DNA of 64,000 nucleotides, taken from the NCBI GenBank assembly GCA_021740995.1, contig JAIOYR010000001.1, positions 81,756-145,755 of the forward strand, in the 5' to 3' direction. This DNA comes from Taibaiella sp. GTDB taxonomy: Bacteria; Bacteroidota; Bacteroidia; Chitinophagales; Chitinophagaceae. Made by a program: the position numbers and the translations under genes. The notes beneath the pieces were generated by a model. It worked only from the letters and a program-made list of their open reading frames with translations, did no database searches and was not told the origin of the DNA. Positions 1 to 64,000 of this stretch are shown piece by piece; position 1 is the stretch's first letter; each line of letters starts with the position of its first letter.

Positions 1-1
1 A

Positions 2-538
2 CAAGCGCTGAAATCGCTGCAGGGTAGTGGCATGGGTATGGGTCTTGCCGGAAATGTGCCGGCACCCGGGGATAATACCTATATGCGCTATGTAGATAGC
101 TCACTTGCATCTATCAAAACAGGTGATACGCTTGATGCCTTTCGCAAGTACATTATGGCAATTCGCCTCAACCCCGCACTGGCTGAAAAAGCAATGGCAG
201 AAAACAGCAATAGCAGTGTGCAAAACCAGCAATATGACTTGGCAATAAAGCAGTATGATATGATGATGAAGCTAAATAATGGAAATCCTTTTTACTACTT
301 TCTCAGAGGGTGTGCTTATTTTGGTATCAACGATATGCAGGGGGCAATCAGCGACTGGGAGAAGGCAGTAAAAATGAATTCAAAGGATGTGCAGCAATCC
401 GCCGCTTACAATCTCAGTGTGGCATACGACTCTGTGCACAACGCTGCAAAGGCGTATTACTATATCAATAAGGCACAGGAGCTGGGTTACAAAGCAGCCC
501 CCGATTTTGTAGCAAAGCTGAAGGGAAAAGTGAAGTAA
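2..538 (+). CDS. TPR-repeat protein, 5' end truncated by window start
   Basis: Frame is open upstream of the ATG at 32 to the window edge; TPR-like helices (AIKQYDMMMKLNNGNPFYYFLRGCAYFGINDMQGAISDWEKAVKMN). Confidence 0.75.
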   Translation, partial: QALKSLQGSGMGMGLAGNVPAPGDNTYMRYVDSSLASIKTGDTLDAFRKYIMAIRLNPALAEKAMAENSNSSVQNQQYDLAIKQYDMMMKLNNGNPFYYFLRGCAYFGINDMQGAISDWEKAVKMNSKDVQQSAAYNLSVAYDSVHNAAKAYYYINKAQELGYKAAPDFVAKLKGKVK

Positions 539-560
539 TATATTTGGCAAATTTCGATCA

Positions 561-1664
561 ATGGAACCACTTAAGAACATGTATAATCCTGCTTTTTTGC
601 AGCGGGTGGCGGATGTTGCAACGGCGTCAATCAAGGGTTTTGATAGCGCTACTTTTCTCAAGGATGTCTTTGCAGATGGCTGGGAGCAGCTGGAGCTGAA
701 GCAACGCATAAGGCGCATCAGCACTGTGCTGCACAGCCAGTTGCCCGGCAAGTTTCCTGCCGATGTAAAGCAGTTATTGAATTTTACAAGAGCGCTGCAT
801 AAAATGTCTGGCAGAGACGATAGCTTCCTGTATATGTTTGTGCCGGACTATATTGAGCAGTATGGCACGGCGCATGTGCAGGAGTCGCTGGCGGCTATGG
901 AGACAGTAACTATTCTTAGCAGTTGCGAGTTCGCTATACGGCCGTTTATTATCGAAGATAAGGTTGCCGTATTGAAAGTAATGCTTGGCTGGACGTCGCA
1001 TGAGCATGCATCGGTGCGTCGGCTCGCAAGTGAGGGTTGCAGACCCAGGCTTCCATGGGCTATGGCATTGCCGGAGTTGAAAAAGGACCCTTCTCTCATA
1101 TTGCCGATACTGGATAAATTGAAAAATGACCCATCTGAATTTGTGAGAAAAAGTGTTGCTAATAACCTTAATGATATAGCCAAAGATAATCAGGCAGTAT
1201 TGCTGGCATTGACAAAGAAGTGGATGGGCAGCAGCAAAAATACAGATTGGATATTAAAGCACGGTTGTCGCACACTGCTAAAGAAGGCTGACGTAACGGC
1301 ACTGCAAATGTTTGGTCTGTCGCACGAGCCACAGAGTAAGGTGGATAATCTGAAGCTACAACATAATAGCTTGAAAATAGGGGAGCATCTGCACTTTTCA
1401 TTTACCCTCACCAGTGAATCGACTGTTCCAGCTGCGCTACGCGTAGAGTATGCTATTACATATGCCAAAGCCAACGATAAACAAAGCCGCAAGGTGTTCA
1501 AGATCACAGAGAATACCTATCAGCCTGGTCAGGTAGCAAGGTTCAGCCGTAAACAGTCTTTTGCCGACATGACCACCCGCAAACATTATGCAGGCGCACA
1601 CTCTATTGCGATACTGATCAATGGTCAGGAGCAGGCCGGGATTGAGTTTATAGTGACATCCTGA
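561..1664 (+). CDS. DNA alkylation repair (AlkC/AlkD-like, HEAT-repeat) protein
   Basis: 367 aa; HEAT-like repeats with VRRLASEGCRPRLPWAMALPELKKDP and WILKHGCRTLLKKA, typical of AlkD-like proteins. Confidence 0.75.
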   Translation: MEPLKNMYNPAFLQRVADVATASIKGFDSATFLKDVFADGWEQLELKQRIRRISTVLHSQLPGKFPADVKQLLNFTRALHKMSGRDDSFLYMFVPDYIEQYGTAHVQESLAAMETVTILSSCEFAIRPFIIEDKVAVLKVMLGWTSHEHASVRRLASEGCRPRLPWAMALPELKKDPSLILPILDKLKNDPSEFVRKSVANNLNDIAKDNQAVLLALTKKWMGSSKNTDWILKHGCRTLLKKADVTALQMFGLSHEPQSKVDNLKLQHNSLKIGEHLHFSFTLTSESTVPAALRVEYAITYAKANDKQSRKVFKITENTYQPGQVARFSRKQSFADMTTRKHYAGAHSIAILINGQEQAGIEFIVTS

Positions 1665-1740
1665 GTGCAGCAGGTGTGACCGATATGTGCTGCAATTATT
1701 GCCGCTGTGGTTAACGCTGAGTTAGATAATTCAGGTGTAG

Positions 1741-2232
1741 TCACTTGTGCTTTATTGACTTAATCTGGAAATAGGTAATCGGAATTATGAGTAATACGAT
1801 TGACAGAAACAGCATCCAGCTGACGATTATTTTATTGGCCTCCGGAAATATGATTGCAAACAGAATAAAAATGAAGATAATACCCATTGTAAATCTTAGT
1901 ATGAGTAGCGCTTTTACAGCTAGCGCGTACTGTATCGGGGCATTTCTTTCGGTGATGGTAACCGGGTAGTTAAGAAGGTGTGGGTGCCTGCCGACGATAT
2001 GTAAAATTGCAAACACAAATGTTGCAAAAGGTGGCAGTACAAAAACAGATAGCCTGCTGCCGTAGCGGCCTATATTTCCATCGCTATCGAAATGCAGCGG
2101 AATTGTATCTGGTAGTGTATGAAAGAGTGCCAGGGGGATAAGCCATACTGTTACAATTGCTACCCAGCCAGCGATTGCCAGAAATTTTTCAGAGTCTGAG
2201 AGTTGTATTTTGATTCTCGGTCTGCTATACAT
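1741..2232 (-). CDS. DUF1648-type integral membrane protein
   Basis: 163 aa, several TM segments; IPLHFDSDGNIGRYGSR motif typical of DUF1648/SdpI-like proteins. Confidence 0.65.
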   Translation of the reverse strand: MYSRPRIKIQLSDSEKFLAIAGWVAIVTVWLIPLALFHTLPDTIPLHFDSDGNIGRYGSRLSVFVLPPFATFVFAILHIVGRHPHLLNYPVTITERNAPIQYALAVKALLILRFTMGIIFIFILFAIIFPEANKIIVSWMLFLSIVLLIIPITYFQIKSIKHK

Positions 2233-2263
2233 TTTCCAATAGTATGGCGATAAAAATACAGCA

Positions 2264-3688
2264 TTATTTGCCCCTTCCCTGAAAGATAACCATAAAAGTG
2301 TAAAGTATAATTTTTACATCCAGTGCCAGCGAGCAGTTTTCTATATAGAGCAGGTCATACTTCATACGCTCTATCATTTCGTTTACATTTTCGGCATAGC
2401 CAAACTGTACCATGCCCCAGGATGTAAGACCGGGTTTTACCTTGTGCAGGTATTTGTAGTGTGGGTGTTTTTCGCTTATCAGGTCTATATAGTGCTTGCG
2501 TTCTGGTCGTGGTCCTACCAGCGACATGTCGCCCTTTAGTATGTTCACAAACTGTGGCAGTTCGTCTATACGCCATTTGCGCATAAAACGGCCCCATTTT
2601 GTGATGCGTGGGTCCATCTTGCTCGACAATGCGGGCCCTGCTATCTCCGCTTCCAGAAACATGGAGCGAAATTTGTAGATGTAGAAAGGCTTGCCAAAAA
2701 GGCCTATTCGCTCCTGCTTGTATATAACCCCACCTTTAGAGGATAGTTTTACCATGATTGCAGTAAATATCAGAAAGGGAGATAGTACGATAAGAGATGT
2801 AGCGGATATGAGTATGTCTATAACACGCTTACATACCCGTTGCCAATCGGGCATGAGGTCAGGATGTATGTGTATCAGCACTGCATCATACACATTACTG
2901 GTCTTTACAGAGCCGGAGATTATGTCGTAATAGTCGGGCAATACCTTCACCACCACCGGTCTATAGCTTAGTCTGGTAAGTATGTTTTCGAGCAGGTGGT
3001 GCTCCGATGAATCTACGGCTACTATCACTTCTTCTATTTCATGTTCATCTATTATGTTTTCGAGCTGAGATAGATGCCCTAATTGTGGCAGGTATTTGCT
3101 CATGCCGTTGCTTGCCTCCTTGCTTGAGTAGATGAAACCCTTGAAGATATTGCCCAGCGCACGTGGATTGTCCAGTACCTGCTTGTATATGTTTATGGCT
3201 TGCTGATTACCTCCTATTACCAGTGTGTTGAAGCCTACTTTGCCACTTACAAGATTGCGTTTCACCCTGTATAGTATCCATAATCTGAAGGTAAGCGCAA
3301 AGGTGGTGTGTATAAGCAGGTATCTGCTTATAGTGTTCATAAAGTAGGAGTAGTTACCGGTGTCATTTCCGAAAACAATTACAGATACTACTATACAGCC
3401 CAGTATACAGGATATAAGTGTACGGTTTATTTCATTCAGCCTCGATTTTCGGTAAAGGTCAAAATAGGTTCCGGATAACAAATAGGCTATCAACCAGCCG
3501 GAAGGTATTACTATGAGTACGTTAAGGTAGTCTCTTGTATGAAATTTCTGCAGCGTACTTGCATAGTCTATGCCTGTAAGGAAATGCTGGCGGTACATCC
3601 AGAAGCAGAACCAGGACAATGCAGCAGCCACATAGTCAAGTGCTACCAATTGCCTGATGGCGTTCCGTTTCATTTTATTCAGGCGCAT
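2264..3688 (-). CDS. Exopolysaccharide polyprenyl glycosylphosphotransferase (WcaJ/undecaprenyl-phosphate sugar transferase family)
   Basis: 474 aa; N-terminal TM segments plus KRVIDILISATSLIVLSPF, YKQERIGLFGKPFYIYKFRSM, WRIDELPQFVNILKGDMSLVGPRPE. Confidence 0.92.
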   Translation of the reverse strand: MRLNKMKRNAIRQLVALDYVAAALSWFCFWMYRQHFLTGIDYASTLQKFHTRDYLNVLIVIPSGWLIAYLLSGTYFDLYRKSRLNEINRTLISCILGCIVVSVIVFGNDTGNYSYFMNTISRYLLIHTTFALTFRLWILYRVKRNLVSGKVGFNTLVIGGNQQAINIYKQVLDNPRALGNIFKGFIYSSKEASNGMSKYLPQLGHLSQLENIIDEHEIEEVIVAVDSSEHHLLENILTRLSYRPVVVKVLPDYYDIISGSVKTSNVYDAVLIHIHPDLMPDWQRVCKRVIDILISATSLIVLSPFLIFTAIMVKLSSKGGVIYKQERIGLFGKPFYIYKFRSMFLEAEIAGPALSSKMDPRITKWGRFMRKWRIDELPQFVNILKGDMSLVGPRPERKHYIDLISEKHPHYKYLHKVKPGLTSWGMVQFGYAENVNEMIERMKYDLLYIENCSLALDVKIILYTFMVIFQGRGK

Positions 3689-3692
3689 CCGC

Positions 3693-4538
3693 TTAGAAAG
3701 TTACCAGTTTTATATTGTCAATTAATAACCTTCCACTTGTTTGTCCTGAAAGTAATTTTGTTTTGATAAACAGATGATAAGTGCCGCCGGGATACTCGCT
3801 AACTGTTGAAGTTACGTTCATGTAGAACTTTTGCCAGGTGCTGCTGGGGTTTACTCCGGTTATGTCTTTGTAGGCGTATAGGGTGCCTATGCTTGCTCGC
3901 ATTGAAAGTTCAAATGGTATTGTACTTTTATAATCGAACTCAATAAAAGATGCTCCTGTGTTTATAGAGAAACCTGCGCTTGTGCTGTCCAGGGAATAGT
4001 CGTCAACAGCATTCAGATACACAGCGCCGGTTCCCGATCCATTAAAGACTAATGAGTCAGCATTCACAGCCATAAGACTGGTTGTTCCCGCCTTATTTGA
4101 GAATTTTGTAATTCCGGATTCGAACTGTGAAATGAAATTTATTTTTGCCGAATCAAAATAGCCTGTTTTAGGCGTGTGGTATATAATTTTACCGGGCTGG
4201 TCTGCAAGGGATAATGTGTCTATTGTGTAGAAAGGGTAGGCTACAGGTCGCTCATTGCGCCCATTGATGGGTATGCCGGGTGCAAATTGTACGCTACCAT
4301 TACCGGATGCGAGAATGGGAATAGTGGCGGGTAGATCAAAAGCCCCTACAGGGTTGTTGTTGTAGTATACCCATACGTTTGTGATTTTGTGAGATTGATT
4401 GCCCTCAAACGAAAAAGAATCAATTCGAATGTAAGTAGGTGTTTTTTCGGCAGGGTTTATAATGTTACAACCTTCGAAAGAAACCAACAGTGATAGTAAT
4501 ATAGATGTATATATAAATCTTAAGTAAATATTCGACAT
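3693..4538 (-). CDS. Hypothetical lipoprotein
   Basis: 281 aa; N-terminal hydrophobic segment with lipobox-like SFEGC; 4 bp from the sugar transferase ORF and collinear with it. Confidence 0.6.
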   Translation of the reverse strand: MSNIYLRFIYTSILLSLLVSFEGCNIINPAEKTPTYIRIDSFSFEGNQSHKITNVWVYYNNNPVGAFDLPATIPILASGNGSVQFAPGIPINGRNERPVAYPFYTIDTLSLADQPGKIIYHTPKTGYFDSAKINFISQFESGITKFSNKAGTTSLMAVNADSLVFNGSGTGAVYLNAVDDYSLDSTSAGFSINTGASFIEFDYKSTIPFELSMRASIGTLYAYKDITGVNPSSTWQKFYMNVTSTVSEYPGGTYHLFIKTKLLSGQTSGRLLIDNIKLVTF

Positions 4539-4571
4539 GTTAACCCTTTCGTATAGTAACGTAATATTTTG

Positions 4572-5558
4572 TTAAACATTGTGCAGCTCGTTGTGCAAAC
4601 TCATCTTTTTGAGAATTTGGTGCGCTACATCCATTGCCTGGTACCCATCGTATACCGAAACACGCACCGACTTGTCGTCGATGATAGCAGCAGCAAACTC
4701 AGCTAACTCTGATTTTATGGCGTTTGAAGAGGTTATTTCCGGAGCCTGCACTGAGAGTATTTTGGTGGCACCGTTACCCAACTCTATCGGGAAATCCATC
4801 ATTTCCATTGGTGCATCAGTTTCTTTCAGGCGGATTATTTCTGTCTTTTTCTCCAGAAAATCTACGCCGATATATGCATCTCGCTGGAAAATGCGCATTT
4901 TACGCATTTTTTTCAATGATATTCTGCTTGATGTCAGGTTTGCAACGCATCCGTTGTCAAATTCGATACGTGCATTTGCGATATCTGCAGTTTCACTGAG
5001 TACGGATACGCCACTGGCAGATATTCGTTTTACAGGCGATTTTACCATGCAAAGTACTATATCTATATCATGTATCATCAAATCCAGTATAACAGATACA
5101 TCTGTGCCTCTGGGGTTAAATTGAGATAGTCTGTGTGCTTCTATGAACATTGGTTGCAACTGATATTCGCTCAATGCCAAAAAAGCCGGATTGTATCGCT
5201 CTACATGTCCTATCTGACATTTTACATTCGCTTCTTTTACCAGCTTTACCAGTTCCATTCCTTCCTCAAGCGTATTCGCAAGCGGTTTTTCTATAAAAAC
5301 ATGCTTACCATTGTGCAGGCATTTTTTTGCAAGTGCATAGTGAGTAGTAGTAGTAGATATGATATCAACAGCATCCACATCAGCTATCAATTTTTCTATA
5401 TCAATATATCGCGGAATTTTAAACTGGTCTATGGTTGCAGAAGCCTGAGCATCATCCGGGTCATAAAAGCCAACAAGGCTTATGTCTTTTATTTGCAGCC
5501 ATTGCGCAATGTGAATCTTACCCAAATGGCCGGCTCCGAAAATTCCTATTCTTAGCAT
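4572..5558 (-). CDS. Gfo/Idh/MocA family oxidoreductase
   Basis: 328 aa; Rossmann GIFGAGHLGKIHIAQW, EKPLA motif, GHVERYNPAF. Confidence 0.9.
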   Translation of the reverse strand: MLRIGIFGAGHLGKIHIAQWLQIKDISLVGFYDPDDAQASATIDQFKIPRYIDIEKLIADVDAVDIISTTTTHYALAKKCLHNGKHVFIEKPLANTLEEGMELVKLVKEANVKCQIGHVERYNPAFLALSEYQLQPMFIEAHRLSQFNPRGTDVSVILDLMIHDIDIVLCMVKSPVKRISASGVSVLSETADIANARIEFDNGCVANLTSSRISLKKMRKMRIFQRDAYIGVDFLEKKTEIIRLKETDAPMEMMDFPIELGNGATKILSVQAPEITSSNAIKSELAEFAAAIIDDKSVRVSVYDGYQAMDVAHQILKKMSLHNELHNV

Positions 5559-6056
5559 TATTAAATAAAAGTGTTGATTTTGAAGTGCTTTTTCTTTCCC
5601 GTATATTTTTGCGCAAGATAGTAATAATACTGTAAGAATATTATTGCTGTTCGGCGTGTATTTCCATGCAATTTTTCACTAAATGACAATATACTTTAAT
5701 AAAAACCCCCGCCGTGCATTTTACTAGGTATTAATTAATTCAGTAGATTCTATGATTGTAATCTATATTCTGAATTACAATTTGATTAGATAGTGAAAAT
5801 TGACTATTTAATATAAGTGACTGTATAGGGTTAAATAATATAGTTTTTGTTCAATGATAAATTTTGTGCTATTTTTTTTAGAAATGTTTTTGCTTTTTCA
5901 AGAACTTATTTATCTTTACGCCGATAAGGAATTTTTATAGGTCATTTTTAACGTTTGGAAGAATCAATTTTAATAGAAATAATAGTATTCTTTAGTGTTT
6001 GAAAATTTGTTGTCAATTATTTAGCACAGTAATGCGCTCGGTGATAGTATTTAGTA

Positions 6057-6064
6057 TATATTTG
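6057..6064 (+). promoter_or_regulatory. Candidate Bacteroidota -7 box (TATATTTG) upstream of gldK
   Basis: Matches TAnnTTTG, ~85 bp before the gldK ATG at the end of a ~590 bp AT-rich noncoding stretch; no convincing -33 TTG at the right spacing. Confidence 0.3.
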
Positions 6065-6148
6065 CACTCTGTAAGTTGAAAAAAACAGGTATTTACCTTG
6101 AGATTATTATATTAACGCACATTTATAAATTTAACAAAAATTACACGT

Positions 6149-7963
6149 ATGTACATAAAGAGATCCTTGTTGTTCGCTGGAGTTCTATTTATTACCGCAT
6201 CCTCTTTATCAACAAATTCTATCGCTCAAGAGAACCCAAATTATCATAAGTCACGCACTCGTCCTGTTATACCATACAGGCATGTAACGCTTGCTGCGCC
6301 TCCAGGAATGGTTTATGTTCCGGGTGGGTCTGTGACAATTAAATACAGTCAGTCTTCTACTGATACAAACAGCAAGAAAAGAGTAAGTCTCAGCTCGTTT
6401 TACATTGACAAAACAGAAGTCACCAACCAGCAGTATCGTATGTTTACTGAGTGGGTGATTGACTCTATTGCAATAGTTAATTATCTGAAAGATGACAAAT
6501 ATTTCCTTGACCCACCTCCGGGCGGTTACAAAGACGAGTCTGCCAAGACTGATCTTGCCAAGGTAGATACAGCATCTGTCGTAAAAGACACAATTCCAAG
6601 TTATATGGGGTCTGAGCCTACTGCTGCTACTGCTCCTGTCATAGATACTGCTACTACTCCTAAATTTACTACGTCATCTGCTGTAACAGACAGTAATGGT
6701 AAAATTATCAGGAGGCGCATCGACTGGGCAAACATTAAACACAAGGATATCTTCGAAAGTAACGACGACGAAATTAAAGCAAAGATTGCTCCAATGTTCG
6801 ATCCGGTTACGGGTAAAATACGCGAAGAGTTGTATGTTTATAATTTTACTTACCTGAAAGCAACGGGTACTAACAAAAATGTAAAAATTGGCGAATACAC
6901 TACCGAGCCTATAAACGTATATCCTGATGAGAAAATATGGTTTAAGGATATGAACAACTCTCAGGTTGACATCCTTGTAGAAAACTACTTCACACAGCCT
7001 CCATTTGATGACTACCCTGTTGTAGGTGTAACCTGGAAGCAAGCACGTGCTTTCGCAGCATGGAGAAGTCATACTAATTTTGATTACGCTAAAATTGCTG
7101 ATTATTTAAGGTACTACAAACTGCAGTACAGTTTGCCATCAGAAGCACAGTGGGTTTATGCTGCCGGTAAGGACATAAAAAACACTAAACAGCAAGTTGC
7201 TGAACCAGAACCAGACATAGTTGATACCGTTGCAGTTGTAGCTACAGATACTGCTGCCGCAATGATGCCGACAACTGATAGTGCTGCGCTAGCTGCAGCA
7301 CCTACCACAGAGATACCGGTAACTGAAGCAACCGAAGAAGAAGGTGGTAAAAAGAAGAAAAAAAGTAAAAAACAGAGAAGACAAGAAGAAGAAGAGGCTG
7401 CAGCTGCAGAAGAAGCAGCAATGGTAGCAGTTGATAAGAAAGTTACTCCTTCAAAACCAGATAAAAATGCTACTCCAGTTGATAAAGATCGCAACGGTAA
7501 TCTACTTGTAAACTTTAAGCAGGAGGAAGGTGATTATACCGAAGATGGTGCAAACTTTACCCTCCCGGTTATGTCTTATGCACCAAATGAATATGGAGTG
7601 TATAACATGGTAGGTAACGTTGCTGAGTGGGTTCTGGATGCTTATAGTCCTTCTGCTTTCGCTTTCGTTTCTGATGTAAATCCGGTATTGTTGTACGATG
7701 CTGATCCTAAGGATGCTGATGCGATGAAACGTAAGGTTGTAAGAGGTGGTTCTTTTGTAAGTAACGCCAAAGCACTTAGTCCTTTCACACGTGATTACGA
7801 ATTACAGGATAATCTACATTGCTTCATTGGTTTCAGATGTGTAATGTCTGCTCCTGAGATATTGACTAAAACTGTTGCTACACGTAGAAAAGAAACAAGC
7901 AGCGCAAAACCTGTTACAACAAAAAAGACCACAACAACTACAAAATCAAAAAGCAAAAAATAG
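6149..7963 (+). CDS. gldK: GldK-type T9SS lipoprotein (formylglycine-generating-enzyme/sulfatase-modifying fold)
   Basis: 604 aa; GMVYVPGGSVTI, KTEVTNQQYRMF, VVGVTWKQARAFAAW, YNMVGNVAEWVLD, RKVVRGGSF; first of a gldK-L-M-N series. Confidence 0.92.
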   Translation: MYIKRSLLFAGVLFITASSLSTNSIAQENPNYHKSRTRPVIPYRHVTLAAPPGMVYVPGGSVTIKYSQSSTDTNSKKRVSLSSFYIDKTEVTNQQYRMFTEWVIDSIAIVNYLKDDKYFLDPPPGGYKDESAKTDLAKVDTASVVKDTIPSYMGSEPTAATAPVIDTATTPKFTTSSAVTDSNGKIIRRRIDWANIKHKDIFESNDDEIKAKIAPMFDPVTGKIREELYVYNFTYLKATGTNKNVKIGEYTTEPINVYPDEKIWFKDMNNSQVDILVENYFTQPPFDDYPVVGVTWKQARAFAAWRSHTNFDYAKIADYLRYYKLQYSLPSEAQWVYAAGKDIKNTKQQVAEPEPDIVDTVAVVATDTAAAMMPTTDSAALAAAPTTEIPVTEATEEEGGKKKKKSKKQRRQEEEEAAAAEEAAMVAVDKKVTPSKPDKNATPVDKDRNGNLLVNFKQEEGDYTEDGANFTLPVMSYAPNEYGVYNMVGNVAEWVLDAYSPSAFAFVSDVNPVLLYDADPKDADAMKRKVVRGGSFVSNAKALSPFTRDYELQDNLHCFIGFRCVMSAPEILTKTVATRRKETSSAKPVTTKKTTTTTKSKSKK

Positions 7964-8043
7964 TTCATCACAACAATTGGTTTTATAAAATTTAATTCTA
8001 AACATACACTCAACAATAGTTCTCACTCACAAATCCAACAAAT

Positions 8044-8778
8044 ATGAGCAGTCAAAATCAAAAAAAGAAAATTGGGCTTAATTCCGTAATTTCTTTCGGT
8101 GCCAGCGTGGTAATCCTGGGTCTGATGTTTAAAATTCTTCACTGGAAAGGTGGTGAAATCATGATCGGCGTTGGTCTCGCCACAGAAGCATTGCTTTTCG
8201 CAATTCTTGGTTGGGCTGCAAGAGTGTCTCCGGAAGAAGAGGCTGCTGAGGCAGGTTCCGGTACTAATTTAAGTGAATTATTGTCAAGTGCTGTTACTCC
8301 TAAAATAGTAGAAGGTCTGACAAATGGTTTCAAGCAGTTTACACAAACTGTTCAGTCTGTTAATCAGATTGCAGGTTCTGCTAATTCAGCTGGTAACTTT
8401 ATCAAAGAAATAGAAACTGCTACAGGTGATGTGAAGAAATTCCGCGACAATATGACTTCTGTTTCCGGTGGTTTCGATGCATTCAACAAATCATTGCAGG
8501 CAGTAAGCCAGATGTCTGGTATATCTGTTACAATGATGAAAGAATTTGAAAGTGCTGGTCAGGGCATGAAGTCTTTCACCAAAAGCATTGGTGACATGAA
8601 CGCAAATTTCGACCAGTTCAACAAAACTCTTAGTGCTATCAATCAGATGACAGCTGCTTCTCAGGGTATGATGAAAGAATTTGAATCTGCTACTAACAGT
8701 ATGAAAGCGTACAACAAAGGTATTACTGATCTTGCGCGTATTTACCAAGCTCAGGTTGATGCTTTTAAGAAAGGCTAA
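8044..8778 (+). CDS. gldL: GldL, inner-membrane T9SS/gliding motor subunit
   Basis: 244 aa; two N-terminal TM helices (SVVILGLMFKILHWKGGEIMIGVGLATEALLFAILGW) followed by helical cytoplasmic tail; between gldK and gldM. Confidence 0.93.
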   Translation: MSSQNQKKKIGLNSVISFGASVVILGLMFKILHWKGGEIMIGVGLATEALLFAILGWAARVSPEEEAAEAGSGTNLSELLSSAVTPKIVEGLTNGFKQFTQTVQSVNQIAGSANSAGNFIKEIETATGDVKKFRDNMTSVSGGFDAFNKSLQAVSQMSGISVTMMKEFESAGQGMKSFTKSIGDMNANFDQFNKTLSAINQMTAASQGMMKEFESATNSMKAYNKGITDLARIYQAQVDAFKKG

Positions 8779-8873
8779 TCTTCTGAATTTTATAGATAGA
8801 TTTATAGCATTATTATTATTTAACATTATATTTTCGGAAGACCCATTCAGAAAATTTAAAAATATATAAACGC

Positions 8874-10403
8874 ATGGCAGGTTTAAAAGAAACACCACGG
8901 CAGAAGATGATGGGTATATTATACCTGGTACTGTTGGGCATTGCTGCTACTACAGTTACTGATCATGTTCTTGATGCCTTCAGGAATCTGACAACGAGTC
9001 TTAAAACATCTTCTGAGAATGTTAAAGCTTCTGTCGACAATACAATGTCCGCTTTCGAAGCTTCAAAACTGAAGAATGAACCAGAGCGCGCTCGTCCGGC
9101 CTGGGAAAAGGCAACAAAGGTAAAAGAAGAAATAGCTAAACTAGATGCATACATTGTTTTAATCAAAGACAGCCTTATAAAGCTGGGAGGTGGTATCGAT
9201 GAAACAGGCGATATAGCTAGTCGTGAAGATGTTGATATCTCTCCTCGTATGATGATGCGTAAAGACAAATGGGCGTCAAAACTGAAGGCAAAGATTGAAG
9301 CTACACGAACTACAATTTTATCTCAGCTACCGGCTAAAGATCAAAACTTAAAAGTGGCATTAAGTGCACAGGACCCTCCAAGACGTGGTGGATTGCTTAC
9401 CAGCTGGGAAGAAACAAACTTTGGTGAAGGTATTCCGCTTACAGCTGCAATTACTGCGCTTACAAAGATTCAGGCAGATATGAGAAACACTGAATCAGAT
9501 GTTATCAGAAAGATTCTGGGTGAAGTTGACAAGGCTGTTATCAACCTTGACCGTTTTGACGCGGTAGCTGTTGCTCCTACTTCTTATATTCTTACCGGTC
9601 AGCAATATTCTGCAAGCGTATTCCTTACTGCATCAGATTCTAAGGCGAATCCTGAGGTGAGTGTAGGAGGTCAGAATTTGAAAATTGTTGATGGTAAAGG
9701 GATGTATACTGTTACTGCGTCACGTGAGGGTGAGTTCAAGTGGGTAGGTACAGTAAGAGTAAAACAAGCTGATGGTACTATGAAGGAGTATAAAACACAA
9801 GAGCAGGTTTATACGGTTGCAAGACCATCTGCTGTTGTTTCTCCTGACAAGATGAATGTTTTTTACATAGGCGTGCCAAATCCAGTATCAGTATCTGCAC
9901 CTGGTTTCTCTAAAGAAAAAATTAAGGTGTCTATGAGCAGCGGCGAAATATCTGGTTCAGGTGGTGCATATGTTGTTAAGGTTTCCCAGCCAGGTAAAGT
10001 TACAATTACAGTTACAGGTACACTTGATGGTGGTAAGTCGACAGTTCTGGGTACTACAGAATTCCGTATCAAGCGCATACCTCCTCCACGTGTTAAGTTC
10101 AGTGGAAAAGCTGGTGGTTCGATTTCTGCAGGTGAGGCTAAAGCTCAAAACAGGATTTTCGCTGTACTGGAAGACTTCGATTTTGAGGCATCTTTCACGA
10201 TTCAGCACTTCAAATTATACATCGTTAAGCCTCGTGCTGATGCGATGGTGTTTGAAAATACTACCAATGCTTTGACTCCTGCTATGAGTGCTGCAATGCA
10301 GGGTGTTGTATCTGGTTCACGCATCATATTCGACGATGTGTTTGCAACTGGTCCTGACGGTGTAAAACGTCCGCTTGACCCGATTACTTTTAATATTAAA
10401 TAA
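8874..10403 (+). CDS. gldM: GldM, T9SS/gliding motor subunit
   Basis: 509 aa; MAGLKETPRQKMMGILYLVLLGIAATTVTDHVLDAF N-terminus and C-terminal PPPRVKFSG...DDVFATGPDGVKRPLDPITFNIK. Confidence 0.95.
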   Translation: MAGLKETPRQKMMGILYLVLLGIAATTVTDHVLDAFRNLTTSLKTSSENVKASVDNTMSAFEASKLKNEPERARPAWEKATKVKEEIAKLDAYIVLIKDSLIKLGGGIDETGDIASREDVDISPRMMMRKDKWASKLKAKIEATRTTILSQLPAKDQNLKVALSAQDPPRRGGLLTSWEETNFGEGIPLTAAITALTKIQADMRNTESDVIRKILGEVDKAVINLDRFDAVAVAPTSYILTGQQYSASVFLTASDSKANPEVSVGGQNLKIVDGKGMYTVTASREGEFKWVGTVRVKQADGTMKEYKTQEQVYTVARPSAVVSPDKMNVFYIGVPNPVSVSAPGFSKEKIKVSMSSGEISGSGGAYVVKVSQPGKVTITVTGTLDGGKSTVLGTTEFRIKRIPPPRVKFSGKAGGSISAGEAKAQNRIFAVLEDFDFEASFTIQHFKLYIVKPRADAMVFENTTNALTPAMSAAMQGVVSGSRIIFDDVFATGPDGVKRPLDPITFNIK

Positions 10404-10430
10404 GATTTTGTAAAATTATATTGCGTATTT

Positions 10431-11456
10431 ATGAAAAAGAATTTCCTAGTTTGTATCGCTGTTGTTCTTTCTTTGGGAGCTACTACATATATCAATGCCC
10501 AGACTACTCCAAAAAAGAAGAAGAAGAAGAAAGTTGTAGAGAACAAGGTCAATACAGATAGTCTTGCTGCTGCTCGTGTAGCTGATAGCCTCGCAGCTGT
10601 TGCTGCTGCTGCCGCTGCTGCACCTCCGCCGGTTGAAGAAAATCCATTTGCGGATCTTGTGTCTACCGATACCGGTTTTCAGGCAGATTTTGCTTTGGAT
10701 ACTACTCGTCCGGTTGATGGGTATTACAAGCAAAAAAATCTTCTTGGCGCAAAGCCGTTCGCTTTCCCAAAGGAGAACAAGAATAATATCAAATTCTACA
10801 AACGTATTTGGCGCGAAATCAATCTTACAGATTCTGTAAATAAGATTTTTGCAATGCCTGGTGAGACGCTTATATCGTTGATGATGGATGCAATTAAGTA
10901 TAAGAAGTTGATTGCCTATTCTGATGAAACTTTCAAGAAGCAGCTTACTTATGAAAAAGTAATGAAAGCTTTTTCTGACAGTGCATTGGTTCCAATCCTT
11001 GACTCAATAAATGGTGACGTTCTTGGATATCGTTCGGTTTTCAACGACTTCAATCCGGATTCTGTAACTAAATTTGAAATCAAGGAAGACATTTTCTTTG
11101 ACAAAGTTAGAGGTCGTGTGATTACTCAGACAATCGGTATTTCTCCGGTTATCAAGCTGAAGTCAAGTGCTGGTGATTACATCGGTGATTTGCATCCTTT
11201 CTGGTTGTATTACCCACAGTGCAGAAACCTGTTTGCTGCAAGAGAAGTGATCGATCCCCAGCGTGATATCTATAACGAGAGCTATGATGACATGTTTGTT
11301 CAGCGTAGGTTCAGATCTCGTATCGTGAAAGAATCAAATCCTGCCGATCTTCGTATCAGGGACAAATATCCTAACGATGAAGAAAAGCAGAAAAGAGAGT
11401 CTGACAGGATAGAGCGTGAGATTCAGAGTTACAAAAAGAATCTTTGGAAATATTAA
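10431..11456 (+). CDS. gldN: GldN, periplasmic T9SS ring-associated protein
   Basis: 341 aa; signal peptide, KRIWREINL, HPFWLYYPQCRNLFAAREVIDPQRDIYNESYDDMFVQRRFRSRIVKESNP; follows gldM. Confidence 0.93.
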   Translation: MKKNFLVCIAVVLSLGATTYINAQTTPKKKKKKKVVENKVNTDSLAAARVADSLAAVAAAAAAAPPPVEENPFADLVSTDTGFQADFALDTTRPVDGYYKQKNLLGAKPFAFPKENKNNIKFYKRIWREINLTDSVNKIFAMPGETLISLMMDAIKYKKLIAYSDETFKKQLTYEKVMKAFSDSALVPILDSINGDVLGYRSVFNDFNPDSVTKFEIKEDIFFDKVRGRVITQTIGISPVIKLKSSAGDYIGDLHPFWLYYPQCRNLFAAREVIDPQRDIYNESYDDMFVQRRFRSRIVKESNPADLRIRDKYPNDEEKQKRESDRIEREIQSYKKNLWKY

Positions 11457-11486
11457 TTTTTTGTAGTACTATTATAATCCGTGAGT

Positions 11487-12257
11487 ATGAAAACTAAGTT
11501 TATAGCATTATTATCTATTGGTCTTGTTACCTGTTCTGCAGCTTTTGCACAGGTGAGAACTGATATTAGTGTGCGTGAAAGAAATAATAGTGCATATGAT
11601 GTTGGTGAGCAAGGCTATAACGCACACAACTTTAGTGTTGGGTTTGGCTTGGGTTCCAGCAAGTTGTATGGTGATTGGTCTTATTCCAATCCTCAGCCGG
11701 TATATATTGGTTATTTCGAGAAGAATATTACGCCTACAATCAGTTATGGATGGACGGTTTCTGTTGGTGACTTATCTACTAGAGATTCTTACACTAAGCT
11801 TCGTAGTTTTAATCACTTTACCTCTGTAGATCAGCATATCACCGTAGAACTTGGTACTTTGTTCTATGCTTTCGACAAGGATTATTATGATAATTTACTG
11901 CTTCGTATTATTGGTGGTGTATATGGTGGTACTGGTATTGGTATAATCAATAGTGATATAAAGCGTATTGCAAATTCCAGCTTCGATGTTCCGGGTGCAG
12001 TAGCCACTGAGAATCCATCAATTCTAACAAATTCCACCGCTTTGTATATCCCAATCAATGCTGGTTTTAATTTGCATGTTCCGAAATTCTGGATATTCAA
12101 AGGATGCGTTTTCAACGCCAACTTCCAGTATTCAAGCACAATGTCTGACTACATAGATGGATACAAGCCACCTTTCAAAGCTAACAAACGTAACGACGTG
12201 TATACAGTAGCTTCAATAGGATTCAGGTTCTTCATCCTTCATCCTTCCGAGTATTAA
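11487..12257 (+). CDS. Hypothetical outer-membrane beta-barrel-like protein downstream of gldN
   Basis: Signal peptide, aromatic-rich alternating strands ending GFRFFILHPSEY; likely ATG at 11487 rather than the GTG at 11481. Confidence 0.55.
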   Translation: MKTKFIALLSIGLVTCSAAFAQVRTDISVRERNNSAYDVGEQGYNAHNFSVGFGLGSSKLYGDWSYSNPQPVYIGYFEKNITPTISYGWTVSVGDLSTRDSYTKLRSFNHFTSVDQHITVELGTLFYAFDKDYYDNLLLRIIGGVYGGTGIGIINSDIKRIANSSFDVPGAVATENPSILTNSTALYIPINAGFNLHVPKFWIFKGCVFNANFQYSSTMSDYIDGYKPPFKANKRNDVYTVASIGFRFFILHPSEY

Positions 12258-12280
12258 TTTTCTACTTTACAACATTTTTA

Positions 12281-12308
12281 GCCCTTGCATTTGCAGGGGC
12301 TTTTTTTA
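12281..12308 (+). terminator. Rho-independent terminator-like hairpin
   Basis: agcccttgca-tt-tgcaggggct followed by a T-run. Confidence 0.8.
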
Positions 12309-12413
12309 TGTCTTTATGCCTCTGAAGTATTGGGTCGTATACATGAAAACGCCCGGTAGTTATACCAGGCGCTTCTTTTATTTCAATTATGTTCTTCTAA
12401 TGCATTTCAGGTA

Positions 12414-13355
12414 TTAGCTAACCATTGTAGCCAGTACTGCATTCATATTTCGTACAGCATCTGCCGACTTGTTGAAGGCCGCCATTTCTTCTTCATTTAG
12501 TTTGTAGTCAATAATCTTCTCCCAGCCATTGCTGCCTATTACCACCGGTACACCCAGGCATATATCGTTCTGGCCATACTCACCTTCCAGCGATACGCAG
12601 CAAGGGAATACTTTCTTCTGATTGCGCACTATAGACTCAACCAGCTCAGCGCCGGCAGCACCAGGTGCATACCATGCCGATGTGCCCAGCAAGCCTGTAA
12701 GTGTAGCACCACCTACCATAGTATCGGCAGCTACTTTTTTCAGGGTATCTGCACTCAGCAGATTAGACACCGGAGTGCCATTGAGTGTAGCGAGGCGTGT
12801 AAGTGGTATCATGGTAGTATCGCCATGACCGCCTACTACGGTAGCCTGCAGGTCGTTTTGTGAGCAGTTGAGTTCTTTTTGCAGATAGGTCTTGAAGCGA
12901 GCGCTATCCAGTATACCGCCCATGCCTATGATGCGGTTCTTTGGTAGGCCTGTAGATTTGAGTGCCAGGTAGGTCATGGTATCCATTGGGTTAGATATCA
13001 CTACTATTATAGCATTGGGTGAGTATTCAAGTATGTTTTTGCATACTGTTTCTACTATTTTGGCATTAGTGCCTATCAGCTCTTCGCGGGTCATGCCCGG
13101 CTTGCGGGGAATGCCGGAAGTGATAACTACCACATCAGATCCTGCAGTAGTAGTATAGTCGTTGGTTACGCCCTTCACACGGGTATCGAAACCGCAGAGC
13201 GATGATGTCTGGGTAATATCGAGTGCCTTGCCTTCAGCAAAACCTTCTTTGATGTCCAGTATTACCAGTTCTTCTGCCAGTTGCCTGCGGGCAATGTTGT
13301 CTGCACAGGTAGCGCCTACAGCACCTGCGCCCACTACAGTTATTTTCATTTTCAA
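12414..13355 (-). CDS. mdh: Malate dehydrogenase
   Basis: 313 aa; KITVVGAGAVGATCADNIA, SGIPRKPGMTREELIGTNAKIV, VISNPMD, GGHGDTTMIPL. Confidence 0.95.
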   Translation of the reverse strand: MKMKITVVGAGAVGATCADNIARRQLAEELVILDIKEGFAEGKALDITQTSSLCGFDTRVKGVTNDYTTTAGSDVVVITSGIPRKPGMTREELIGTNAKIVETVCKNILEYSPNAIIVVISNPMDTMTYLALKSTGLPKNRIIGMGGILDSARFKTYLQKELNCSQNDLQATVVGGHGDTTMIPLTRLATLNGTPVSNLLSADTLKKVAADTMVGGATLTGLLGTSAWYAPGAAGAELVESIVRNQKKVFPCCVSLEGEYGQNDICLGVPVVIGSNGWEKIIDYKLNEEEMAAFNKSADAVRNMNAVLATMVS

Positions 13356-13524
13356 TGTACTTTTTAGGTGTTAAATAATAGAATATTGTGGCTGCAAAGA
13401 TATGCCAAGGATTTGATAATAGGGTAGCAGAAGAAACCTTATGAAATACTTTACAGTTCAGGTTCGTGTCTCGTCAATATATAGATACTAAACGGTGATA
13501 ATTTATCTTTAAATTTGTAAAACA

Positions 13525-14853
13525 ATGATAAGGTTGCTATCAATTTTTATATTTACCTGTGTCTGCCTTATTAGTCAGGCACAGGTAAATATTATTACAA
13601 CTATAGCAGGTACAGGTATAGCAGGTTATAGTGGAGATGGAGGTCCAGCAGTCGATGCACACTTAAATAGTCCCTATGCAGTTTGTTTAGATCTCGATAA
13701 TAATCTTTTGTTTTGTGATGGCTTTAATCATTCAATTCGTAAGATAAACTTTTCGACCGGCATTATTACGACTATCGCAGGGACAGGTATTGGCGGTTTT
13801 TCAGGTGATGGGAGTAGTGCTTCCGGTGCACAATTGTTTTTACCCCAAGGAGTATGTACAGATATAAACGGGAATATTTTCATATCGGATGGCGGAAATA
13901 ATAGAATAAGGAAGGTTTCATCAACTGGGAATATTTCCACTATTGCGGGTACGGGGGGCGCAGGTGCTGGCTGTACTAATTGTCCTGCAATCAATGCGGA
14001 ACTCTATGCACCTGCAGGATTAAATGTCAAGGGTAGTTACTTGTATGTATCAGACTGTTTGAATCATAAAATCAGACAAGTAATTCTTACTACAGGCATA
14101 ATTTTGACAATTGCAGGAACAGGAACAGTTGGTTATTCTGGAGATATGGGATTAGGGGTAAACGCTCAGTTTAACAGTGTTTTGGATGTAGAATGTGACA
14201 ATGTGGGCTATTTGTATGTTTCAGATTCTTGGAATGGCGTTATAAGAAAAATCAACGTTGCTTCAAACATTGTAACGACCATAGTTGGGACAGGTACAAT
14301 TGGGTATTCGGGAGACAATGGTCCAGCTGTAAATGCACAATTGAATGAGCCTACGGAAATCTATTTGGATAAAAATAACAACTTATTTATAGCGGATTAT
14401 AGGAATGGGGCTATACGGAAAGTAGACGGTATTACAGGCATAATAACTACCGTAGCCGGTGGTATAGCCGGGTATGGCGGGGATGGTGGCCCTGCCACGG
14501 ATGCTAAACTTAAATGCACCGATGTATGTGTAGACGAACATGGGAATATCTACATAGCAGACTATGTAAATGACAGGATACGCAAAGTAAATAATGCGGT
14601 CGATGTAAATGGCATTGATAAAGGAATAGAAAGCAAACTGTATCCCAATCCCACGAAAGGTATATTCAGTATACATACGCCAATAAATATATCCCTCGTA
14701 AGCATCTATAACATTGCAGGTGTGCGGATAGATGAGCGCACATGCACTACTACAGATACAGAGATAGATATTAGCAACCAGCCGCCTGGTGTGTACATGG
14801 TATATGTGCAATGCGGGGAAAAGCAATATGTGAGTAAGGTGGTGAAGAACTAA
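13525..14853 (+). CDS. NHL-repeat secreted protein with T9SS type A C-terminal sorting domain
   Basis: 442 aa; signal peptide, ~6 repeats of (I)ITTIAGTGxxGYSGDGGPAxxAxL...IRKxN; C-term KLYPNPTKGIFSI...GVYMVYVQCGEKQYVSKVVKN. Confidence 0.88.
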   Translation: MIRLLSIFIFTCVCLISQAQVNIITTIAGTGIAGYSGDGGPAVDAHLNSPYAVCLDLDNNLLFCDGFNHSIRKINFSTGIITTIAGTGIGGFSGDGSSASGAQLFLPQGVCTDINGNIFISDGGNNRIRKVSSTGNISTIAGTGGAGAGCTNCPAINAELYAPAGLNVKGSYLYVSDCLNHKIRQVILTTGIILTIAGTGTVGYSGDMGLGVNAQFNSVLDVECDNVGYLYVSDSWNGVIRKINVASNIVTTIVGTGTIGYSGDNGPAVNAQLNEPTEIYLDKNNNLFIADYRNGAIRKVDGITGIITTVAGGIAGYGGDGGPATDAKLKCTDVCVDEHGNIYIADYVNDRIRKVNNAVDVNGIDKGIESKLYPNPTKGIFSIHTPINISLVSIYNIAGVRIDERTCTTTDTEIDISNQPPGVYMVYVQCGEKQYVSKVVKN

Positions 14854-14860
14854 AATTGCA

Positions 14861-14878
14861 TCCCGATTGCTATCGGGA
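14861..14878. repeat. Short inverted repeat tcccgat-tgct-atcggga
   Basis: Perfect 7-bp arms just after the NHL gene stop; related atggctatcggga words recur at 61249-61263 and 61551-61563. Confidence 0.6.
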
Positions 14879-14897
14879 CAAATTTCAAATTCATGTA

Positions 14898-15530
14898 TTA
14901 ACTCAATTCGGCAAGAAACACCTTATCTATGGCTACTATCCAATTTTCAAAGAGTGCCTGCTCAATGGCGCACATATCGGCGGCCAGTTGCTCCCACTGC
15001 GGGTGAAAGACTTCGAGCATCTTTTGCATTTCTTCGAGGTGTCCTTCTTCTTCTGCTATTATAGATTTTACATTCACCTTAGAGGCATACTTGCTTAGTG
15101 CCTCCTGATAGATACCATAGAGCATATCTGCACGTACCTCTATGGCATATGTTACCAGCAGGTAGGCGCCATGTTTCATTTCACGCCCTTCCAGGTGCAA
15201 CTTATCTTTTATGTAACGGCAGGCACTTACATCCAATTGGTGCAGATAGTGGTAGCTCTCTATAGGTGCCAGCAGGTAGGGGTAAGAGTAGTCGGGGCAG
15301 GAATTGGGTGCCAGCTTTTCTATTTGTTTCTTCAAGTAGTAAGCGTGGCGGGCTTCTTCTGCAGCATGCTTCAGCACTATGATATTGGTATATACCGGAT
15401 GCTCAAACTTCGATATTTTGCGTGCGCCCGTGTTCTCCATCATAGACAGGCTATTGAGCCATTTGGCATGCATGTTATTGTTGGGTACTATTATGTCTAC
15501 TATTTTTTTTAGTTGTTCTTCCTGTGTCAT
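14898..15530 (-). CDS. Ferritin-like (putative diiron) protein, fifth gene of the biotin operon
   Basis: From internal ATG at 15530 (MTQEEQLKKI...), 17 bp after the bioA stop. Helical; MMENTG / AAEEARH / YAIEVRAD / AEEEGH gives an E, ExxH, E, ExxH pattern. Confidence 0.65.
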   Translation of the reverse strand: MTQEEQLKKIVDIIVPNNNMHAKWLNSLSMMENTGARKISKFEHPVYTNIIVLKHAAEEARHAYYLKKQIEKLAPNSCPDYSYPYLLAPIESYHYLHQLDVSACRYIKDKLHLEGREMKHGAYLLVTYAIEVRADMLYGIYQEALSKYASKVNVKSIIAEEEGHLEEMQKMLEVFHPQWEQLAADMCAIEQALFENWIVAIDKVFLAELS

Positions 15531-15547
15531 TGCGGCAAAAGTAAGGC

Positions 15548-16828
15548 TTAGTTTGTTTTTAATTGCAACAGTAATTCTTCTATACATTGGTATATATACT
15601 GCAACTCTGCATCAGTAATGCAGTAAGGCGGTATGATGTATATAATATTGCCCAGTGGTCGCATCACTATCCCCTTGGCTATGAAGAAGCGGTATAGCTG
15701 GTCGCGCATGCCATTATGGTAGGATGGGTTGTCTGTTTTCAGCTCTATTGCCAGTATAGTGCCGGTTTGCCTTACGGCGGCTATTTGCCCATGGTTACTG
15801 ATGCTGGCTGCAAAGGCTGCGTGTGTCTGTGCTATCCGCTTGCGGCTGTCTTCGCAATCTGGTTGCAGCAGCAGGTCCATACTGGCGAGTGCGGCTGCGC
15901 AGATGGTGGGGTTGGCAGTAAATGAATGTCCATGATATAACATGCGGGTGCGGTCTTCATCATAGAATGCATCGAAAATATCCTGTGTACATGCCGTTAC
16001 ACCCAGTGGCATAGAACCACCTGTAAGCCCCTTTGACAGGCAAACGATATCGGGTGGGGTACTAATGTGATTGCAGGCAAACAGTGGCCCTGTGCGGCCA
16101 AAACCGGTCATTACCTCATCGGCTATTATCAGCACATTGTGTTTCCTGCATAGCCCGAAGAATTGCTCCAGCACGGCCGGGCTATACATCTGCATGCCGG
16201 CAGAGCCCTGCACCAACGGTTCTACTATAAAGGCTGCTATGTTGCCACCCTGTAGCAACTGTTCCAGCGCGCCTATGCTTGCAGCTTCGTTTTCTGCAGA
16301 AGGGAAGGGGATAAATGATACATCAAAAAGCATATCGGCAAAGGCATCGGTAAAAATGCTTCTGCCGCTTACCGCCATTGCACCAAAGGTGTCGCCATGA
16401 TAGGCGTTTTGCAGGGCTACTATTTTTCGGGATGTTCTTCCTTTATTGCTATTGTATTGTATCGCCATTTTTATGGCTGCCTCTACTGCAGTAGAGCCAT
16501 TGTCTGAGTAGAAGATTTTCTCCATTCCCGGTGGCAGTATCTCCAGCAACCGCTCTGCCAGCCGCACAGCAGGCTCGTGAGTGAACCCTGCAAATATACA
16601 ATGCTCCAGTTGCAGCAGTTGCTCACTCACCTTTTGCGCTATATGCGGATGCGAGTGTCCATGCAGATTCACCCACCAGGACGATATGGCATCCAGGTAT
16701 TTGTTGCCATCTTCATCTATCAGGTAAGCGCCCTCGCCCTGAACAATGGCTATGGCCTCGGGCCACACCTTCATAGGGGTATAGGGATGCCATATTACCT
16801 GCCGGTCGCGCTCTTTAATAGTTGCCAT
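15548..16828 (-). CDS. bioA: Adenosylmethionine-8-amino-7-oxononanoate aminotransferase
   Basis: 426 aa; WHPYTPMKVWPEA, SSWWVNLHGHSHPHIA, FYSDNGSTAVEAAIKMAIQY, LIADEVMTGFGRTG. Confidence 0.95.
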   Translation of the reverse strand: MATIKERDRQVIWHPYTPMKVWPEAIAIVQGEGAYLIDEDGNKYLDAISSWWVNLHGHSHPHIAQKVSEQLLQLEHCIFAGFTHEPAVRLAERLLEILPPGMEKIFYSDNGSTAVEAAIKMAIQYNSNKGRTSRKIVALQNAYHGDTFGAMAVSGRSIFTDAFADMLFDVSFIPFPSAENEAASIGALEQLLQGGNIAAFIVEPLVQGSAGMQMYSPAVLEQFFGLCRKHNVLIIADEVMTGFGRTGPLFACNHISTPPDIVCLSKGLTGGSMPLGVTACTQDIFDAFYDEDRTRMLYHGHSFTANPTICAAALASMDLLLQPDCEDSRKRIAQTHAAFAASISNHGQIAAVRQTGTILAIELKTDNPSYHNGMRDQLYRFFIAKGIVMRPLGNIIYIIPPYCITDAELQYIYQCIEELLLQLKTN

Positions 16829-17465
16829 AAGAAAGGTGTTGTAACAGTGAGTTTTTTATATCCGCTGCACAGGCTGCAATAGATGGGTTGTCCAGAGTGT
16901 CGAAATGAGGTATGCGGGCTATAATCGGCGCGTTGCCATATGCCTCTATAAAAGACTCAGAAGCAGGGTTCTCAGCTGCATTCATCACTATGCCCAGCAG
17001 TTTTATACCTCTGGCTTTCAGCACTTCTATTGTCAATAAAGTATGGTTGATGCTGCCCAGATAATTTTGCGAAACGAGTATTGCCGGCAGTTGGTAGTGT
17101 GTTATAAAATCGGCCATGGTAGCAGCGGCAGCAATGGGCGACAAAAGACCACCTGCTGTTTCTACTATTAGTGTGTTGTCAGTTTGCGGCCAGTTGAATT
17201 TTGTAAAGTCTATTTCCACACCCTCTATTACTGCGGCAGCATGTGGGCTCATGGGGTGCGACAGCACTACTGCCTCGTCATGCACTCTGTGTATGCCATT
17301 GGTAAGCAATTGTCGCAGCAGGGTACTATCCTGCTCTTCTATGCCTGCCTGCACCGGCTTCCAGTAGTGGGCACCCATAGCCTCGGCTACTACAGCCGAT
17401 ACTATTGTTTTGCCGATACCGGTGTGTATCCCTGCTATTGCTATTGCGTTTTTCTTTCCCTGCAT
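16815..17465 (-). CDS. bioD: Dethiobiotin synthetase
   Basis: 216 aa; GIHTGIGKTIVSAVVAEAMG, YWKPVQAG, VETAGGLLSPI; overlaps bioA and bioF. Confidence 0.93.
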   Translation of the reverse strand: MQGKKNAIAIAGIHTGIGKTIVSAVVAEAMGAHYWKPVQAGIEEQDSTLLRQLLTNGIHRVHDEAVVLSHPMSPHAAAVIEGVEIDFTKFNWPQTDNTLIVETAGGLLSPIAAAATMADFITHYQLPAILVSQNYLGSINHTLLTIEVLKARGIKLLGIVMNAAENPASESFIEAYGNAPIIARIPHFDTLDNPSIAACAADIKNSLLQHLSYGNY

Positions 17466-18589
17466 AATACATCAAATATAGTGTCTACCTGCTCTTTAGC
17501 ATTAAAGGTATGCAGGCATATCCTTAGTCTTTCCATACCCTGTGCTACAGTAGGGTGCAGTATGGCGTTTACCTGCATGCCCGCTTGTTGCAATTGTGTC
17601 GCCAGCGTTTTGCTTCGTGCATTATCGCCCACTACCAGTGCCTGTATGGGGCTGGTGCTTTCTATCCAGCCGCTAATGCCGGTGTCTGCTATTCGATGCC
17701 TGAAGTAGGCTATCAGTTGGTGCAGTGGTGCATGGCTAAAGTCTGGTGCTGATAAATATTGGTAAGCACACTGCACTGCATATAACGAATGGTCTGGCAA
17801 TGCAGTAGTGTAGATAAAAGTACGTGCGTAGTTTACAAGAAAGTCTTTCAGCAGAGTACTGCCCACCACTGCTGCTCCATGGCATCCCAGTGCCTTGCCA
17901 AAGGTGTGTACCCGGGCAAACACCCTTTGCTGCAAGCCCAGCATACATACCAGCCCCTCACCACGAGGTCCCATAACCCCTGTGGCATGTGCTTCATCAA
18001 TTATCAGTTGGGCATGGTATGTTTCGCATAGCTGCACTATCGCATTGAGTGGGGCCATATCTCCATCCATAGAATATACCGACTCTACCACCACCATTAC
18101 AGGGCCGAGTTCTGCGTACTTTTTTAGCTTTACTTCCAGGTCTTCGGTATTGTTGTGTGCAAACTTATATTTACGTGGACTCATACTAAGCCTCACTCCG
18201 TCTATAATGCTTGCATGGCAAAGCTCGTCGTAAAGTATAGTAGTGTGCCGGTCGGCCAGGGCGGATAGCAGCCCCACATTAGCATCGTAGCCCGAATTAA
18301 ACAGCAATGCAGCTTCTGCCTTATGAAACGTTGCTATTTTCTGCTCCAGTGTTGCCGCTAAGGGCGTGTTGCCCGACAGTAAACGTGAGCCGGTAGATCC
18401 TGTGCGCAAAGCAACTATATGTGCTGCATCTTGCAGTATTCTTTTTGCAAGTACACCGGTTGTAGCCAGCCCCAGATAGTCGTTTGAATAGAAATCTACT
18501 GCTGCCCTCTGTGTGGTCAATGATCTCAGATTACCTGATACCGACCGCTCATCGAGCTTGCCGCTCATGTATTGCTCAAGAAGGTTCAT
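17441..18589 (-). CDS. bioF: 8-amino-7-oxononanoate synthase
   Basis: 382 aa; [56 protein letters not shown]. Confidence 0.93.
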
Positions 18590-19583
18590 ACTGCATAGCT
18601 TTCACTTTGGCATTTGGGCGGCCATCGGCAAATGCTGCTTTAGGTTTTAATCCCAGTATACGGAACATTTCCATGTCCGCATTTTGTTCCGGGTTGGGAG
18701 TAGTCAGTAGTTTATCTCCGGCAAATATCGAATTGGCGCCAGCTAAAAAGCACATACCCTGCTCTGCTACAGACAATTCCAGCCGCCCTGCAGAGAGGCG
18801 CACAGCCGATGCCGGCATTACTATGCGGGCCGTAGCTATCATGCGTACCAGCTCGTCAAACGGTACTCTTGAGTTATCGCCAAGTGGTGTGCCGTCTACA
18901 GGTACCAATACATTGATGGGAACTGATTCGGGATGTTGCGGCAGGTTGGCCAGAGTAAGGAGCATACCTATGCGGTCTTCGTTCTTCTCGCCCAGCCCTA
19001 TGATGCCGCCACTGCACACGGTGATGCCCGCCTTGCGCACATTAGACAGGGTATTGAGCCTGTCGCCATAAGTGCGGGTGGTAATTACTTCATTATAGTG
19101 TTCTTCTGATGTGTCTATGTTGTGGTTATAGGCGTACAGCCCGGCCTCTGCCAGCCGCTCTGCCTGGTCTGGAGTGAGCATACCCAGCGTGCAGCATACT
19201 TCCATGTCCAGTTTGTTTACTTCTTTCACCATGTCTATTACCCGGTCAAAGTCGCGGTTGTTGCGTACCTCGCGCCAGGCCGCACCCATACAAAAGCGGG
19301 AAGATCCCTCTGCTTTAGCTTTCTGAGCAGCGCTTACTACTTCATCTACCTTCATCAGTGCCTGCACTTTTACATCGGTATTATAGCGGGCTGCCTGCGG
19401 GCAATAGGCACAATCTTCTGTGCATCCTCCGGTTTTTATAGAAAGCAAACTGCTTATCTGCACCTCACCAAAAATATGGTTGCTCCGATGAACATCTGCT
19501 GCATCCAGAACCAATTGTAACAACGGACGTTCAAATATCGCTCTGATCTCTTCTTCTGTCCAGTTATGACGAATATCACTCAT
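18576..19583 (-). CDS. bioB: Biotin synthase (radical SAM)
   Basis: 335 aa; [42 protein letters not shown]. Confidence 0.97.
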
Positions 19584-19765
19584 GTTTTTTTGTTTGCTTT
19601 GACGGGGCGAAACTATCTGATTTTTGGCAGTAAATAAAATTTTAGATGGATTCTGATTTTCAGAATGACTTCACTTGGTGTTTCTATAGCATGTATCGCC
19701 AAGGCCATCGGTACATTATTTATTTGCCTCCCCTTTTTTCCATACTTTTATACCAAAAAATAGCA

Positions 19766-20197
19766 ATGAGCTTAGCAGACAAATTATTCAACATGAAAGC
19801 AGACAAAGCTGCGGCAAACTTAAAAGCTGGTCAGGATTTTCTGGCTGCCAATAAGGGCAAAGCAGGTGTTACCACGTTGCCCAGCGGCCTGCAGTACGAG
19901 ATACTCACCGAGGGTACAGGAGCTAAACCAACACAAAACCAAACCGTGACCTGCCATTATCATGGTACGCTTATAGACGGCAGCATATTCGACAGTTCTG
20001 TGCAGCGTGGCAGACCCGCCTCATTCCCGCTCAATCAGGTAATAGCCGGCTGGACAGAAGGTGTGCAGCTAATGGGGATAGGCAGCAAGTGGCGTTTCTT
20101 CATACCGCCACACCTTGGCTATGGCGACCGTCAGGTATCCAGTATAGGCCCCAACAGTACGCTTATTTTTGATGTAGAGCTGATCAGCATTAATTAA
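19766..20197 (+). CDS. FKBP-type peptidyl-prolyl cis-trans isomerase
   Basis: Likely start at ATG 19766 (MSLADKLFNMKADKAAANL); VTCHYHGTLIDGSIFDSSVQRGRPASFPLNQVIAGWTEGVQLM, IPPHLGYGDR. Confidence 0.92.
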   Translation: MSLADKLFNMKADKAAANLKAGQDFLAANKGKAGVTTLPSGLQYEILTEGTGAKPTQNQTVTCHYHGTLIDGSIFDSSVQRGRPASFPLNQVIAGWTEGVQLMGIGSKWRFFIPPHLGYGDRQVSSIGPNSTLIFDVELISIN

Positions 20198-20229
20198 TGT
20201 GGCAATTCGACAATGTGGCAATGTGACAA

Positions 20230-20339
20230 TTTCGACTTTCTACTTTCTACTTTAACTTTCGACCTTCTACTTTCGACCTTCTACTTTTAACTTTCTACTT
20301 TCTACTTTAACTTTCGACCTTCTACTTTTAACTTTCGAC
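20230..20339. repeat. Degenerate 7-bp tandem repeat (consensus TTTCGAC/TTTCTAC/TTTTAAC)
   Basis: About 16 near-contiguous 7-mers (a few 6-mers) ending ~15 bp before the ATG at 20355. Confidence 0.9.
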
Positions 20340-20354
20340 TAAATACTAAAAAAC

Positions 20355-21728
20355 ATGCAAGCCTGGAAAGAATATCAAACACAGAATAAAGACCGTTTTC
20401 TCGACGAACTGCTGGATCTGCTGCGCATACCATCGGTAAGTGCAGACAGCAAGTACAAGGAAGATGTAGCCCGCTGCGCCGATGCCGTAAAAGAGCACAT
20501 GCTCAAGGCCGGCTGCGACACAGCAGAGGTATGCCCCACAGCGGGGCACCCAATAGTGTATGGCGAGAAAATAATAGATCCTGCACTGCCTACCATACTG
20601 GTATATGGTCACTACGATGTGCAGCCTGCAGATCCGCTCAACCTGTGGACCAGCGGCCCCTTTGAGCCGGTAATAAAGGACGGAAAAATATATGCCCGTG
20701 GTGCCTGCGACGATAAAGGACAGATGTTCATGCACATAAAGGCACTGGAAGTAATGGCTAAGACCAACTCCCTGCCCTGCAATGTAAAGGTGATGATAGA
20801 GGGAGAGGAAGAAGTAGGCTCGTCCAACCTCGGCAAGTTTCTCGAAGACAATAAACAAAAGCTAAAGGCTGATGTGGTATTGGTATCAGATACCTCGATG
20901 ATAAGCATGGAGCACCCTTCAATAGAAAGCGGGCTGCGTGGCCTTGCTTATATGGAGGTGGAGGTAACCGGTCCTAACCGCGACCTGCACAGCGGTGTAT
21001 ATGGTGGTGCTGTAGCCAATCCTGCTACTATACTCTGCCAGATGATAGCCTCTATGCACGACGAGAACAACCACATCACTATCCCGGGCTTTTACGACAA
21101 GGTGCTGGAACTAACGGAGGCAGAGCGTAAAGCAATAAACAACGCACCCTTCGACCTGACTGAATACAAGGATGAGCTGGGTGTACAGGATACCTGGGGC
21201 GAAAACGGCTATACCACACTAGAGCGCACAGGTATTCGTCCTACGCTGGAAGTGAACGGTATATGGGGTGGCTACACAGGCGAGGGTGCCAAAACAGTAC
21301 TGCCATCAAAAGCAAATGCCAAGATATCTATGCGTCTGGTGCCCAATCAGGTATCTGATGAAATATCAGACCTGTTCAAGGCACACTTTGAAGCAATTGC
21401 ACCCAAAAATGTAACAGTGAAAGTTACTGCGCATCATGGCGGTGAACCCGTAGTTACACCTACCGATTCGCCCGCATACAAAGCTGCTGCGAAGGCGATA
21501 CAAACCACTTTTGGCAAAGAGCCTATACCTACGCGGGGTGGTGGTAGCATACCTATTGTAGCACTGTTTGAGCGCACTCTGGGGCTCAAAACGGTACTCC
21601 TTGGTTTTGGTCTGGACAATGATAACATTCACTCGCCCAACGAGAAGTACGATGTATTCAACTACTACAAGGGCATAGAAACAATACCCTACTTTCATAA
21701 ATACTTTGCTGAGAGCTTCGGTAAGTAA
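20355..21728 (+). CDS. M20 family dipeptidase
   Basis: 457 aa; VYGHYDVQPADPLNLWTSGPFEP, RGACDDKGQMFMHIKA, MIEGEEEVGSSNL, GGGSIPIVALF. Confidence 0.93.
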   Translation: MQAWKEYQTQNKDRFLDELLDLLRIPSVSADSKYKEDVARCADAVKEHMLKAGCDTAEVCPTAGHPIVYGEKIIDPALPTILVYGHYDVQPADPLNLWTSGPFEPVIKDGKIYARGACDDKGQMFMHIKALEVMAKTNSLPCNVKVMIEGEEEVGSSNLGKFLEDNKQKLKADVVLVSDTSMISMEHPSIESGLRGLAYMEVEVTGPNRDLHSGVYGGAVANPATILCQMIASMHDENNHITIPGFYDKVLELTEAERKAINNAPFDLTEYKDELGVQDTWGENGYTTLERTGIRPTLEVNGIWGGYTGEGAKTVLPSKANAKISMRLVPNQVSDEISDLFKAHFEAIAPKNVTVKVTAHHGGEPVVTPTDSPAYKAAAKAIQTTFGKEPIPTRGGGSIPIVALFERTLGLKTVLLGFGLDNDNIHSPNEKYDVFNYYKGIETIPYFHKYFAESFGK

Positions 21729-21748
21729 GTTTGAAATGCAGAAAACAA

Positions 21749-21787
21749 AAGAGCCATCTGGGATTTACTCCGGGATGGCTCTTTTTA
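21749..21787 (+). terminator. Terminator-like hairpin between the convergent M20 peptidase and lipoprotein genes
   Basis: aaaagagccatc...gatggctcttttt. Confidence 0.8.
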
Positions 21788-21815
21788 TTAGAAGTAGTTT
21801 GTGTAGCTGCTGATA

Positions 21816-22514
21816 CTAGAAAGCAGAGTAGATGATAGAGTAGTCTGAAGTATCAGGCACCTCTACAGGCGGAAAATTATTCGGGTCGCCGGCACGGAAG
21901 TTGGTTGAATCCAGACGCTTGGTTTTGAATGAAAAATTCAACTTAAAGCTGCTCTCGGTAAATTCAGAAATCTCTGCACCATAAATGTCGAACTTAGGTA
22001 TAGGGTAAGCTGTGTATCGCAGTTCGCGCACTGTATCGAGTACAATAAGCTCTTTAATGAATCCCGGTATAGTATCCAATCTCCCTACTATAGTATCCAG
22101 CTTCAGTGGCGACTTTTCAAGAGTGTCGAAACGGTAAGGCATGATACTGGTATTTACTGCAAATATGGTATTGAATCCATCATACAGGTCTATGTATTTA
22201 TCATTATTCCACAGCCTCCAGGTGAAACTTCTCGATTCGGGGTCTGCAGCATTACAACGTACAGTGCCTGTAAACAGCGACCCAAAGTGCATAGAATCAA
22301 ATTTAATATAATCATCCAGATAACAGGTATCCAGAAAATCCATGTACTTAAGAATGGTATCACGCCCGCCGGGTTGTTTTACCGTCATTGTGCCTCCGGT
22401 AATCTTCCATTTTTTTGCGCGCATCATATTTTCCCTGTTGGGCACCACAGTAGGCTTTTTATCGCAAGCTGCAAGGAAAACTAACAAAGACAAGGCCAGA
22501 AAAAAGTACTTCAT
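21816..22514 (-). CDS. Hypothetical lipoprotein
   Basis: 232 aa; LVFLAACDKKPT lipobox. Confidence 0.65.
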   Translation of the reverse strand: MKYFFLALSLLVFLAACDKKPTVVPNRENMMRAKKWKITGGTMTVKQPGGRDTILKYMDFLDTCYLDDYIKFDSMHFGSLFTGTVRCNAADPESRSFTWRLWNNDKYIDLYDGFNTIFAVNTSIMPYRFDTLEKSPLKLDTIVGRLDTIPGFIKELIVLDTVRELRYTAYPIPKFDIYGAEISEFTESSFKLNFSFKTKRLDSTNFRAGDPNNFPPVEVPDTSDYSIIYSAF

Positions 22515-22705
22515 ACTTATTATAACTATTTTGAACGCTAAAGCTACTAAATATTATTGACGGGCAAAAGATAAGCACTGAAATTTATTGTTTATTAGTT
22601 TTTCTAAACGAGCACGATAGTGTGGATGAATGTCGGGAACGTGCACTGAATCTATGCCGGTTAAGTCCGGTGGACAAACCCATAAAAGGCAAATACTGCT
22701 AACTG

Positions 22706-23353
22706 TCACTTTACTAAACTATCCAGTGTTTCCTGCTTCTGGTGGGTGAAGAGGTGGTAGTGAAAGTTGTCCAGTTTCTGCAGCAGGTGCAGCAGGTGTT
22801 GTTTTTCGTGTACCGAAAGTTCACCACCTATCAGGTCTGATACCCTGCCCAGGCGTGCAAAAGCAGCAAATATCACGCCCTTGCCCTGCGGGGTTATCCG
22901 CACCAGCTTGCTGCGCTTGTCGGTAGGGTCGTCCAGTTGTTCTATAAGTCCTTGTTTCAGCAGCCGGTTTATGATTTCTGTTCCTGTAGGCTTTTCATGT
23001 ATGTTTTTGGCTATAAGCTCTGATTTGCGCAACTGGTCAAAAGAAAGCAGGGTGGCCAGATAGCCAAATTCATCGGCAGATTGTAGCGGAGAACCTTCGA
23101 GTGCTTTTTTGGTATATCCCCTTGCATATCTGTATAAGTAGGTCACCATTCGGACAATCGTGGTTTCTGTTTTTTCTATTGAGGTCTCGTATTGAGCAAG
23201 TGCGGGTCCTACGCGCTCATCGGGTAAGCGGGGAACAGGATTATTGTTGAGTAACCAGCAGGCAAAATCAGTAGAAGAGGGCGGTGTGTCTCCCTTCTCC
23301 TGCTCGTACACCCCGGCAAGGGTAATCAATTCTTTTATAAATGAATAATCCAT
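22706..23353 (-). CDS. MarR-family transcriptional regulator
   Basis: 215 aa; LIAKNIHEKPTGTEIINRLLKQGLIEQLDDPTDKRSKLVRITPQGKGVI winged-helix signature. Confidence 0.87.
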   Translation of the reverse strand: MDYSFIKELITLAGVYEQEKGDTPPSSTDFACWLLNNNPVPRLPDERVGPALAQYETSIEKTETTIVRMVTYLYRYARGYTKKALEGSPLQSADEFGYLATLLSFDQLRKSELIAKNIHEKPTGTEIINRLLKQGLIEQLDDPTDKRSKLVRITPQGKGVIFAAFARLGRVSDLIGGELSVHEKQHLLHLLQKLDNFHYHLFTHQKQETLDSLVK

Positions 23354-23388
23354 TTCCGGGCATAAAGTTACAGAATTCTTTTGCTAAT

Positions 23389-23408
23389 TTAGTATGTAAA
23401 CACACTAA
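23389..23408. promoter_or_regulatory. Candidate MarR-type operator between the divergent regulator and TonB-dependent receptor genes
   Basis: TTAGTATGTAAACACACTAA: imperfect palindrome (8/10 pairs); GTAAACATACTA recurs at ~23459-23470 just before the receptor ATG. Confidence 0.55.
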
Positions 23409-23473
23409 TTATTTGTTTTTAAGTCGAAATTTGTTTTAAATTTGCCAAAAAATAAAACGTAAACATACTATTT

Positions 23474-25918
23474 ATGCGCCTTCTGATAGGGATTTTGATG
23501 TTTGTAGCCGGTATGCCGGCAGTGGTTTTGGCACAGTCTGCTGGTCTTATTACGGGTATTGTAAAAGACAAGAAAACACAGCAGAGTGTGATAGGTGCTA
23601 TAGTAACTGTGGAGGGCACTACACTGGGCGCTGCTACCGATACCAATGGCAGCTTCAGGATAGCTGATGTGCCTTCCAATTCCTATAACGTAAAGGTGCA
23701 GGCGCTTGGGTACGAAAATTACATTATTTACAATCTGGTGGTATCGTCTGGTAATGCGCAGATAGTGAATGTGGAGCTAGATAATGATGCAGGGGTAAGC
23801 CTTAAAGAGGTGGTGGTAAGAAGGAACCCTTTCAGCAAAAATGCAGAGACACCATTGTCGTTACAAACATTATCGGGGCAAGAGATTAAAAGCAATCCCG
23901 GCGGCAACTTCGATGTGTCAAGGGTAATACAGGCGTTTCCGGGTGTGGGAGGTACTGCCGGCAGCGTAGGTGGTTTCAGAAACGACCTGATAATAAGAGG
24001 CGGTGCCCCCAATGAGAATGTGTATTATCTGGATGGCATAGAAGTGCCTGTTATCAATCACTTTGCTACGCAGGGCTCTGCAGGCGGGCCTACGGGTATC
24101 ATCAACACCACATTCATTGAAGACGTGAACTTGTATACAAGTGCATTCCCGGCTAAGTACGATAATCCGCTTTCTGGTGTGCTGCAATTGAAACAAAGAC
24201 GTGCCAATCCGGAGCATGTGCAGCAAAACATAAGGCTTAGTGCTACAGAGCTAGCCTATAGTGCCGATGGCCCATTAGTGAAAGACAGGCTTACTTTTCT
24301 TGCATCGGCAAGACGGTCTTATTTGCAATTACTGTTTGGTGTGCTGCAGTTGCCTATACGCCCTTCCTACTGGGATTTTCAGTACAAGCTGGACTACAAG
24401 ATAAACAAGAAGCTATCGCTGTACACACTGGCAGTAGGTGCTATTGATAAGTTCACTTTTGGTACGCCCAAGGATTTGTCGGCAGAGAATGTTTACATTC
24501 TTCAATCTAACCCGCTTATAGACCAGTGGAGCTACACCAATGGTTATGGGCTGAAAGGGCTAATGAACAAAGGATACTGGAACCTTACCTTCAGCAGGAA
24601 TATGCTGAACAATCAGCTCAACAAATACACAGACAATCAGAACCCAAGCCCTGCAACAAGCACACTGAAAATAAGGTCTACCGAAGCAGAGAACAAGTTC
24701 CGTTTTGATATGAACAAATCTTACGACAAATGGAGCTACAGTCTGGGCGCGATGACACAGTATGACCGTTTCACAAATGATATTTACAGCCTCATTCGCA
24801 CCGAAGTGCGCGATAGCAACAACAATGTGGTGCAACCGGCCGTAACGATTGCCGGCAATACCGACATCGGTTTCTGGAAGTATGGCCTGCACGGACAGAT
24901 AGCTGGTAAACTGCTCAACAACCGCCTGAATTTGTCACTGGGCATACGCACCGACGGCAATACATTTACAGATGATGGCAACAACCTGCTGAGAACCCTG
25001 TCGCCAAGGCTCGCAGCATCTTATAATCTTTCAGAGAATCTAAAGCTGAACGCATCTGCGGGCAGATACTTCAAAATACCTACTTATACGATACTTGGGT
25101 TTAAAGACAATAGCGGCAACTTTGTGAACCGCAACGCACGCTACACGCAGTGCGATCATCTGGTGGCCGGACTGGAGTTTATGCCGGGCTGGCAGGGTGC
25201 TCGCTTTACACTGGAAGGTTTCTACAAATTATACAATTACTACCCTGTGTCGGTTACAGACAGTATATCTCTGGCCAATAAGGGTGGTGATTTTGGTGTG
25301 CTGGGCAATGAGGCGATAATGGCTACAGGCAACGGAAAGAGTTACGGTGTAGAGTTTCAGTTTCAACAGAAGCTGACAAAAAACTTTTTTACCATTCTTT
25401 CTGTAACCATCTATAATAGCGAATTTACCAATGCAAACGGCGCATATGTGCCCGCATCTTGGGATAATGGACAGCTCATATCTTTTATCGGTGGGTATAA
25501 GTTCAAACGCAACTGGGAGCTAGGTGTGAAATTCAGGTATCAGGGTGGTGCACCATACACACCCTACGACATGCAGGCATCTCAAAACAACTATCTGGCG
25601 CTTGGCACGGGGCTGCTCGATTACAGCCAGTTCAACACGCTGCGGCTGCAGGCGTTTCATGCAATGGATGTGCGTATAGACAAGAAATGGAACTTTAAAA
25701 AATGGAGCTTCGACCTTTATCTCGACCTGGCTAATGCGTATGCCAGCGCACAGCCAGCCACGCCAAACTTTACCTTCAAGCGCACTGCAGACAATACAGG
25801 TTTTGCTACCACAGATGGCAACACTTTAAAGGCAGATGGAAGCAATGGTATACCGCTGTTGCTCAATGATAATAGTGGCAGGGTGATACCGACCCTGGGG
25901 TTCATTATAGAGCTATAG
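23474..25918 (+). CDS. TonB-dependent receptor with N-terminal carboxypeptidase-regulatory-like domain
   Basis: 814 aa; GLITGIVKDKKTQQSVIGAIVTVEGTTLGAATDTNGSFRI, plug domain, long beta-barrel. Confidence 0.92.
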   Translation: MRLLIGILMFVAGMPAVVLAQSAGLITGIVKDKKTQQSVIGAIVTVEGTTLGAATDTNGSFRIADVPSNSYNVKVQALGYENYIIYNLVVSSGNAQIVNVELDNDAGVSLKEVVVRRNPFSKNAETPLSLQTLSGQEIKSNPGGNFDVSRVIQAFPGVGGTAGSVGGFRNDLIIRGGAPNENVYYLDGIEVPVINHFATQGSAGGPTGIINTTFIEDVNLYTSAFPAKYDNPLSGVLQLKQRRANPEHVQQNIRLSATELAYSADGPLVKDRLTFLASARRSYLQLLFGVLQLPIRPSYWDFQYKLDYKINKKLSLYTLAVGAIDKFTFGTPKDLSAENVYILQSNPLIDQWSYTNGYGLKGLMNKGYWNLTFSRNMLNNQLNKYTDNQNPSPATSTLKIRSTEAENKFRFDMNKSYDKWSYSLGAMTQYDRFTNDIYSLIRTEVRDSNNNVVQPAVTIAGNTDIGFWKYGLHGQIAGKLLNNRLNLSLGIRTDGNTFTDDGNNLLRTLSPRLAASYNLSENLKLNASAGRYFKIPTYTILGFKDNSGNFVNRNARYTQCDHLVAGLEFMPGWQGARFTLEGFYKLYNYYPVSVTDSISLANKGGDFGVLGNEAIMATGNGKSYGVEFQFQQKLTKNFFTILSVTIYNSEFTNANGAYVPASWDNGQLISFIGGYKFKRNWELGVKFRYQGGAPYTPYDMQASQNNYLALGTGLLDYSQFNTLRLQAFHAMDVRIDKKWNFKKWSFDLYLDLANAYASAQPATPNFTFKRTADNTGFATTDGNTLKADGSNGIPLLLNDNSGRVIPTLGFIIEL

Positions 25919-25973
25919 TGTAGATCATGGCTGCATAATCTGGTCCGGTTTTTAGTACAGTTAGTACTGTTGG

Positions 25974-26714
25974 TCACAGCAAGTGTCCTGTTTTTTTCAG
26001 AAGTGCCTCCAGCTTGTCGGGAGATACGGATATCTCATGCGTTTTATCAATCAACAGCGACCCGCCATTCGACTTTATATAATCGGTGATGTGCTTGATG
26101 TTGACAATGTAAGACTTGTGGCACCTGAAAAAGTCGGCATTGTCAGCCAGCATATTCTCAAAGTTCTTAAGACCTTTGCTTACCAGCACGGGCTTGCCGG
26201 TATGCAAGACCACTTTGGTATATGCGCCATCAGCCTCAAAATAAAGTATGTCTGAGGTTTCCACAAACGTTATTGAATTGAACGTGTTGAGCCCTATTTT
26301 TTTAGGTCCGGTACCCAGGTTCTCTTTTAGTACAGCGTAGTTTTGTTTTACCTTACTTTTTTCAAACAGAGATACTGCATTTTTAAGATCGTCGGCTTCT
26401 ATTGGTTTTAGCAGGTAGTAAGTAGCAGACATTTTGAACGCCTGTATCGCATATTCATTATAAGCTGTTACGAAAATAATAGAGAACCCCACCTCTTCGT
26501 CGTTGAAGAAGTCCAGCAGTTCCAGCCCGCTATGACCGGGCATTTCTATATCCAGAAATACAATGTCCGGATTGTACTTTCTTATGGCTTTCACACCGGT
26601 AGGCAAGTCTTTGCACAGTGCCGCTACACTTACTGTGGGTATATACTCGTTGAGCATTTCATTCAGCAGTGTGCGTGCCATTTCTTCATCATCAATAATT
26701 ACAGCGGTATACAT
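25974..26714 (-). CDS. LytTR-family response regulator
   Basis: 246 aa; REC domain (IIDDEEMARTLLNEML, DIVFLDIEMPGHSGLELL) plus C-terminal LytTR domain (FFRCHKSYIVNIKHI). Confidence 0.94.
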   Translation of the reverse strand: MYTAVIIDDEEMARTLLNEMLNEYIPTVSVAALCKDLPTGVKAIRKYNPDIVFLDIEMPGHSGLELLDFFNDEEVGFSIIFVTAYNEYAIQAFKMSATYYLLKPIEADDLKNAVSLFEKSKVKQNYAVLKENLGTGPKKIGLNTFNSITFVETSDILYFEADGAYTKVVLHTGKPVLVSKGLKNFENMLADNADFFRCHKSYIVNIKHITDYIKSNGGSLLIDKTHEISVSPDKLEALLKKTGHLL

Positions 26715-26731
26715 ACTGTTTGTTGTTTTGT

Positions 26732-29632
26732 TTAGATTGGGATTTTTATAACTACTCTTGTCCCCGCAGCACTACCGTTTGGGTGTGTCTTGTCGGTGAT
26801 TTCTATTTTTATTTTTTCGCTTCTTCCTTTGTTCAGCAACTCCATTCTTTTTTCGCTCGCTTTTGTGGCAAATGAGCGGTATTTTTCCGTCCTTATCTTA
26901 TTCAGTTCTTCAGAGCGTTTTCTGCCTATACCATTATCGTCTATTGTTACCTGGAGTATGTTGCTGTTTCTTTCAAAGATTATGTGCAATAGCTTATCTC
27001 CGTTTTTATGCAGCAAACCATGTTTTATTGCGTTCTCTATGTATGGCTGTATAATCATTGAGGGTATTTCTATCATTTCCTTATTATCTATTCCATGAAA
27101 CTGCATGTCATATTCAAACCCGCTTTCGAAGCGCATCTTCTCCAGATCCAGGTATAGTTTCATAGTTTCGGCCTCTTCATTAAGTGATACGGTTTCAGCT
27201 TCAGACATTTCCAGAATGATGCGGGTAAGCCGCGAGAACTTGGCAAGGTAGCTGCTTGCCCGCGTCTTGTCGTTCATGAATATATATGCCTGAATAGTAT
27301 TGAGTGCATTGTAAAAAAAGTGTGGGTTCATTTGCGCGCGAATGGATGTTAACATAGACTTTCCCAGCTCCTGCTCCAGTTGCATACTCTTTTTCTGCGC
27401 CTCCAACTTATTTATTCTAACGTTTATTTTCCTTTTATAGTAAACCAATATCAGTGTAAACACAACCAGCAGGCAAATCAGATAGAACCACCATTGCTTC
27501 CAGAAAGCAGGCTGAATACTGAATTGTATTTTTTTAACAATGCTGCCATATTCACCCAGTTTGAAGGAAAGTGTGTAGCTGCCATTGGCAAGGGCCGGGA
27601 ACTGTAGCAAACGGCTGCCCTTCGTTATTTCCTTCCACTCGTTATCGTTGAGCTTGTAATACACACCTGCTTGCACTACCGTGCCAAAGTCAAGTACAGA
27701 AAAGCTGATAGTAATATTGTTCTCGAAGTAGTTGAGTTCATTGTTCCCATCTGCACTTATGGGTTTGCCATTTGCGGTAACGCTATTAATGTAGAAGAGT
27801 GCCGGTTTTCTTTTCGTTTTATATCCTTGATTATTGAGGGATATTATTCCCTCATTGGTCACTACATATAGCTTCTCTTTGTCTTTTAGTATATCGTTTA
27901 TACCGTTGATGTCTATACTGATTTCTATTCGCTCTATTGAGTCGTTGATGGTATTCAGTTTGTATAGATTGCCTTCGCCAAACAGGTATAGCTCATTACC
28001 AAAACGCTTCATAATCGAAATGTCCTTTAGCGGCAGATTCTTACAACTCGCAACTGCTCCGGATGGCGTATAAGGGATTTTCAGCACAAGCCCCATAGAG
28101 GTAAGTGCATACAATACTCCGTTTACTGCCTGTAGGGAATTTGCGAATACAGATTGCCCATTTGGAGTAATTGTTGACACCGCATGAGGAGATACACAAT
28201 AGACACCTTTATTTGTGGCGAAAAATATTTGCCTGTTTTGGGCATCATAGGTTACAGATTTTCCCCTAACCAGATTTATCAATGGAGTTATGTCGGGATA
28301 TCTTGTATTCTTCTCACTATTATTCAAACTATCCCAGACAGATTTTTCGGAATTGCTGCTGGAGTGGTTTTTCATAAAACCGCAAAAGACACTGGAGGCA
28401 AAAGCGTAATACTTATTGTCGAGCCGAACCACCTCTTTCAGCGCTATAATTTTCTTATGTTCATATTTTTTGCCCGCTACTGATGTTAGCGTAAACCCCA
28501 GAGATGAGTAGATTGCATATTGTGAGTCAGCATACAGATAGTAGATACTGCTATTGCCTGGGTCGCTGCTCACCACCATCGAGTTTTCAAAATTTTGGTT
28601 CACATGCAATAGCTTTCCTTTTTGCGTTGCCGCAAAATATCCATCCCTCGCCACCACTATTTTGTTAATAGTAAAAGTCTCGGTTGGGAACAGTATGTTT
28701 TTCATGTCCGGCACTATAAACAAACCTTCATTAGTAGTAGAGAACCAAATATTGTTTTGACGGTCTTTGATTACTCCGGAAACACTCTTACCATTGAAGT
28801 AGGCTGCTTTTCTTTCCCCCGATGCATCCTCTATGGCATATGTGAAACTGCCTGTTGGGCTGTTGATAAAAATGCTGCTGTCGATAGCGGAGACATGCTG
28901 TATTGTCATTTGCCCCTGAATCGATATTTTTTTTACCAGCTTTAGGTTCTTGTCATAACAGTAGAACCCTTTTTCGGCACTGTTGCCAGATGTAATATAC
29001 ACTCCGTCAGGGGCTGCATACATATTGTGCAATACTCCTTTTTCAGATGTCGGTATTTTGCAGGAGGTAAGGCTAAGATCATCTGAAATTTTGTAAAGAA
29101 TATTTTCTGAAAGCATGTAGTAAGCATTGCTGGAACTTACTGTATTTATCCAGGTGGTTACAGGTATGTCCAGAGATTTCACATGCTTCAGAGTGGCGAT
29201 GTCGTATATGTCTGCCCCCTTGTTGGTGGTGATATACAGATAGTGGGTGCTGATGCCAAAAGGTAGGTAATAATATGGGGTGTTTTGATTGATAGATTTC
29301 AGTTTGCCACTGTCGGTATAATACAGGTATCCATCAAAGTTTTCGTACCATATTCTTCCATACTTGTCTTCCCGTATGCAACTGCCGGGCAGCGATGTTT
29401 GCTCGGTAGACTTGTAAGATACAAACTCAAAGCCATCATATCGGCAGAGCCCCTCGCCAGTGGCCATCCACATAAAACCTTTACTATCCTGAAAGACATT
29501 ATACACTGCGTCAGATGGTAGTCCGTCCTGCCGGTTCAGTTTCAGATAGCAGGGGTGCTGCGCCTGTGCAGTAGCCGCAAAGAACAGTAACAACAACAGG
29601 AAGAACCAATTTATCTTTTTTACAGAGCGCAT
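26732..29632 (-). CDS. Sensor histidine kinase: two-component propeller / Y_Y_Y extracellular part plus LytS-type His_kinase domain
   Basis: 966 aa; RQDGLPSDAVYNVFQDSKGFMWMATGEGLCRYDG, TM segment, LTSIRAQMNPHFFYNALNTIQAYIF, DNGIGRKRSEE. Confidence 0.93.
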   Translation of the reverse strand: MRSVKKINWFFLLLLLFFAATAQAQHPCYLKLNRQDGLPSDAVYNVFQDSKGFMWMATGEGLCRYDGFEFVSYKSTEQTSLPGSCIREDKYGRIWYENFDGYLYYTDSGKLKSINQNTPYYYLPFGISTHYLYITTNKGADIYDIATLKHVKSLDIPVTTWINTVSSSNAYYMLSENILYKISDDLSLTSCKIPTSEKGVLHNMYAAPDGVYITSGNSAEKGFYCYDKNLKLVKKISIQGQMTIQHVSAIDSSIFINSPTGSFTYAIEDASGERKAAYFNGKSVSGVIKDRQNNIWFSTTNEGLFIVPDMKNILFPTETFTINKIVVARDGYFAATQKGKLLHVNQNFENSMVVSSDPGNSSIYYLYADSQYAIYSSLGFTLTSVAGKKYEHKKIIALKEVVRLDNKYYAFASSVFCGFMKNHSSSNSEKSVWDSLNNSEKNTRYPDITPLINLVRGKSVTYDAQNRQIFFATNKGVYCVSPHAVSTITPNGQSVFANSLQAVNGVLYALTSMGLVLKIPYTPSGAVASCKNLPLKDISIMKRFGNELYLFGEGNLYKLNTINDSIERIEISIDINGINDILKDKEKLYVVTNEGIISLNNQGYKTKRKPALFYINSVTANGKPISADGNNELNYFENNITISFSVLDFGTVVQAGVYYKLNDNEWKEITKGSRLLQFPALANGSYTLSFKLGEYGSIVKKIQFSIQPAFWKQWWFYLICLLVVFTLILVYYKRKINVRINKLEAQKKSMQLEQELGKSMLTSIRAQMNPHFFYNALNTIQAYIFMNDKTRASSYLAKFSRLTRIILEMSEAETVSLNEEAETMKLYLDLEKMRFESGFEYDMQFHGIDNKEMIEIPSMIIQPYIENAIKHGLLHKNGDKLLHIIFERNSNILQVTIDDNGIGRKRSEELNKIRTEKYRSFATKASEKRMELLNKGRSEKIKIEITDKTHPNGSAAGTRVVIKIPI

Positions 29633-29686
29633 TTTTACAGACTGATTGCAAAGATAAAATCTGACACAAATAACAGGACCTTATTT

Positions 29687-29728
29687 TATGAATACCCGTT
29701 TTAAGGGTATGAATGCCCTGTTAAGGCA
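29687..29728. promoter_or_regulatory. Two tandem 21-bp direct repeats upstream of the secreted repeat protein
   Basis: tatgaatacccgttttaaggg / tatgaatgccctgttaaggca; head-to-tail, period exactly 21. Confidence 0.7.
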
Positions 29729-29912
29729 CATTAAAGCCCATAAGCAGCAGTTATATGATTTAAAATACACAGCAGGTTGCCGAAAGGCTGATGTAAATGC
29801 TCGTAAACCCAAAACGGGGGTTTGTAAGACCGGATCGGTCATTGGTAAAACACATCAGCTGATGCCCGACTATTCCGCCCACCTTTGCTCTGAACAAAAA
29901 AACAGCCTAACA

Positions 29913-31832
29913 ATGAAAAAGACAATTACAAAAGGTTTAGTGGTATTGGCGCTGGCAATGCCTGTATGTGCAAGTGCACAGTCATCGCCTACATTCGAGT
30001 GGGGGCAGAAGGTAGGACGCCCGATAACTCCGTGCAACAACTCATCATTTGCATCTGCGGTGGATGCCGCCGGCAATGTTTACACTACCGGTAGATTTCA
30101 GGACACTACCGATTTCGACCCGGGTGCGGGCACAGTTACGCTTACTCCGGCAAGCACATTTAATTGTGCTTATGTAAATAAGACTGACCCTAACGGCAAC
30201 CTGATATGGGCAAAGGCTTTTACAGGTGTGGGCGATGCTTTTGGGCGTGCTGTAGCGGTAGATGATACCGGTAACGTATATGTTACCGGCAGTTTTACAG
30301 GTACTATTGATTTCGACCCCGGCACAGGAGTAAGTAACCGCACGTCTGCAGGTGCGGAAGATTATTTCCGGGTGACGCTAAATCCGTCAGGAAATTTTAT
30401 ATCTGCTACTTCGGGTGGCGGAGGGGGGCAGGAATTGGGTACAGCCATTGCCACTGACCATTCCGGCAACCTCTACATCTCTTACGATCTTGCAGGAAGC
30501 GCTGCCAGAAACGTAGCAATAATAAAAGGTAGCGGAGGAGTGGTAGCATGGACGTATCAGATGTCTGGTTCGGGTAGTGGATACTGCTACGGTTCGAACA
30601 AAATTGCACTGGATGCTGCAGGTAACGTTTATGTAACAGGATTCTTCAGAGGATCTATTAATTTTAACCCTGCAGGTAGTGCCTGGAGAAATAGCACGTT
30701 GGCTGGCACTCCGCCTAGCCTTTCACCTTCTAATGATATCTACATCCTAAAAATAACCGCATCTGGTGTTTTTGCATGGGTACAAACTATCGGCGGCACA
30801 GGTGCACTTCAAGGTCAGGGTATTGTTGCTGATGCTGCGGGCAATACCTACTCTGTAGGTCGTTTTATAGGAACAAGTGTTGATTTTGACCCGGGCAGTG
30901 GAAGTGCTTCTTTGTCTGCTACGAATACCAATGGATATATACTGAAGCTGGATGCAGACGGAAATTTCAAGTGGGTAAAGCAGGTTTCTTCGGGGAGTTT
31001 CTGTGATGCAAGAAGCGTTGATATAGATAATCTCGGAAATTTTTATGTAAGCGGTGACTTCACTGGTACTTACTCGCTGCCATGGGCTTCGGTGGGTCCG
31101 TTTTCTGGCGGGTCAGCTACTTCTGATGGTTATATTCTGAAGATAGATACGGCTGGAACGCTGGGATGGAATGGCACGCTGGCGGTTTCGGCAAGTACCG
31201 CGCGCAATACCCTGTCTTCTATAACTGTAACTGGCGATGGCAATATCTACGCTACATGCTCATTTAGCGGTACGGTAGATTTCGATCCAGGTGCAGGTGT
31301 TGCCAATTTCACTCCCGGATCAGACATGGATTTGGGTCTGATAAAGCTGAAACAATGCTTTCTTAATGATGCGGTGAGCCTTGCAGGCACTACCATTACA
31401 GCAACTATGGCAGGCGTGTCTTACCAGTGGATAGACTGCGCGGGTAATACCCCGGTAGGAGGTGCTACCACACAAAACTTTACACCGGCGGTCACAGGCA
31501 ACTATGCCGTTGTTATTACCTCCGGTTCATGTACAGATACCTCTGTATGTACCATGGTAACGATACCTACCGCTGCTGTTACTGATCTTAACGGTACAAA
31601 TCAGGTATCAGTATATCCCAATCCGGCAACAAACATGGTAACCATTGCCAACCTGGCTGCCGGTAGCAGGATAACAATACTGGACATTACCGGCAAAACT
31701 GTTTATCAAAACACATCTTCTGGTACTGCTATGAATATCACTACATCCCACCTTTCAGCAGGTCTTTATGTGGTTAAGATTACAGACAACAGTGAGCAAA
31801 CGTCGGTTAAAAAACTTGTGGTGAACAGATAA
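29913..31832 (+). CDS. SBBP-type repeat secreted protein with T9SS type A sorting domain
   Basis: Real start probably ATG 29913 (MKKTITKGLVVLALAMPVCASAQ signal peptide); repeated DAAGNVYTTGRFQDTTDFDPGAG units; SVYPNPATNMVTI...GLYVVKITDNSEQTSVKKLVVNR. Confidence 0.88.
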   Translation: MKKTITKGLVVLALAMPVCASAQSSPTFEWGQKVGRPITPCNNSSFASAVDAAGNVYTTGRFQDTTDFDPGAGTVTLTPASTFNCAYVNKTDPNGNLIWAKAFTGVGDAFGRAVAVDDTGNVYVTGSFTGTIDFDPGTGVSNRTSAGAEDYFRVTLNPSGNFISATSGGGGGQELGTAIATDHSGNLYISYDLAGSAARNVAIIKGSGGVVAWTYQMSGSGSGYCYGSNKIALDAAGNVYVTGFFRGSINFNPAGSAWRNSTLAGTPPSLSPSNDIYILKITASGVFAWVQTIGGTGALQGQGIVADAAGNTYSVGRFIGTSVDFDPGSGSASLSATNTNGYILKLDADGNFKWVKQVSSGSFCDARSVDIDNLGNFYVSGDFTGTYSLPWASVGPFSGGSATSDGYILKIDTAGTLGWNGTLAVSASTARNTLSSITVTGDGNIYATCSFSGTVDFDPGAGVANFTPGSDMDLGLIKLKQCFLNDAVSLAGTTITATMAGVSYQWIDCAGNTPVGGATTQNFTPAVTGNYAVVITSGSCTDTSVCTMVTIPTAAVTDLNGTNQVSVYPNPATNMVTIANLAAGSRITILDITGKTVYQNTSSGTAMNITTSHLSAGLYVVKITDNSEQTSVKKLVVNR

Positions 31833-31916
31833 GACAGGATATTTTCTATCACTATGAAAATGTGTTTGCATTCAGGCCACAATCTTTGATAAGGCAGGTT
31901 TAAAACACAAGTTGAA

Positions 31917-31952
31917 AAGAGGTGGTTACTTTATTGTTTCCGCCTCTTTTTC
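31917..31952 (+). terminator. Terminator-like hairpin, module copy 1
   Basis: aagaggtgg...ccgcctctttttc. Confidence 0.75.
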
Positions 31953-32119
31953 ATTTTTTATTACAATGCCATTTTAGGCGAAATTGAAAACACTGTGAAA
32001 TCCCTTTACAAACTCAAACGCCAGTTTCGTATACTCAAAAAGGGCTTACATATATTGGTCTCCAATACCCACTCACATTTGTTTCATCTTTGTATAGAAC
32101 AATTAACAACACCAGGAAT

Positions 32120-32206
32120 ATGAAAAAGAAAATATTCGAAATCGCAGTTGCAAGTATTGGGTTTATGACGGTCACTATGCTCATAGCTGGTACTGTATCT
32201 GCCTAG
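32120..32206 (+). CDS. 28-aa hydrophobic/signal-peptide-like small protein, copy 1
   Basis: MKKKIFEIAVASIGFMTVTMLIAGTVSA*; too short for the supplied ORF track; paralogous to the ORF at 32579. Confidence 0.6.
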   Translation: MKKKIFEIAVASIGFMTVTMLIAGTVSA

Positions 32207-32383
32207 GCGGTCTTTTCGGTACATTGCCTAAAGGTTGTTCCGGCACAGGTTGTCTTATGGATTTTCTTGGCTCATTCTTTAATCAATACTGATAAATGAA
32301 GATGTTGCCTGTCACTATGAAAAGCGGTTGCATCAGGGCTGCAAGTGGTTTAAGCAGTTCCTTTAGTCAATACCCCTAGTAGG

Positions 32384-32416
32384 GAGGCAGTGCCAATTAT
32401 GGTGCTGCCTCTTTTT
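32384..32416 (+). terminator. Terminator-like hairpin, module copy 2
   Basis: gaggcagtgcc-aattat-ggtgctgcctcttttt. Confidence 0.8.
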
Positions 32417-32578
32417 GGTTGTCAACCTTCAAGCAGTGCAGATATCTGTACCATTTGGCACCCTTTATAAACCCAAATACACGTTTCATGAACTCAAACA
32501 GGCCTTACGTATATTGGTCCATAAAACACTCGCGCTTTTGAGTCACCTTTGTTATGTACAATTCAAAAACGACCAAAA

Positions 32579-32665
32579 ATGAAAAAGAAAATATTCACAA
32601 TCGCGATAGCAAGTGTTTGCTTTATGGCAGTAAGTATATTTATTGCAAGCAGTGTAAATGTGTAA
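32579..32665 (+). CDS. 28-aa hydrophobic/signal-peptide-like small protein, copy 2
   Basis: MKKKIFTIAIASVCFMAVSIFIASSVNV*; same length as copy 1 with mostly conservative substitutions. Confidence 0.6.
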   Translation: MKKKIFTIAIASVCFMAVSIFIASSVNV

Positions 32666-32807
32666 TCTGATTATTAAAGATGCACACCTTTAAACAATTG
32701 AACTTTATTGATATTTTGAACTAGTTGATAGGACCTGCAGGCGACCCTATTTCTATGGGGTCGCCAGAAGCAGGAATTTACCGCCTTATGCAAAGTACTC
32801 CCAATAA

Positions 32808-32833
32808 ATCGCCGGCGAGATGCCGGCGATTTT
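32808..32833. terminator. Strong hairpin, probable bidirectional terminator
   Basis: atcgccggc-gagat-gccggcgattttatt. Confidence 0.8.
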
Positions 32834-32872
32834 ATTAAGTGCAGTTTCCTGCGTCATGCATTGTAGTTAGCT

Positions 32873-34363
32873 TTATCTCAGCTCCAGCAGTGCCACATTC
32901 TCTATATGGTGGGTATGCGGAAACATATCTACCGGTTGCAGTCGGGTAATGCGGTAGTCGGCGTCCAGTAGTTGCAGGTCGCGTGCCTGTGTGGCAGGGT
33001 TGCAGCTTACATACACCACTTTAGGTGCGCGCATTTTCAGTAGTTGTTGCACTAGTTTTTCGGTCATTCCGGCGCGCGGCGGGTCGGTGATTATTACATC
33101 GGGTCTGCCATGTTCCGCAAAGAAGTCGTCAGTGCATATTTTTTCCACATCGCCCGCATAAAACTTACAATGGCTGAGGCCATTCATTGCAGCGTTGATG
33201 TAAGCATCTTTAATAGCATCTTCTACAAGTTCTATACCTATTACTTTTTTGGCGCCGGCCGAGCAGAATATACCTATACTCCCTGTGCCGCAATAAAGGT
33301 CGTAAAGAGTCTCTGTACCTGTGAGGCCGGCAAAATCGCGAGCCACCCTATACAGTGCTTCTGCCTGATAGGTATTGGTCTGGAAGAATGATTTAGGGGA
33401 TATCTTGAACCGGAAATTTTCCAGCTTTTCTTCTATGTGGTCTTTGCCATACCAGCAGTGTACTTCCAGGTCGTGAATGGTGTCATTCATCTTGGGGTTG
33501 ATGGTGTATTGCAGGGATGTGATACCAGGTACGTTTTCGAGTATGTGTTGCAGCATTGCTTCCCGTGCTGCGGTGTCTTCGTTGTGCAGCACCACGTTCA
33601 CCAGTATCTCTCCGGTAGTCGCCACTCTTATTATCACATTGCGCAGCCACCCAGTGTGTGCTTTGAAGTCGTAGTATGGCATATTGCGCGCCATCGTATA
33701 CTCGCGCAGCACAGACAGCAGCTTGTTCGTAGGGTCTTGCTGCAGGTAGCAGGTATGTATCTCTACTACCTTGTCGAACAGGCCCGGTGCATGAAAGCCC
33801 AGTGCCGGCTCAGGTGTAAACTTCTCGTCGCGCTCGCCAATCTCTTCGAAGGTTCGGTACCGGCTGGCAGAGAAGGTGAATTCCAGTTTGTTGCGGTAGT
33901 ATCGCTCCCGCGGACTACCTATTATTGGCTGCATTTCAGGCAGTTCCACATGGCCTATACGCAGCAGTTGGTCTGCAACCTGCTGCTGTTTGTATATCAG
34001 TTGCTGTGGGTAGGGCAGCATCTGCCACTTGCACCCGCCACATACCCCGAAGTGCTGACAAAACGGCTCTATGCGCTGTGGCGATGGCTGCACCAGGCGC
34101 GTAGTGCGTCCCTGAGCCCAGCTTTTCTTGTCTTTGATAATGACTGCATCAATCACATCGCCTGGAATGGCATTGTCTACAAACAGTACTTTGCCGTCTT
34201 CAAGACGGGCAATGCTTTTGCCTTCGGCCGCATAAGACTCTATTGTAATATTGAGTAAAGGTGCTTGTTTTTTCTTTTTTCTGGACAAAGTTACCGGGAT
34301 TTGGCAGCGAAGGTAACGGTTTTTGAAAAAGTGAAGATGGAAATGGTGAAGGGCTAAGCCCAA
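32873..34363 (-). CDS. rlmD: 23S rRNA (uracil-5-)-methyltransferase, RlmD/RumA (TrmA) family
   Basis: 496 aa (start uncertain); FCQHFGVCGGCKWQMLPYPQQL, LYDLYCGTGSIGIF, IITDPPRAGM, VVYVSCNPATQARDL. Confidence 0.88.
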   Translation of the reverse strand: MGLALHHFHLHFFKNRYLRCQIPVTLSRKKKKQAPLLNITIESYAAEGKSIARLEDGKVLFVDNAIPGDVIDAVIIKDKKSWAQGRTTRLVQPSPQRIEPFCQHFGVCGGCKWQMLPYPQQLIYKQQQVADQLLRIGHVELPEMQPIIGSPRERYYRNKLEFTFSASRYRTFEEIGERDEKFTPEPALGFHAPGLFDKVVEIHTCYLQQDPTNKLLSVLREYTMARNMPYYDFKAHTGWLRNVIIRVATTGEILVNVVLHNEDTAAREAMLQHILENVPGITSLQYTINPKMNDTIHDLEVHCWYGKDHIEEKLENFRFKISPKSFFQTNTYQAEALYRVARDFAGLTGTETLYDLYCGTGSIGIFCSAGAKKVIGIELVEDAIKDAYINAAMNGLSHCKFYAGDVEKICTDDFFAEHGRPDVIITDPPRAGMTEKLVQQLLKMRAPKVVYVSCNPATQARDLQLLDADYRITRLQPVDMFPHTHHIENVALLELR

Positions 34364-34449
34364 ATGCTATTTCTCTAGAATATTCTCAACAAAAATGTAT
34401 CTTGTGATAAACAAAAAAAGTTTTCACTCACTAATAGTTATAGTAAAAC

Positions 34450-35391
34450 ATGGCTCACTTAAAACTAAAAGCAATATTGCTGGCACTGTTGTGCACTGGT
34501 GCCTTTAGTGCGATAGCACAAACCGGAAGTGCAGAGATAAAAAATATGATAGGCCAGGCAAATCAGATGGCAGACGAAGACGAATATAGGCAAATGATGA
34601 AAAGTGCAGACTCGTTCGCCAGAAAAGTAAATAACGTGGAGGGGCAGGCAAGGGTGAACCAGGCGTTGGCAGGGCATTTTTACGAAAAAGATGCAGATGA
34701 AAGTATAAAATACCAACAGAAGGCTTACCGCCTGCTGGTGACAGCAGGCTATAAAGATGAAGCAGCTTCCAGCCTTTTGAATATCGCCACTGCCTATGAG
34801 GAATATAAGAAGGATTATGATGAGGCGCTGAAATTTTCGAAACGTGCACTTAATGCCTATGTGGAATTGAAAGACACTTTGGGGCAGGCTAATGTTCATA
34901 AATATATAGGTGTGCTGCATGGCAAAATGCGCAACTTCGACGATGCAAAGAAGAGTGTAGCAAAGGCGGTGCAATACTACACCATAAAGGACAATCCACC
35001 GGGACTTGCGGTTAGCTATCACAATTTGGCATTGGTATATGAGGAGGAGCGGGAGTACGATTCATCCATAGCATTATTGCTGCGGGCCAAAGATATCTGG
35101 AGCAAGAGGCCTGACAATCCTAATAATGCTGCGTCACGTATATATGGCTGCAACAACCAGTTGATTAGAATATATACCAAGGCTAAAAAGATGAGTGAAG
35201 CGGAGGCTATGGTAAAAGAAAATGAGCCGGTAGATGGAACAAAGTTTCATTACACAGGACAGTTTAATTTTTACAAAGAAGCCCGTGATTTCTACACCAA
35301 AAACAAAGACAAAGAAAACGCAAACATATACAAGGATAAGTATAACGAAATGCGCGAAGGACTGAAAGCCGAAGGTAAAAAGGTGGATTGA
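34450..35391 (+). CDS. TPR-repeat secreted/periplasmic protein
   Basis: 313 aa; signal peptide; TPR helices (ALKFSKRALNAYVELKDTLGQANVHKYIGVLHGKMRNFDDAKKSVAKAVQYY). Confidence 0.75.
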   Translation: MAHLKLKAILLALLCTGAFSAIAQTGSAEIKNMIGQANQMADEDEYRQMMKSADSFARKVNNVEGQARVNQALAGHFYEKDADESIKYQQKAYRLLVTAGYKDEAASSLLNIATAYEEYKKDYDEALKFSKRALNAYVELKDTLGQANVHKYIGVLHGKMRNFDDAKKSVAKAVQYYTIKDNPPGLAVSYHNLALVYEEEREYDSSIALLLRAKDIWSKRPDNPNNAASRIYGCNNQLIRIYTKAKKMSEAEAMVKENEPVDGTKFHYTGQFNFYKEARDFYTKNKDKENANIYKDKYNEMREGLKAEGKKVD

Positions 35392-35462
35392 TATTTGCTT
35401 AGGACTTTTATAATTTAAAACGCACCCCACTTTGTTATGCAGAGTGGGGTATTTTTTTTGGG

Positions 35463-35516
35463 CACTACTTCCCTTCCTTCTTCGGCGGTAGTCATTATGG
35501 GGTGGTTGTGCAGCAG
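35463..35516 (-). pseudogene. Short 3'-terminal fragment of a Gfo/Idh/MocA oxidoreductase gene
   Basis: Minus strand reads PDVLLHNHPIMTTAEEGREVV, near-identical at DNA level to the 3' end of the oxidoreductase at 37978-38985 (VEVLLHNQTIMTTAEEGREVV). Confidence 0.7.
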
Positions 35517-35681
35517 CACATCCGGGTTATTTCCGCATTGTGAAAATGGCCGGTACGCGAGAATTTCTGGTGGATACCCTGGCTTTTTAAGGATAGTTAA
35601 GTATGTATTAATGTTTCAATCGGTTCGGATTTACTAAGTTGCGTTTTATTCCTTATTGCTTTTATTAAGACTATTCCAACT

Positions 35682-36971
35682 ATGCCTTACAATTATTCTA
35701 AAATGTTCATTTTGCTGGTACTGCTATCGTTTAATGTAACTGCAGCAAGAGCCGGCAAAAAGTTGAAGGTTTTGTTTATCGGCAATAGTTACACTTCTGT
35801 GAATAATATGCCGCAAATAGTTGCTGATATCGCATCTTCCATGGGCGATACGCTGGATTGGGAAATGGAAGCACCGGGCGGTTATGACTTCATCGCGCAC
35901 TATGCTTTCCACCCTCCAACGATGAGTAAAATACAAGCTGGGAAGTGGGACTACGTTGTGTTGCAGGAACAGAGTCTTAACCCCGCTATTCCCACTCCGC
36001 ATGTAGAAACATCGGTATTGCCATATGCACGGAAATTGGACAGTATTGTTAGCGTATACAATAATTGCGCTGAAACAATTTTTTACATGACCTGGGGCAG
36101 AAAAAACGGTGATGCCTACAATTGCACATTCTATACCACCTCCTACAGTTGGCCGCATTTCTGCACCTATGAGGCTATGGACAGTGTGATACGAATGCGC
36201 TACACTATGATGGCCGATAGCAATCAGGCAATCGTTTCTCCTGCTGGTGCTGTTTGGCATTTTATTCGCACCTACTATCCCGACATAGAACTATATGATG
36301 CCGATGAAAGCCATCCTTCTCCGGCAGGTTCGTACGCTGTAGCTTGTACATTTTATACCACTTTATTTAAGAAGAATCCGGAGCTAATTTCATACAGTTA
36401 TGGGCTAGCCGGTGCAGAGAACATAAGGCAGGCTACAAAAAGAGTTGTATTCGACAGTATGCTTTATTGGCATATCGGCCAGTATCGCACCGAGGCATTA
36501 TTTAACTTCGGCCTAGCTTCGGGTACAGCCAATTTCACAAACTATTCTTTGAATGCTACAAAGTACTTATGGCATTTCGGAGACGGACAAACTGACACAG
36601 TTGCCAATCCTGTACATTATTATACTGTTCCCGGAAACTATACTATCATGTTGGTAGCTGCCAATGTAGCCACAGGCTGTCGCGATACTACCTATGCTCA
36701 AGCATCTATCACTGCCACAGATGTAAGGCATGTAGTCACATTAGGAAATACTTATACGGTATTACCCAACCCTGGCACCGGCGTTTTTACAATAAACACC
36801 GGCCATAACGCATATAGCATTACCATTATGAATATGCTTGGCGAAATTGTTTATGACTCAAAAGGCAGTAGTAACACACAAGTGAAAATGCAGAACCCAC
36901 AAGCGGGAGTCTATAATCTTCGCCTGACGAATGAAAATAGTGTTTGGAGCACTATCATTTTTATCAGGTAA
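35682..36971 (+). CDS. SGNH/GDSL-like hydrolase with PKD domain and T9SS type A sorting domain
   Basis: 429 aa; VLFIGNSYTSVNNMP, DESHPSPAGSYAVA, YLWHFGDGQTDTVANPVHYYTVPGNYTIMLV, TVLPNPGTGVFTI. Confidence 0.83.
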   Translation: MPYNYSKMFILLVLLSFNVTAARAGKKLKVLFIGNSYTSVNNMPQIVADIASSMGDTLDWEMEAPGGYDFIAHYAFHPPTMSKIQAGKWDYVVLQEQSLNPAIPTPHVETSVLPYARKLDSIVSVYNNCAETIFYMTWGRKNGDAYNCTFYTTSYSWPHFCTYEAMDSVIRMRYTMMADSNQAIVSPAGAVWHFIRTYYPDIELYDADESHPSPAGSYAVACTFYTTLFKKNPELISYSYGLAGAENIRQATKRVVFDSMLYWHIGQYRTEALFNFGLASGTANFTNYSLNATKYLWHFGDGQTDTVANPVHYYTVPGNYTIMLVAANVATGCRDTTYAQASITATDVRHVVTLGNTYTVLPNPGTGVFTINTGHNAYSITIMNMLGEIVYDSKGSSNTQVKMQNPQAGVYNLRLTNENSVWSTIIFIR

Positions 36972-37136
36972 ATCCGTATCAATAGGGCGATAATGGGTAG
37001 GACATCTATTCAGCACGTGTAAACCTAACGCCCCTCCTTTTTGCAATAGCTTGCCTTCCCATTTAAGTATTGTGCTTTATTTCTGGCACTATTCCAAACC
37101 CGGCGTCCACTCTGGCGGGCACTGAGCCTGCTGCTA

Positions 37137-37742
37137 TCATTGCCCGTAGTTGTGCTTGCCGGGTGTCCAGCCGGCTTGGCCCAGTAGTCCTTGCCCCGAC
37201 TCTTCCGCCCCTCCTTCTATTTGGGTGCCCATAGAATCGTTCCAGCGATTGAGGAAGCCAAACAAGGCCACCACAGCCGCAATCTCTACTACCTCTCCCT
37301 CATCCCAGTGAGCACGCAAATTTTCTGCTATCCGGTCGTCTACAGCATTGGGAATGATAGAGCTGGCAACTGCAAAGTCCAATGCTGCACGTTCGGCATT
37401 GCTAAACGCCTGATGCGTTTGGTATGCCCAGATATTGTTCATTTGGTCCTCATGCGCACCATATCGTTCTGCAGCCCGTATTGTATGTGCCTGGCAATAC
37501 CTGCACCCGGCTGCATTGCTGCTTACATAGCCCACCAACCGTTTAAGTGCACTGGTAACACGACCTTTGTTTTCCATTACAGCCTTATTGAGGGTGATAA
37601 ACGCATATGCGATAGCGGGGCGGTGATACATAGTCTTTACACTATTGGGACAAAAGCCCAATGTCTCGTTGTAAAAGTCTACCAGATTTTGTAGCTCTTT
37701 GTCTTCTTGTTCAGATGCCGGGTAAGCCAGTGGTCTTTTCAT
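37137..37742 (-). CDS. Carboxymuconolactone decarboxylase/AhpD-like (peroxidase-related) protein
   Basis: Likely start ATG 37742 (MKRPLAYPASEQ); KRLVGYVSSNAAGCRYCQAHTIRAAERYG motif (CxxC..H). Confidence 0.82.
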   Translation of the reverse strand: MKRPLAYPASEQEDKELQNLVDFYNETLGFCPNSVKTMYHRPAIAYAFITLNKAVMENKGRVTSALKRLVGYVSSNAAGCRYCQAHTIRAAERYGAHEDQMNNIWAYQTHQAFSNAERAALDFAVASSIIPNAVDDRIAENLRAHWDEGEVVEIAAVVALFGFLNRWNDSMGTQIEGGAEESGQGLLGQAGWTPGKHNYGQ

Positions 37743-37977
37743 GAAAGCAGCAATTATTAAAAGAAGTTGTTGCAAGTATTGTTCAAAGATACAAAATATG
37801 ACGTTGATGAATTTCTGTCTGATAAAGATCTTCCTCCCCACAGCAATAGCCTTCCCGGGGGACACGTCGCCGATTGCCGATCAACGAAGACGTACAGCAA
37901 TTTGCTATCCGTCAAAGGCCGTGTCTTTTTTTTCAGGGATCCGGCGCATATCAGTGCGACAGAGTTGATGAATAAAT

Positions 37978-38985
37978 TCAATGCGCACTATCATACATCA
38001 TCTCTATCATCCTCACTACTTCCCTTCCTTCTTCGGCGGTAGTCATTATTGTCTGGTTATGCAGCAGCACTTCCACTACATTTTGTATCACTTTGTCGTG
38101 GTTGCTCATAGAGCCCTGATACAATCCATAGTCGTTCGATTTGGCTGTAATATTTATGGCAGGCAGGGCAGCGCCTTCCAGTTGCTGGTATTCTATGGTG
38201 TTAAGGTATTGCCCGCCTATCTTTACCGTGCCTTTCTCTGCAAACAGGGTTATGGAGCCCTCCATATTCCGGTTGTAAGAGCAGGTGGTAAAGTTGAAAT
38301 TGATTATAGCGCCATTGGCTGCTTTCATCACAAAGCTGCCCGTGTCTTCTACCTCCGTATTGTGAGTGTGCGCATAGTTATTTATCCTTCCTTCGGCTTC
38401 TGTTATAGAGCCGTTGAGGTAATATAGGATATCAATAAAATGGCTGAACTGTGTAAACAGGCATCCTCCGTCTTTTGTTTTGCTGCCACGCCAGTCGCTA
38501 CCGCTGTAATAGGTGTCGCCTCGATTCCAAAAGCAGTTTACCTGCACCATGTATATCTTACCCAGCTTGTCTGCGGCAATCAGTTGTTTCACCTCTTGCA
38601 CGGGTGGGTTATACCGGTTTTGTTTTACTGCAAATATGGTCTTGTTGTTTGCGGTTGCAGTAGCTATCATATTGGTGCATTCTGCTACACTGAGCGCCAT
38701 TGGTTTTTCTACTATAGTGTGTAGTCCGGCATTGAGCCCGGCTATGGTATGAGCTTCGTGCAGGTAATTTGGGGTGCATACACACAGCACATCGGTATTG
38801 TTGTTGCTGAGCAGTTCCGTTAGGTTGTCATAAAATTGCACCCCTTCAGGCATAGATGTGCGCACAGCAGGATTAATATCGCAAACAGATACTAAAGTAG
38901 TATGCTCGTTGTTCAATATCTGGTCAGCATGGCGGCGACCAATATTTCCAAAACCTATAATAGAAAAACGAATTTTACTTTGCAT
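37978..38985 (-). CDS. Gfo/Idh/MocA family oxidoreductase
   Basis: 335 aa; FSIIGFGNIGRRHADQI, CTPNYLHE, VEKPMALSVAE. Confidence 0.9.
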   Translation of the reverse strand: MQSKIRFSIIGFGNIGRRHADQILNNEHTTLVSVCDINPAVRTSMPEGVQFYDNLTELLSNNNTDVLCVCTPNYLHEAHTIAGLNAGLHTIVEKPMALSVAECTNMIATATANNKTIFAVKQNRYNPPVQEVKQLIAADKLGKIYMVQVNCFWNRGDTYYSGSDWRGSKTKDGGCLFTQFSHFIDILYYLNGSITEAEGRINNYAHTHNTEVEDTGSFVMKAANGAIINFNFTTCSYNRNMEGSITLFAEKGTVKIGGQYLNTIEYQQLEGAALPAINITAKSNDYGLYQGSMSNHDKVIQNVVEVLLHNQTIMTTAEEGREVVRMIEMMYDSAH

Positions 38986-39096
38986 TGGTAGTCAAATGTA
39001 TAAAACCTAAACGGAAGAATTATCGTACCTATTGTAACCAGTGTGCATTATTAGGTGTATTTTCCCTGAATTATTGATAGATGCACTATCATCTTA

Positions 39097-39855
39097 ATGT
39101 TTACCCCGCTATTTGGAACGTATATGTATACAGACGAGCAACAGAGATTAGAGGCAGTTAGGCGGTTTCAGAAATTTGATTTTGATCTGGACAAAAATCT
39201 TCAGGGAATACTGAAACTGGCTACCGATATTTATGAAACACCGGTGGCTTTCATTACCCTGATGGACGAGCATGAACAGTGGTTCAAGGTGAACCGTGGT
39301 TTTGATGTGCAGCGTATGCCCCGCGAGACTTCATTTTGCACCCATGTGATTATGGATAAAGAAGTGATGGTGGTAAGCGATGCTTTTGGTGATAGCCGTT
39401 TCGCAAAAAATCTGCTGGTTAATCAAATGCCACACATCCGTTTTTACGCGGGAGCACCACTTTCCAGCAACGATGGGCAGAGTATAGGTACGCTCTGCGT
39501 AATGGATACAAATGTGAAAGAAGTATCAGAGAACAAGCGGCAGCTATTGGCTATACTGGCACAGCAGGCTATACATATGATGGAGCTGGAGATCACCTAC
39601 AAGATGCTAAACGAAAAAATGCAGCAGGTAGAAATTCAGAACAAAGTCCTGACAGACATAGCTTTTATACAGTCACATGAGTTTAGGGGGCCATTGGCAT
39701 CTATCATGGGGCTGATGGATATAATAAAAGAAGAAGAATACAGCTCACCAAAACAGTACCTTTTACTCATGGAAGAGGCGGTGCAAAAACTGGATGAAAA
39801 AATTCATCTGGTAGTAAGAAGTACAGAAGCAGCAAAGCTCGCTTATGTAGCATAG
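39097..39855 (+). CDS. GAF-domain protein ending in a HisKA-like dimerization/phosphoacceptor helix, no HATPase domain
   Basis: 252 aa; ETPVAFITLMDEHEQWFKVNRGFDVQRMPRETSFCTHVI (GAF) and FIQSHEFRGPLASIMGLMDII (H-box); stops shortly after. Confidence 0.8.
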   Translation: MFTPLFGTYMYTDEQQRLEAVRRFQKFDFDLDKNLQGILKLATDIYETPVAFITLMDEHEQWFKVNRGFDVQRMPRETSFCTHVIMDKEVMVVSDAFGDSRFAKNLLVNQMPHIRFYAGAPLSSNDGQSIGTLCVMDTNVKEVSENKRQLLAILAQQAIHMMELEITYKMLNEKMQQVEIQNKVLTDIAFIQSHEFRGPLASIMGLMDIIKEEEYSSPKQYLLLMEEAVQKLDEKIHLVVRSTEAAKLAYVA

Positions 39856-39869
39856 CCGGTCTTGCAGTT

Positions 39870-41759
39870 CTAACGGATGCTTACTTTACTTCCATTCAAA
39901 GACAATTCCCGGTCATCAATCATTTTTCTGATAATATCGGCAATGTTTTCTTTCATTGCAGTAGGGTATAGTGCCAGCAGCTTTTCTATACTTATCTGTC
40001 TGTTTTGCTGAATGATTATAAGCAGTTCTGCCTTTAGTTTTGCCGGTTTGTGCTGGCTTAGTTTTCTATCGCGGCACACATCGCAATGTCCGCAGTCCGC
40101 TGTTGGCTCTTCGCCAAAGTATTGCAGCAGCAGACGCTCCCTGCACAAATCCCTGTTTTCCAGATAAGCGATCATGGCAGCAGTGCGTTCTTCGTGTCGT
40201 TTGCGCAACATGGCTATTCGCCTGGTATTTATTATCAGATGGCGGCTATCTACCCGGTAGTGATGAAAAAATATCTGAGGTCCATCGCCCGGTGTGTTGT
40301 ATTCCAGCACATCCATAGCTGCCAGTTGTTGCAGCGACTGTATCACTTCTGCCTGCTTCATTTTTAGTTGTCGGGCTATCGCAGTTTCTCTTATCGCTGT
40401 AGGGTAGTGAAAAATGCTGTTGTACATACGCAGCAGCCCTACAGCCACATAACCCAGTCGGGTGCTGATGTGTTGCAGGTCGTCTATGGTATGCCTGTCG
40501 GCAATGAACTGAATAGTTGCCGGGCTATACACGGCTTCTGTCATTGTCCACAGCCCTTCCCGCTCCAGCAGTTTCAGCGCGTGTATGGCATGGGTTGCCT
40601 GCAGCTTGAAGCGGATGCAGAAGGTTGAAAGGTCGAAGGGGAAATAACGGTCGGGCTGTGCTGTAGCAGGAATCTGCAGATACTCCACCACCGCCTGATA
40701 CACCTGTCGCAGATATGCCTCCGGCGGATACTGAATAGCTGTGCTGTCTGCCAGCCGTTGTATGTCTGCGCTGTTGTACAGACCTATTGCAACCGAAGCT
40801 TTACCATCTCTCCCTGCTCTTCCTGCCTCCTGGTAGTATGCCTCAGGGTGTTCTGGTGCATCGTAGTGTAACACAGTGCGCACATCAGGCTTGTCTATCC
40901 CCATGCCAAAGGCAGTAGTAGCTACCATTACATTTGTTTCGTTGCTCATCCATTGTCGCTGGGCTTCATCGCGTTTTTCCCTGCTCAGACCTGCATGGTA
41001 CACTGCTGCTTTCAGCTCGCTATGATTCAGGTATTTGCCCGTTGTTTCAGTTTGTTTTCGGCTGCGGCAATATACAATACTGCAATTGTTGTTCAGATTA
41101 TTTATAGTATCTGCTATTTTATTTTCGCTATAGCGCACATCATAAAATATGTTATTCCTCGCAAAACTCATTGCGAATTTTGCCGGGTTGGTCATGCGCA
41201 GCTGCGAGGTTATATCGCTCTGCACATCTTTGGTGGCAGTGGCGGTCAATGCAAGAAACGGCACATCCGGAAACACATCCTTTATGGTTGCAATCTCCAT
41301 ATAAGCCGGGCGAAAGTCGTGCCCCCATTGCGATATACAGTGCGCCTCATCTACTGCTACCATAGATATATCCATCTCCCGCAGATAGTCTCCAAACATC
41401 CGGGTCTGCAGTCTTTCGGGCGATAGGTACAGTAGCTTATAATCTCCCGCTACCGCGTTGCTCAGCACGCGCTTTACATCTTTGTAGTGCATGCCTGAGT
41501 GTATACTTGCACAGGGTATATCCAGCTCCTGAAGCCGTGCCACCTGATCTTGCATCAGTGCTATGAGCGGAGATATAACCAGGCATAGCCCTCTTCCCAT
41601 AAGTGCCGGTACCTGATAACATAGTGATTTACCCCCGCCGGTAGGTAGCAGTGCCAGCGTGTCATTGCCCGAAGTTATACTTCCTATAATATCCCGCTGC
41701 AAAGGACGGAAACTATCATAGCCCCAGTATTGTTTCAGTATGTGCTCCGGTGTTTTCAA
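39870..41759 (-). CDS. recQ: RecQ-family ATP-dependent DNA helicase
   Basis: 629 aa; LALLPTGGGKSLCYQVPAL, AVDEAHCISQWGHDFRPAY, YYQEAGRAGRDG, CGHCDVC zinc motif. Confidence 0.95.
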   Translation of the reverse strand: MKTPEHILKQYWGYDSFRPLQRDIIGSITSGNDTLALLPTGGGKSLCYQVPALMGRGLCLVISPLIALMQDQVARLQELDIPCASIHSGMHYKDVKRVLSNAVAGDYKLLYLSPERLQTRMFGDYLREMDISMVAVDEAHCISQWGHDFRPAYMEIATIKDVFPDVPFLALTATATKDVQSDITSQLRMTNPAKFAMSFARNNIFYDVRYSENKIADTINNLNNNCSIVYCRSRKQTETTGKYLNHSELKAAVYHAGLSREKRDEAQRQWMSNETNVMVATTAFGMGIDKPDVRTVLHYDAPEHPEAYYQEAGRAGRDGKASVAIGLYNSADIQRLADSTAIQYPPEAYLRQVYQAVVEYLQIPATAQPDRYFPFDLSTFCIRFKLQATHAIHALKLLEREGLWTMTEAVYSPATIQFIADRHTIDDLQHISTRLGYVAVGLLRMYNSIFHYPTAIRETAIARQLKMKQAEVIQSLQQLAAMDVLEYNTPGDGPQIFFHHYRVDSRHLIINTRRIAMLRKRHEERTAAMIAYLENRDLCRERLLLQYFGEEPTADCGHCDVCRDRKLSQHKPAKLKAELLIIIQQNRQISIEKLLALYPTAMKENIADIIRKMIDDRELSLNGSKVSIR

Positions 41760-41836
41760 TTATTCTAATGTTCGGTTGTCGTTTCTTTTAATTATTCGTA
41801 AAAATAGGGGTATCTTTTTAGTAATACACCGCCCAA

Positions 41837-41868
41837 AAAAAAGAGACAGGTATCACCCGTCTCTTTTC
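41837..41868. terminator. Terminator-like hairpin between recQ and the lipoprotein gene
   Basis: aaaagagacaggtatcacccgtctctttt. Confidence 0.6.
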
Positions 41869-41896
41869 CCAATACTAAAAACTATATTTTGCTTAT

Positions 41897-42727
41897 TTAT
41901 GGCAGCGTTATATCTTTCACTGTTCCGCCCGGCAGTGTTAGTCTTGCCTGGTTATCGCAGGTCGGGCTGTCGCCATAATTAAGCGTGCGTGTAAGCCCAC
42001 TCGGCAGCGTATATATTATGGATCCGGCTTCTATCCAGCGGCAGTCGAGCGATATTACAAGTGGCGTGGTAGTTGGTATGCTTACATTCACCACTCCTGC
42101 TGGGCGGGTTATGGTGCCTGAGCCGGTTATCTGGTACACATCATCTTTCCATATCAGTTTGGTTGTATATCCCTCTGTCCATGTACGCACTCGGTTCCAG
42201 TTGGTTGTTAGTACTGTGCCGTCAGTCTTGGTAATCGTTCCATTTACATTTATATTGAACCAGGGCTGTCCCAAGCTGTTTTTGCCCATATTGCTTACTG
42301 TTTTTGTGCCTTCTATTTTATTGTCGTTCTGATAGTAGTTGTCGAACGTGATTGTGTGCGAAGAACCACTGTCGGCATATGCACCTGTATAGTTCACTAT
42401 TACTTTTCCACGACGGTAACGGTTGTCTGCGCACAGGCAATTGGTCTCGCCAAAGTTGATGGTGTAGGTAGTGCCGGAATGAGTAACTGTACCACAGCCG
42501 CTGGTCTTAAACTCGCCACTGCCGGTAGTAGTGGAACCTTTGTCGGCCACTACCTGTACATCGTCAAACATTTTTTCTGCCAGATTCTGGTCGGTGGCAT
42601 AGCCGGTATCTTCGCTCGTTGTCGTGGTGGTTGTTTTGTCATTATCCTTCCTACATCCTGTATACAGGCATACCGACAGCGCAAGGGCGGTCGTGCCTAC
42701 TACCATCATTAATTTCGTTTTTTGCAT
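41897..42727 (-). CDS. Hypothetical lipoprotein
   Basis: 276 aa; CLYTGCRKDNDKTTTTTTSED lipobox and low-complexity linker. Confidence 0.65.
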   Translation of the reverse strand: MQKTKLMMVVGTTALALSVCLYTGCRKDNDKTTTTTTSEDTGYATDQNLAEKMFDDVQVVADKGSTTTGSGEFKTSGCGTVTHSGTTYTINFGETNCLCADNRYRRGKVIVNYTGAYADSGSSHTITFDNYYQNDNKIEGTKTVSNMGKNSLGQPWFNINVNGTITKTDGTVLTTNWNRVRTWTEGYTTKLIWKDDVYQITGSGTITRPAGVVNVSIPTTTPLVISLDCRWIEAGSIIYTLPSGLTRTLNYGDSPTCDNQARLTLPGGTVKDITLP

Positions 42728-42818
42728 AGTAGTGTATTTTTTGTGGTTTAAAAATTTGTTGTACCTATACCTAAGACTTTTATTCTGTAAGTAGGTTTAA
42801 ATTATGGCGAAATATTTT

Positions 42819-43253
42819 TTATCTCCTATTGCGCTCCTGTTTTAGTCGCTTCATCAGTATTTGTCTGAATTCTCTTTCAGCCATATACATATCAGCTACC
42901 TGTTTCGGACTTAGTATTTTCAGGAACTGGTCATTGTATTTTCGCTTCAGTCCTATTACAGCTTCCTGGTAGTCCAGGTCGTCTTCCACATATTGGCGGG
43001 CAGCTATATTGTGCTCATCTGTGTTTTCCAGCTTGTATTTCTTTATGTAGGGTTGCCTTATTACAAGCAGTTCTTTTTCGTATTCCTTATATAGCGGAAT
43101 AAAAGCCCCAGACTGACTTTCAGAAAGGCTCAGCCTGTCATTCATATACGCCATCTTCGCGGCATGTATGCGCTGAAGGGGGCGCCCTTGTCGGCCATAA
43201 GAAGCAGTAGTGACGAGCATACACATCAACACAATATATATTATTATTTTCAT
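42819..43253 (-). CDS. Small periplasmic Spy/CpxP-like helical protein
   Basis: 144 aa; signal peptide; RLSLSESQSGAFIPLYKEYEKELLVIR...LSPKQVADMYMAEREFRQILMKRL. Confidence 0.6.
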   Translation of the reverse strand: MKIIIYIVLMCMLVTTASYGRQGRPLQRIHAAKMAYMNDRLSLSESQSGAFIPLYKEYEKELLVIRQPYIKKYKLENTDEHNIAARQYVEDDLDYQEAVIGLKRKYNDQFLKILSPKQVADMYMAEREFRQILMKRLKQERNRR

Positions 43254-43264
43254 TTATTTTCAGT

Positions 43265-43813
43265 TTAGTAGTACTCCATATCCCACCCGGTTTGGTCCAG
43301 GTAGGAGATAATGTCTTTTGTGTTTATTTCTGCAATGTCCGGATAGTTATCATCATTATTCAATTTCACATTAGTCCCTGCTACATTTGCAAGGTATTGC
43401 CGTATTTCCTGGTTGTTTACTGATGCCAGCATAACCTTGCCAGTGTTCATTTTTCCCGCCGATGGCATGTATATATTGTATGTTCCCACACTTATAACTA
43501 TCAATACTACTGCAGCCGCAGCCCATCTCAGTTGCCTAAAGGTTATCCTTATTCCCCTTTGGTTTCCTTTTTTAGCTTTCTTCAGCAATTGTTGCGGCAG
43601 ATCGTCAAAGTAGTTGCCGGGCACATGGTAGGGCAGCGTCTTGCCGGCCAGTGTATGCACGGCAGTAGTAGCATCCTCTTCCGTTATTTTACTTCTTATA
43701 TTCTTTTCAAAATTCGCAAAATACCCGTCAGGCAAAACGTATGGCATAGGTATTTGTTTACCTGCCAGACTACTGCCTGCTTCACCGAGTTCCTGTTTTA
43801 TTTCCTCTTTCAT
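43265..43813 (-). CDS. Putative anti-sigma factor-like single-TM protein
   Basis: 182 aa; one TM segment (LRWAAAAVVLIVISVGTYNIY), duplicated PYxxPxGYFxxF / PYHVPGNYFDDL motif; directly after the ECF sigma gene. Confidence 0.5.
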   Translation of the reverse strand: MKEEIKQELGEAGSSLAGKQIPMPYVLPDGYFANFEKNIRSKITEEDATTAVHTLAGKTLPYHVPGNYFDDLPQQLLKKAKKGNQRGIRITFRQLRWAAAAVVLIVISVGTYNIYMPSAGKMNTGKVMLASVNNQEIRQYLANVAGTNVKLNNDDNYPDIAEINTKDIISYLDQTGWDMEYY

Positions 43814-43849
43814 TCTGTACTGTCTTTGACCGTTATCGTTTACAATAGT

Positions 43850-44410
43850 TTAGCTGCCTGTCAGGTGTTCCTCTGCTTTTTTTACTGCATGATGATATGA
43901 TGCCTTTAGCGCACCTACCGATGTGTCCAGTACCTGCGACATTTCTTCGTAGGGCATCTCGTCATAGTACCGCAGGTTGAATACCAGTCGTTGTTTTTCA
44001 GGCAGTTTTGCTATTGCTTGCTGTAGTTTCCATTCTATTTTGCTGGCGTCAAAATCACGCTGTGCCAGCAGTCTATTCTCAAAATAGTCTTCATTGCCTT
44101 CTATTGATACCGCTGCAAATCTTTTTTGGGCATCTATCCAGTTCAGTGTTTCGTTGGTAGCTATACGGTACAGCCAGGTATACAGGTTAGACTCTGCTCT
44201 GAATGTTTCCAGATTTTTCCACACTTTTATAAATACGTTCTGAAGTATATCGTCCGTATCATCATGTGCTACCACCATGCGCCTTACATGCCAGTAGAGC
44301 CGCTCCTGATACTTCTTCACCAATGCCGTATACGCACCATTCCTCAGCTGCATTTCTTTGAAAGATGCAATCAGTTCCTGGTCACTTCTGTGGGTGCTTT
44401 GCTGCGGCAT
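43850..44410 (-). CDS. ECF-type RNA polymerase sigma-70 factor
   Basis: 186 aa; DDTDDILQNVFIKVWKNLETFRAESNLYTWLYRIATNETLNWI; LPEKQRLVFNLRYYDEMPYEEMSQVLDTSVGALKASYHHAVKKAEEHL. Confidence 0.95.
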   Translation of the reverse strand: MPQQSTHRSDQELIASFKEMQLRNGAYTALVKKYQERLYWHVRRMVVAHDDTDDILQNVFIKVWKNLETFRAESNLYTWLYRIATNETLNWIDAQKRFAAVSIEGNEDYFENRLLAQRDFDASKIEWKLQQAIAKLPEKQRLVFNLRYYDEMPYEEMSQVLDTSVGALKASYHHAVKKAEEHLTGS

Positions 44411-44545
44411 TTAAAAAAACTCCTTTGTACTAAGACAATATTAAAACCGTTTAGTTTAATGCAGTATAATTTTATCTTAAGGTAGTGCTAATTTAGAAGT
44501 TGTTACAATATATTTCTTGTCCTTTTCGTATCTTTCGCCAAATTA

Positions 44546-44959
44546 TTGTTCATGAAAAAAGCTTTGTTTGTACTGGCGTTATCTATGACTTCGCTGGTTG
44601 CTCTGGCACAAAAGAATAAAAAGGAAAACAAAACCGAGCCCTTACCACCCCCCAGGGTATGGATATCGGGCATCCCTACCTACAATACTACCCACGACCT
44701 CATGGTTGCCAATACTACGCTTATCACAGACTCTGTAGGTTGCAGGGTTTCAGGGTTTACTATATCGCTTAGCGCGCCGGGGCAGCCGTTTTATGGTCCC
44801 CTGCATGCTGTGGGCTGGGAGATGACCGAAACTCAAAAGAATACAATTAAAAAGTGGGACTACCCTAACGTTACTGTGCACATTCAGGATATACACCTCA
44901 ACTGTCACGAGACCGACGCTACTTCGCCGGCATTGGAGTATTACTACAACGAAAAGTAA
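44546..44959 (+). CDS. Small secreted protein resembling the GldM C-terminal domain, copy 1
   Basis: 137 aa; signal peptide then PPPRVWISGIP...ANTTLITDSVGCRVSGFTISLSAPGQPFYGPLHAVGWEMTETQKNTI. Confidence 0.55.
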   Translation: MFMKKALFVLALSMTSLVALAQKNKKENKTEPLPPPRVWISGIPTYNTTHDLMVANTTLITDSVGCRVSGFTISLSAPGQPFYGPLHAVGWEMTETQKNTIKKWDYPNVTVHIQDIHLNCHETDATSPALEYYYNEK

Positions 44960-44976
44960 ATACCTTATCCCAATAA

Positions 44977-45399
44977 ATGCTGCGGATACTACTATTGTTT
45001 ATCGTATTCCTGTCGTCTGCTTTGCATCCGCCGTCCATGGCGCAAGATGCTAAGCAGCGTGTTCCGCTCATTAGTCTGGGTCGCATTAGCAGACCAGAGG
45101 TTAAGAACGGCAAAATGATACCAACACCCACCACCAGGCAGCAGATACTCAAAAATTCGCTTTTGCTGGCCGATGTCAACAATTGCCGGGTTACAGAGTA
45201 CAAGTTTACTATACTTGCACCTGGCAAGGGTTTTTATGGACCCATCTACGTTACGGGCAGCGAGCTTACAGATTCTATTAAGAACAAGATTAAGCAAACC
45301 GATGGCCCCGATGTAAAGTTGTACATCGAAGAGATAAAGATGAATTATAGGGGTACCATTATGGACGCCAGTTCCATAGCCGTAAAATACGACCAGTAG
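44977..45399 (+). CDS. Small secreted protein, tandem paralog of the upstream gene
   Basis: 140 aa; NSLLLADVNNCRVTEYKFTILAPGKGFYGPIYVTGSELTDSIKNKIKQTDGPDVKLYIEEIKM aligns with the preceding ORF without large gaps. Confidence 0.6.
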   Translation: MLRILLLFIVFLSSALHPPSMAQDAKQRVPLISLGRISRPEVKNGKMIPTPTTRQQILKNSLLLADVNNCRVTEYKFTILAPGKGFYGPIYVTGSELTDSIKNKIKQTDGPDVKLYIEEIKMNYRGTIMDASSIAVKYDQ

Positions 45400-46251
45400 T
45401 TAGCCGTTTATCCCCGACGCCTCCAGCGTAATTAGTTCTTTTACCCTTACGCCTTTTTCAGTCTGCTCCAGTCTGCAACATTCATTTTTCGGGTCATGCT
45501 CAAAGAATAGCAGCCAGTTATTTTCCACAGCCTCTTTCAGTATTTTACGTTTCTCATTCAGCGTGTCCAGCGGGCGCATATCATACGCCATTACCCATGG
45601 CAACGATACATGCGCAGCACTCGGAAACAGGTCGGCACAAAACAGCAGGGTAGTGTCACCGCATGTTATCTGCGGCAGCATCATAGCGTCTGTATGGCCG
45701 TTTACATAGCGTATTCTTATGTCCGGCATCCATTCTTCGCCATCTGTCGTTTCTATCAGACGCAGTTGTCCGCATTCTGATATTGGCAATATATTTTCTT
45801 TTAGAAAAGAAGCTTTTTCCCGCTCATTGGGGTTCAGTGCAGACTCCCAGTGTTTCTTATTGCTCCAGTATATAGCGTTCTTAAAGGTGGGTACCAGTTT
45901 GTCTCCTTCCCTTTTTATAGAGCCTCCGCAATGGTCAAAGTGCAGGTGTGTGAGGAACACATCGGTAATGTCGTCTGTGGTAAAGCCAAGAGCTGCCAGC
46001 CCTTTTTCTATACTGTCATCACCATGTGGGTGGAAGTGACTGTAGAATTTTTCGTCCTGCTTGTAGCCCATGCCATTGTCTACCAGTATCCGCAGATTGC
46101 CATGCTCTATCAGCAGACAGCGCATAGCCCAGGTACTCATATTGTTGTCATCAGCAGGGTTTGCTTTGTACCACATAGACTTCGGCACTACGCCAAACAT
46201 GGCACCGCCATCCAGCTTAAAGTATCCCGCATTTATAGTGTGTAGTTTCAT
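45400..46251 (-). CDS. MBL-fold metallo-hydrolase
   Basis: 283 aa; VFLTHLHFDHCGGSIK, NGHTDAMMLPQI, LLFCADLFPS. Confidence 0.88.
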   Translation of the reverse strand: MKLHTINAGYFKLDGGAMFGVVPKSMWYKANPADDNNMSTWAMRCLLIEHGNLRILVDNGMGYKQDEKFYSHFHPHGDDSIEKGLAALGFTTDDITDVFLTHLHFDHCGGSIKREGDKLVPTFKNAIYWSNKKHWESALNPNEREKASFLKENILPISECGQLRLIETTDGEEWMPDIRIRYVNGHTDAMMLPQITCGDTTLLFCADLFPSAAHVSLPWVMAYDMRPLDTLNEKRKILKEAVENNWLLFFEHDPKNECCRLEQTEKGVRVKELITLEASGING

Positions 46252-46357
46252 AATTTAGTAGTTGAGTGCGAAAAGACCAAATTGCGGCTTTGCGCTATCC
46301 AAAGATAACATTGATTGAATTGATTAGTAGTTGCATATTTCTTAATTATTAGTACAC

Positions 46358-46906
46358 CTACTCCACTTTATTCATTTCAAAGGTTTCTGACTTCATTTTA
46401 CCATTCTTATTGCCATATATTGCTGCTACCAGCGATGTGGCCGATGTTCTGCGGTAAGTAATTCTGCTGGGGAAGTCGTGTGCCGGGTTCTCAAACACAA
46501 AGCTATCGCCCGCAGCTACGGTCATTACAAAGGGTATTGGCAGGCCATTGTTCTGTTTTTTTACGGTGGGTATATACATTACGGTATCACCGTACGCCTC
46601 CAGTGCCAGGTTTTCTATTATCATAGTGTCCGTGCCCTTTATGAATCCTCCCTTTCCCGTCATGGTTCCGTTTGCTGCCACTTGCCATTGCTCAAAAAGT
46701 ATACCCTCCTTCATGGTCTGCTGCCACCAGCCCGCCAGCCAGTGCAGCTTGTTTATGGCAGCCTCAGGTGCCGTTACCACCGGTTGTTTGGCAATAGCTG
46801 TATCGTCGTTTGTAGCCTCTGTGTTTGTATTGCTGTTGCCGCAGGATGCTACGAGTACTGTAGCTGCTATGAGCGCTACAGATAAGAGGTGTTTTAGTGG
46901 TTTCAT
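46358..46906 (-). CDS. Lipoprotein with DUF6265-like domain
   Basis: 182 aa; LVASCGNSN lipobox; LHWLAGWWQQ...ENPAHDFPSRITYR. Confidence 0.6.
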   Translation of the reverse strand: MKPLKHLLSVALIAATVLVASCGNSNTNTEATNDDTAIAKQPVVTAPEAAINKLHWLAGWWQQTMKEGILFEQWQVAANGTMTGKGGFIKGTDTMIIENLALEAYGDTVMYIPTVKKQNNGLPIPFVMTVAAGDSFVFENPAHDFPSRITYRRTSATSLVAAIYGNKNGKMKSETFEMNKVE

Positions 46907-47130
46907 CGGTTATTATATTTTTTTCCTCCTGCAAAATACAATCAATTTTATTTGACTTTGATCTTTCTTTTTCCACTTCTTTACAATTCACTGCTCGCAA
47001 TTCCTGTATTAATCCCTGCAATCCCAACACTCCTGCCGACCTGCCAGGTTCCAATTTTCTAAAAAATGGTAGAGAAAAGAGTAATTTGCAAGTTATTGTG
47101 AAACTGTTGTCTTATCGCTTTTGGCGAAAT

Positions 47131-47745
47131 ATGGTAATTGTCGGTCTCTTGTCACTCATTGTGGTGGTATGGGGGGTCAACTTTATTGTGGGTTATACCA
47201 CACAGGATCAGATATACAGTGAGATAGAAGCTATTCCGCACAATAGGGTAGGGGTATTGTTAGGTACAGCCAAGTACAATGATAAAGCTAAGAATATCAT
47301 CAACACCTATTACCAAAACCGTATAGATGCCGCAGTAGCACTCTACATGGCACGAAAGATAGACTACATAATAGTGAGTGGCGACAATGGCAGCCAGTAT
47401 TACAACGAGCCCTTGCTTATGAAGCACGACCTCATGGCACGTGGTGTACCTGCCAATCGTATATACATGGACAATGCCGGCTTCAGAACGTTGGATAGTA
47501 TACTACGGTGCCGCGACATTTTCGGACAGAAAAAATTCACCATCATCTCCCAGCAGTTTCATAATCAGCGGGCTGTGTATATCGCCAATCACAAGAAAGT
47601 CATTACCGTAGCCTTTAATGCCGCAGACGGCGACTCTTACTGGGATGTAGTAATAAGAGAGAAGATGGCCAGAGTGAAAATGGTTCTGGACCTGATATCA
47701 AATAAGCAGGCAAGGCTCTACGGCAACACCATAGAGATTAAATAA
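47131..47745 (+). CDS. SanA/YdcF-like (DUF218/ElyC) envelope protein
   Basis: PHNRVGVLLGTAKYN, IDYIIVSGDNGSQYYNEPLLMKHDLMARGVPANRIYMDNAGFRTLDSILR; start uncertain (GTG 47077 also possible). Confidence 0.8.
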   Translation: MVIVGLLSLIVVVWGVNFIVGYTTQDQIYSEIEAIPHNRVGVLLGTAKYNDKAKNIINTYYQNRIDAAVALYMARKIDYIIVSGDNGSQYYNEPLLMKHDLMARGVPANRIYMDNAGFRTLDSILRCRDIFGQKKFTIISQQFHNQRAVYIANHKKVITVAFNAADGDSYWDVVIREKMARVKMVLDLISNKQARLYGNTIEIK

Positions 47746-47993
47746 TCCCCCTTTTTCTCCACCCGCCATATCCAGTTATCTGTTCTAATTTTGATGTTGC
47801 CAAAGGCAAAAAGAATTTCGGCAACAAACTTCCGAATCTGACCCTTCGACTTTATTATATGTTGCCATCAATTTTATAATTATTGTGCGCGCCCAATAGT
47901 AGTATTGTCACGGTGAGTAAACAACCTGCTTGCCGCAGGCAGGTTTGCTGCATACAAGGACTTTTGAAATGACGTGGGTAAAGGCCATGGGTA

Positions 47994-48083
47994 GGAAATG
48001 AGGGCGCTCCCCTCCTTTTTTAGGAGGGGGTGCAGTAAAAAAGCGAAGGCTTTTTTACTGCCGGGGTGGTAAAATTATGGGTG
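47994..48083. repeat. Interspersed two-hairpin element, copy A
   Basis: cccctcc-ttttttta-ggagggg (48009-48029) then gcagtaaaaaagc-gaag-gcttttttactgc (48032-48061) then ggggtggtaaaattatgggtg. Confidence 0.8.
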
Positions 48084-48218
48084 TGTATCAATACTTGTCA
48101 ATGGCAGCCGCGCCGAACTGTGACACGCTCAGTTTACATTCTTATGCTAAATTGGAATACGATAATATTGATAATGTTACACTAGTAAATATTGAACTAT
48201 GGTTTTTGTACGCTGGAC

Positions 48219-48267
48219 TTTCGACTTTCGACTTTCGACTTTCGACTTTCGACTCTGGACTTTCGAC
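48219..48267. repeat. TTTCGAC heptamer tandem repeat
   Basis: Five TTTCGAC units, one TCTGGAC, one TTTCGAC; ends 42 bp before the ATG at 48310. Confidence 0.92.
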
Positions 48268-48309
48268 TACTTTATCCCTACATTTGCAATCTAAAAAAAT
48301 TAATACATA

Positions 48310-50352
48310 ATGAACAAAAAGTTCATAGGCATTATGGCAGCAGTATCTATGCTCGCAGCCTGTACCGAAAACCCATCAAATAACAAGAATACCGCAAAAG
48401 AAGACGTGCTGGCAGCCCACATGGACACTACCATAAGCCCCGGCGATGATTTTTTTGCCTATGCCAATGGCACATGGATTAAAAACAATCCTATACCCTC
48501 AGACGAAGTGTCTTATGGCATTGGGGAGTTGGTAGACAAAGAACTCAGGGTGCGTCTGTTGCAGATAAATGAAGATGCACTTAAAAAGAATGAAAAGAGC
48601 GGCGCTGGTCAGTTGATTGGCGATTTCTGGTACAGCGCCATGGATACTGCTGCAATTGAGAAAAACGGCATTTCACCACTTTCAGCAGAATTGAGTAAAA
48701 TAGCGGCTATAAACACCCGTGAAGAAGCCCTGGCACAGGCTACGCGCATGCATGGTTATGGTGTGGCTGTTCTGTTTTCTGCAGGTGTGTCGCAGGATGC
48801 TAAGAATAGTGATGTACAAGCATACAACCTCATGCAGGGTGGGCTGGGCCTGCCAAACCGGGATTATTATTTCAATACCAATCCCCGAACGTCTAAGATA
48901 CTGGCACTTTATCCGGCTTATATAGCATCATTGTTCCGGCTGCTGGGTACAGACAGTGCAGCGGCCGCAAAGAAGGCAGGTAGTATAGTAGCTTTTGAGA
49001 CCAGCCTTGCCAAAGGCTCACGCAAGCTCGAGGCACTGCGCGACCCTTATACTAATTACAACAAGATGGCGATATCGCGCCTTACGTCACTCACGCCGGG
49101 TATCAACTGGCCTGTATATCTGGCTCAGCTTGGGGTGCAGCATGTAGATAGCGTAATAGTAGGCCAGCCCGAATTTTATAAAACCCTCGACAAAGCCATA
49201 GCTGCTGCCGATATGCAGACCCTCCGCGACTACATGACCTTTCATCTGGTTACTGATTATGCAACCAGCCTGAGCAAACCTTTTGTAGATGCACATTTCA
49301 ATTTTTATTCTAAGGTTATTCGTGGTGCACAGCAGCAGCAGCCCAGAGACAGGCGCATGCTGGACGCAGAAGAAGGTGTGATAGGCGAAGTGTTGGGGCA
49401 GCTTTTTGTAAAGGAATACTTTACACCAAAGGCAAAAGCCCGCTATGAGCAGATGGTAGAAAATGTACGCATGGCTTACAAGGCCCGCATCGAAAAACTG
49501 GACTGGATGAGCGACAGCACCAAGCAGAAAGCGATTACCAAGCTCATGGTCATGCGCAAAAAAGTGGGCTATCCTGATAAGTGGAAAGACTTCTCATCCC
49601 TGAAGATAGACAGAGGGCCACTGGTGCTCAATATGATGCGCTCAGCAGAGTGGTGGAACAAATATGAACTGGACAAACTGGGCAAACCCGTAAACAGGGA
49701 TGAGTGGAGCATGACACCGCAGACCTATAATGCGTATTACAACGAGTCGAACAATGAGATAGTGCTGCCAGCCGCTATGATGACGGTGCCGGGCTATAGC
49801 GATGATGAGCTGGACGATGCACTGGTATACGGATACATGGCTGCATCAACAGTAGGGCACGAGATCACCCATGGCTTTGATGATCAGGGCAGGCAGTTTG
49901 ACGAAAAAGGAAATCTGCGTAGCTGGTGGGCTGCTGCCGATACTACGCAGTTCAACAAGCGGGCAAATGTGCTGGTGCAGCAGTTCAACAAAATGATACC
50001 GGTAGATACCATTCACATCAATGGCAGAGCTACGCTGGGCGAAAACCTCGCCGACCTCGGTGGCGTGCTGCTGGGCCTCGATGCACTGAAGCAAACAGAA
50101 GCATGGAAGAAAGGTGAAAAGATAAGTGGCCTCACTCCATTGCAGCGTTTCTTTCTTGGCTACTCACTTGGATGGATGATGGTGCAGCGGCCGGAGGTGG
50201 TTGCAGACCGTCTGTTGACTGATGTGCACTCACCTGCCAAATATAGAGTCAACGGTCCTTTCCCCAATGTGCCTGAGTTTTACGAGGCATTTGGTATTAA
50301 GCCCGGCGACAAAATGTACCTCGCAGACAGCCTCCGGGTGCATCTTTGGTAG
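48310..50352 (+). CDS. M13-family (neprilysin/PepO-like) zinc metallopeptidase lipoprotein
   Basis: 680 aa; lipobox LAACTEN; STVGHEITHGFDDQGRQFD (HExxH), ENLADLGGVLLGLDAL (ENxAD). Confidence 0.95.
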   Translation: MNKKFIGIMAAVSMLAACTENPSNNKNTAKEDVLAAHMDTTISPGDDFFAYANGTWIKNNPIPSDEVSYGIGELVDKELRVRLLQINEDALKKNEKSGAGQLIGDFWYSAMDTAAIEKNGISPLSAELSKIAAINTREEALAQATRMHGYGVAVLFSAGVSQDAKNSDVQAYNLMQGGLGLPNRDYYFNTNPRTSKILALYPAYIASLFRLLGTDSAAAAKKAGSIVAFETSLAKGSRKLEALRDPYTNYNKMAISRLTSLTPGINWPVYLAQLGVQHVDSVIVGQPEFYKTLDKAIAAADMQTLRDYMTFHLVTDYATSLSKPFVDAHFNFYSKVIRGAQQQQPRDRRMLDAEEGVIGEVLGQLFVKEYFTPKAKARYEQMVENVRMAYKARIEKLDWMSDSTKQKAITKLMVMRKKVGYPDKWKDFSSLKIDRGPLVLNMMRSAEWWNKYELDKLGKPVNRDEWSMTPQTYNAYYNESNNEIVLPAAMMTVPGYSDDELDDALVYGYMAASTVGHEITHGFDDQGRQFDEKGNLRSWWAAADTTQFNKRANVLVQQFNKMIPVDTIHINGRATLGENLADLGGVLLGLDALKQTEAWKKGEKISGLTPLQRFFLGYSLGWMMVQRPEVVADRLLTDVHSPAKYRVNGPFPNVPEFYEAFGIKPGDKMYLADSLRVHLW

Positions 50353-50424
50353 TTGTTATCCCTGAATCTTATGAAGTCCGGGTCTTTTGTGCTAAACTGG
50401 ATATTAGTGGGAATTTGGAGTATT

Positions 50425-51513
50425 TTACTCCTTACCCAGCTCCTTCAGCCTTCTTACATGAGAGCCCAGCGCATTTATAAAAGATGGTTTTAAGTTGTAT
50501 TCCAGCCCATATTCTATTGCAGTTCGCTCTACTATCCTCGATATATTGCGGTAATGCACATGACTAATATTTGGAAACAGGTGATGTTCTATCTGAAAGT
50601 TTAGCCCGCCTACGTACCAGTTCAGCAATCGATTATCTCGGGCAAAGTCCGAGGTTGTGCGTAGTTCATGCACCGCCCAGTTGTGATGAATGATGCCTTT
50701 TTCATCGGGCATTGGTTGTTCGGTTCCTTCTACTACATGTGCCATCTGAAATATGGTACTCAGTATACCGCCCGCTACCAGGTGCATGGTCAGAAAACCT
50801 AGCAGCACCTGCCACCACACAAACGAGGTGAACACCAATGGTAGCCCTATTATTAGCGCCAGATACACTACTTTCACTATTACCATTTTGGTGTACTCCC
50901 TTGCTGGGTCCACTTTATGTTGCCTCGTTACGCCAGTTCTGTTGTATGCAGCAAGTTGGGTGAAATCGCGTACCATTTTAGATAGTGTCAGCAGGCTGTA
51001 AAAGAAGAATGCATGAATGTACTGGTATCGGTGAATTTTTTTCAAGGGTGCGTTCTCGCATAGTCTTATCGGGCCTCTCGATGCAATGTCTTCATCTATC
51101 CCTTCAATGTTTGTATATGCATGATGAAATATATTGTGCTGCATTTTCCAGTTGAATACGTTGCTGCCCAGAAGATACATAGTGCCGCCAAATAGTTTAT
51201 TGAGCCACACTTTGTGCGAAAACGACCCATGTATGGCATCGTGCATCACACACATGCCCACTCCGGCTACACCTATACCCATTAGTACTGTCATGAGTAT
51301 TGCCATTGCGCCATTCATGGGTATTGTCAGTATTAGAATGAAGGGCGCCAGATACAGAGATATCATTACTATGGTCTGCATTGCCAGTGTCAGATTGCCC
51401 TTCGTCGATAGGTTATTCACTTTGAAGTACTCACTTACATTCTTTCGCAGCACGATAGCAAACTGGTGCTCTTCTTCATTTTTGTTTACAAATTTTATAG
51501 TTGTCTGTTTCAT
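50425..51513 (-). CDS. Membrane fatty acid (acyl-CoA) desaturase
   Basis: Start probably MKQTTIKF at 51513; histidine boxes HDAIHGSFSH, HNIFHHAYTN, QIEHHLFPNISH. Confidence 0.92.
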   Translation of the reverse strand: MKQTTIKFVNKNEEEHQFAIVLRKNVSEYFKVNNLSTKGNLTLAMQTIVMISLYLAPFILILTIPMNGAMAILMTVLMGIGVAGVGMCVMHDAIHGSFSHKVWLNKLFGGTMYLLGSNVFNWKMQHNIFHHAYTNIEGIDEDIASRGPIRLCENAPLKKIHRYQYIHAFFFYSLLTLSKMVRDFTQLAAYNRTGVTRQHKVDPAREYTKMVIVKVVYLALIIGLPLVFTSFVWWQVLLGFLTMHLVAGGILSTIFQMAHVVEGTEQPMPDEKGIIHHNWAVHELRTTSDFARDNRLLNWYVGGLNFQIEHHLFPNISHVHYRNISRIVERTAIEYGLEYNLKPSFINALGSHVRRLKELGKE

Positions 51514-51881
51514 TGTCGACGGCTGTTTTAATCCTTGCAAAACTAACTACTACAGCGCCCTGCATCTATGACCAGAATCAGTAACACACTCAATATCTGC
51601 TATGTTTTGAGTAATGGTATGCAGGGTCAATTTGTTTTATCCTTCCGTTGATTTTAATTTGTGTTATAATTTCAAACCTGACATTATTGTCTCTCTACCT
51701 CTTTTGATTGTGCTTTCCTTAACATTAGATGTTGTAGCTTTATATGGTTATAATTGTAACCATCAAGCAAAAGCAGATTTATACATTTTTTTGGCATCCT
51801 GTACAGGTTTTCTATCCTACCTTTCAGCAGTTCCGCTAATTCTTACTACTTCTCCTTGATTTCATTTTTTAAGGGGTAACT

Positions 51882-52670
51882 ATGTCTATTTTGTTGTTTT
51901 TTATTGCCGTTTGGTATTTATCGTTGTTTTCACAGAGTTTTTTTCTGCACAGGTACGCTTCACACAGTGCTTTCAAAATGAATAAATTTTGGGAACGGTT
52001 TTTCTTTATATTCACATACCTCGCTCAGGGTTCACACTACATGAGTCCGCGTGCATATGCTATCCTGCACAGGCTGCACCATGCCCATACAGATACCGAG
52101 CTCGACCCGCATTCGCCCAGTTATTCTTCCAATATCTTTTCGATGATGTGGCGTACCCGCAATATGTACAACGATATAAGTAAAGGCAAAATAACCGTAG
52201 AAGAACGTTACCTCAAAAACCTGCCTCAGTGGCCTGCTTTCGACCGCTGGGCGGGCTCTACTTTGTCTCGCGCGCTATGGACAGGTATTTACATTTCATT
52301 CTTCATTTTTTATGCCACATCTCCATGGCAATATCTGTTGCTGCCGGTAATACTGGCTATGGGGGCTTTTCATGGTGCTATTATCAACTGGTTTGCACAC
52401 AAATACGGCTATAGAAATTTTATACTGAAAAACACATCCATGAACCTCCTGATTATAGATTTTCTGATGCTTGGCGAGTCTTACCACAACAATCACCACA
52501 AACGGCCTTCTTCTGTCAATTTTGGCTTTCGCTGGCACGAGATTGACCCTATTTATCCTGTTATACTGTTTCTCAACTGGATTCGCGTAATCAAAATCCC
52601 TGTGTTAGCTCCTGTAAATTCCGGCAATCATATTGCTCAGGACGAACACGATGCATCTTCAAGTTGGTAG
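51882..52670 (+). CDS. Acyl-CoA/fatty acid desaturase
   Basis: 262 aa; histidine boxes HRYASHSAF, HRLHHAHTDTELDPHS, ESYHNNHHKRPSS. Confidence 0.9.
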   Translation: MSILLFFIAVWYLSLFSQSFFLHRYASHSAFKMNKFWERFFFIFTYLAQGSHYMSPRAYAILHRLHHAHTDTELDPHSPSYSSNIFSMMWRTRNMYNDISKGKITVEERYLKNLPQWPAFDRWAGSTLSRALWTGIYISFFIFYATSPWQYLLLPVILAMGAFHGAIINWFAHKYGYRNFILKNTSMNLLIIDFLMLGESYHNNHHKRPSSVNFGFRWHEIDPIYPVILFLNWIRVIKIPVLAPVNSGNHIAQDEHDASSSW

Positions 52671-52775
52671 TTTTTGGCTTGGCCGACATTGCATGTTTTA
52701 AACTCTGAAGCACTAGTGCTTTAAGTAATCAACCACTGTGCGGTAGAGCCCGCTGCTGTATTAGGAGCAATTGCT

Positions 52776-52805
52776 CTTTGCGTCTCCGCGTCTTTGCGGT
52801 AAAAA
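52776..52805. repeat. ctctttgcgtctccgcgtctttgcggtaaa direct-repeat motif
   Basis: Overlapping GCGTCT / TTTGCG words in the intergenic region; I recall similar motifs as interspersed repeats in diverse bacteria, not checked. Confidence 0.5.
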
Positions 52806-52897
52806 TCTTTATTATCTTATCCCTCCCCCAAAACTTCCCCCAACCCTATTTCTTTTATTTCGTGCCTGCCGCTTATCTTTAGCCCATAAACGTTTAT

Positions 52898-55800
52898 ATG
52901 GGTATTTGCAGATTCTTATTTGTTGCCGCTATCGCTGGTATTTCTTTCGCTGCACAGGCACAAGACAAAAAAGAGGAGAAAAAGAAATGGGATGTCAATA
53001 ATCCTGGTGGGCCCGGCAGGGATGTGTCATTCACTGTTGACGAAGGTACCTGGATGAACCTGGATGTATCGCCTGATGGCAGAGATATAGTATTCGACCT
53101 GCTCGGAGATATTTATATCATGCCCTTTTCAGGTGGCGAGGCTAAGGTATTGCGCTCAGGCATGGCTATGGAGGTGCAGCCACGTTTCAGCCCCGACGGC
53201 AAGAAAATCCTCTTTACATCTGATGCCGGTGGTGGCGACAATATCTGGCTCATGAACCGTGACGGCAGCAATGCCAAACAGATAACCAAAGAAACCTTCA
53301 GGCTGCTCAATAATGCTGTGTGGGCAGATAGCAGCTACATCATAGCCCGCAAACATTTCACATCCGGCAGGTCGCTGGGTGCCGGCGAGTTATGGATGTA
53401 TCATGTATCTGGTGGTAGTGGTTTGCAGCTTACCACCCGCAAAAACGACCAGCAGGACGTTAATGAGCCTTGCGTATCGCCCGATGGTAAGTATGTTTAC
53501 TACAGTGAGGATGTGTATCCCGGCGGTTCTTTCCAGTACAACAAGGACCCCAATAATCAGATTTTTGTGATAAAAAGATACGACCGTGAAAACGGCGAAA
53601 TTGAAAACGTAACCGGTGGACCTGGCGGAGCCGTAAGACCTCAGGTCTCCCACAGTGGCAAGCTGCTTGCTTTTGTGAAAAGAGTACGTACGCAATCAGT
53701 GCTTTTCCTCCGCAATCTGGAGAATGGGGAAGAATGGCCTATATATGACAAGCTCTCAAAAGACCAGCAGGAAGCCTGGACAACCTTCGGTATCTATACA
53801 GGCTATGCCTGGACACCTGATGATAAGAACATAGTGATATGGTCAGGAGGAAAAATAATAAAGCTCAATGTAAGCGAAGTTAATACTGCTAAAGAAATCC
53901 CGTTTACCTGCAATGTAAAACAACACATCACCGATGTGGTGCGTTTTCAGCAGAATATCAACCAGGATGAGTTTACGGTCAAGGTCATTCGTCATGCCAT
54001 AACCTCCCCCAATGGTAAATGGCTGGTGTTTAATGCACTGGGGCATCTTTACAAAAAGGCATTGCCAAATGGTAAGCCGGAGCGAATCACCAACAGCCCT
54101 TTACAGGAGTTTGAGCCGTCATTCTCGCCCGATGGTTCATCGATTATATATGTTACCTGGAACGACAGCCTTACCGGTAGCATTTGCAAAGTAGCTATTG
54201 AAGGTAAGTCGCAGCCGGTAACCATTACCACACAAAAGGGCATGTTCCGTACACCGTCTTATTCTCCTGATGGCAAGTGGATTGTGTATACCAAAGATGG
54301 TAGTGATAATAGCATGGGCAACACTTATACCGTGAAGCCCGGTATCTACTATATGCCTGCCACAGGTGGCAAGGAGCAATTTGTAACAGACAAGAGTGAA
54401 TATCCAAAGTTTAATCAGGATGGCACACGTATCTATTCGCAGATAGGTGGCAATATTTTTGGCTCACTCGATAAGGCATTCATTAGCTGCAAGCCGGATG
54501 GTAGTGATGAACATATTATTTTCAAAAGCAAGTACGGATGTCAGTTCACTGTTTCGCCCGATGGTAATTGGGTGGCTTTTGTGCACCTGCACAATGTCTA
54601 CGTGGCGGCCTTTCCGCACACAGGCAAACCTATAAATCTGGGGGAAGATGTTACGGATATCCCGTTGAAAAAAGTATCCAAGGACGCAGGCATCAACCTG
54701 CACTGGAGTGCCGATAACCGCCAACTGCACTACACGCTGGGCGATCAGTATTACACTATCAATCTCGATGAGCGTTTTGAGTTTATTGCAGGTAAGCCCG
54801 ATTCCTTGTACAAAGCCCCCGAAGCAGGTATCAGCGTAGGGCTGAAATCCAGAACAGATAAGCCTAAAGGTGTCTTAGCCTTCACACATGCGCGTATCAT
54901 CACTATGAATGGTGCTGAGGTGATAGAGAACGGTACTGTAGTAGTAGATGGCAATCTGATTAAGGCAGTGGGAAAGGATGTGAAAGTGCCGGCAGGAGCC
55001 AAAGAGATAGACTGTGCCGGTAAGACCATTATGCCGGGCTTTGTAGACGCGCATGCCCATGCTGCTCATTTCCGTTATGGACTCACACCAGATAAGCATT
55101 GGCCCTACTACACCAATCTCGCTTATGGTGTTACCACCATGCACGACCCCTCTGCCATCAGCGAAATGGTTTTTGCGCAAAGCGAACTTGTTAAAGCTGG
55201 TAGCATGGTGGGCCCACGTGTGTTTTCTACAGGTACTATACTCTATGGCGCGGAGGGCGATTTCAAAGCAGTCATCAATTCGCTGGATGATGCCAAAAGC
55301 ACACTGCGGCGCACACAGGCATACGGTGCCTTTAGCGTCAAGAGTTACAATCAGCCACGCCGCGAGCAAAGGCAGATGGTAATAGAGGCGGCCCGCGAGC
55401 TGAAGATGGAAGTAGTGCCGGAGGGTGGCTCATTCTTTTACCACAACATGAGCATGGTAATGGATGGACACACTACGGTAGAGCACAATATACCGGTAGC
55501 ACCACTGTACAACGATGTGATACAGTTCTGGAAAAATGCTAAAACTGCTAATACACCTACGCTCATTGTGAGTTATGGCTCACTTAGTGGTGAGTACTAC
55601 TGGTACCAGCATACCAATGTATGGGAGAAAGAACGCTTGCTGAGGTTCACTCCCCGTTCGATTATTGATACCCGTAGCCGCCACCGGGTTATGGCACCAG
55701 AGGAGGAGTATGAGAATGGTCATATACTCGTATCGCGCAGCCTCAAAAAACTTAGTGATGCCGGTGTACTTATAAACATGGGAGCGCACGGGCAGATACA

Positions 55801-56155
55801 GGGTATAGGTGCACACTGGGAAATATGGATGATGGCACAAGGCGGTATGACTCCTTTGGAGGCACTTAGAACCGCTACTATTAACGCTGCTGCCAGTCTT
55901 GGTCTCGACAATGCTATAGGCACACTACAGCCCGGCAAGCTCGCTGACATGCTGGTGATGGAGAAAAATCCGCTCGATGATATCCGCAATACAGAAAGCA
56001 TAAAGTACACCATGATCAATGGCAGGCTCTACGATGCGGAAACAATGGATGAGATTGGTAACTACAACAACAAGCGCACTAAATTTTTCTGGGAAATTGG
56101 TCGCAACGCAGCATCTTTCCCCTGGCACGAAGAAGCTATTGAGCTTGGCGACTAA
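52898..56155 (+). CDS. Amidohydrolase with N-terminal TolB/WD40-like (PD40) beta-propeller, secreted
   Basis: 1085 aa; repeated SPDGKxIxF propeller blades; IDCAGKTIMPGFVDAHAHAAHFR, LQPGKLADMLVMEKNPLDDI. Confidence 0.92.
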   Translation: MGICRFLFVAAIAGISFAAQAQDKKEEKKKWDVNNPGGPGRDVSFTVDEGTWMNLDVSPDGRDIVFDLLGDIYIMPFSGGEAKVLRSGMAMEVQPRFSPDGKKILFTSDAGGGDNIWLMNRDGSNAKQITKETFRLLNNAVWADSSYIIARKHFTSGRSLGAGELWMYHVSGGSGLQLTTRKNDQQDVNEPCVSPDGKYVYYSEDVYPGGSFQYNKDPNNQIFVIKRYDRENGEIENVTGGPGGAVRPQVSHSGKLLAFVKRVRTQSVLFLRNLENGEEWPIYDKLSKDQQEAWTTFGIYTGYAWTPDDKNIVIWSGGKIIKLNVSEVNTAKEIPFTCNVKQHITDVVRFQQNINQDEFTVKVIRHAITSPNGKWLVFNALGHLYKKALPNGKPERITNSPLQEFEPSFSPDGSSIIYVTWNDSLTGSICKVAIEGKSQPVTITTQKGMFRTPSYSPDGKWIVYTKDGSDNSMGNTYTVKPGIYYMPATGGKEQFVTDKSEYPKFNQDGTRIYSQIGGNIFGSLDKAFISCKPDGSDEHIIFKSKYGCQFTVSPDGNWVAFVHLHNVYVAAFPHTGKPINLGEDVTDIPLKKVSKDAGINLHWSADNRQLHYTLGDQYYTINLDERFEFIAGKPDSLYKAPEAGISVGLKSRTDKPKGVLAFTHARIITMNGAEVIENGTVVVDGNLIKAVGKDVKVPAGAKEIDCAGKTIMPGFVDAHAHAAHFRYGLTPDKHWPYYTNLAYGVTTMHDPSAISEMVFAQSELVKAGSMVGPRVFSTGTILYGAEGDFKAVINSLDDAKSTLRRTQAYGAFSVKSYNQPRREQRQMVIEAARELKMEVVPEGGSFFYHNMSMVMDGHTTVEHNIPVAPLYNDVIQFWKNAKTANTPTLIVSYGSLSGEYYWYQHTNVWEKERLLRFTPRSIIDTRSRHRVMAPEEEYENGHILVSRSLKKLSDAGVLINMGAHGQIQGIGAHWEIWMMAQGGMTPLEALRTATINAAASLGLDNAIGTLQPGKLADMLVMEKNPLDDIRNTESIKYTMINGRLYDAETMDEIGNYNNKRTKFFWEIGRNAASFPWHEEAIELGD

Positions 56156-56162
56156 TCACGCT

Positions 56163-59100
56163 TTAATCGCTTTTTAGATACTGCATCATTTTAATGTACA
56201 ATAGCTTTTCATCTATCGGTTTCGATATATAGTCAGTCATTCCTAATTCCCGACATTTCTGTACATCTATTGCGGTTACATCGGCTGTAAGAGCAATTAT
56301 CGGTATAGACGACTTCATTGTTTCACGAATGTAGGTAGTGGCCTCAAAACCATTCATCACCGGCATTTGCATGTCCATCAGTATCATGTCATAATTACTT
56401 TCTTTCATTTTAGACAATGCAATTTCACCATTTTCGGCTATGTCAAATTGAAAACCAAAGTCGAGCAGAATGGATTTCATCAACAGCTGGTTCATAGGGA
56501 AGTCTTCTACAACCAATATTTTTATATTTTCTATTCCACTTATCACCGTTGGCGCAGCATTTTCAGGTACTATGTTTTCCTGCTGAGTGTCACTTTTCCT
56601 AAAGTTTAGAGTGAAGCTGAATACAGACCCTTTGTCTACTTCACTTTTTACCACAATAGTACCTCCTTGTAGTTCTATAAGTTGTTTCACTATAGCCAAT
56701 CCAAGACCAGTACCACCATAGGATCTGGATGTCTCTTTTGATGCCTGCTCGAAATCGTTGAATATGTGTTCAATTCTGTTTGCAGGTATCCCAATACCTG
56801 TATCTGAGATTTCAAATTCAATAGTCGCATTATCGGCATCTTCTTGCAGCATTCGCACTTTAATTGTTATACTCCCTGCCGAGGTGAATTTCACCGCATT
56901 GCTTACCAGGTTTAGCAATATCTGCCGCAACCGCAGGGAATCGCCCAGCAATATTTTTGGTATACGGTCGTCATGTTCTTTGCGTAACAGCAGCTGCTTT
57001 TCCTTTATTTTCGTTTCAAACAGTTGCAGCATTGCTGTTATGGAATCGCACAGATTAAAAGGCGTTTGCTCAAAGGTCATTTTGCCTGAATTTACTTTCG
57101 CAAGGTCCAGTATGTCATTTATCAGCACCACCAGTGCATCACCCGATGTTTTTATTGCGGTGATGTATTCTTTCTGCGATGCATCCAGCTTTGTCTTCAG
57201 CACCACATTGGCAAAACCAATAATGCCATTCATAGGTGTGCGTATTTCATGGCTCATGTTCGACAAAAAACGCTGTTTTGCTTTCAGTGCGTTTTCGGCT
57301 ATCTGGGTTTTTATTTCAGCCTTTAGTTTTGCTTTGTGCAATTCAATTTTTGCAAGCACATGTTCTGTTACTACATATGCTATCACCGTTACACCAGATA
57401 TAGAATCATCAGTTTCTCTGTATGGCTGATACACAAAATTGAAGTACACATCTTCCATCTTCCCATCCCGGCGAATGGGCACTAATTGTTCGTAGCCATG
57501 GTAGGGTACACCTGTTGCATATACATTATTCAGAAGGTCCGGCAGTAAACCGCCTTTTATTTCAGGCAGCACTTTATACAGAGATTTACCTTCTATCTTT
57601 TTTCCTTTTCCCCATATCTCTTTCATGCTGTCATTTACAAGTGTCAGAATCATTTCAGGCCCCTTCAGCACTACAAAAGCAAATGGCGACTGCATCAGCA
57701 TCATATTGTAGCGCTTATTGCTGGCTTCTATCAGCTTCATTGCTTTTTTCTCTACTTCCAGTTGTTGCTCCAGCGCTTTCTTTTCTTTTACCTCTATTTC
57801 TAAAGCCAGTCTCCTTACTTCGGTTACGTCTATGATTGTAAGCACTATCAGTTCCTCGTTATTGCTTTGCTTGGTGATTCGATGCGCATTCAGCAACATT
57901 ATTTTGCGCCCTAATTTGGGGAATACATGTTTCACTTCAAAATCGTGAAAGCGTATATTTTTCGGCACTATGTCTTCTATCAAATCACGCAGACCAGGAA
58001 TATTCCATTGGTTATCTCCTAATTTGTACAATGAAACGCCAATGCTGTTTTCTTCAGAAACATGAAATGTTTTGTAAAAAGATTTGTTGGCAGATACAAT
58101 CCTGATGTCTTTGTCGATAATAAGCATCGGCTCATGAATGGTGGATAGAATGGCTTCGTAGTAAGTATACAAATGTTCTACCTGCTGGTTTCTTGCCAGC
58201 AGTTCCTGATTGCTCGTTATCAGCTCTTCATTTGTTGATTCTATTTCTTCTTTCGATGTTTCCAGTTCTTCATTCAGGCTCTGCAATTCTTCGTTGCTCG
58301 ACACTATTTCTTCATTCGCACTTTGCAATTCCTCGTAGGCTGCTTCCTGGTCTTGGGTTATCGACCCCATATCTGCCCTTGCAGCAGCCAGCTCTTCTTC
58401 CAGTTTTTTTATCCTCCTGTCTTTTGCTGCCGAGTTATTCCGGCTGCCATTATTCACGTGCAGCCTCATGTCCATTTGTTGCCCGGTAAACACTATTACC
58501 AGCATCGGGTCTTCGCCGGCTATTGTCAGTGGCGACACTTCCAGATTTACTATCTGTACCACGGTGCCATCCTTATCCAGATTCATTTCTATACCCGTCT
58601 TCTTTACAGTCTTTTTAGTTTTTATAGCATGATGTATGGCATTGCGCAGCTCAAAGGTTATCTCTGGCCGTGCCATGCGCAGCACATTCAGGCTGGCCTT
58701 GCCTGATGTGTTTTTTAGATAGTCTTCTGTGCCTCCCCTGAACTGAAGTATATCAAAATCGTAATTGATAATGACGCTCGCCGGCAATTGGTTGTCAAGC
58801 AAATAAGCGTCAAAAGAACTGCCAATATTATTGTGTGCGGCGGGTAATACTTTTTTGGTCAGTCCGCTTGTTACATTTTGGGCCCTGGGCGAAACGTTGT
58901 TTTGGGAAATTCTCGGCTTCATTTCAGGTATTTTATATGCGCCCGATTTTTTCTTTCGGGTATATATCTTATATTCTTTATTGGCAATGCTGAATAGTTC
59001 ATCTGATGTGCCTATGGTTTCAGATTTTCCCAGCATCAAGACACCACCCTCATTCAGTGCATAATGAAAAGTCGCTATCAGCCTTTTTTGGGCAGAGTTG

Positions 59101-60527
59101 TCCAGGTATATAAGCAGGTTCCGGCAACTCACAAAGTCGAGACGGGAAAAAGGTGGGTCCTGCAATACATTGTGATGGGCAAACACACACACATCACGTA
59201 GTGCCTTTGATATCCTGTATTTGTCCTTGGTTTTAGTGAAAAATTGATGTAGCCTCTTCGGCGATACATTTTTCAACTGCTGCACCGAATACTCTCCGTT
59301 CCTTGCCTCAGCTATTGCCTGAGCACTTAGGTCCGAAGCAAATATCTGAAACGGTATTTTGTTGGTTTTATTCTGTTGCAGTTCCAGCAACAGCATGGCT
59401 ATTGAGTATACTTCTTCCCCGGTGGCACAGGCTGCTACCCATATGCGTAGAGTTTCATTTGTTGTTTTGCTTTTTAGCAGTGCTGGCAACACGGTTTTTT
59501 TCAGATGCCGGAATGCCTCGGTGTCTCTGAAAAATCCGGTTACATTTATCAGCATATCCTGATATAGCAAATCCGGTTCATCTTGCCGTTGGGCCAACAG
59601 ATCTGTATAGCCTTTCAATGTCTTCACTTTATTTATCAGCATCCTCCGCAGTATTCGACGCTTGATGGTGCTCATTTTGTAATGGCCGAAATCTACATTG
59701 TTCTTCTTCTGCAATAGCTGCAGTATGGCTTTCAAATCAGGGTTGCTGTTTTCAATTCTATCTTCCGGTGCCGTTTTTGTTGCGTTGCGTCTTGCCAGGG
59801 GATGTTTGCACATCCAGTTCAGCTCGGCAGCTATTTCTTTTGGCGACAATACAAAATCCACCACCCCCTCCGCTATCGCAGAATGAGGCATACTGGTAAA
59901 CTTAGCGCTGTCGTCCTGAGCAAATGTAATGCCGCCTGCCAGTTTTATTTCCTTTAGTCCGCGGGTGCCATCGCTGGCGCTGCCAGACAATACTATGCCT
60001 ATTACGTTTTCTTTTCTCGCCTCTGCCAATGATGAAAACAGTACATCTATAGACAGATTTGAGTTTTTGTTTCGCTGGCGGGGTATCAGTTTTATATGCC
60101 CGTCTGTAACTTCTATCTCCTTATTATGCGGAATAACGTATACATTATCGGGTTTCATTTTTTCCATATCATCTATCTCCTGTACTTTCATCTCTGTTAC
60201 TTTCGACAAGATAGAAGTAAGAAGGCTTTTGTGGTTTGGGCTCAGGTGCTGCACATAGATGAAGGCCATACCTGTTGTGGGTGAGACATTTTTCAGAAAC
60301 GCAGTTATCGCCTCCAGCCCTCCTGCCGACGCACCAATAGCTACAACCGTAAATGATGCTGCATCAACAGTTGCTTCAGTATCAGTGGCAGCCTTTGGTG
60401 TTGCAATTTTTTTAGGCTGCTTTTTCGCAGGTATTTGTTTTGGTGCAGTTTTGGTAGGAGTTTGTTCTGCATCTGCTATTTCAGCTGCAGCTTTCTTGCT
60501 CGCTATGGGTACTGATTTCTTTTTCAT
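56163..60527 (-). CDS. CheB-CheR-PAS-hybrid histidine kinase-REC fusion protein
   Basis: Start probably MKKKSVPIASKK; VVAIGASAGGLEAI (CheB), VTGFFRDTEAF and CATGEEVYSIAMLLLE (CheR), coiled coil, NMSHEIRTPMNGIIGFANVVL, YGGTGLGLAIVKQLIELQGG, MILMDMQMPVMNGFEAT (REC). Confidence 0.94.
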   Translation of the reverse strand: MKKKSVPIASKKAAAEIADAEQTPTKTAPKQIPAKKQPKKIATPKAATDTEATVDAASFTVVAIGASAGGLEAITAFLKNVSPTTGMAFIYVQHLSPNHKSLLTSILSKVTEMKVQEIDDMEKMKPDNVYVIPHNKEIEVTDGHIKLIPRQRNKNSNLSIDVLFSSLAEARKENVIGIVLSGSASDGTRGLKEIKLAGGITFAQDDSAKFTSMPHSAIAEGVVDFVLSPKEIAAELNWMCKHPLARRNATKTAPEDRIENSNPDLKAILQLLQKKNNVDFGHYKMSTIKRRILRRMLINKVKTLKGYTDLLAQRQDEPDLLYQDMLINVTGFFRDTEAFRHLKKTVLPALLKSKTTNETLRIWVAACATGEEVYSIAMLLLELQQNKTNKIPFQIFASDLSAQAIAEARNGEYSVQQLKNVSPKRLHQFFTKTKDKYRISKALRDVCVFAHHNVLQDPPFSRLDFVSCRNLLIYLDNSAQKRLIATFHYALNEGGVLMLGKSETIGTSDELFSIANKEYKIYTRKKKSGAYKIPEMKPRISQNNVSPRAQNVTSGLTKKVLPAAHNNIGSSFDAYLLDNQLPASVIINYDFDILQFRGGTEDYLKNTSGKASLNVLRMARPEITFELRNAIHHAIKTKKTVKKTGIEMNLDKDGTVVQIVNLEVSPLTIAGEDPMLVIVFTGQQMDMRLHVNNGSRNNSAAKDRRIKKLEEELAAARADMGSITQDQEAAYEELQSANEEIVSSNEELQSLNEELETSKEEIESTNEELITSNQELLARNQQVEHLYTYYEAILSTIHEPMLIIDKDIRIVSANKSFYKTFHVSEENSIGVSLYKLGDNQWNIPGLRDLIEDIVPKNIRFHDFEVKHVFPKLGRKIMLLNAHRITKQSNNEELIVLTIIDVTEVRRLALEIEVKEKKALEQQLEVEKKAMKLIEASNKRYNMMLMQSPFAFVVLKGPEMILTLVNDSMKEIWGKGKKIEGKSLYKVLPEIKGGLLPDLLNNVYATGVPYHGYEQLVPIRRDGKMEDVYFNFVYQPYRETDDSISGVTVIAYVVTEHVLAKIELHKAKLKAEIKTQIAENALKAKQRFLSNMSHEIRTPMNGIIGFANVVLKTKLDASQKEYITAIKTSGDALVVLINDILDLAKVNSGKMTFEQTPFNLCDSITAMLQLFETKIKEKQLLLRKEHDDRIPKILLGDSLRLRQILLNLVSNAVKFTSAGSITIKVRMLQEDADNATIEFEISDTGIGIPANRIEHIFNDFEQASKETSRSYGGTGLGLAIVKQLIELQGGTIVVKSEVDKGSVFSFTLNFRKSDTQQENIVPENAAPTVISGIENIKILVVEDFPMNQLLMKSILLDFGFQFDIAENGEIALSKMKESNYDMILMDMQMPVMNGFEATTYIRETMKSSIPIIALTADVTAIDVQKCRELGMTDYISKPIDEKLLYIKMMQYLKSD

Positions 60528-60728
60528 GGGTAACTTTTTGGCATGCTGATTACCGTAAACAAATCGCAAATATCAGAGCAGGATAGGCCTGAAATGTGTT
60601 ACCCATTATAGTGTATTCTTACAATTTAACACTTATTATCCACATTCTCTAAAGTATGTTATGATTGTAGAAGCTACCTGGACCAGAAAGCCCATCAGTT
60701 CACCCTTACAAGGGCGAAATCATTGGTT

Positions 60729-60839
60729 GAAAATGAGGGACTCCCCTCCTTTTTTCAACCTGCCTGACGGTAGGCAGGGGAGCGGGATGCTGTAAAAAAG
60801 CGACGGCTTTTTACAGCTGGGGTGGTAAACTTACGGGTG
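60729..60839. repeat. Interspersed two-hairpin element, copy B
   Basis: ctcccct...aggggag enclosing a cctgcctgacggtaggcagg palindrome, then gctgtaaaaaagc-gacg-gctttttacagc (60789-60817), then ggggtggtaaacttacgggtg. Confidence 0.8.
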
Positions 60840-61309
60840 AGTAACTATACATTTCAATGGTATTTTGCGAAACGACTGCCTTGCATCTAATGATATACCA
60901 CCCCACTGGTCGCAGCGTCTCGCTGCGTCCTACAATCCCGAAGCGTCCCGCTTCTGAATATCCTCACCCGTTTCCTAAATATTTCCCTCTAATCCAGCAA
61001 CGTCATCAACACTGGCATAATTTTTGTGGCAAGTAGCGTGGAGTTTTTTACAGCACATTTCTGATTGTCAGCAGAAATTTTCATGTCAGCAAAATGTCAG
61101 CAAAATTAGCTGAAACCATTCACCACACTTGCTTTCAGGTATTTCCGGTGCCGGAAAAAGTCGGAAAAAGTCGGAAAGGAATTGCAACTGTCGAGTATTA
61201 ATTCAAGGCTTATGGCCTCTCTTATTACACAACATCTCCCTTTAGTTCCGATGGCTATCGGGAGGGTTTTCTCGCGCAGGGAATGTAAATTCTCCCGGTT
61301 AAAACAGGA

Positions 61310-61345
61310 GTAGGTGTGGCACACTTCCCAAAGTGTGCCACACCT
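61310..61345. repeat. Perfect 16-bp-arm inverted repeat
   Basis: taggtgtggcacactt-ccca-aagtgtgccacaccta. Confidence 0.9.
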
Positions 61346-61686
61346 AAGTCTTGGAAAAGTGGGAGAAAAAAGTGGGAGATTTTTGGGAGATTTTGAAGGC
61401 ACATTACAATTGCAACTGCTTGATTATCAATTTAATAAACACAAAAAGTCCCGTTAGAGATTTTTGTAAAAATGAGTGAGAGTTTTCCGCCAGCTAAATT
61501 GCACAACTATATTGGGAGTTGCGCTCAATTGACATCTCCCTGCAGTCACTATGGCTATCGGGAGGGGGGCTACTGCGCTCACGCCACATCTCCCTTTAGG
61601 GTCGGGGTTTTCTCGTGTGTGGTCTAGACATCTCAGCAAGGTTTATCCACCAAAATCGGTAATTTAGTAACCACAAAACAACACAA

Positions 61687-62385
61687 ATGTCTAAGCTAAA
61701 ATTGGTAGCGCTTACGGGTGCAGGTATCAGTGCAGAGAGCGGTTTGCGCACCTTTCGGGATAGCGATGGCCTGTGGGAAGGATACAATATAGAGGATGTA
61801 GCCACACCCCGAGCCTGGCGCAAAGACCCTGCGCTGGTGCTGGAGTTTTACAATATGCGCCGACGAGACGTGCTGGCAGCTGTACCTAATGCAGCACATC
61901 TGGCCCTTGCAGCTTTGCAAGACCATTACGATGTGCACATAGTCACCCAAAACATAGACGACCTGCACGAGCGGGCAGGGTCAAAGAACGTACTGCACCT
62001 GCATGGTGAAATCACCAAAATGCGCAGCGAAAAGAACGAGCATAAACTATATAAAATCACCAAAGATATATCGCTGGGCCAGAAAGCCTCAGATGGTGGT
62101 CAGTACCGCCCGCATGTGGTCTGGTTCGAGGAGCCGGTACCTATGATAGAGCAGGCCATACCCACCATGTACGGGGCAGACATTTTTGTGCTGGTGGGTA
62201 CATCGCTGGCAGTGTATCCTGCCGCCGGGCTGGTAGACTATGTAAAGGAAAAAGTAACCAAGTATGTCATAGACAAACAGATACCATCAGTGAGCCGCTA
62301 CAGCAATGTAGTGCCAATAGAAATGCCCGCAACCGAAGGGCTGGGGCATTTACTGGAATTACTGGGAGTGAGTAGTGGTGTTTAA
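61687..62385 (+). CDS. NAD-dependent protein deacylase (sirtuin, CobB-like)
   Basis: 232 aa; ALTGAGISAESGLRTFRDSDGLWEGY, VTQNIDDLHERAGSKNVLHLHGE, RPHVVWFEEPVP, VGTSLAVYPAAGLVDY. Confidence 0.94.
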   Translation: MSKLKLVALTGAGISAESGLRTFRDSDGLWEGYNIEDVATPRAWRKDPALVLEFYNMRRRDVLAAVPNAAHLALAALQDHYDVHIVTQNIDDLHERAGSKNVLHLHGEITKMRSEKNEHKLYKITKDISLGQKASDGGQYRPHVVWFEEPVPMIEQAIPTMYGADIFVLVGTSLAVYPAAGLVDYVKEKVTKYVIDKQIPSVSRYSNVVPIEMPATEGLGHLLELLGVSSGV

Positions 62386-63360
62386 CTATTTCAGGCTAAA
62401 CAAACTATCCACAAACTCTTCCTTGTTGAATATCTGTAGGTCTTCCATCTTTTCGCCTACGCCAATGTATTTTACCGGAATACGGAACTGATTGGCTATT
62501 GCCAGCACCACACCGCCCTTGGCAGTACCATCCAGCTTGGTGATTGCTATGGCAGTTACGTCCGTTGCAGCGGTAAAGTGGCGGGCCTGCTCTATGGCAT
62601 TTTGTCCGGTACTGCCATCCAGCACCAGTAGTACCTCGTGGGGGGCATCGGGCATTTTTTTGCTGATCACACGCCTTATCTTGCCCAGCTCATCCATCAG
62701 GTAAGACTTGTTGTGCAGGCGGCCAGCAGTGTCTATTATCACCACGTCCGACTCGCGTGCTATGGCACTCTGCACCGCATCAAACGCTACCGAACTTGGG
62801 TCGCTGCCCATTTCCTTTTTCACTATAGGCACACCCACCCGGTCGCTCCATATAGTCAGCTGGTCTACTGCTGCCGCGCGGAAGGTATCTGCCGCACCCA
62901 GCAATACGCTCTTGCCATTCTTCTTGAAGTTGTGCGCCAGCTTGCCTATAGTAGTGGTCTTGCCCACACCGTTCACGCCCACTACCAGTATCACGTAGGG
63001 TCGTTTTCCGGCAGGCACATCAAATGTGGCAAACTCATTGGAAGGGGCTGCAGTGAGCATACCCATTATCTCCTCCTGCAATATTTGGTTGAGCTGAGAA
63101 GTGCCTATATACTTATCTTTCGAAACCCGCTTTTCAATGCGGTCTATAATAGCCACGGTAGTATCTACACCCACATCGGCACTTATCAGGGCGTCTTCCA
63201 CCTGATCCAGCACCTCTTCATCCACCTTGTCTTTGCCGGCTACGGCTTTAGCCAGTTTACTAAAAAAACCTTCTTTTGTTTTTTGCAAACCCTGATCAAG
63301 TGCTTCCTTTTGCTCTTCCTGTTCCTTGTTGCGCCTGAAAAGTTTGTCGAATAAACCCAT
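62386..63360 (-). CDS. ftsY: Signal recognition particle receptor FtsY
   Basis: 324 aa; VVGVNGVGKTTTIGKLAHNFKK, AADTFRAAAVDQL, DTAGRLHNKSYLMDEL, TKLDGTAKGGVVL. Confidence 0.96.
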   Translation of the reverse strand: MGLFDKLFRRNKEQEEQKEALDQGLQKTKEGFFSKLAKAVAGKDKVDEEVLDQVEDALISADVGVDTTVAIIDRIEKRVSKDKYIGTSQLNQILQEEIMGMLTAAPSNEFATFDVPAGKRPYVILVVGVNGVGKTTTIGKLAHNFKKNGKSVLLGAADTFRAAAVDQLTIWSDRVGVPIVKKEMGSDPSSVAFDAVQSAIARESDVVIIDTAGRLHNKSYLMDELGKIRRVISKKMPDAPHEVLLVLDGSTGQNAIEQARHFTAATDVTAIAITKLDGTAKGGVVLAIANQFRIPVKYIGVGEKMEDLQIFNKEEFVDSLFSLK

Positions 63361-63484
63361 GTTGTGTGTATATAAAGTTGCAAAATTAGTGAAATATCAT
63401 TGCATTGGTTGAATATGAAAATGAAACATGCGGAAGGAACAAGATTTGGTTGGTAATTTTTGGTTTTCAAGCTACCTTTCACCT

Positions 63485-64000
63485 ATGTTAAGAACAGACT
63501 TCCTTATTATAGGCTCAGGTATTGCCGGGCTCACCGTAGCAGTAAAAACGGCAAAACGATTCCCGGATAAGACTATAGCGATACTTACCAAGGCCAATAC
63601 CGACGAGACCAACACCAAGTATGCACAGGGTGGTATTGCAGTGGTCAACGATATGGAGAAGGATAGTTTCAGAAAGCATATTGAAGATACCCTGGTGGCC
63701 GGCGATGGCCTGTGCAATGAGCAGGTGGTAGATATGGTGGTAAAAGAAGGGCCCGACAGGGTAAATGAGATAATAGACTGGGGCGCGAGGTTTGATAAAG
63801 ACAACGAGGGCGACTATATGCGTGGCAAGGAGGGTGGCCATTCTGAGAACCGAATACTGCACCACAAGGATATTACGGGTTTTGAGATAGAGCGGGCACT
63901 GGTGGAGGCCACAAAACAATACCCCAACATCAAGATATACAATCACTGGTTTGTGCTCGATATCATCACCCAGCATCATCTGGGGTATCTCATTACCAAG
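63485..64000 (+). CDS. nadB: L-aspartate oxidase, 3' end truncated by window end
   Basis: MLRTDFLIIGSGIAGLTVAVKTAKRFPDKTIAILTKANTDETNTKYAQGGIAVV...GREGGHSENR-like KEGGHSENRILHHKD; not in the ORF track because no stop lies in the window. Confidence 0.92.
   Translation, partial: MLRTDFLIIGSGIAGLTVAVKTAKRFPDKTIAILTKANTDETNTKYAQGGIAVVNDMEKDSFRKHIEDTLVAGDGLCNEQVVDMVVKEGPDRVNEIIDWGARFDKDNEGDYMRGKEGGHSENRILHHKDITGFEIERALVEATKQYPNIKIYNHWFVLDIITQHHLGYLITK

What the first reader, a model, noticed from the sequence alone, without database searches (positions are those of the whole stretch)
31846..32665. Tandemly duplicated module encoding paired 28-aa signal-peptide-like ORFs absent from the ORF track
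Two colinear copies (offset 459-463 bp) each contain a tcactatgaaaa segment, a terminator-like hairpin, a conserved ~120 bp upstream region and an ORF of exactly 28 codons: MKKKIFEIAVASIGFMTVTMLIAGTVSA and MKKKIFTIAIASVCFMAVSIFIASSVNV. Differences are mostly conservative, suggesting selection on the peptides. A charged N-terminus plus one hydrophobic helix could be a secreted-peptide leader, a small membrane protein, or a type I toxin-like peptide. The MKKKI start loosely recalls short Bacteroidota peptide families such as NVEALA, but the characteristic tail is not visible in frame.
Basis: partly seen in the sequence, partly recalled or inferred. Interest (0 to 1): 0.8.

Follow-up and report, generated by a model that had tools for sequence, protein, structure and literature searches.

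The report
Signal-peptide stubs behind LytTR-type promoters
Two short duplicated genes next to a bacterial sensor system appear to be the leftover starts (switch plus export tag) of secreted-protein genes whose main bodies are gone; the predicted control switch is the more useful discovery, while the mini-peptides are probably leftovers.

Summary
In detail: two 28-codon ORFs (32120-32206, 32579-32665) in tandem units offset 459-463 bp. They occur only in this genome. The conserved upstream block is a predicted LytTR response-regulator promoter (half-sites TTYRTRAA, 21-bp period). A matrix built only from other loci gives, as its six best hits in 64 kb, sites before both ORFs, before the adjacent T9SS-sorted SBBP gene (29913-31832) and before the LytTR two-component operon (25974-29632). 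In relatives the same sites precede full-length secreted proteins or the regulator genes. At the matching position Flavipsychrobacter G034 has two tandem full-length secreted genes, and G010 has a gutted SBBP gene behind an intact site. The 28 aa are a signal peptide (closest: the own-genome NHL-repeat protein). Both ORFs stop at the codon that encodes Gln(+1) in the full-length genes. The 'tcactatgaaaa' segment is the 3'UTR of the SBBP gene family. Copy 1 has a coding-like 29-codon tail in the -1 frame. Best reading: truncated members of a LytTR-controlled secreted-protein array. No evidence for NVEALA, RiPP or type I toxin. Caveat: both stops fall at the same codon and dN/dS is about 0.27, so retained signal-peptide-only microproteins are not excluded.

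The parts
25974..26714 (-). LytTR-family response regulator, predicted activator of the sites below
   Evidence: Pfam Response_reg + LytTR; orthologs 78% identical in G034 and G010
26732..29632 (-). LytS-type sensor histidine kinase with two-component regulator propeller
   Evidence: Pfam Reg_prop, His_kinase, HATPase
29680..29715 (-). LytTR-type site in front of the kinase-regulator operon (predicted autoregulation)
   Evidence: Matrix without window sites, score 16.6, sixth best hit in the window
29799..29833 (+). LytTR-type site of the SBBP gene
   Evidence: Third best hit with the matrix built without window sites (22.1); R1 20.6 bits, training site
29913..31832 (+). SBBP beta-propeller repeat protein with T9SS sorting domain; real start MKKTITKG, signal peptide ...CASAQ
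   Evidence: Pfam SBBP, Por_Secre_tail; ortholog L168 7385-9301
31833..31952 (+). 3'UTR of SBBP with TATCACTATGAAAA and terminator-like hairpin
   Evidence: Homologous to the copy 1 3'UTR (score 66, shuffle maximum 44); the copy 1 3'UTR also matches those of G034 SBBP and the G010 remnant
32003..32038 (+). LytTR-type site of copy 1 (TTTACAAAC N12 TTCGTATAC, possible third half-site about 32047)
   Evidence: Leave-window-out score 20.5, plus 18.9 for the overlapping second site
32085..32092 (+). Putative -7 element CATCTTTG of copy 1 (consensus TAnnTTTG from memory)
   Evidence: Pattern scan; at the same place in copy 2
32120..32206 (+). Copy 1 28-aa ORF = signal peptide ...GTVSA then TAG at the Gln(+1) position
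   Evidence: aligned by eye with own-genome NHL leader
32203..32292 (+). Copy 1 tail in the -1 frame: LGGLFGTLPKGCSGTGCLMDFLGSFFNQY*, ending one codon before the SBBP-homologous stop
   Evidence: Codon score +2.1 against -11.7 and -28.4 in the other frames; P=0.009 versus open shuffles
32288..32414 (+). Copy 1 3'UTR (GTCACTATGAAAA) and terminator 32381-32414
32460..32498 (+). LytTR-type site of copy 2 (TTTATAAAC N12 TTCATGAAC)
   Evidence: Best of all window positions with the leave-window-out matrix, 30.8; simulated maxima mean 12.6, highest 19.8
32544..32551 (+). Putative -7 element CACCTTTG of copy 2
   Evidence: Pattern scan
32579..32665 (+). Copy 2 28-aa ORF = signal-peptide-like ...SSVNV then TAA at the Gln(+1) position; cleavage site eroded (Val at -1)

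Best explanation
The two modules are truncated members of a tandem array of secreted-protein genes predicted to be controlled by the LytTR two-component system next to them. Each keeps its LytTR promoter, 5'UTR and signal-peptide codons, but the exported body is lost. The stop lies where full-length members have Gln(+1) after the signal-peptidase site. Copy 1 also keeps a coding-like 3' scrap, out of frame, and the family 3'UTR and terminator. When the kinase is active, the regulator would bind the 21-bp direct repeats and transcribe SBBP and both stubs; the stubs would yield only a free signal peptide. Shown by sequence: the site family and its neighbours, the signal-peptide nature, the position of the stops, the missing bodies and the relatives' gene content. 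Inferred: binding, expression, and lack of present function.
For: A matrix without window sites ranks copy 2, SBBP, copy 1 and the kinase operon as the window's six best hits (30.8 down to 16.6; next 13.0; simulated maxima mean 12.6, highest 19.8). Of 15 further sites examined that were not used for the model, 10 precede a signal-peptide or lipoprotein ORF, 1 lies at a contig end before the start of such a gene, 2 are placed between kinase and regulator in front of a LytTR regulator, and the remaining 2-3 have no such gene or lie inside a gene. The same arrangement is seen in Flavobacterium, including an SBBP protein. The architecture 9 bp + N12 + 9 bp fits published LytTR sites (PMC6193735; PMC4847170). 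At the orthologous array G034 has SBBP followed by two tandem 500-aa-class secreted genes; G010 has SBBP reduced to promoter, about nine codons and the last codons. The leader resembles that of the LytTR-site NHL gene in this genome. Gln(+1) in full-length members fits the Bacteroidetes Q-rule (PMC5837995).
Against: Both ORFs stop at the same codon, which suggests truncation before duplication; conservation since then (dN/dS about 0.27, 84 nt without indels or stops) would then argue for a function of the 28 aa. Synonymous divergence (dS about 0.95) is old for a pseudogene. The copy 1 tail has no detectable similarity to the SBBP 3' end. No binding or expression data.
Confidence: 0.62

Rival explanations
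1. Retained signal-peptide-only microproteins: after one truncation the stub was duplicated and both 28-aa products are kept, as LytTR-induced small membrane peptides or peptide signals.
For: Same stop position in both; dN/dS 0.27; BLOSUM conservation P 0.009; no stop or frameshift; promoters well kept. A LytTR-like site in a Flavobacterium MAG precedes a lone 33-aa hydrophobic ORF (L246).
Against: No ortholog in any genome searched; copy 2 lost the small residue at -1; only 84 nt, two copies; selection could predate loss of the bodies.
Confidence: 0.22
2. Copy 1 is a small secreted two-Cys protein (57 aa) that appears frameshifted through a real mutation or an assembly error: signal peptide + LGGLFGTLPKGCSGTGCLMDFLGSFFNQY.
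For: Tail in the -1 frame is coding-like (P 0.009) and ends next to the SBBP-homologous stop before the shared 3'UTR.
Against: No convincing homolog of the tail in 299 genomes of the order (the best non-self hit lies antisense to a reverse transcriptase); copy 2 has no such tail; no slippery heptamer seen at the junction.
Confidence: 0.12
3. Type I toxin-like hydrophobic peptides or NVEALA/RiPP-type precursors.
For: Length, lysine-rich N-terminus and single hydrophobic stretch; tandem copies.
Against: No Pfam, NCBIfam or Rfam match; no maturation or export genes adjacent; no clear antisense promoter; promoter and signal peptide are shared with ordinary secreted proteins.
Confidence: 0.04

Closest known systems
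LytTR response-regulator promoters (e.g. HdrR/BrsR, YpdB-PyhjX)
   Same: Two 9-bp direct repeats separated by 12 bp in front of promoters, also in front of the regulator's own operon; E. coli YpdB half-site GGCATTTCAT resembles GTTTCATGAA
   Different: Here in Chitinophagaceae, with TTYRTRAA half-sites and genes for T9SS/Q-rule secreted proteins; no binding shown
Q-rule Sec/SPase I signal peptides of Bacteroidetes
   Same: KKK n-region, hydrophobic core, V-S-A end in copy 1; full-length family members continue with Gln
   Different: The Gln codon position is a stop (TAG/TAA) and no exported body follows
SBBP/NHL/S74-type secreted genes of Flavipsychrobacter LytTR arrays
   Same: Same promoter sites, 3'UTR segment and array position
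   Different: Relatives carry 500-1000 codon bodies; here 28 codons
Type I toxins (Ibs, TisB, Ldr) and NVEALA peptides (from memory)
   Same: Short, one hydrophobic stretch
   Different: No antisense RNA found, no characteristic tail, no family match

Membership tests
LytTR-regulated promoter | Two direct repeats of about 9-11 bp separated by 11-13 bp | tested here: met
   TTTACAAAC-N12-TTCGTATAC and TTTATAAAC-N12-TTCATGAAC; definition from PMC4847170 and PMC6193735
LytTR-regulated promoter | Motif shared with sites at LytTR regulator loci elsewhere | tested here: met
   Matrix from other loci ranks these sites top in the window; held-out sites at regulator and secreted genes
LytTR-regulated promoter | Physical binding by the regulator | not testable with these tools
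   Needs a gel shift or footprint
Sec signal peptide (Q-rule) | Charged n-region, hydrophobic core, small residues at -3/-1 | tested here: inconclusive
   By inspection, copy 1 V-S-A fits; copy 2 V-N-V does not (Val at -1); no signal-peptide predictor available
Sec signal peptide (Q-rule) | Gln at +1 | tested here: not met
   Both have a stop there; full-length regulon members have Gln
NVEALA / natural-product precursor | Family HMM match and characteristic tail | tested here: not met
   No Pfam or NCBIfam match for the peptides
Type I toxin-antitoxin | Antisense RNA antitoxin | tested here: inconclusive
   No Rfam match; only a single -7-like element on the reverse strand at 32581
Type I toxin-antitoxin | Toxicity on expression | not testable with these tools
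   Needs an experiment

The most novel reading that the evidence does not exclude
Signal-peptide-only microproteins, born when a LytTR-controlled secreted gene lost its body at the Gln(+1) codon, then duplicated and kept by selection as inducible small membrane peptides or signals.
Probability: 0.2. Interest if true: 0.6.

Novelty: new member of a known kind. Interest (0 to 1): 0.36.

Why it matters
It turns an unexplained pair of short ORFs into a testable regulatory prediction: an explicit LytTR operator (TTYRTRAA-N13-TTYRTRAA) in front of secreted and T9SS proteins and of the two-component genes themselves, in Chitinophagaceae and Flavobacteriaceae. It also warns that signal-peptide-like short ORFs in Bacteroidota can be truncated secreted genes, recognisable by a stop at the Gln(+1) codon.

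Tried and rejected
Homology searches with the 28-aa and 57-aa peptides and the tail: weak hits inspected were antisense to a reverse-transcriptase gene, overlapping other genes, or signal peptides of unrelated large proteins. Copy 1 tail as the remnant of the SBBP C-terminus: not supported (P 0.3-0.9). Attenuator or leader-peptide regulation: no downstream gene in the transcript direction, since copy 1 ends in a terminator and rlmD is convergent. Programmed -1 frameshift: no slippery heptamer. The first motif AAACYCAAA-N12 was re-registered to TTYRTRAA after seeing relatives; its IUPAC genome scan gave no more hits than the reversed control (29 against 27), so I moved to position-specific models.

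Full report
OBSERVATION. The two ORFs (32120-32206, 32579-32665) and their tandem arrangement are exactly as described. The copies share 74% identity over about 180 bp (E about 2e-23). Both have ordinary coding-like codon usage (+7.3 and +9.8 bits; true-frame median 8.7).

DISTRIBUTION. In the own genome (a 151-contig draft; the closest named relatives are Flavipsychrobacter, Chitinophagaceae) the leader matches only the two copies and, weakly, the signal peptide of an NHL-repeat gene on contig C79. No relative of the 28-aa or 57-aa peptide was found in 35 genus genomes, 299 family genomes, GTDB contigs or viral contigs. At the rlmD locus, relatives G006, G005 and G011 have the 814-aa gene next to rlmD with only 20-45 bp between, and G015 has other genes there. 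So the block 25974-32872 (regulator, kinase, SBBP, two modules) is specific to this lineage at this position.

THE PROMOTER. The conserved upstream region contains two 9-bp direct repeats with a 21-bp period. I first saw this because the C79 NHL gene, which lies behind a second kinase/LytTR pair, carries a similar upstream element. Orthologs of the window's regulator and kinase in G034 and G010 show a cleaner form, TTCGTAAA-N13-TTCGTAAA. A profile from 16 sites found further, untrained sites across the genus. Of 15 examined, 10 precede a signal-peptide or lipoprotein ORF, one lies at a contig end before the start of such a gene, two stand in front of LytTR regulators, and the rest have no such gene or lie inside a gene. 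Flavobacterium loci show the same, including a site in front of an SBBP protein next to the regulator. Because the first matrices included window sites, I rebuilt one from other loci only. Its six best positions in the 64-kb window are copy 2 (30.8 and 26.8), SBBP (22.1), copy 1 (20.5 and 18.9) and the kinase operon (16.6). The next is 13.0; maxima in 20 simulated windows averaged 12.6, and the highest was 19.8. So the best copy 1, copy 2 and SBBP sites each exceed all the simulated maxima; the kinase site (16.6) exceeds 18 of 20. The architecture equals published LytTR sites (PMC6193735; PMC4847170).

THE ORFS. The full-length genes behind these sites begin, in nearly all cases that are not lipoproteins, with a Sec signal peptide followed by Gln, as the Q-rule predicts (PMC5837995). 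Aligned by eye with the NHL leader MKKKIFTIAAGSLAFIAATLLVSFGANA|Q, both window ORFs end at residue 28, and their stop codons (TAG, TAA) stand at the Gln codon, one C-to-T change from CAG/CAA. In copy 1, however, the in-frame continuation is not coding-like (-9.7), while the -1 frame is (+2.1; P 0.009 against open shuffles). It gives LGGLFGTLPKGCSGTGCLMDFLGSFFNQY and ends one codon before the position of the SBBP stop. After it comes a 3'UTR homologous to those of window SBBP, G034 SBBP and the G010 remnant (scores 66, 41 and 39 against shuffle maxima of 44, 38 and 33). Thus 'tcactatgaaaa' is the family 3'UTR, and copy 1 looks like a gene with both ends and no body.

THE ARRAY IN RELATIVES. In G034, SBBP (638 aa) is followed by the same 3'UTR and terminator, then a LytTR site and a 575-aa secreted gene, then another site and a second secreted gene. 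In G010, SBBP itself is reduced to site, promoter, about nine codons and its last codons with the 3'UTR, a clear case of a gutted array member. The window's two modules occupy the array position held by the two full-length genes in G034. Gene loss behind intact promoters is therefore documented at this array in another species.

SELECTION. NG86 gives dN 0.26 and dS 0.95 between copies. The amino-acid changes are more conservative than random substitution gives (P 0.009), and their number is marginally low (P 0.065). For scale, dS between this genome and its closest sampled relative at rlmD is about 2.4, so the duplication is younger than that split. Conservation could have accrued while the genes were full-length, or could mean that the 28-aa products are still used. 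The identical stop position favours a single truncation before duplication, which would favour use. The loss of the small residue at -1 in copy 2 and the absence of orthologs favour decay. With 84 nt and two copies this cannot be settled here.

VERDICT. Truncated (stub) members of a LytTR-controlled secreted-protein array: 0.62. Retained microproteins: 0.22. A frameshifted 57-aa secreted protein for copy 1: 0.12. Toxin or NVEALA type: 0.04. The predicted LytTR operator is the more solid and more useful result.

Noticed in passing
L112 (own contig C79) 3306-9102: Second kinase + LytTR regulator + NHL-repeat secreted protein set, with LytTR-type sites before the NHL gene and before the regulator.
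   Followed up: partly
L169 6990-7300 (G010:C25): SBBP ortholog gutted to promoter, about nine codons and the C-terminal codons plus 3'UTR, a parallel case of body loss behind an intact LytTR-type site.
   Followed up: partly
L246 12995-13028 (Flavobacterium MAG): LytTR-type site followed by a lone 33-aa hydrophobic ORF MSVFIKNFNFKMMLLAIATIVILGLNVYNVVCL; a possible second short ORF of this kind.
   Followed up: no
L230 10001-10732 (Flavobacterium ajazii): LytTR regulator 69% identical to the window's although from another order; downstream a partial site and a 168-aa lipoprotein; possible horizontal transfer.
   Followed up: no
window 25974-32872: About 7-kb lineage-specific block between the 814-aa gene and rlmD, which are adjacent in several relatives; G015 carries different genes there, so this may be an insertion hot spot.
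   Followed up: partly
window 29688-29912: The longest ORF call for the SBBP gene overextends upstream: the LytTR site and promoter lie inside it; the likely start is 29913.
   Followed up: yes
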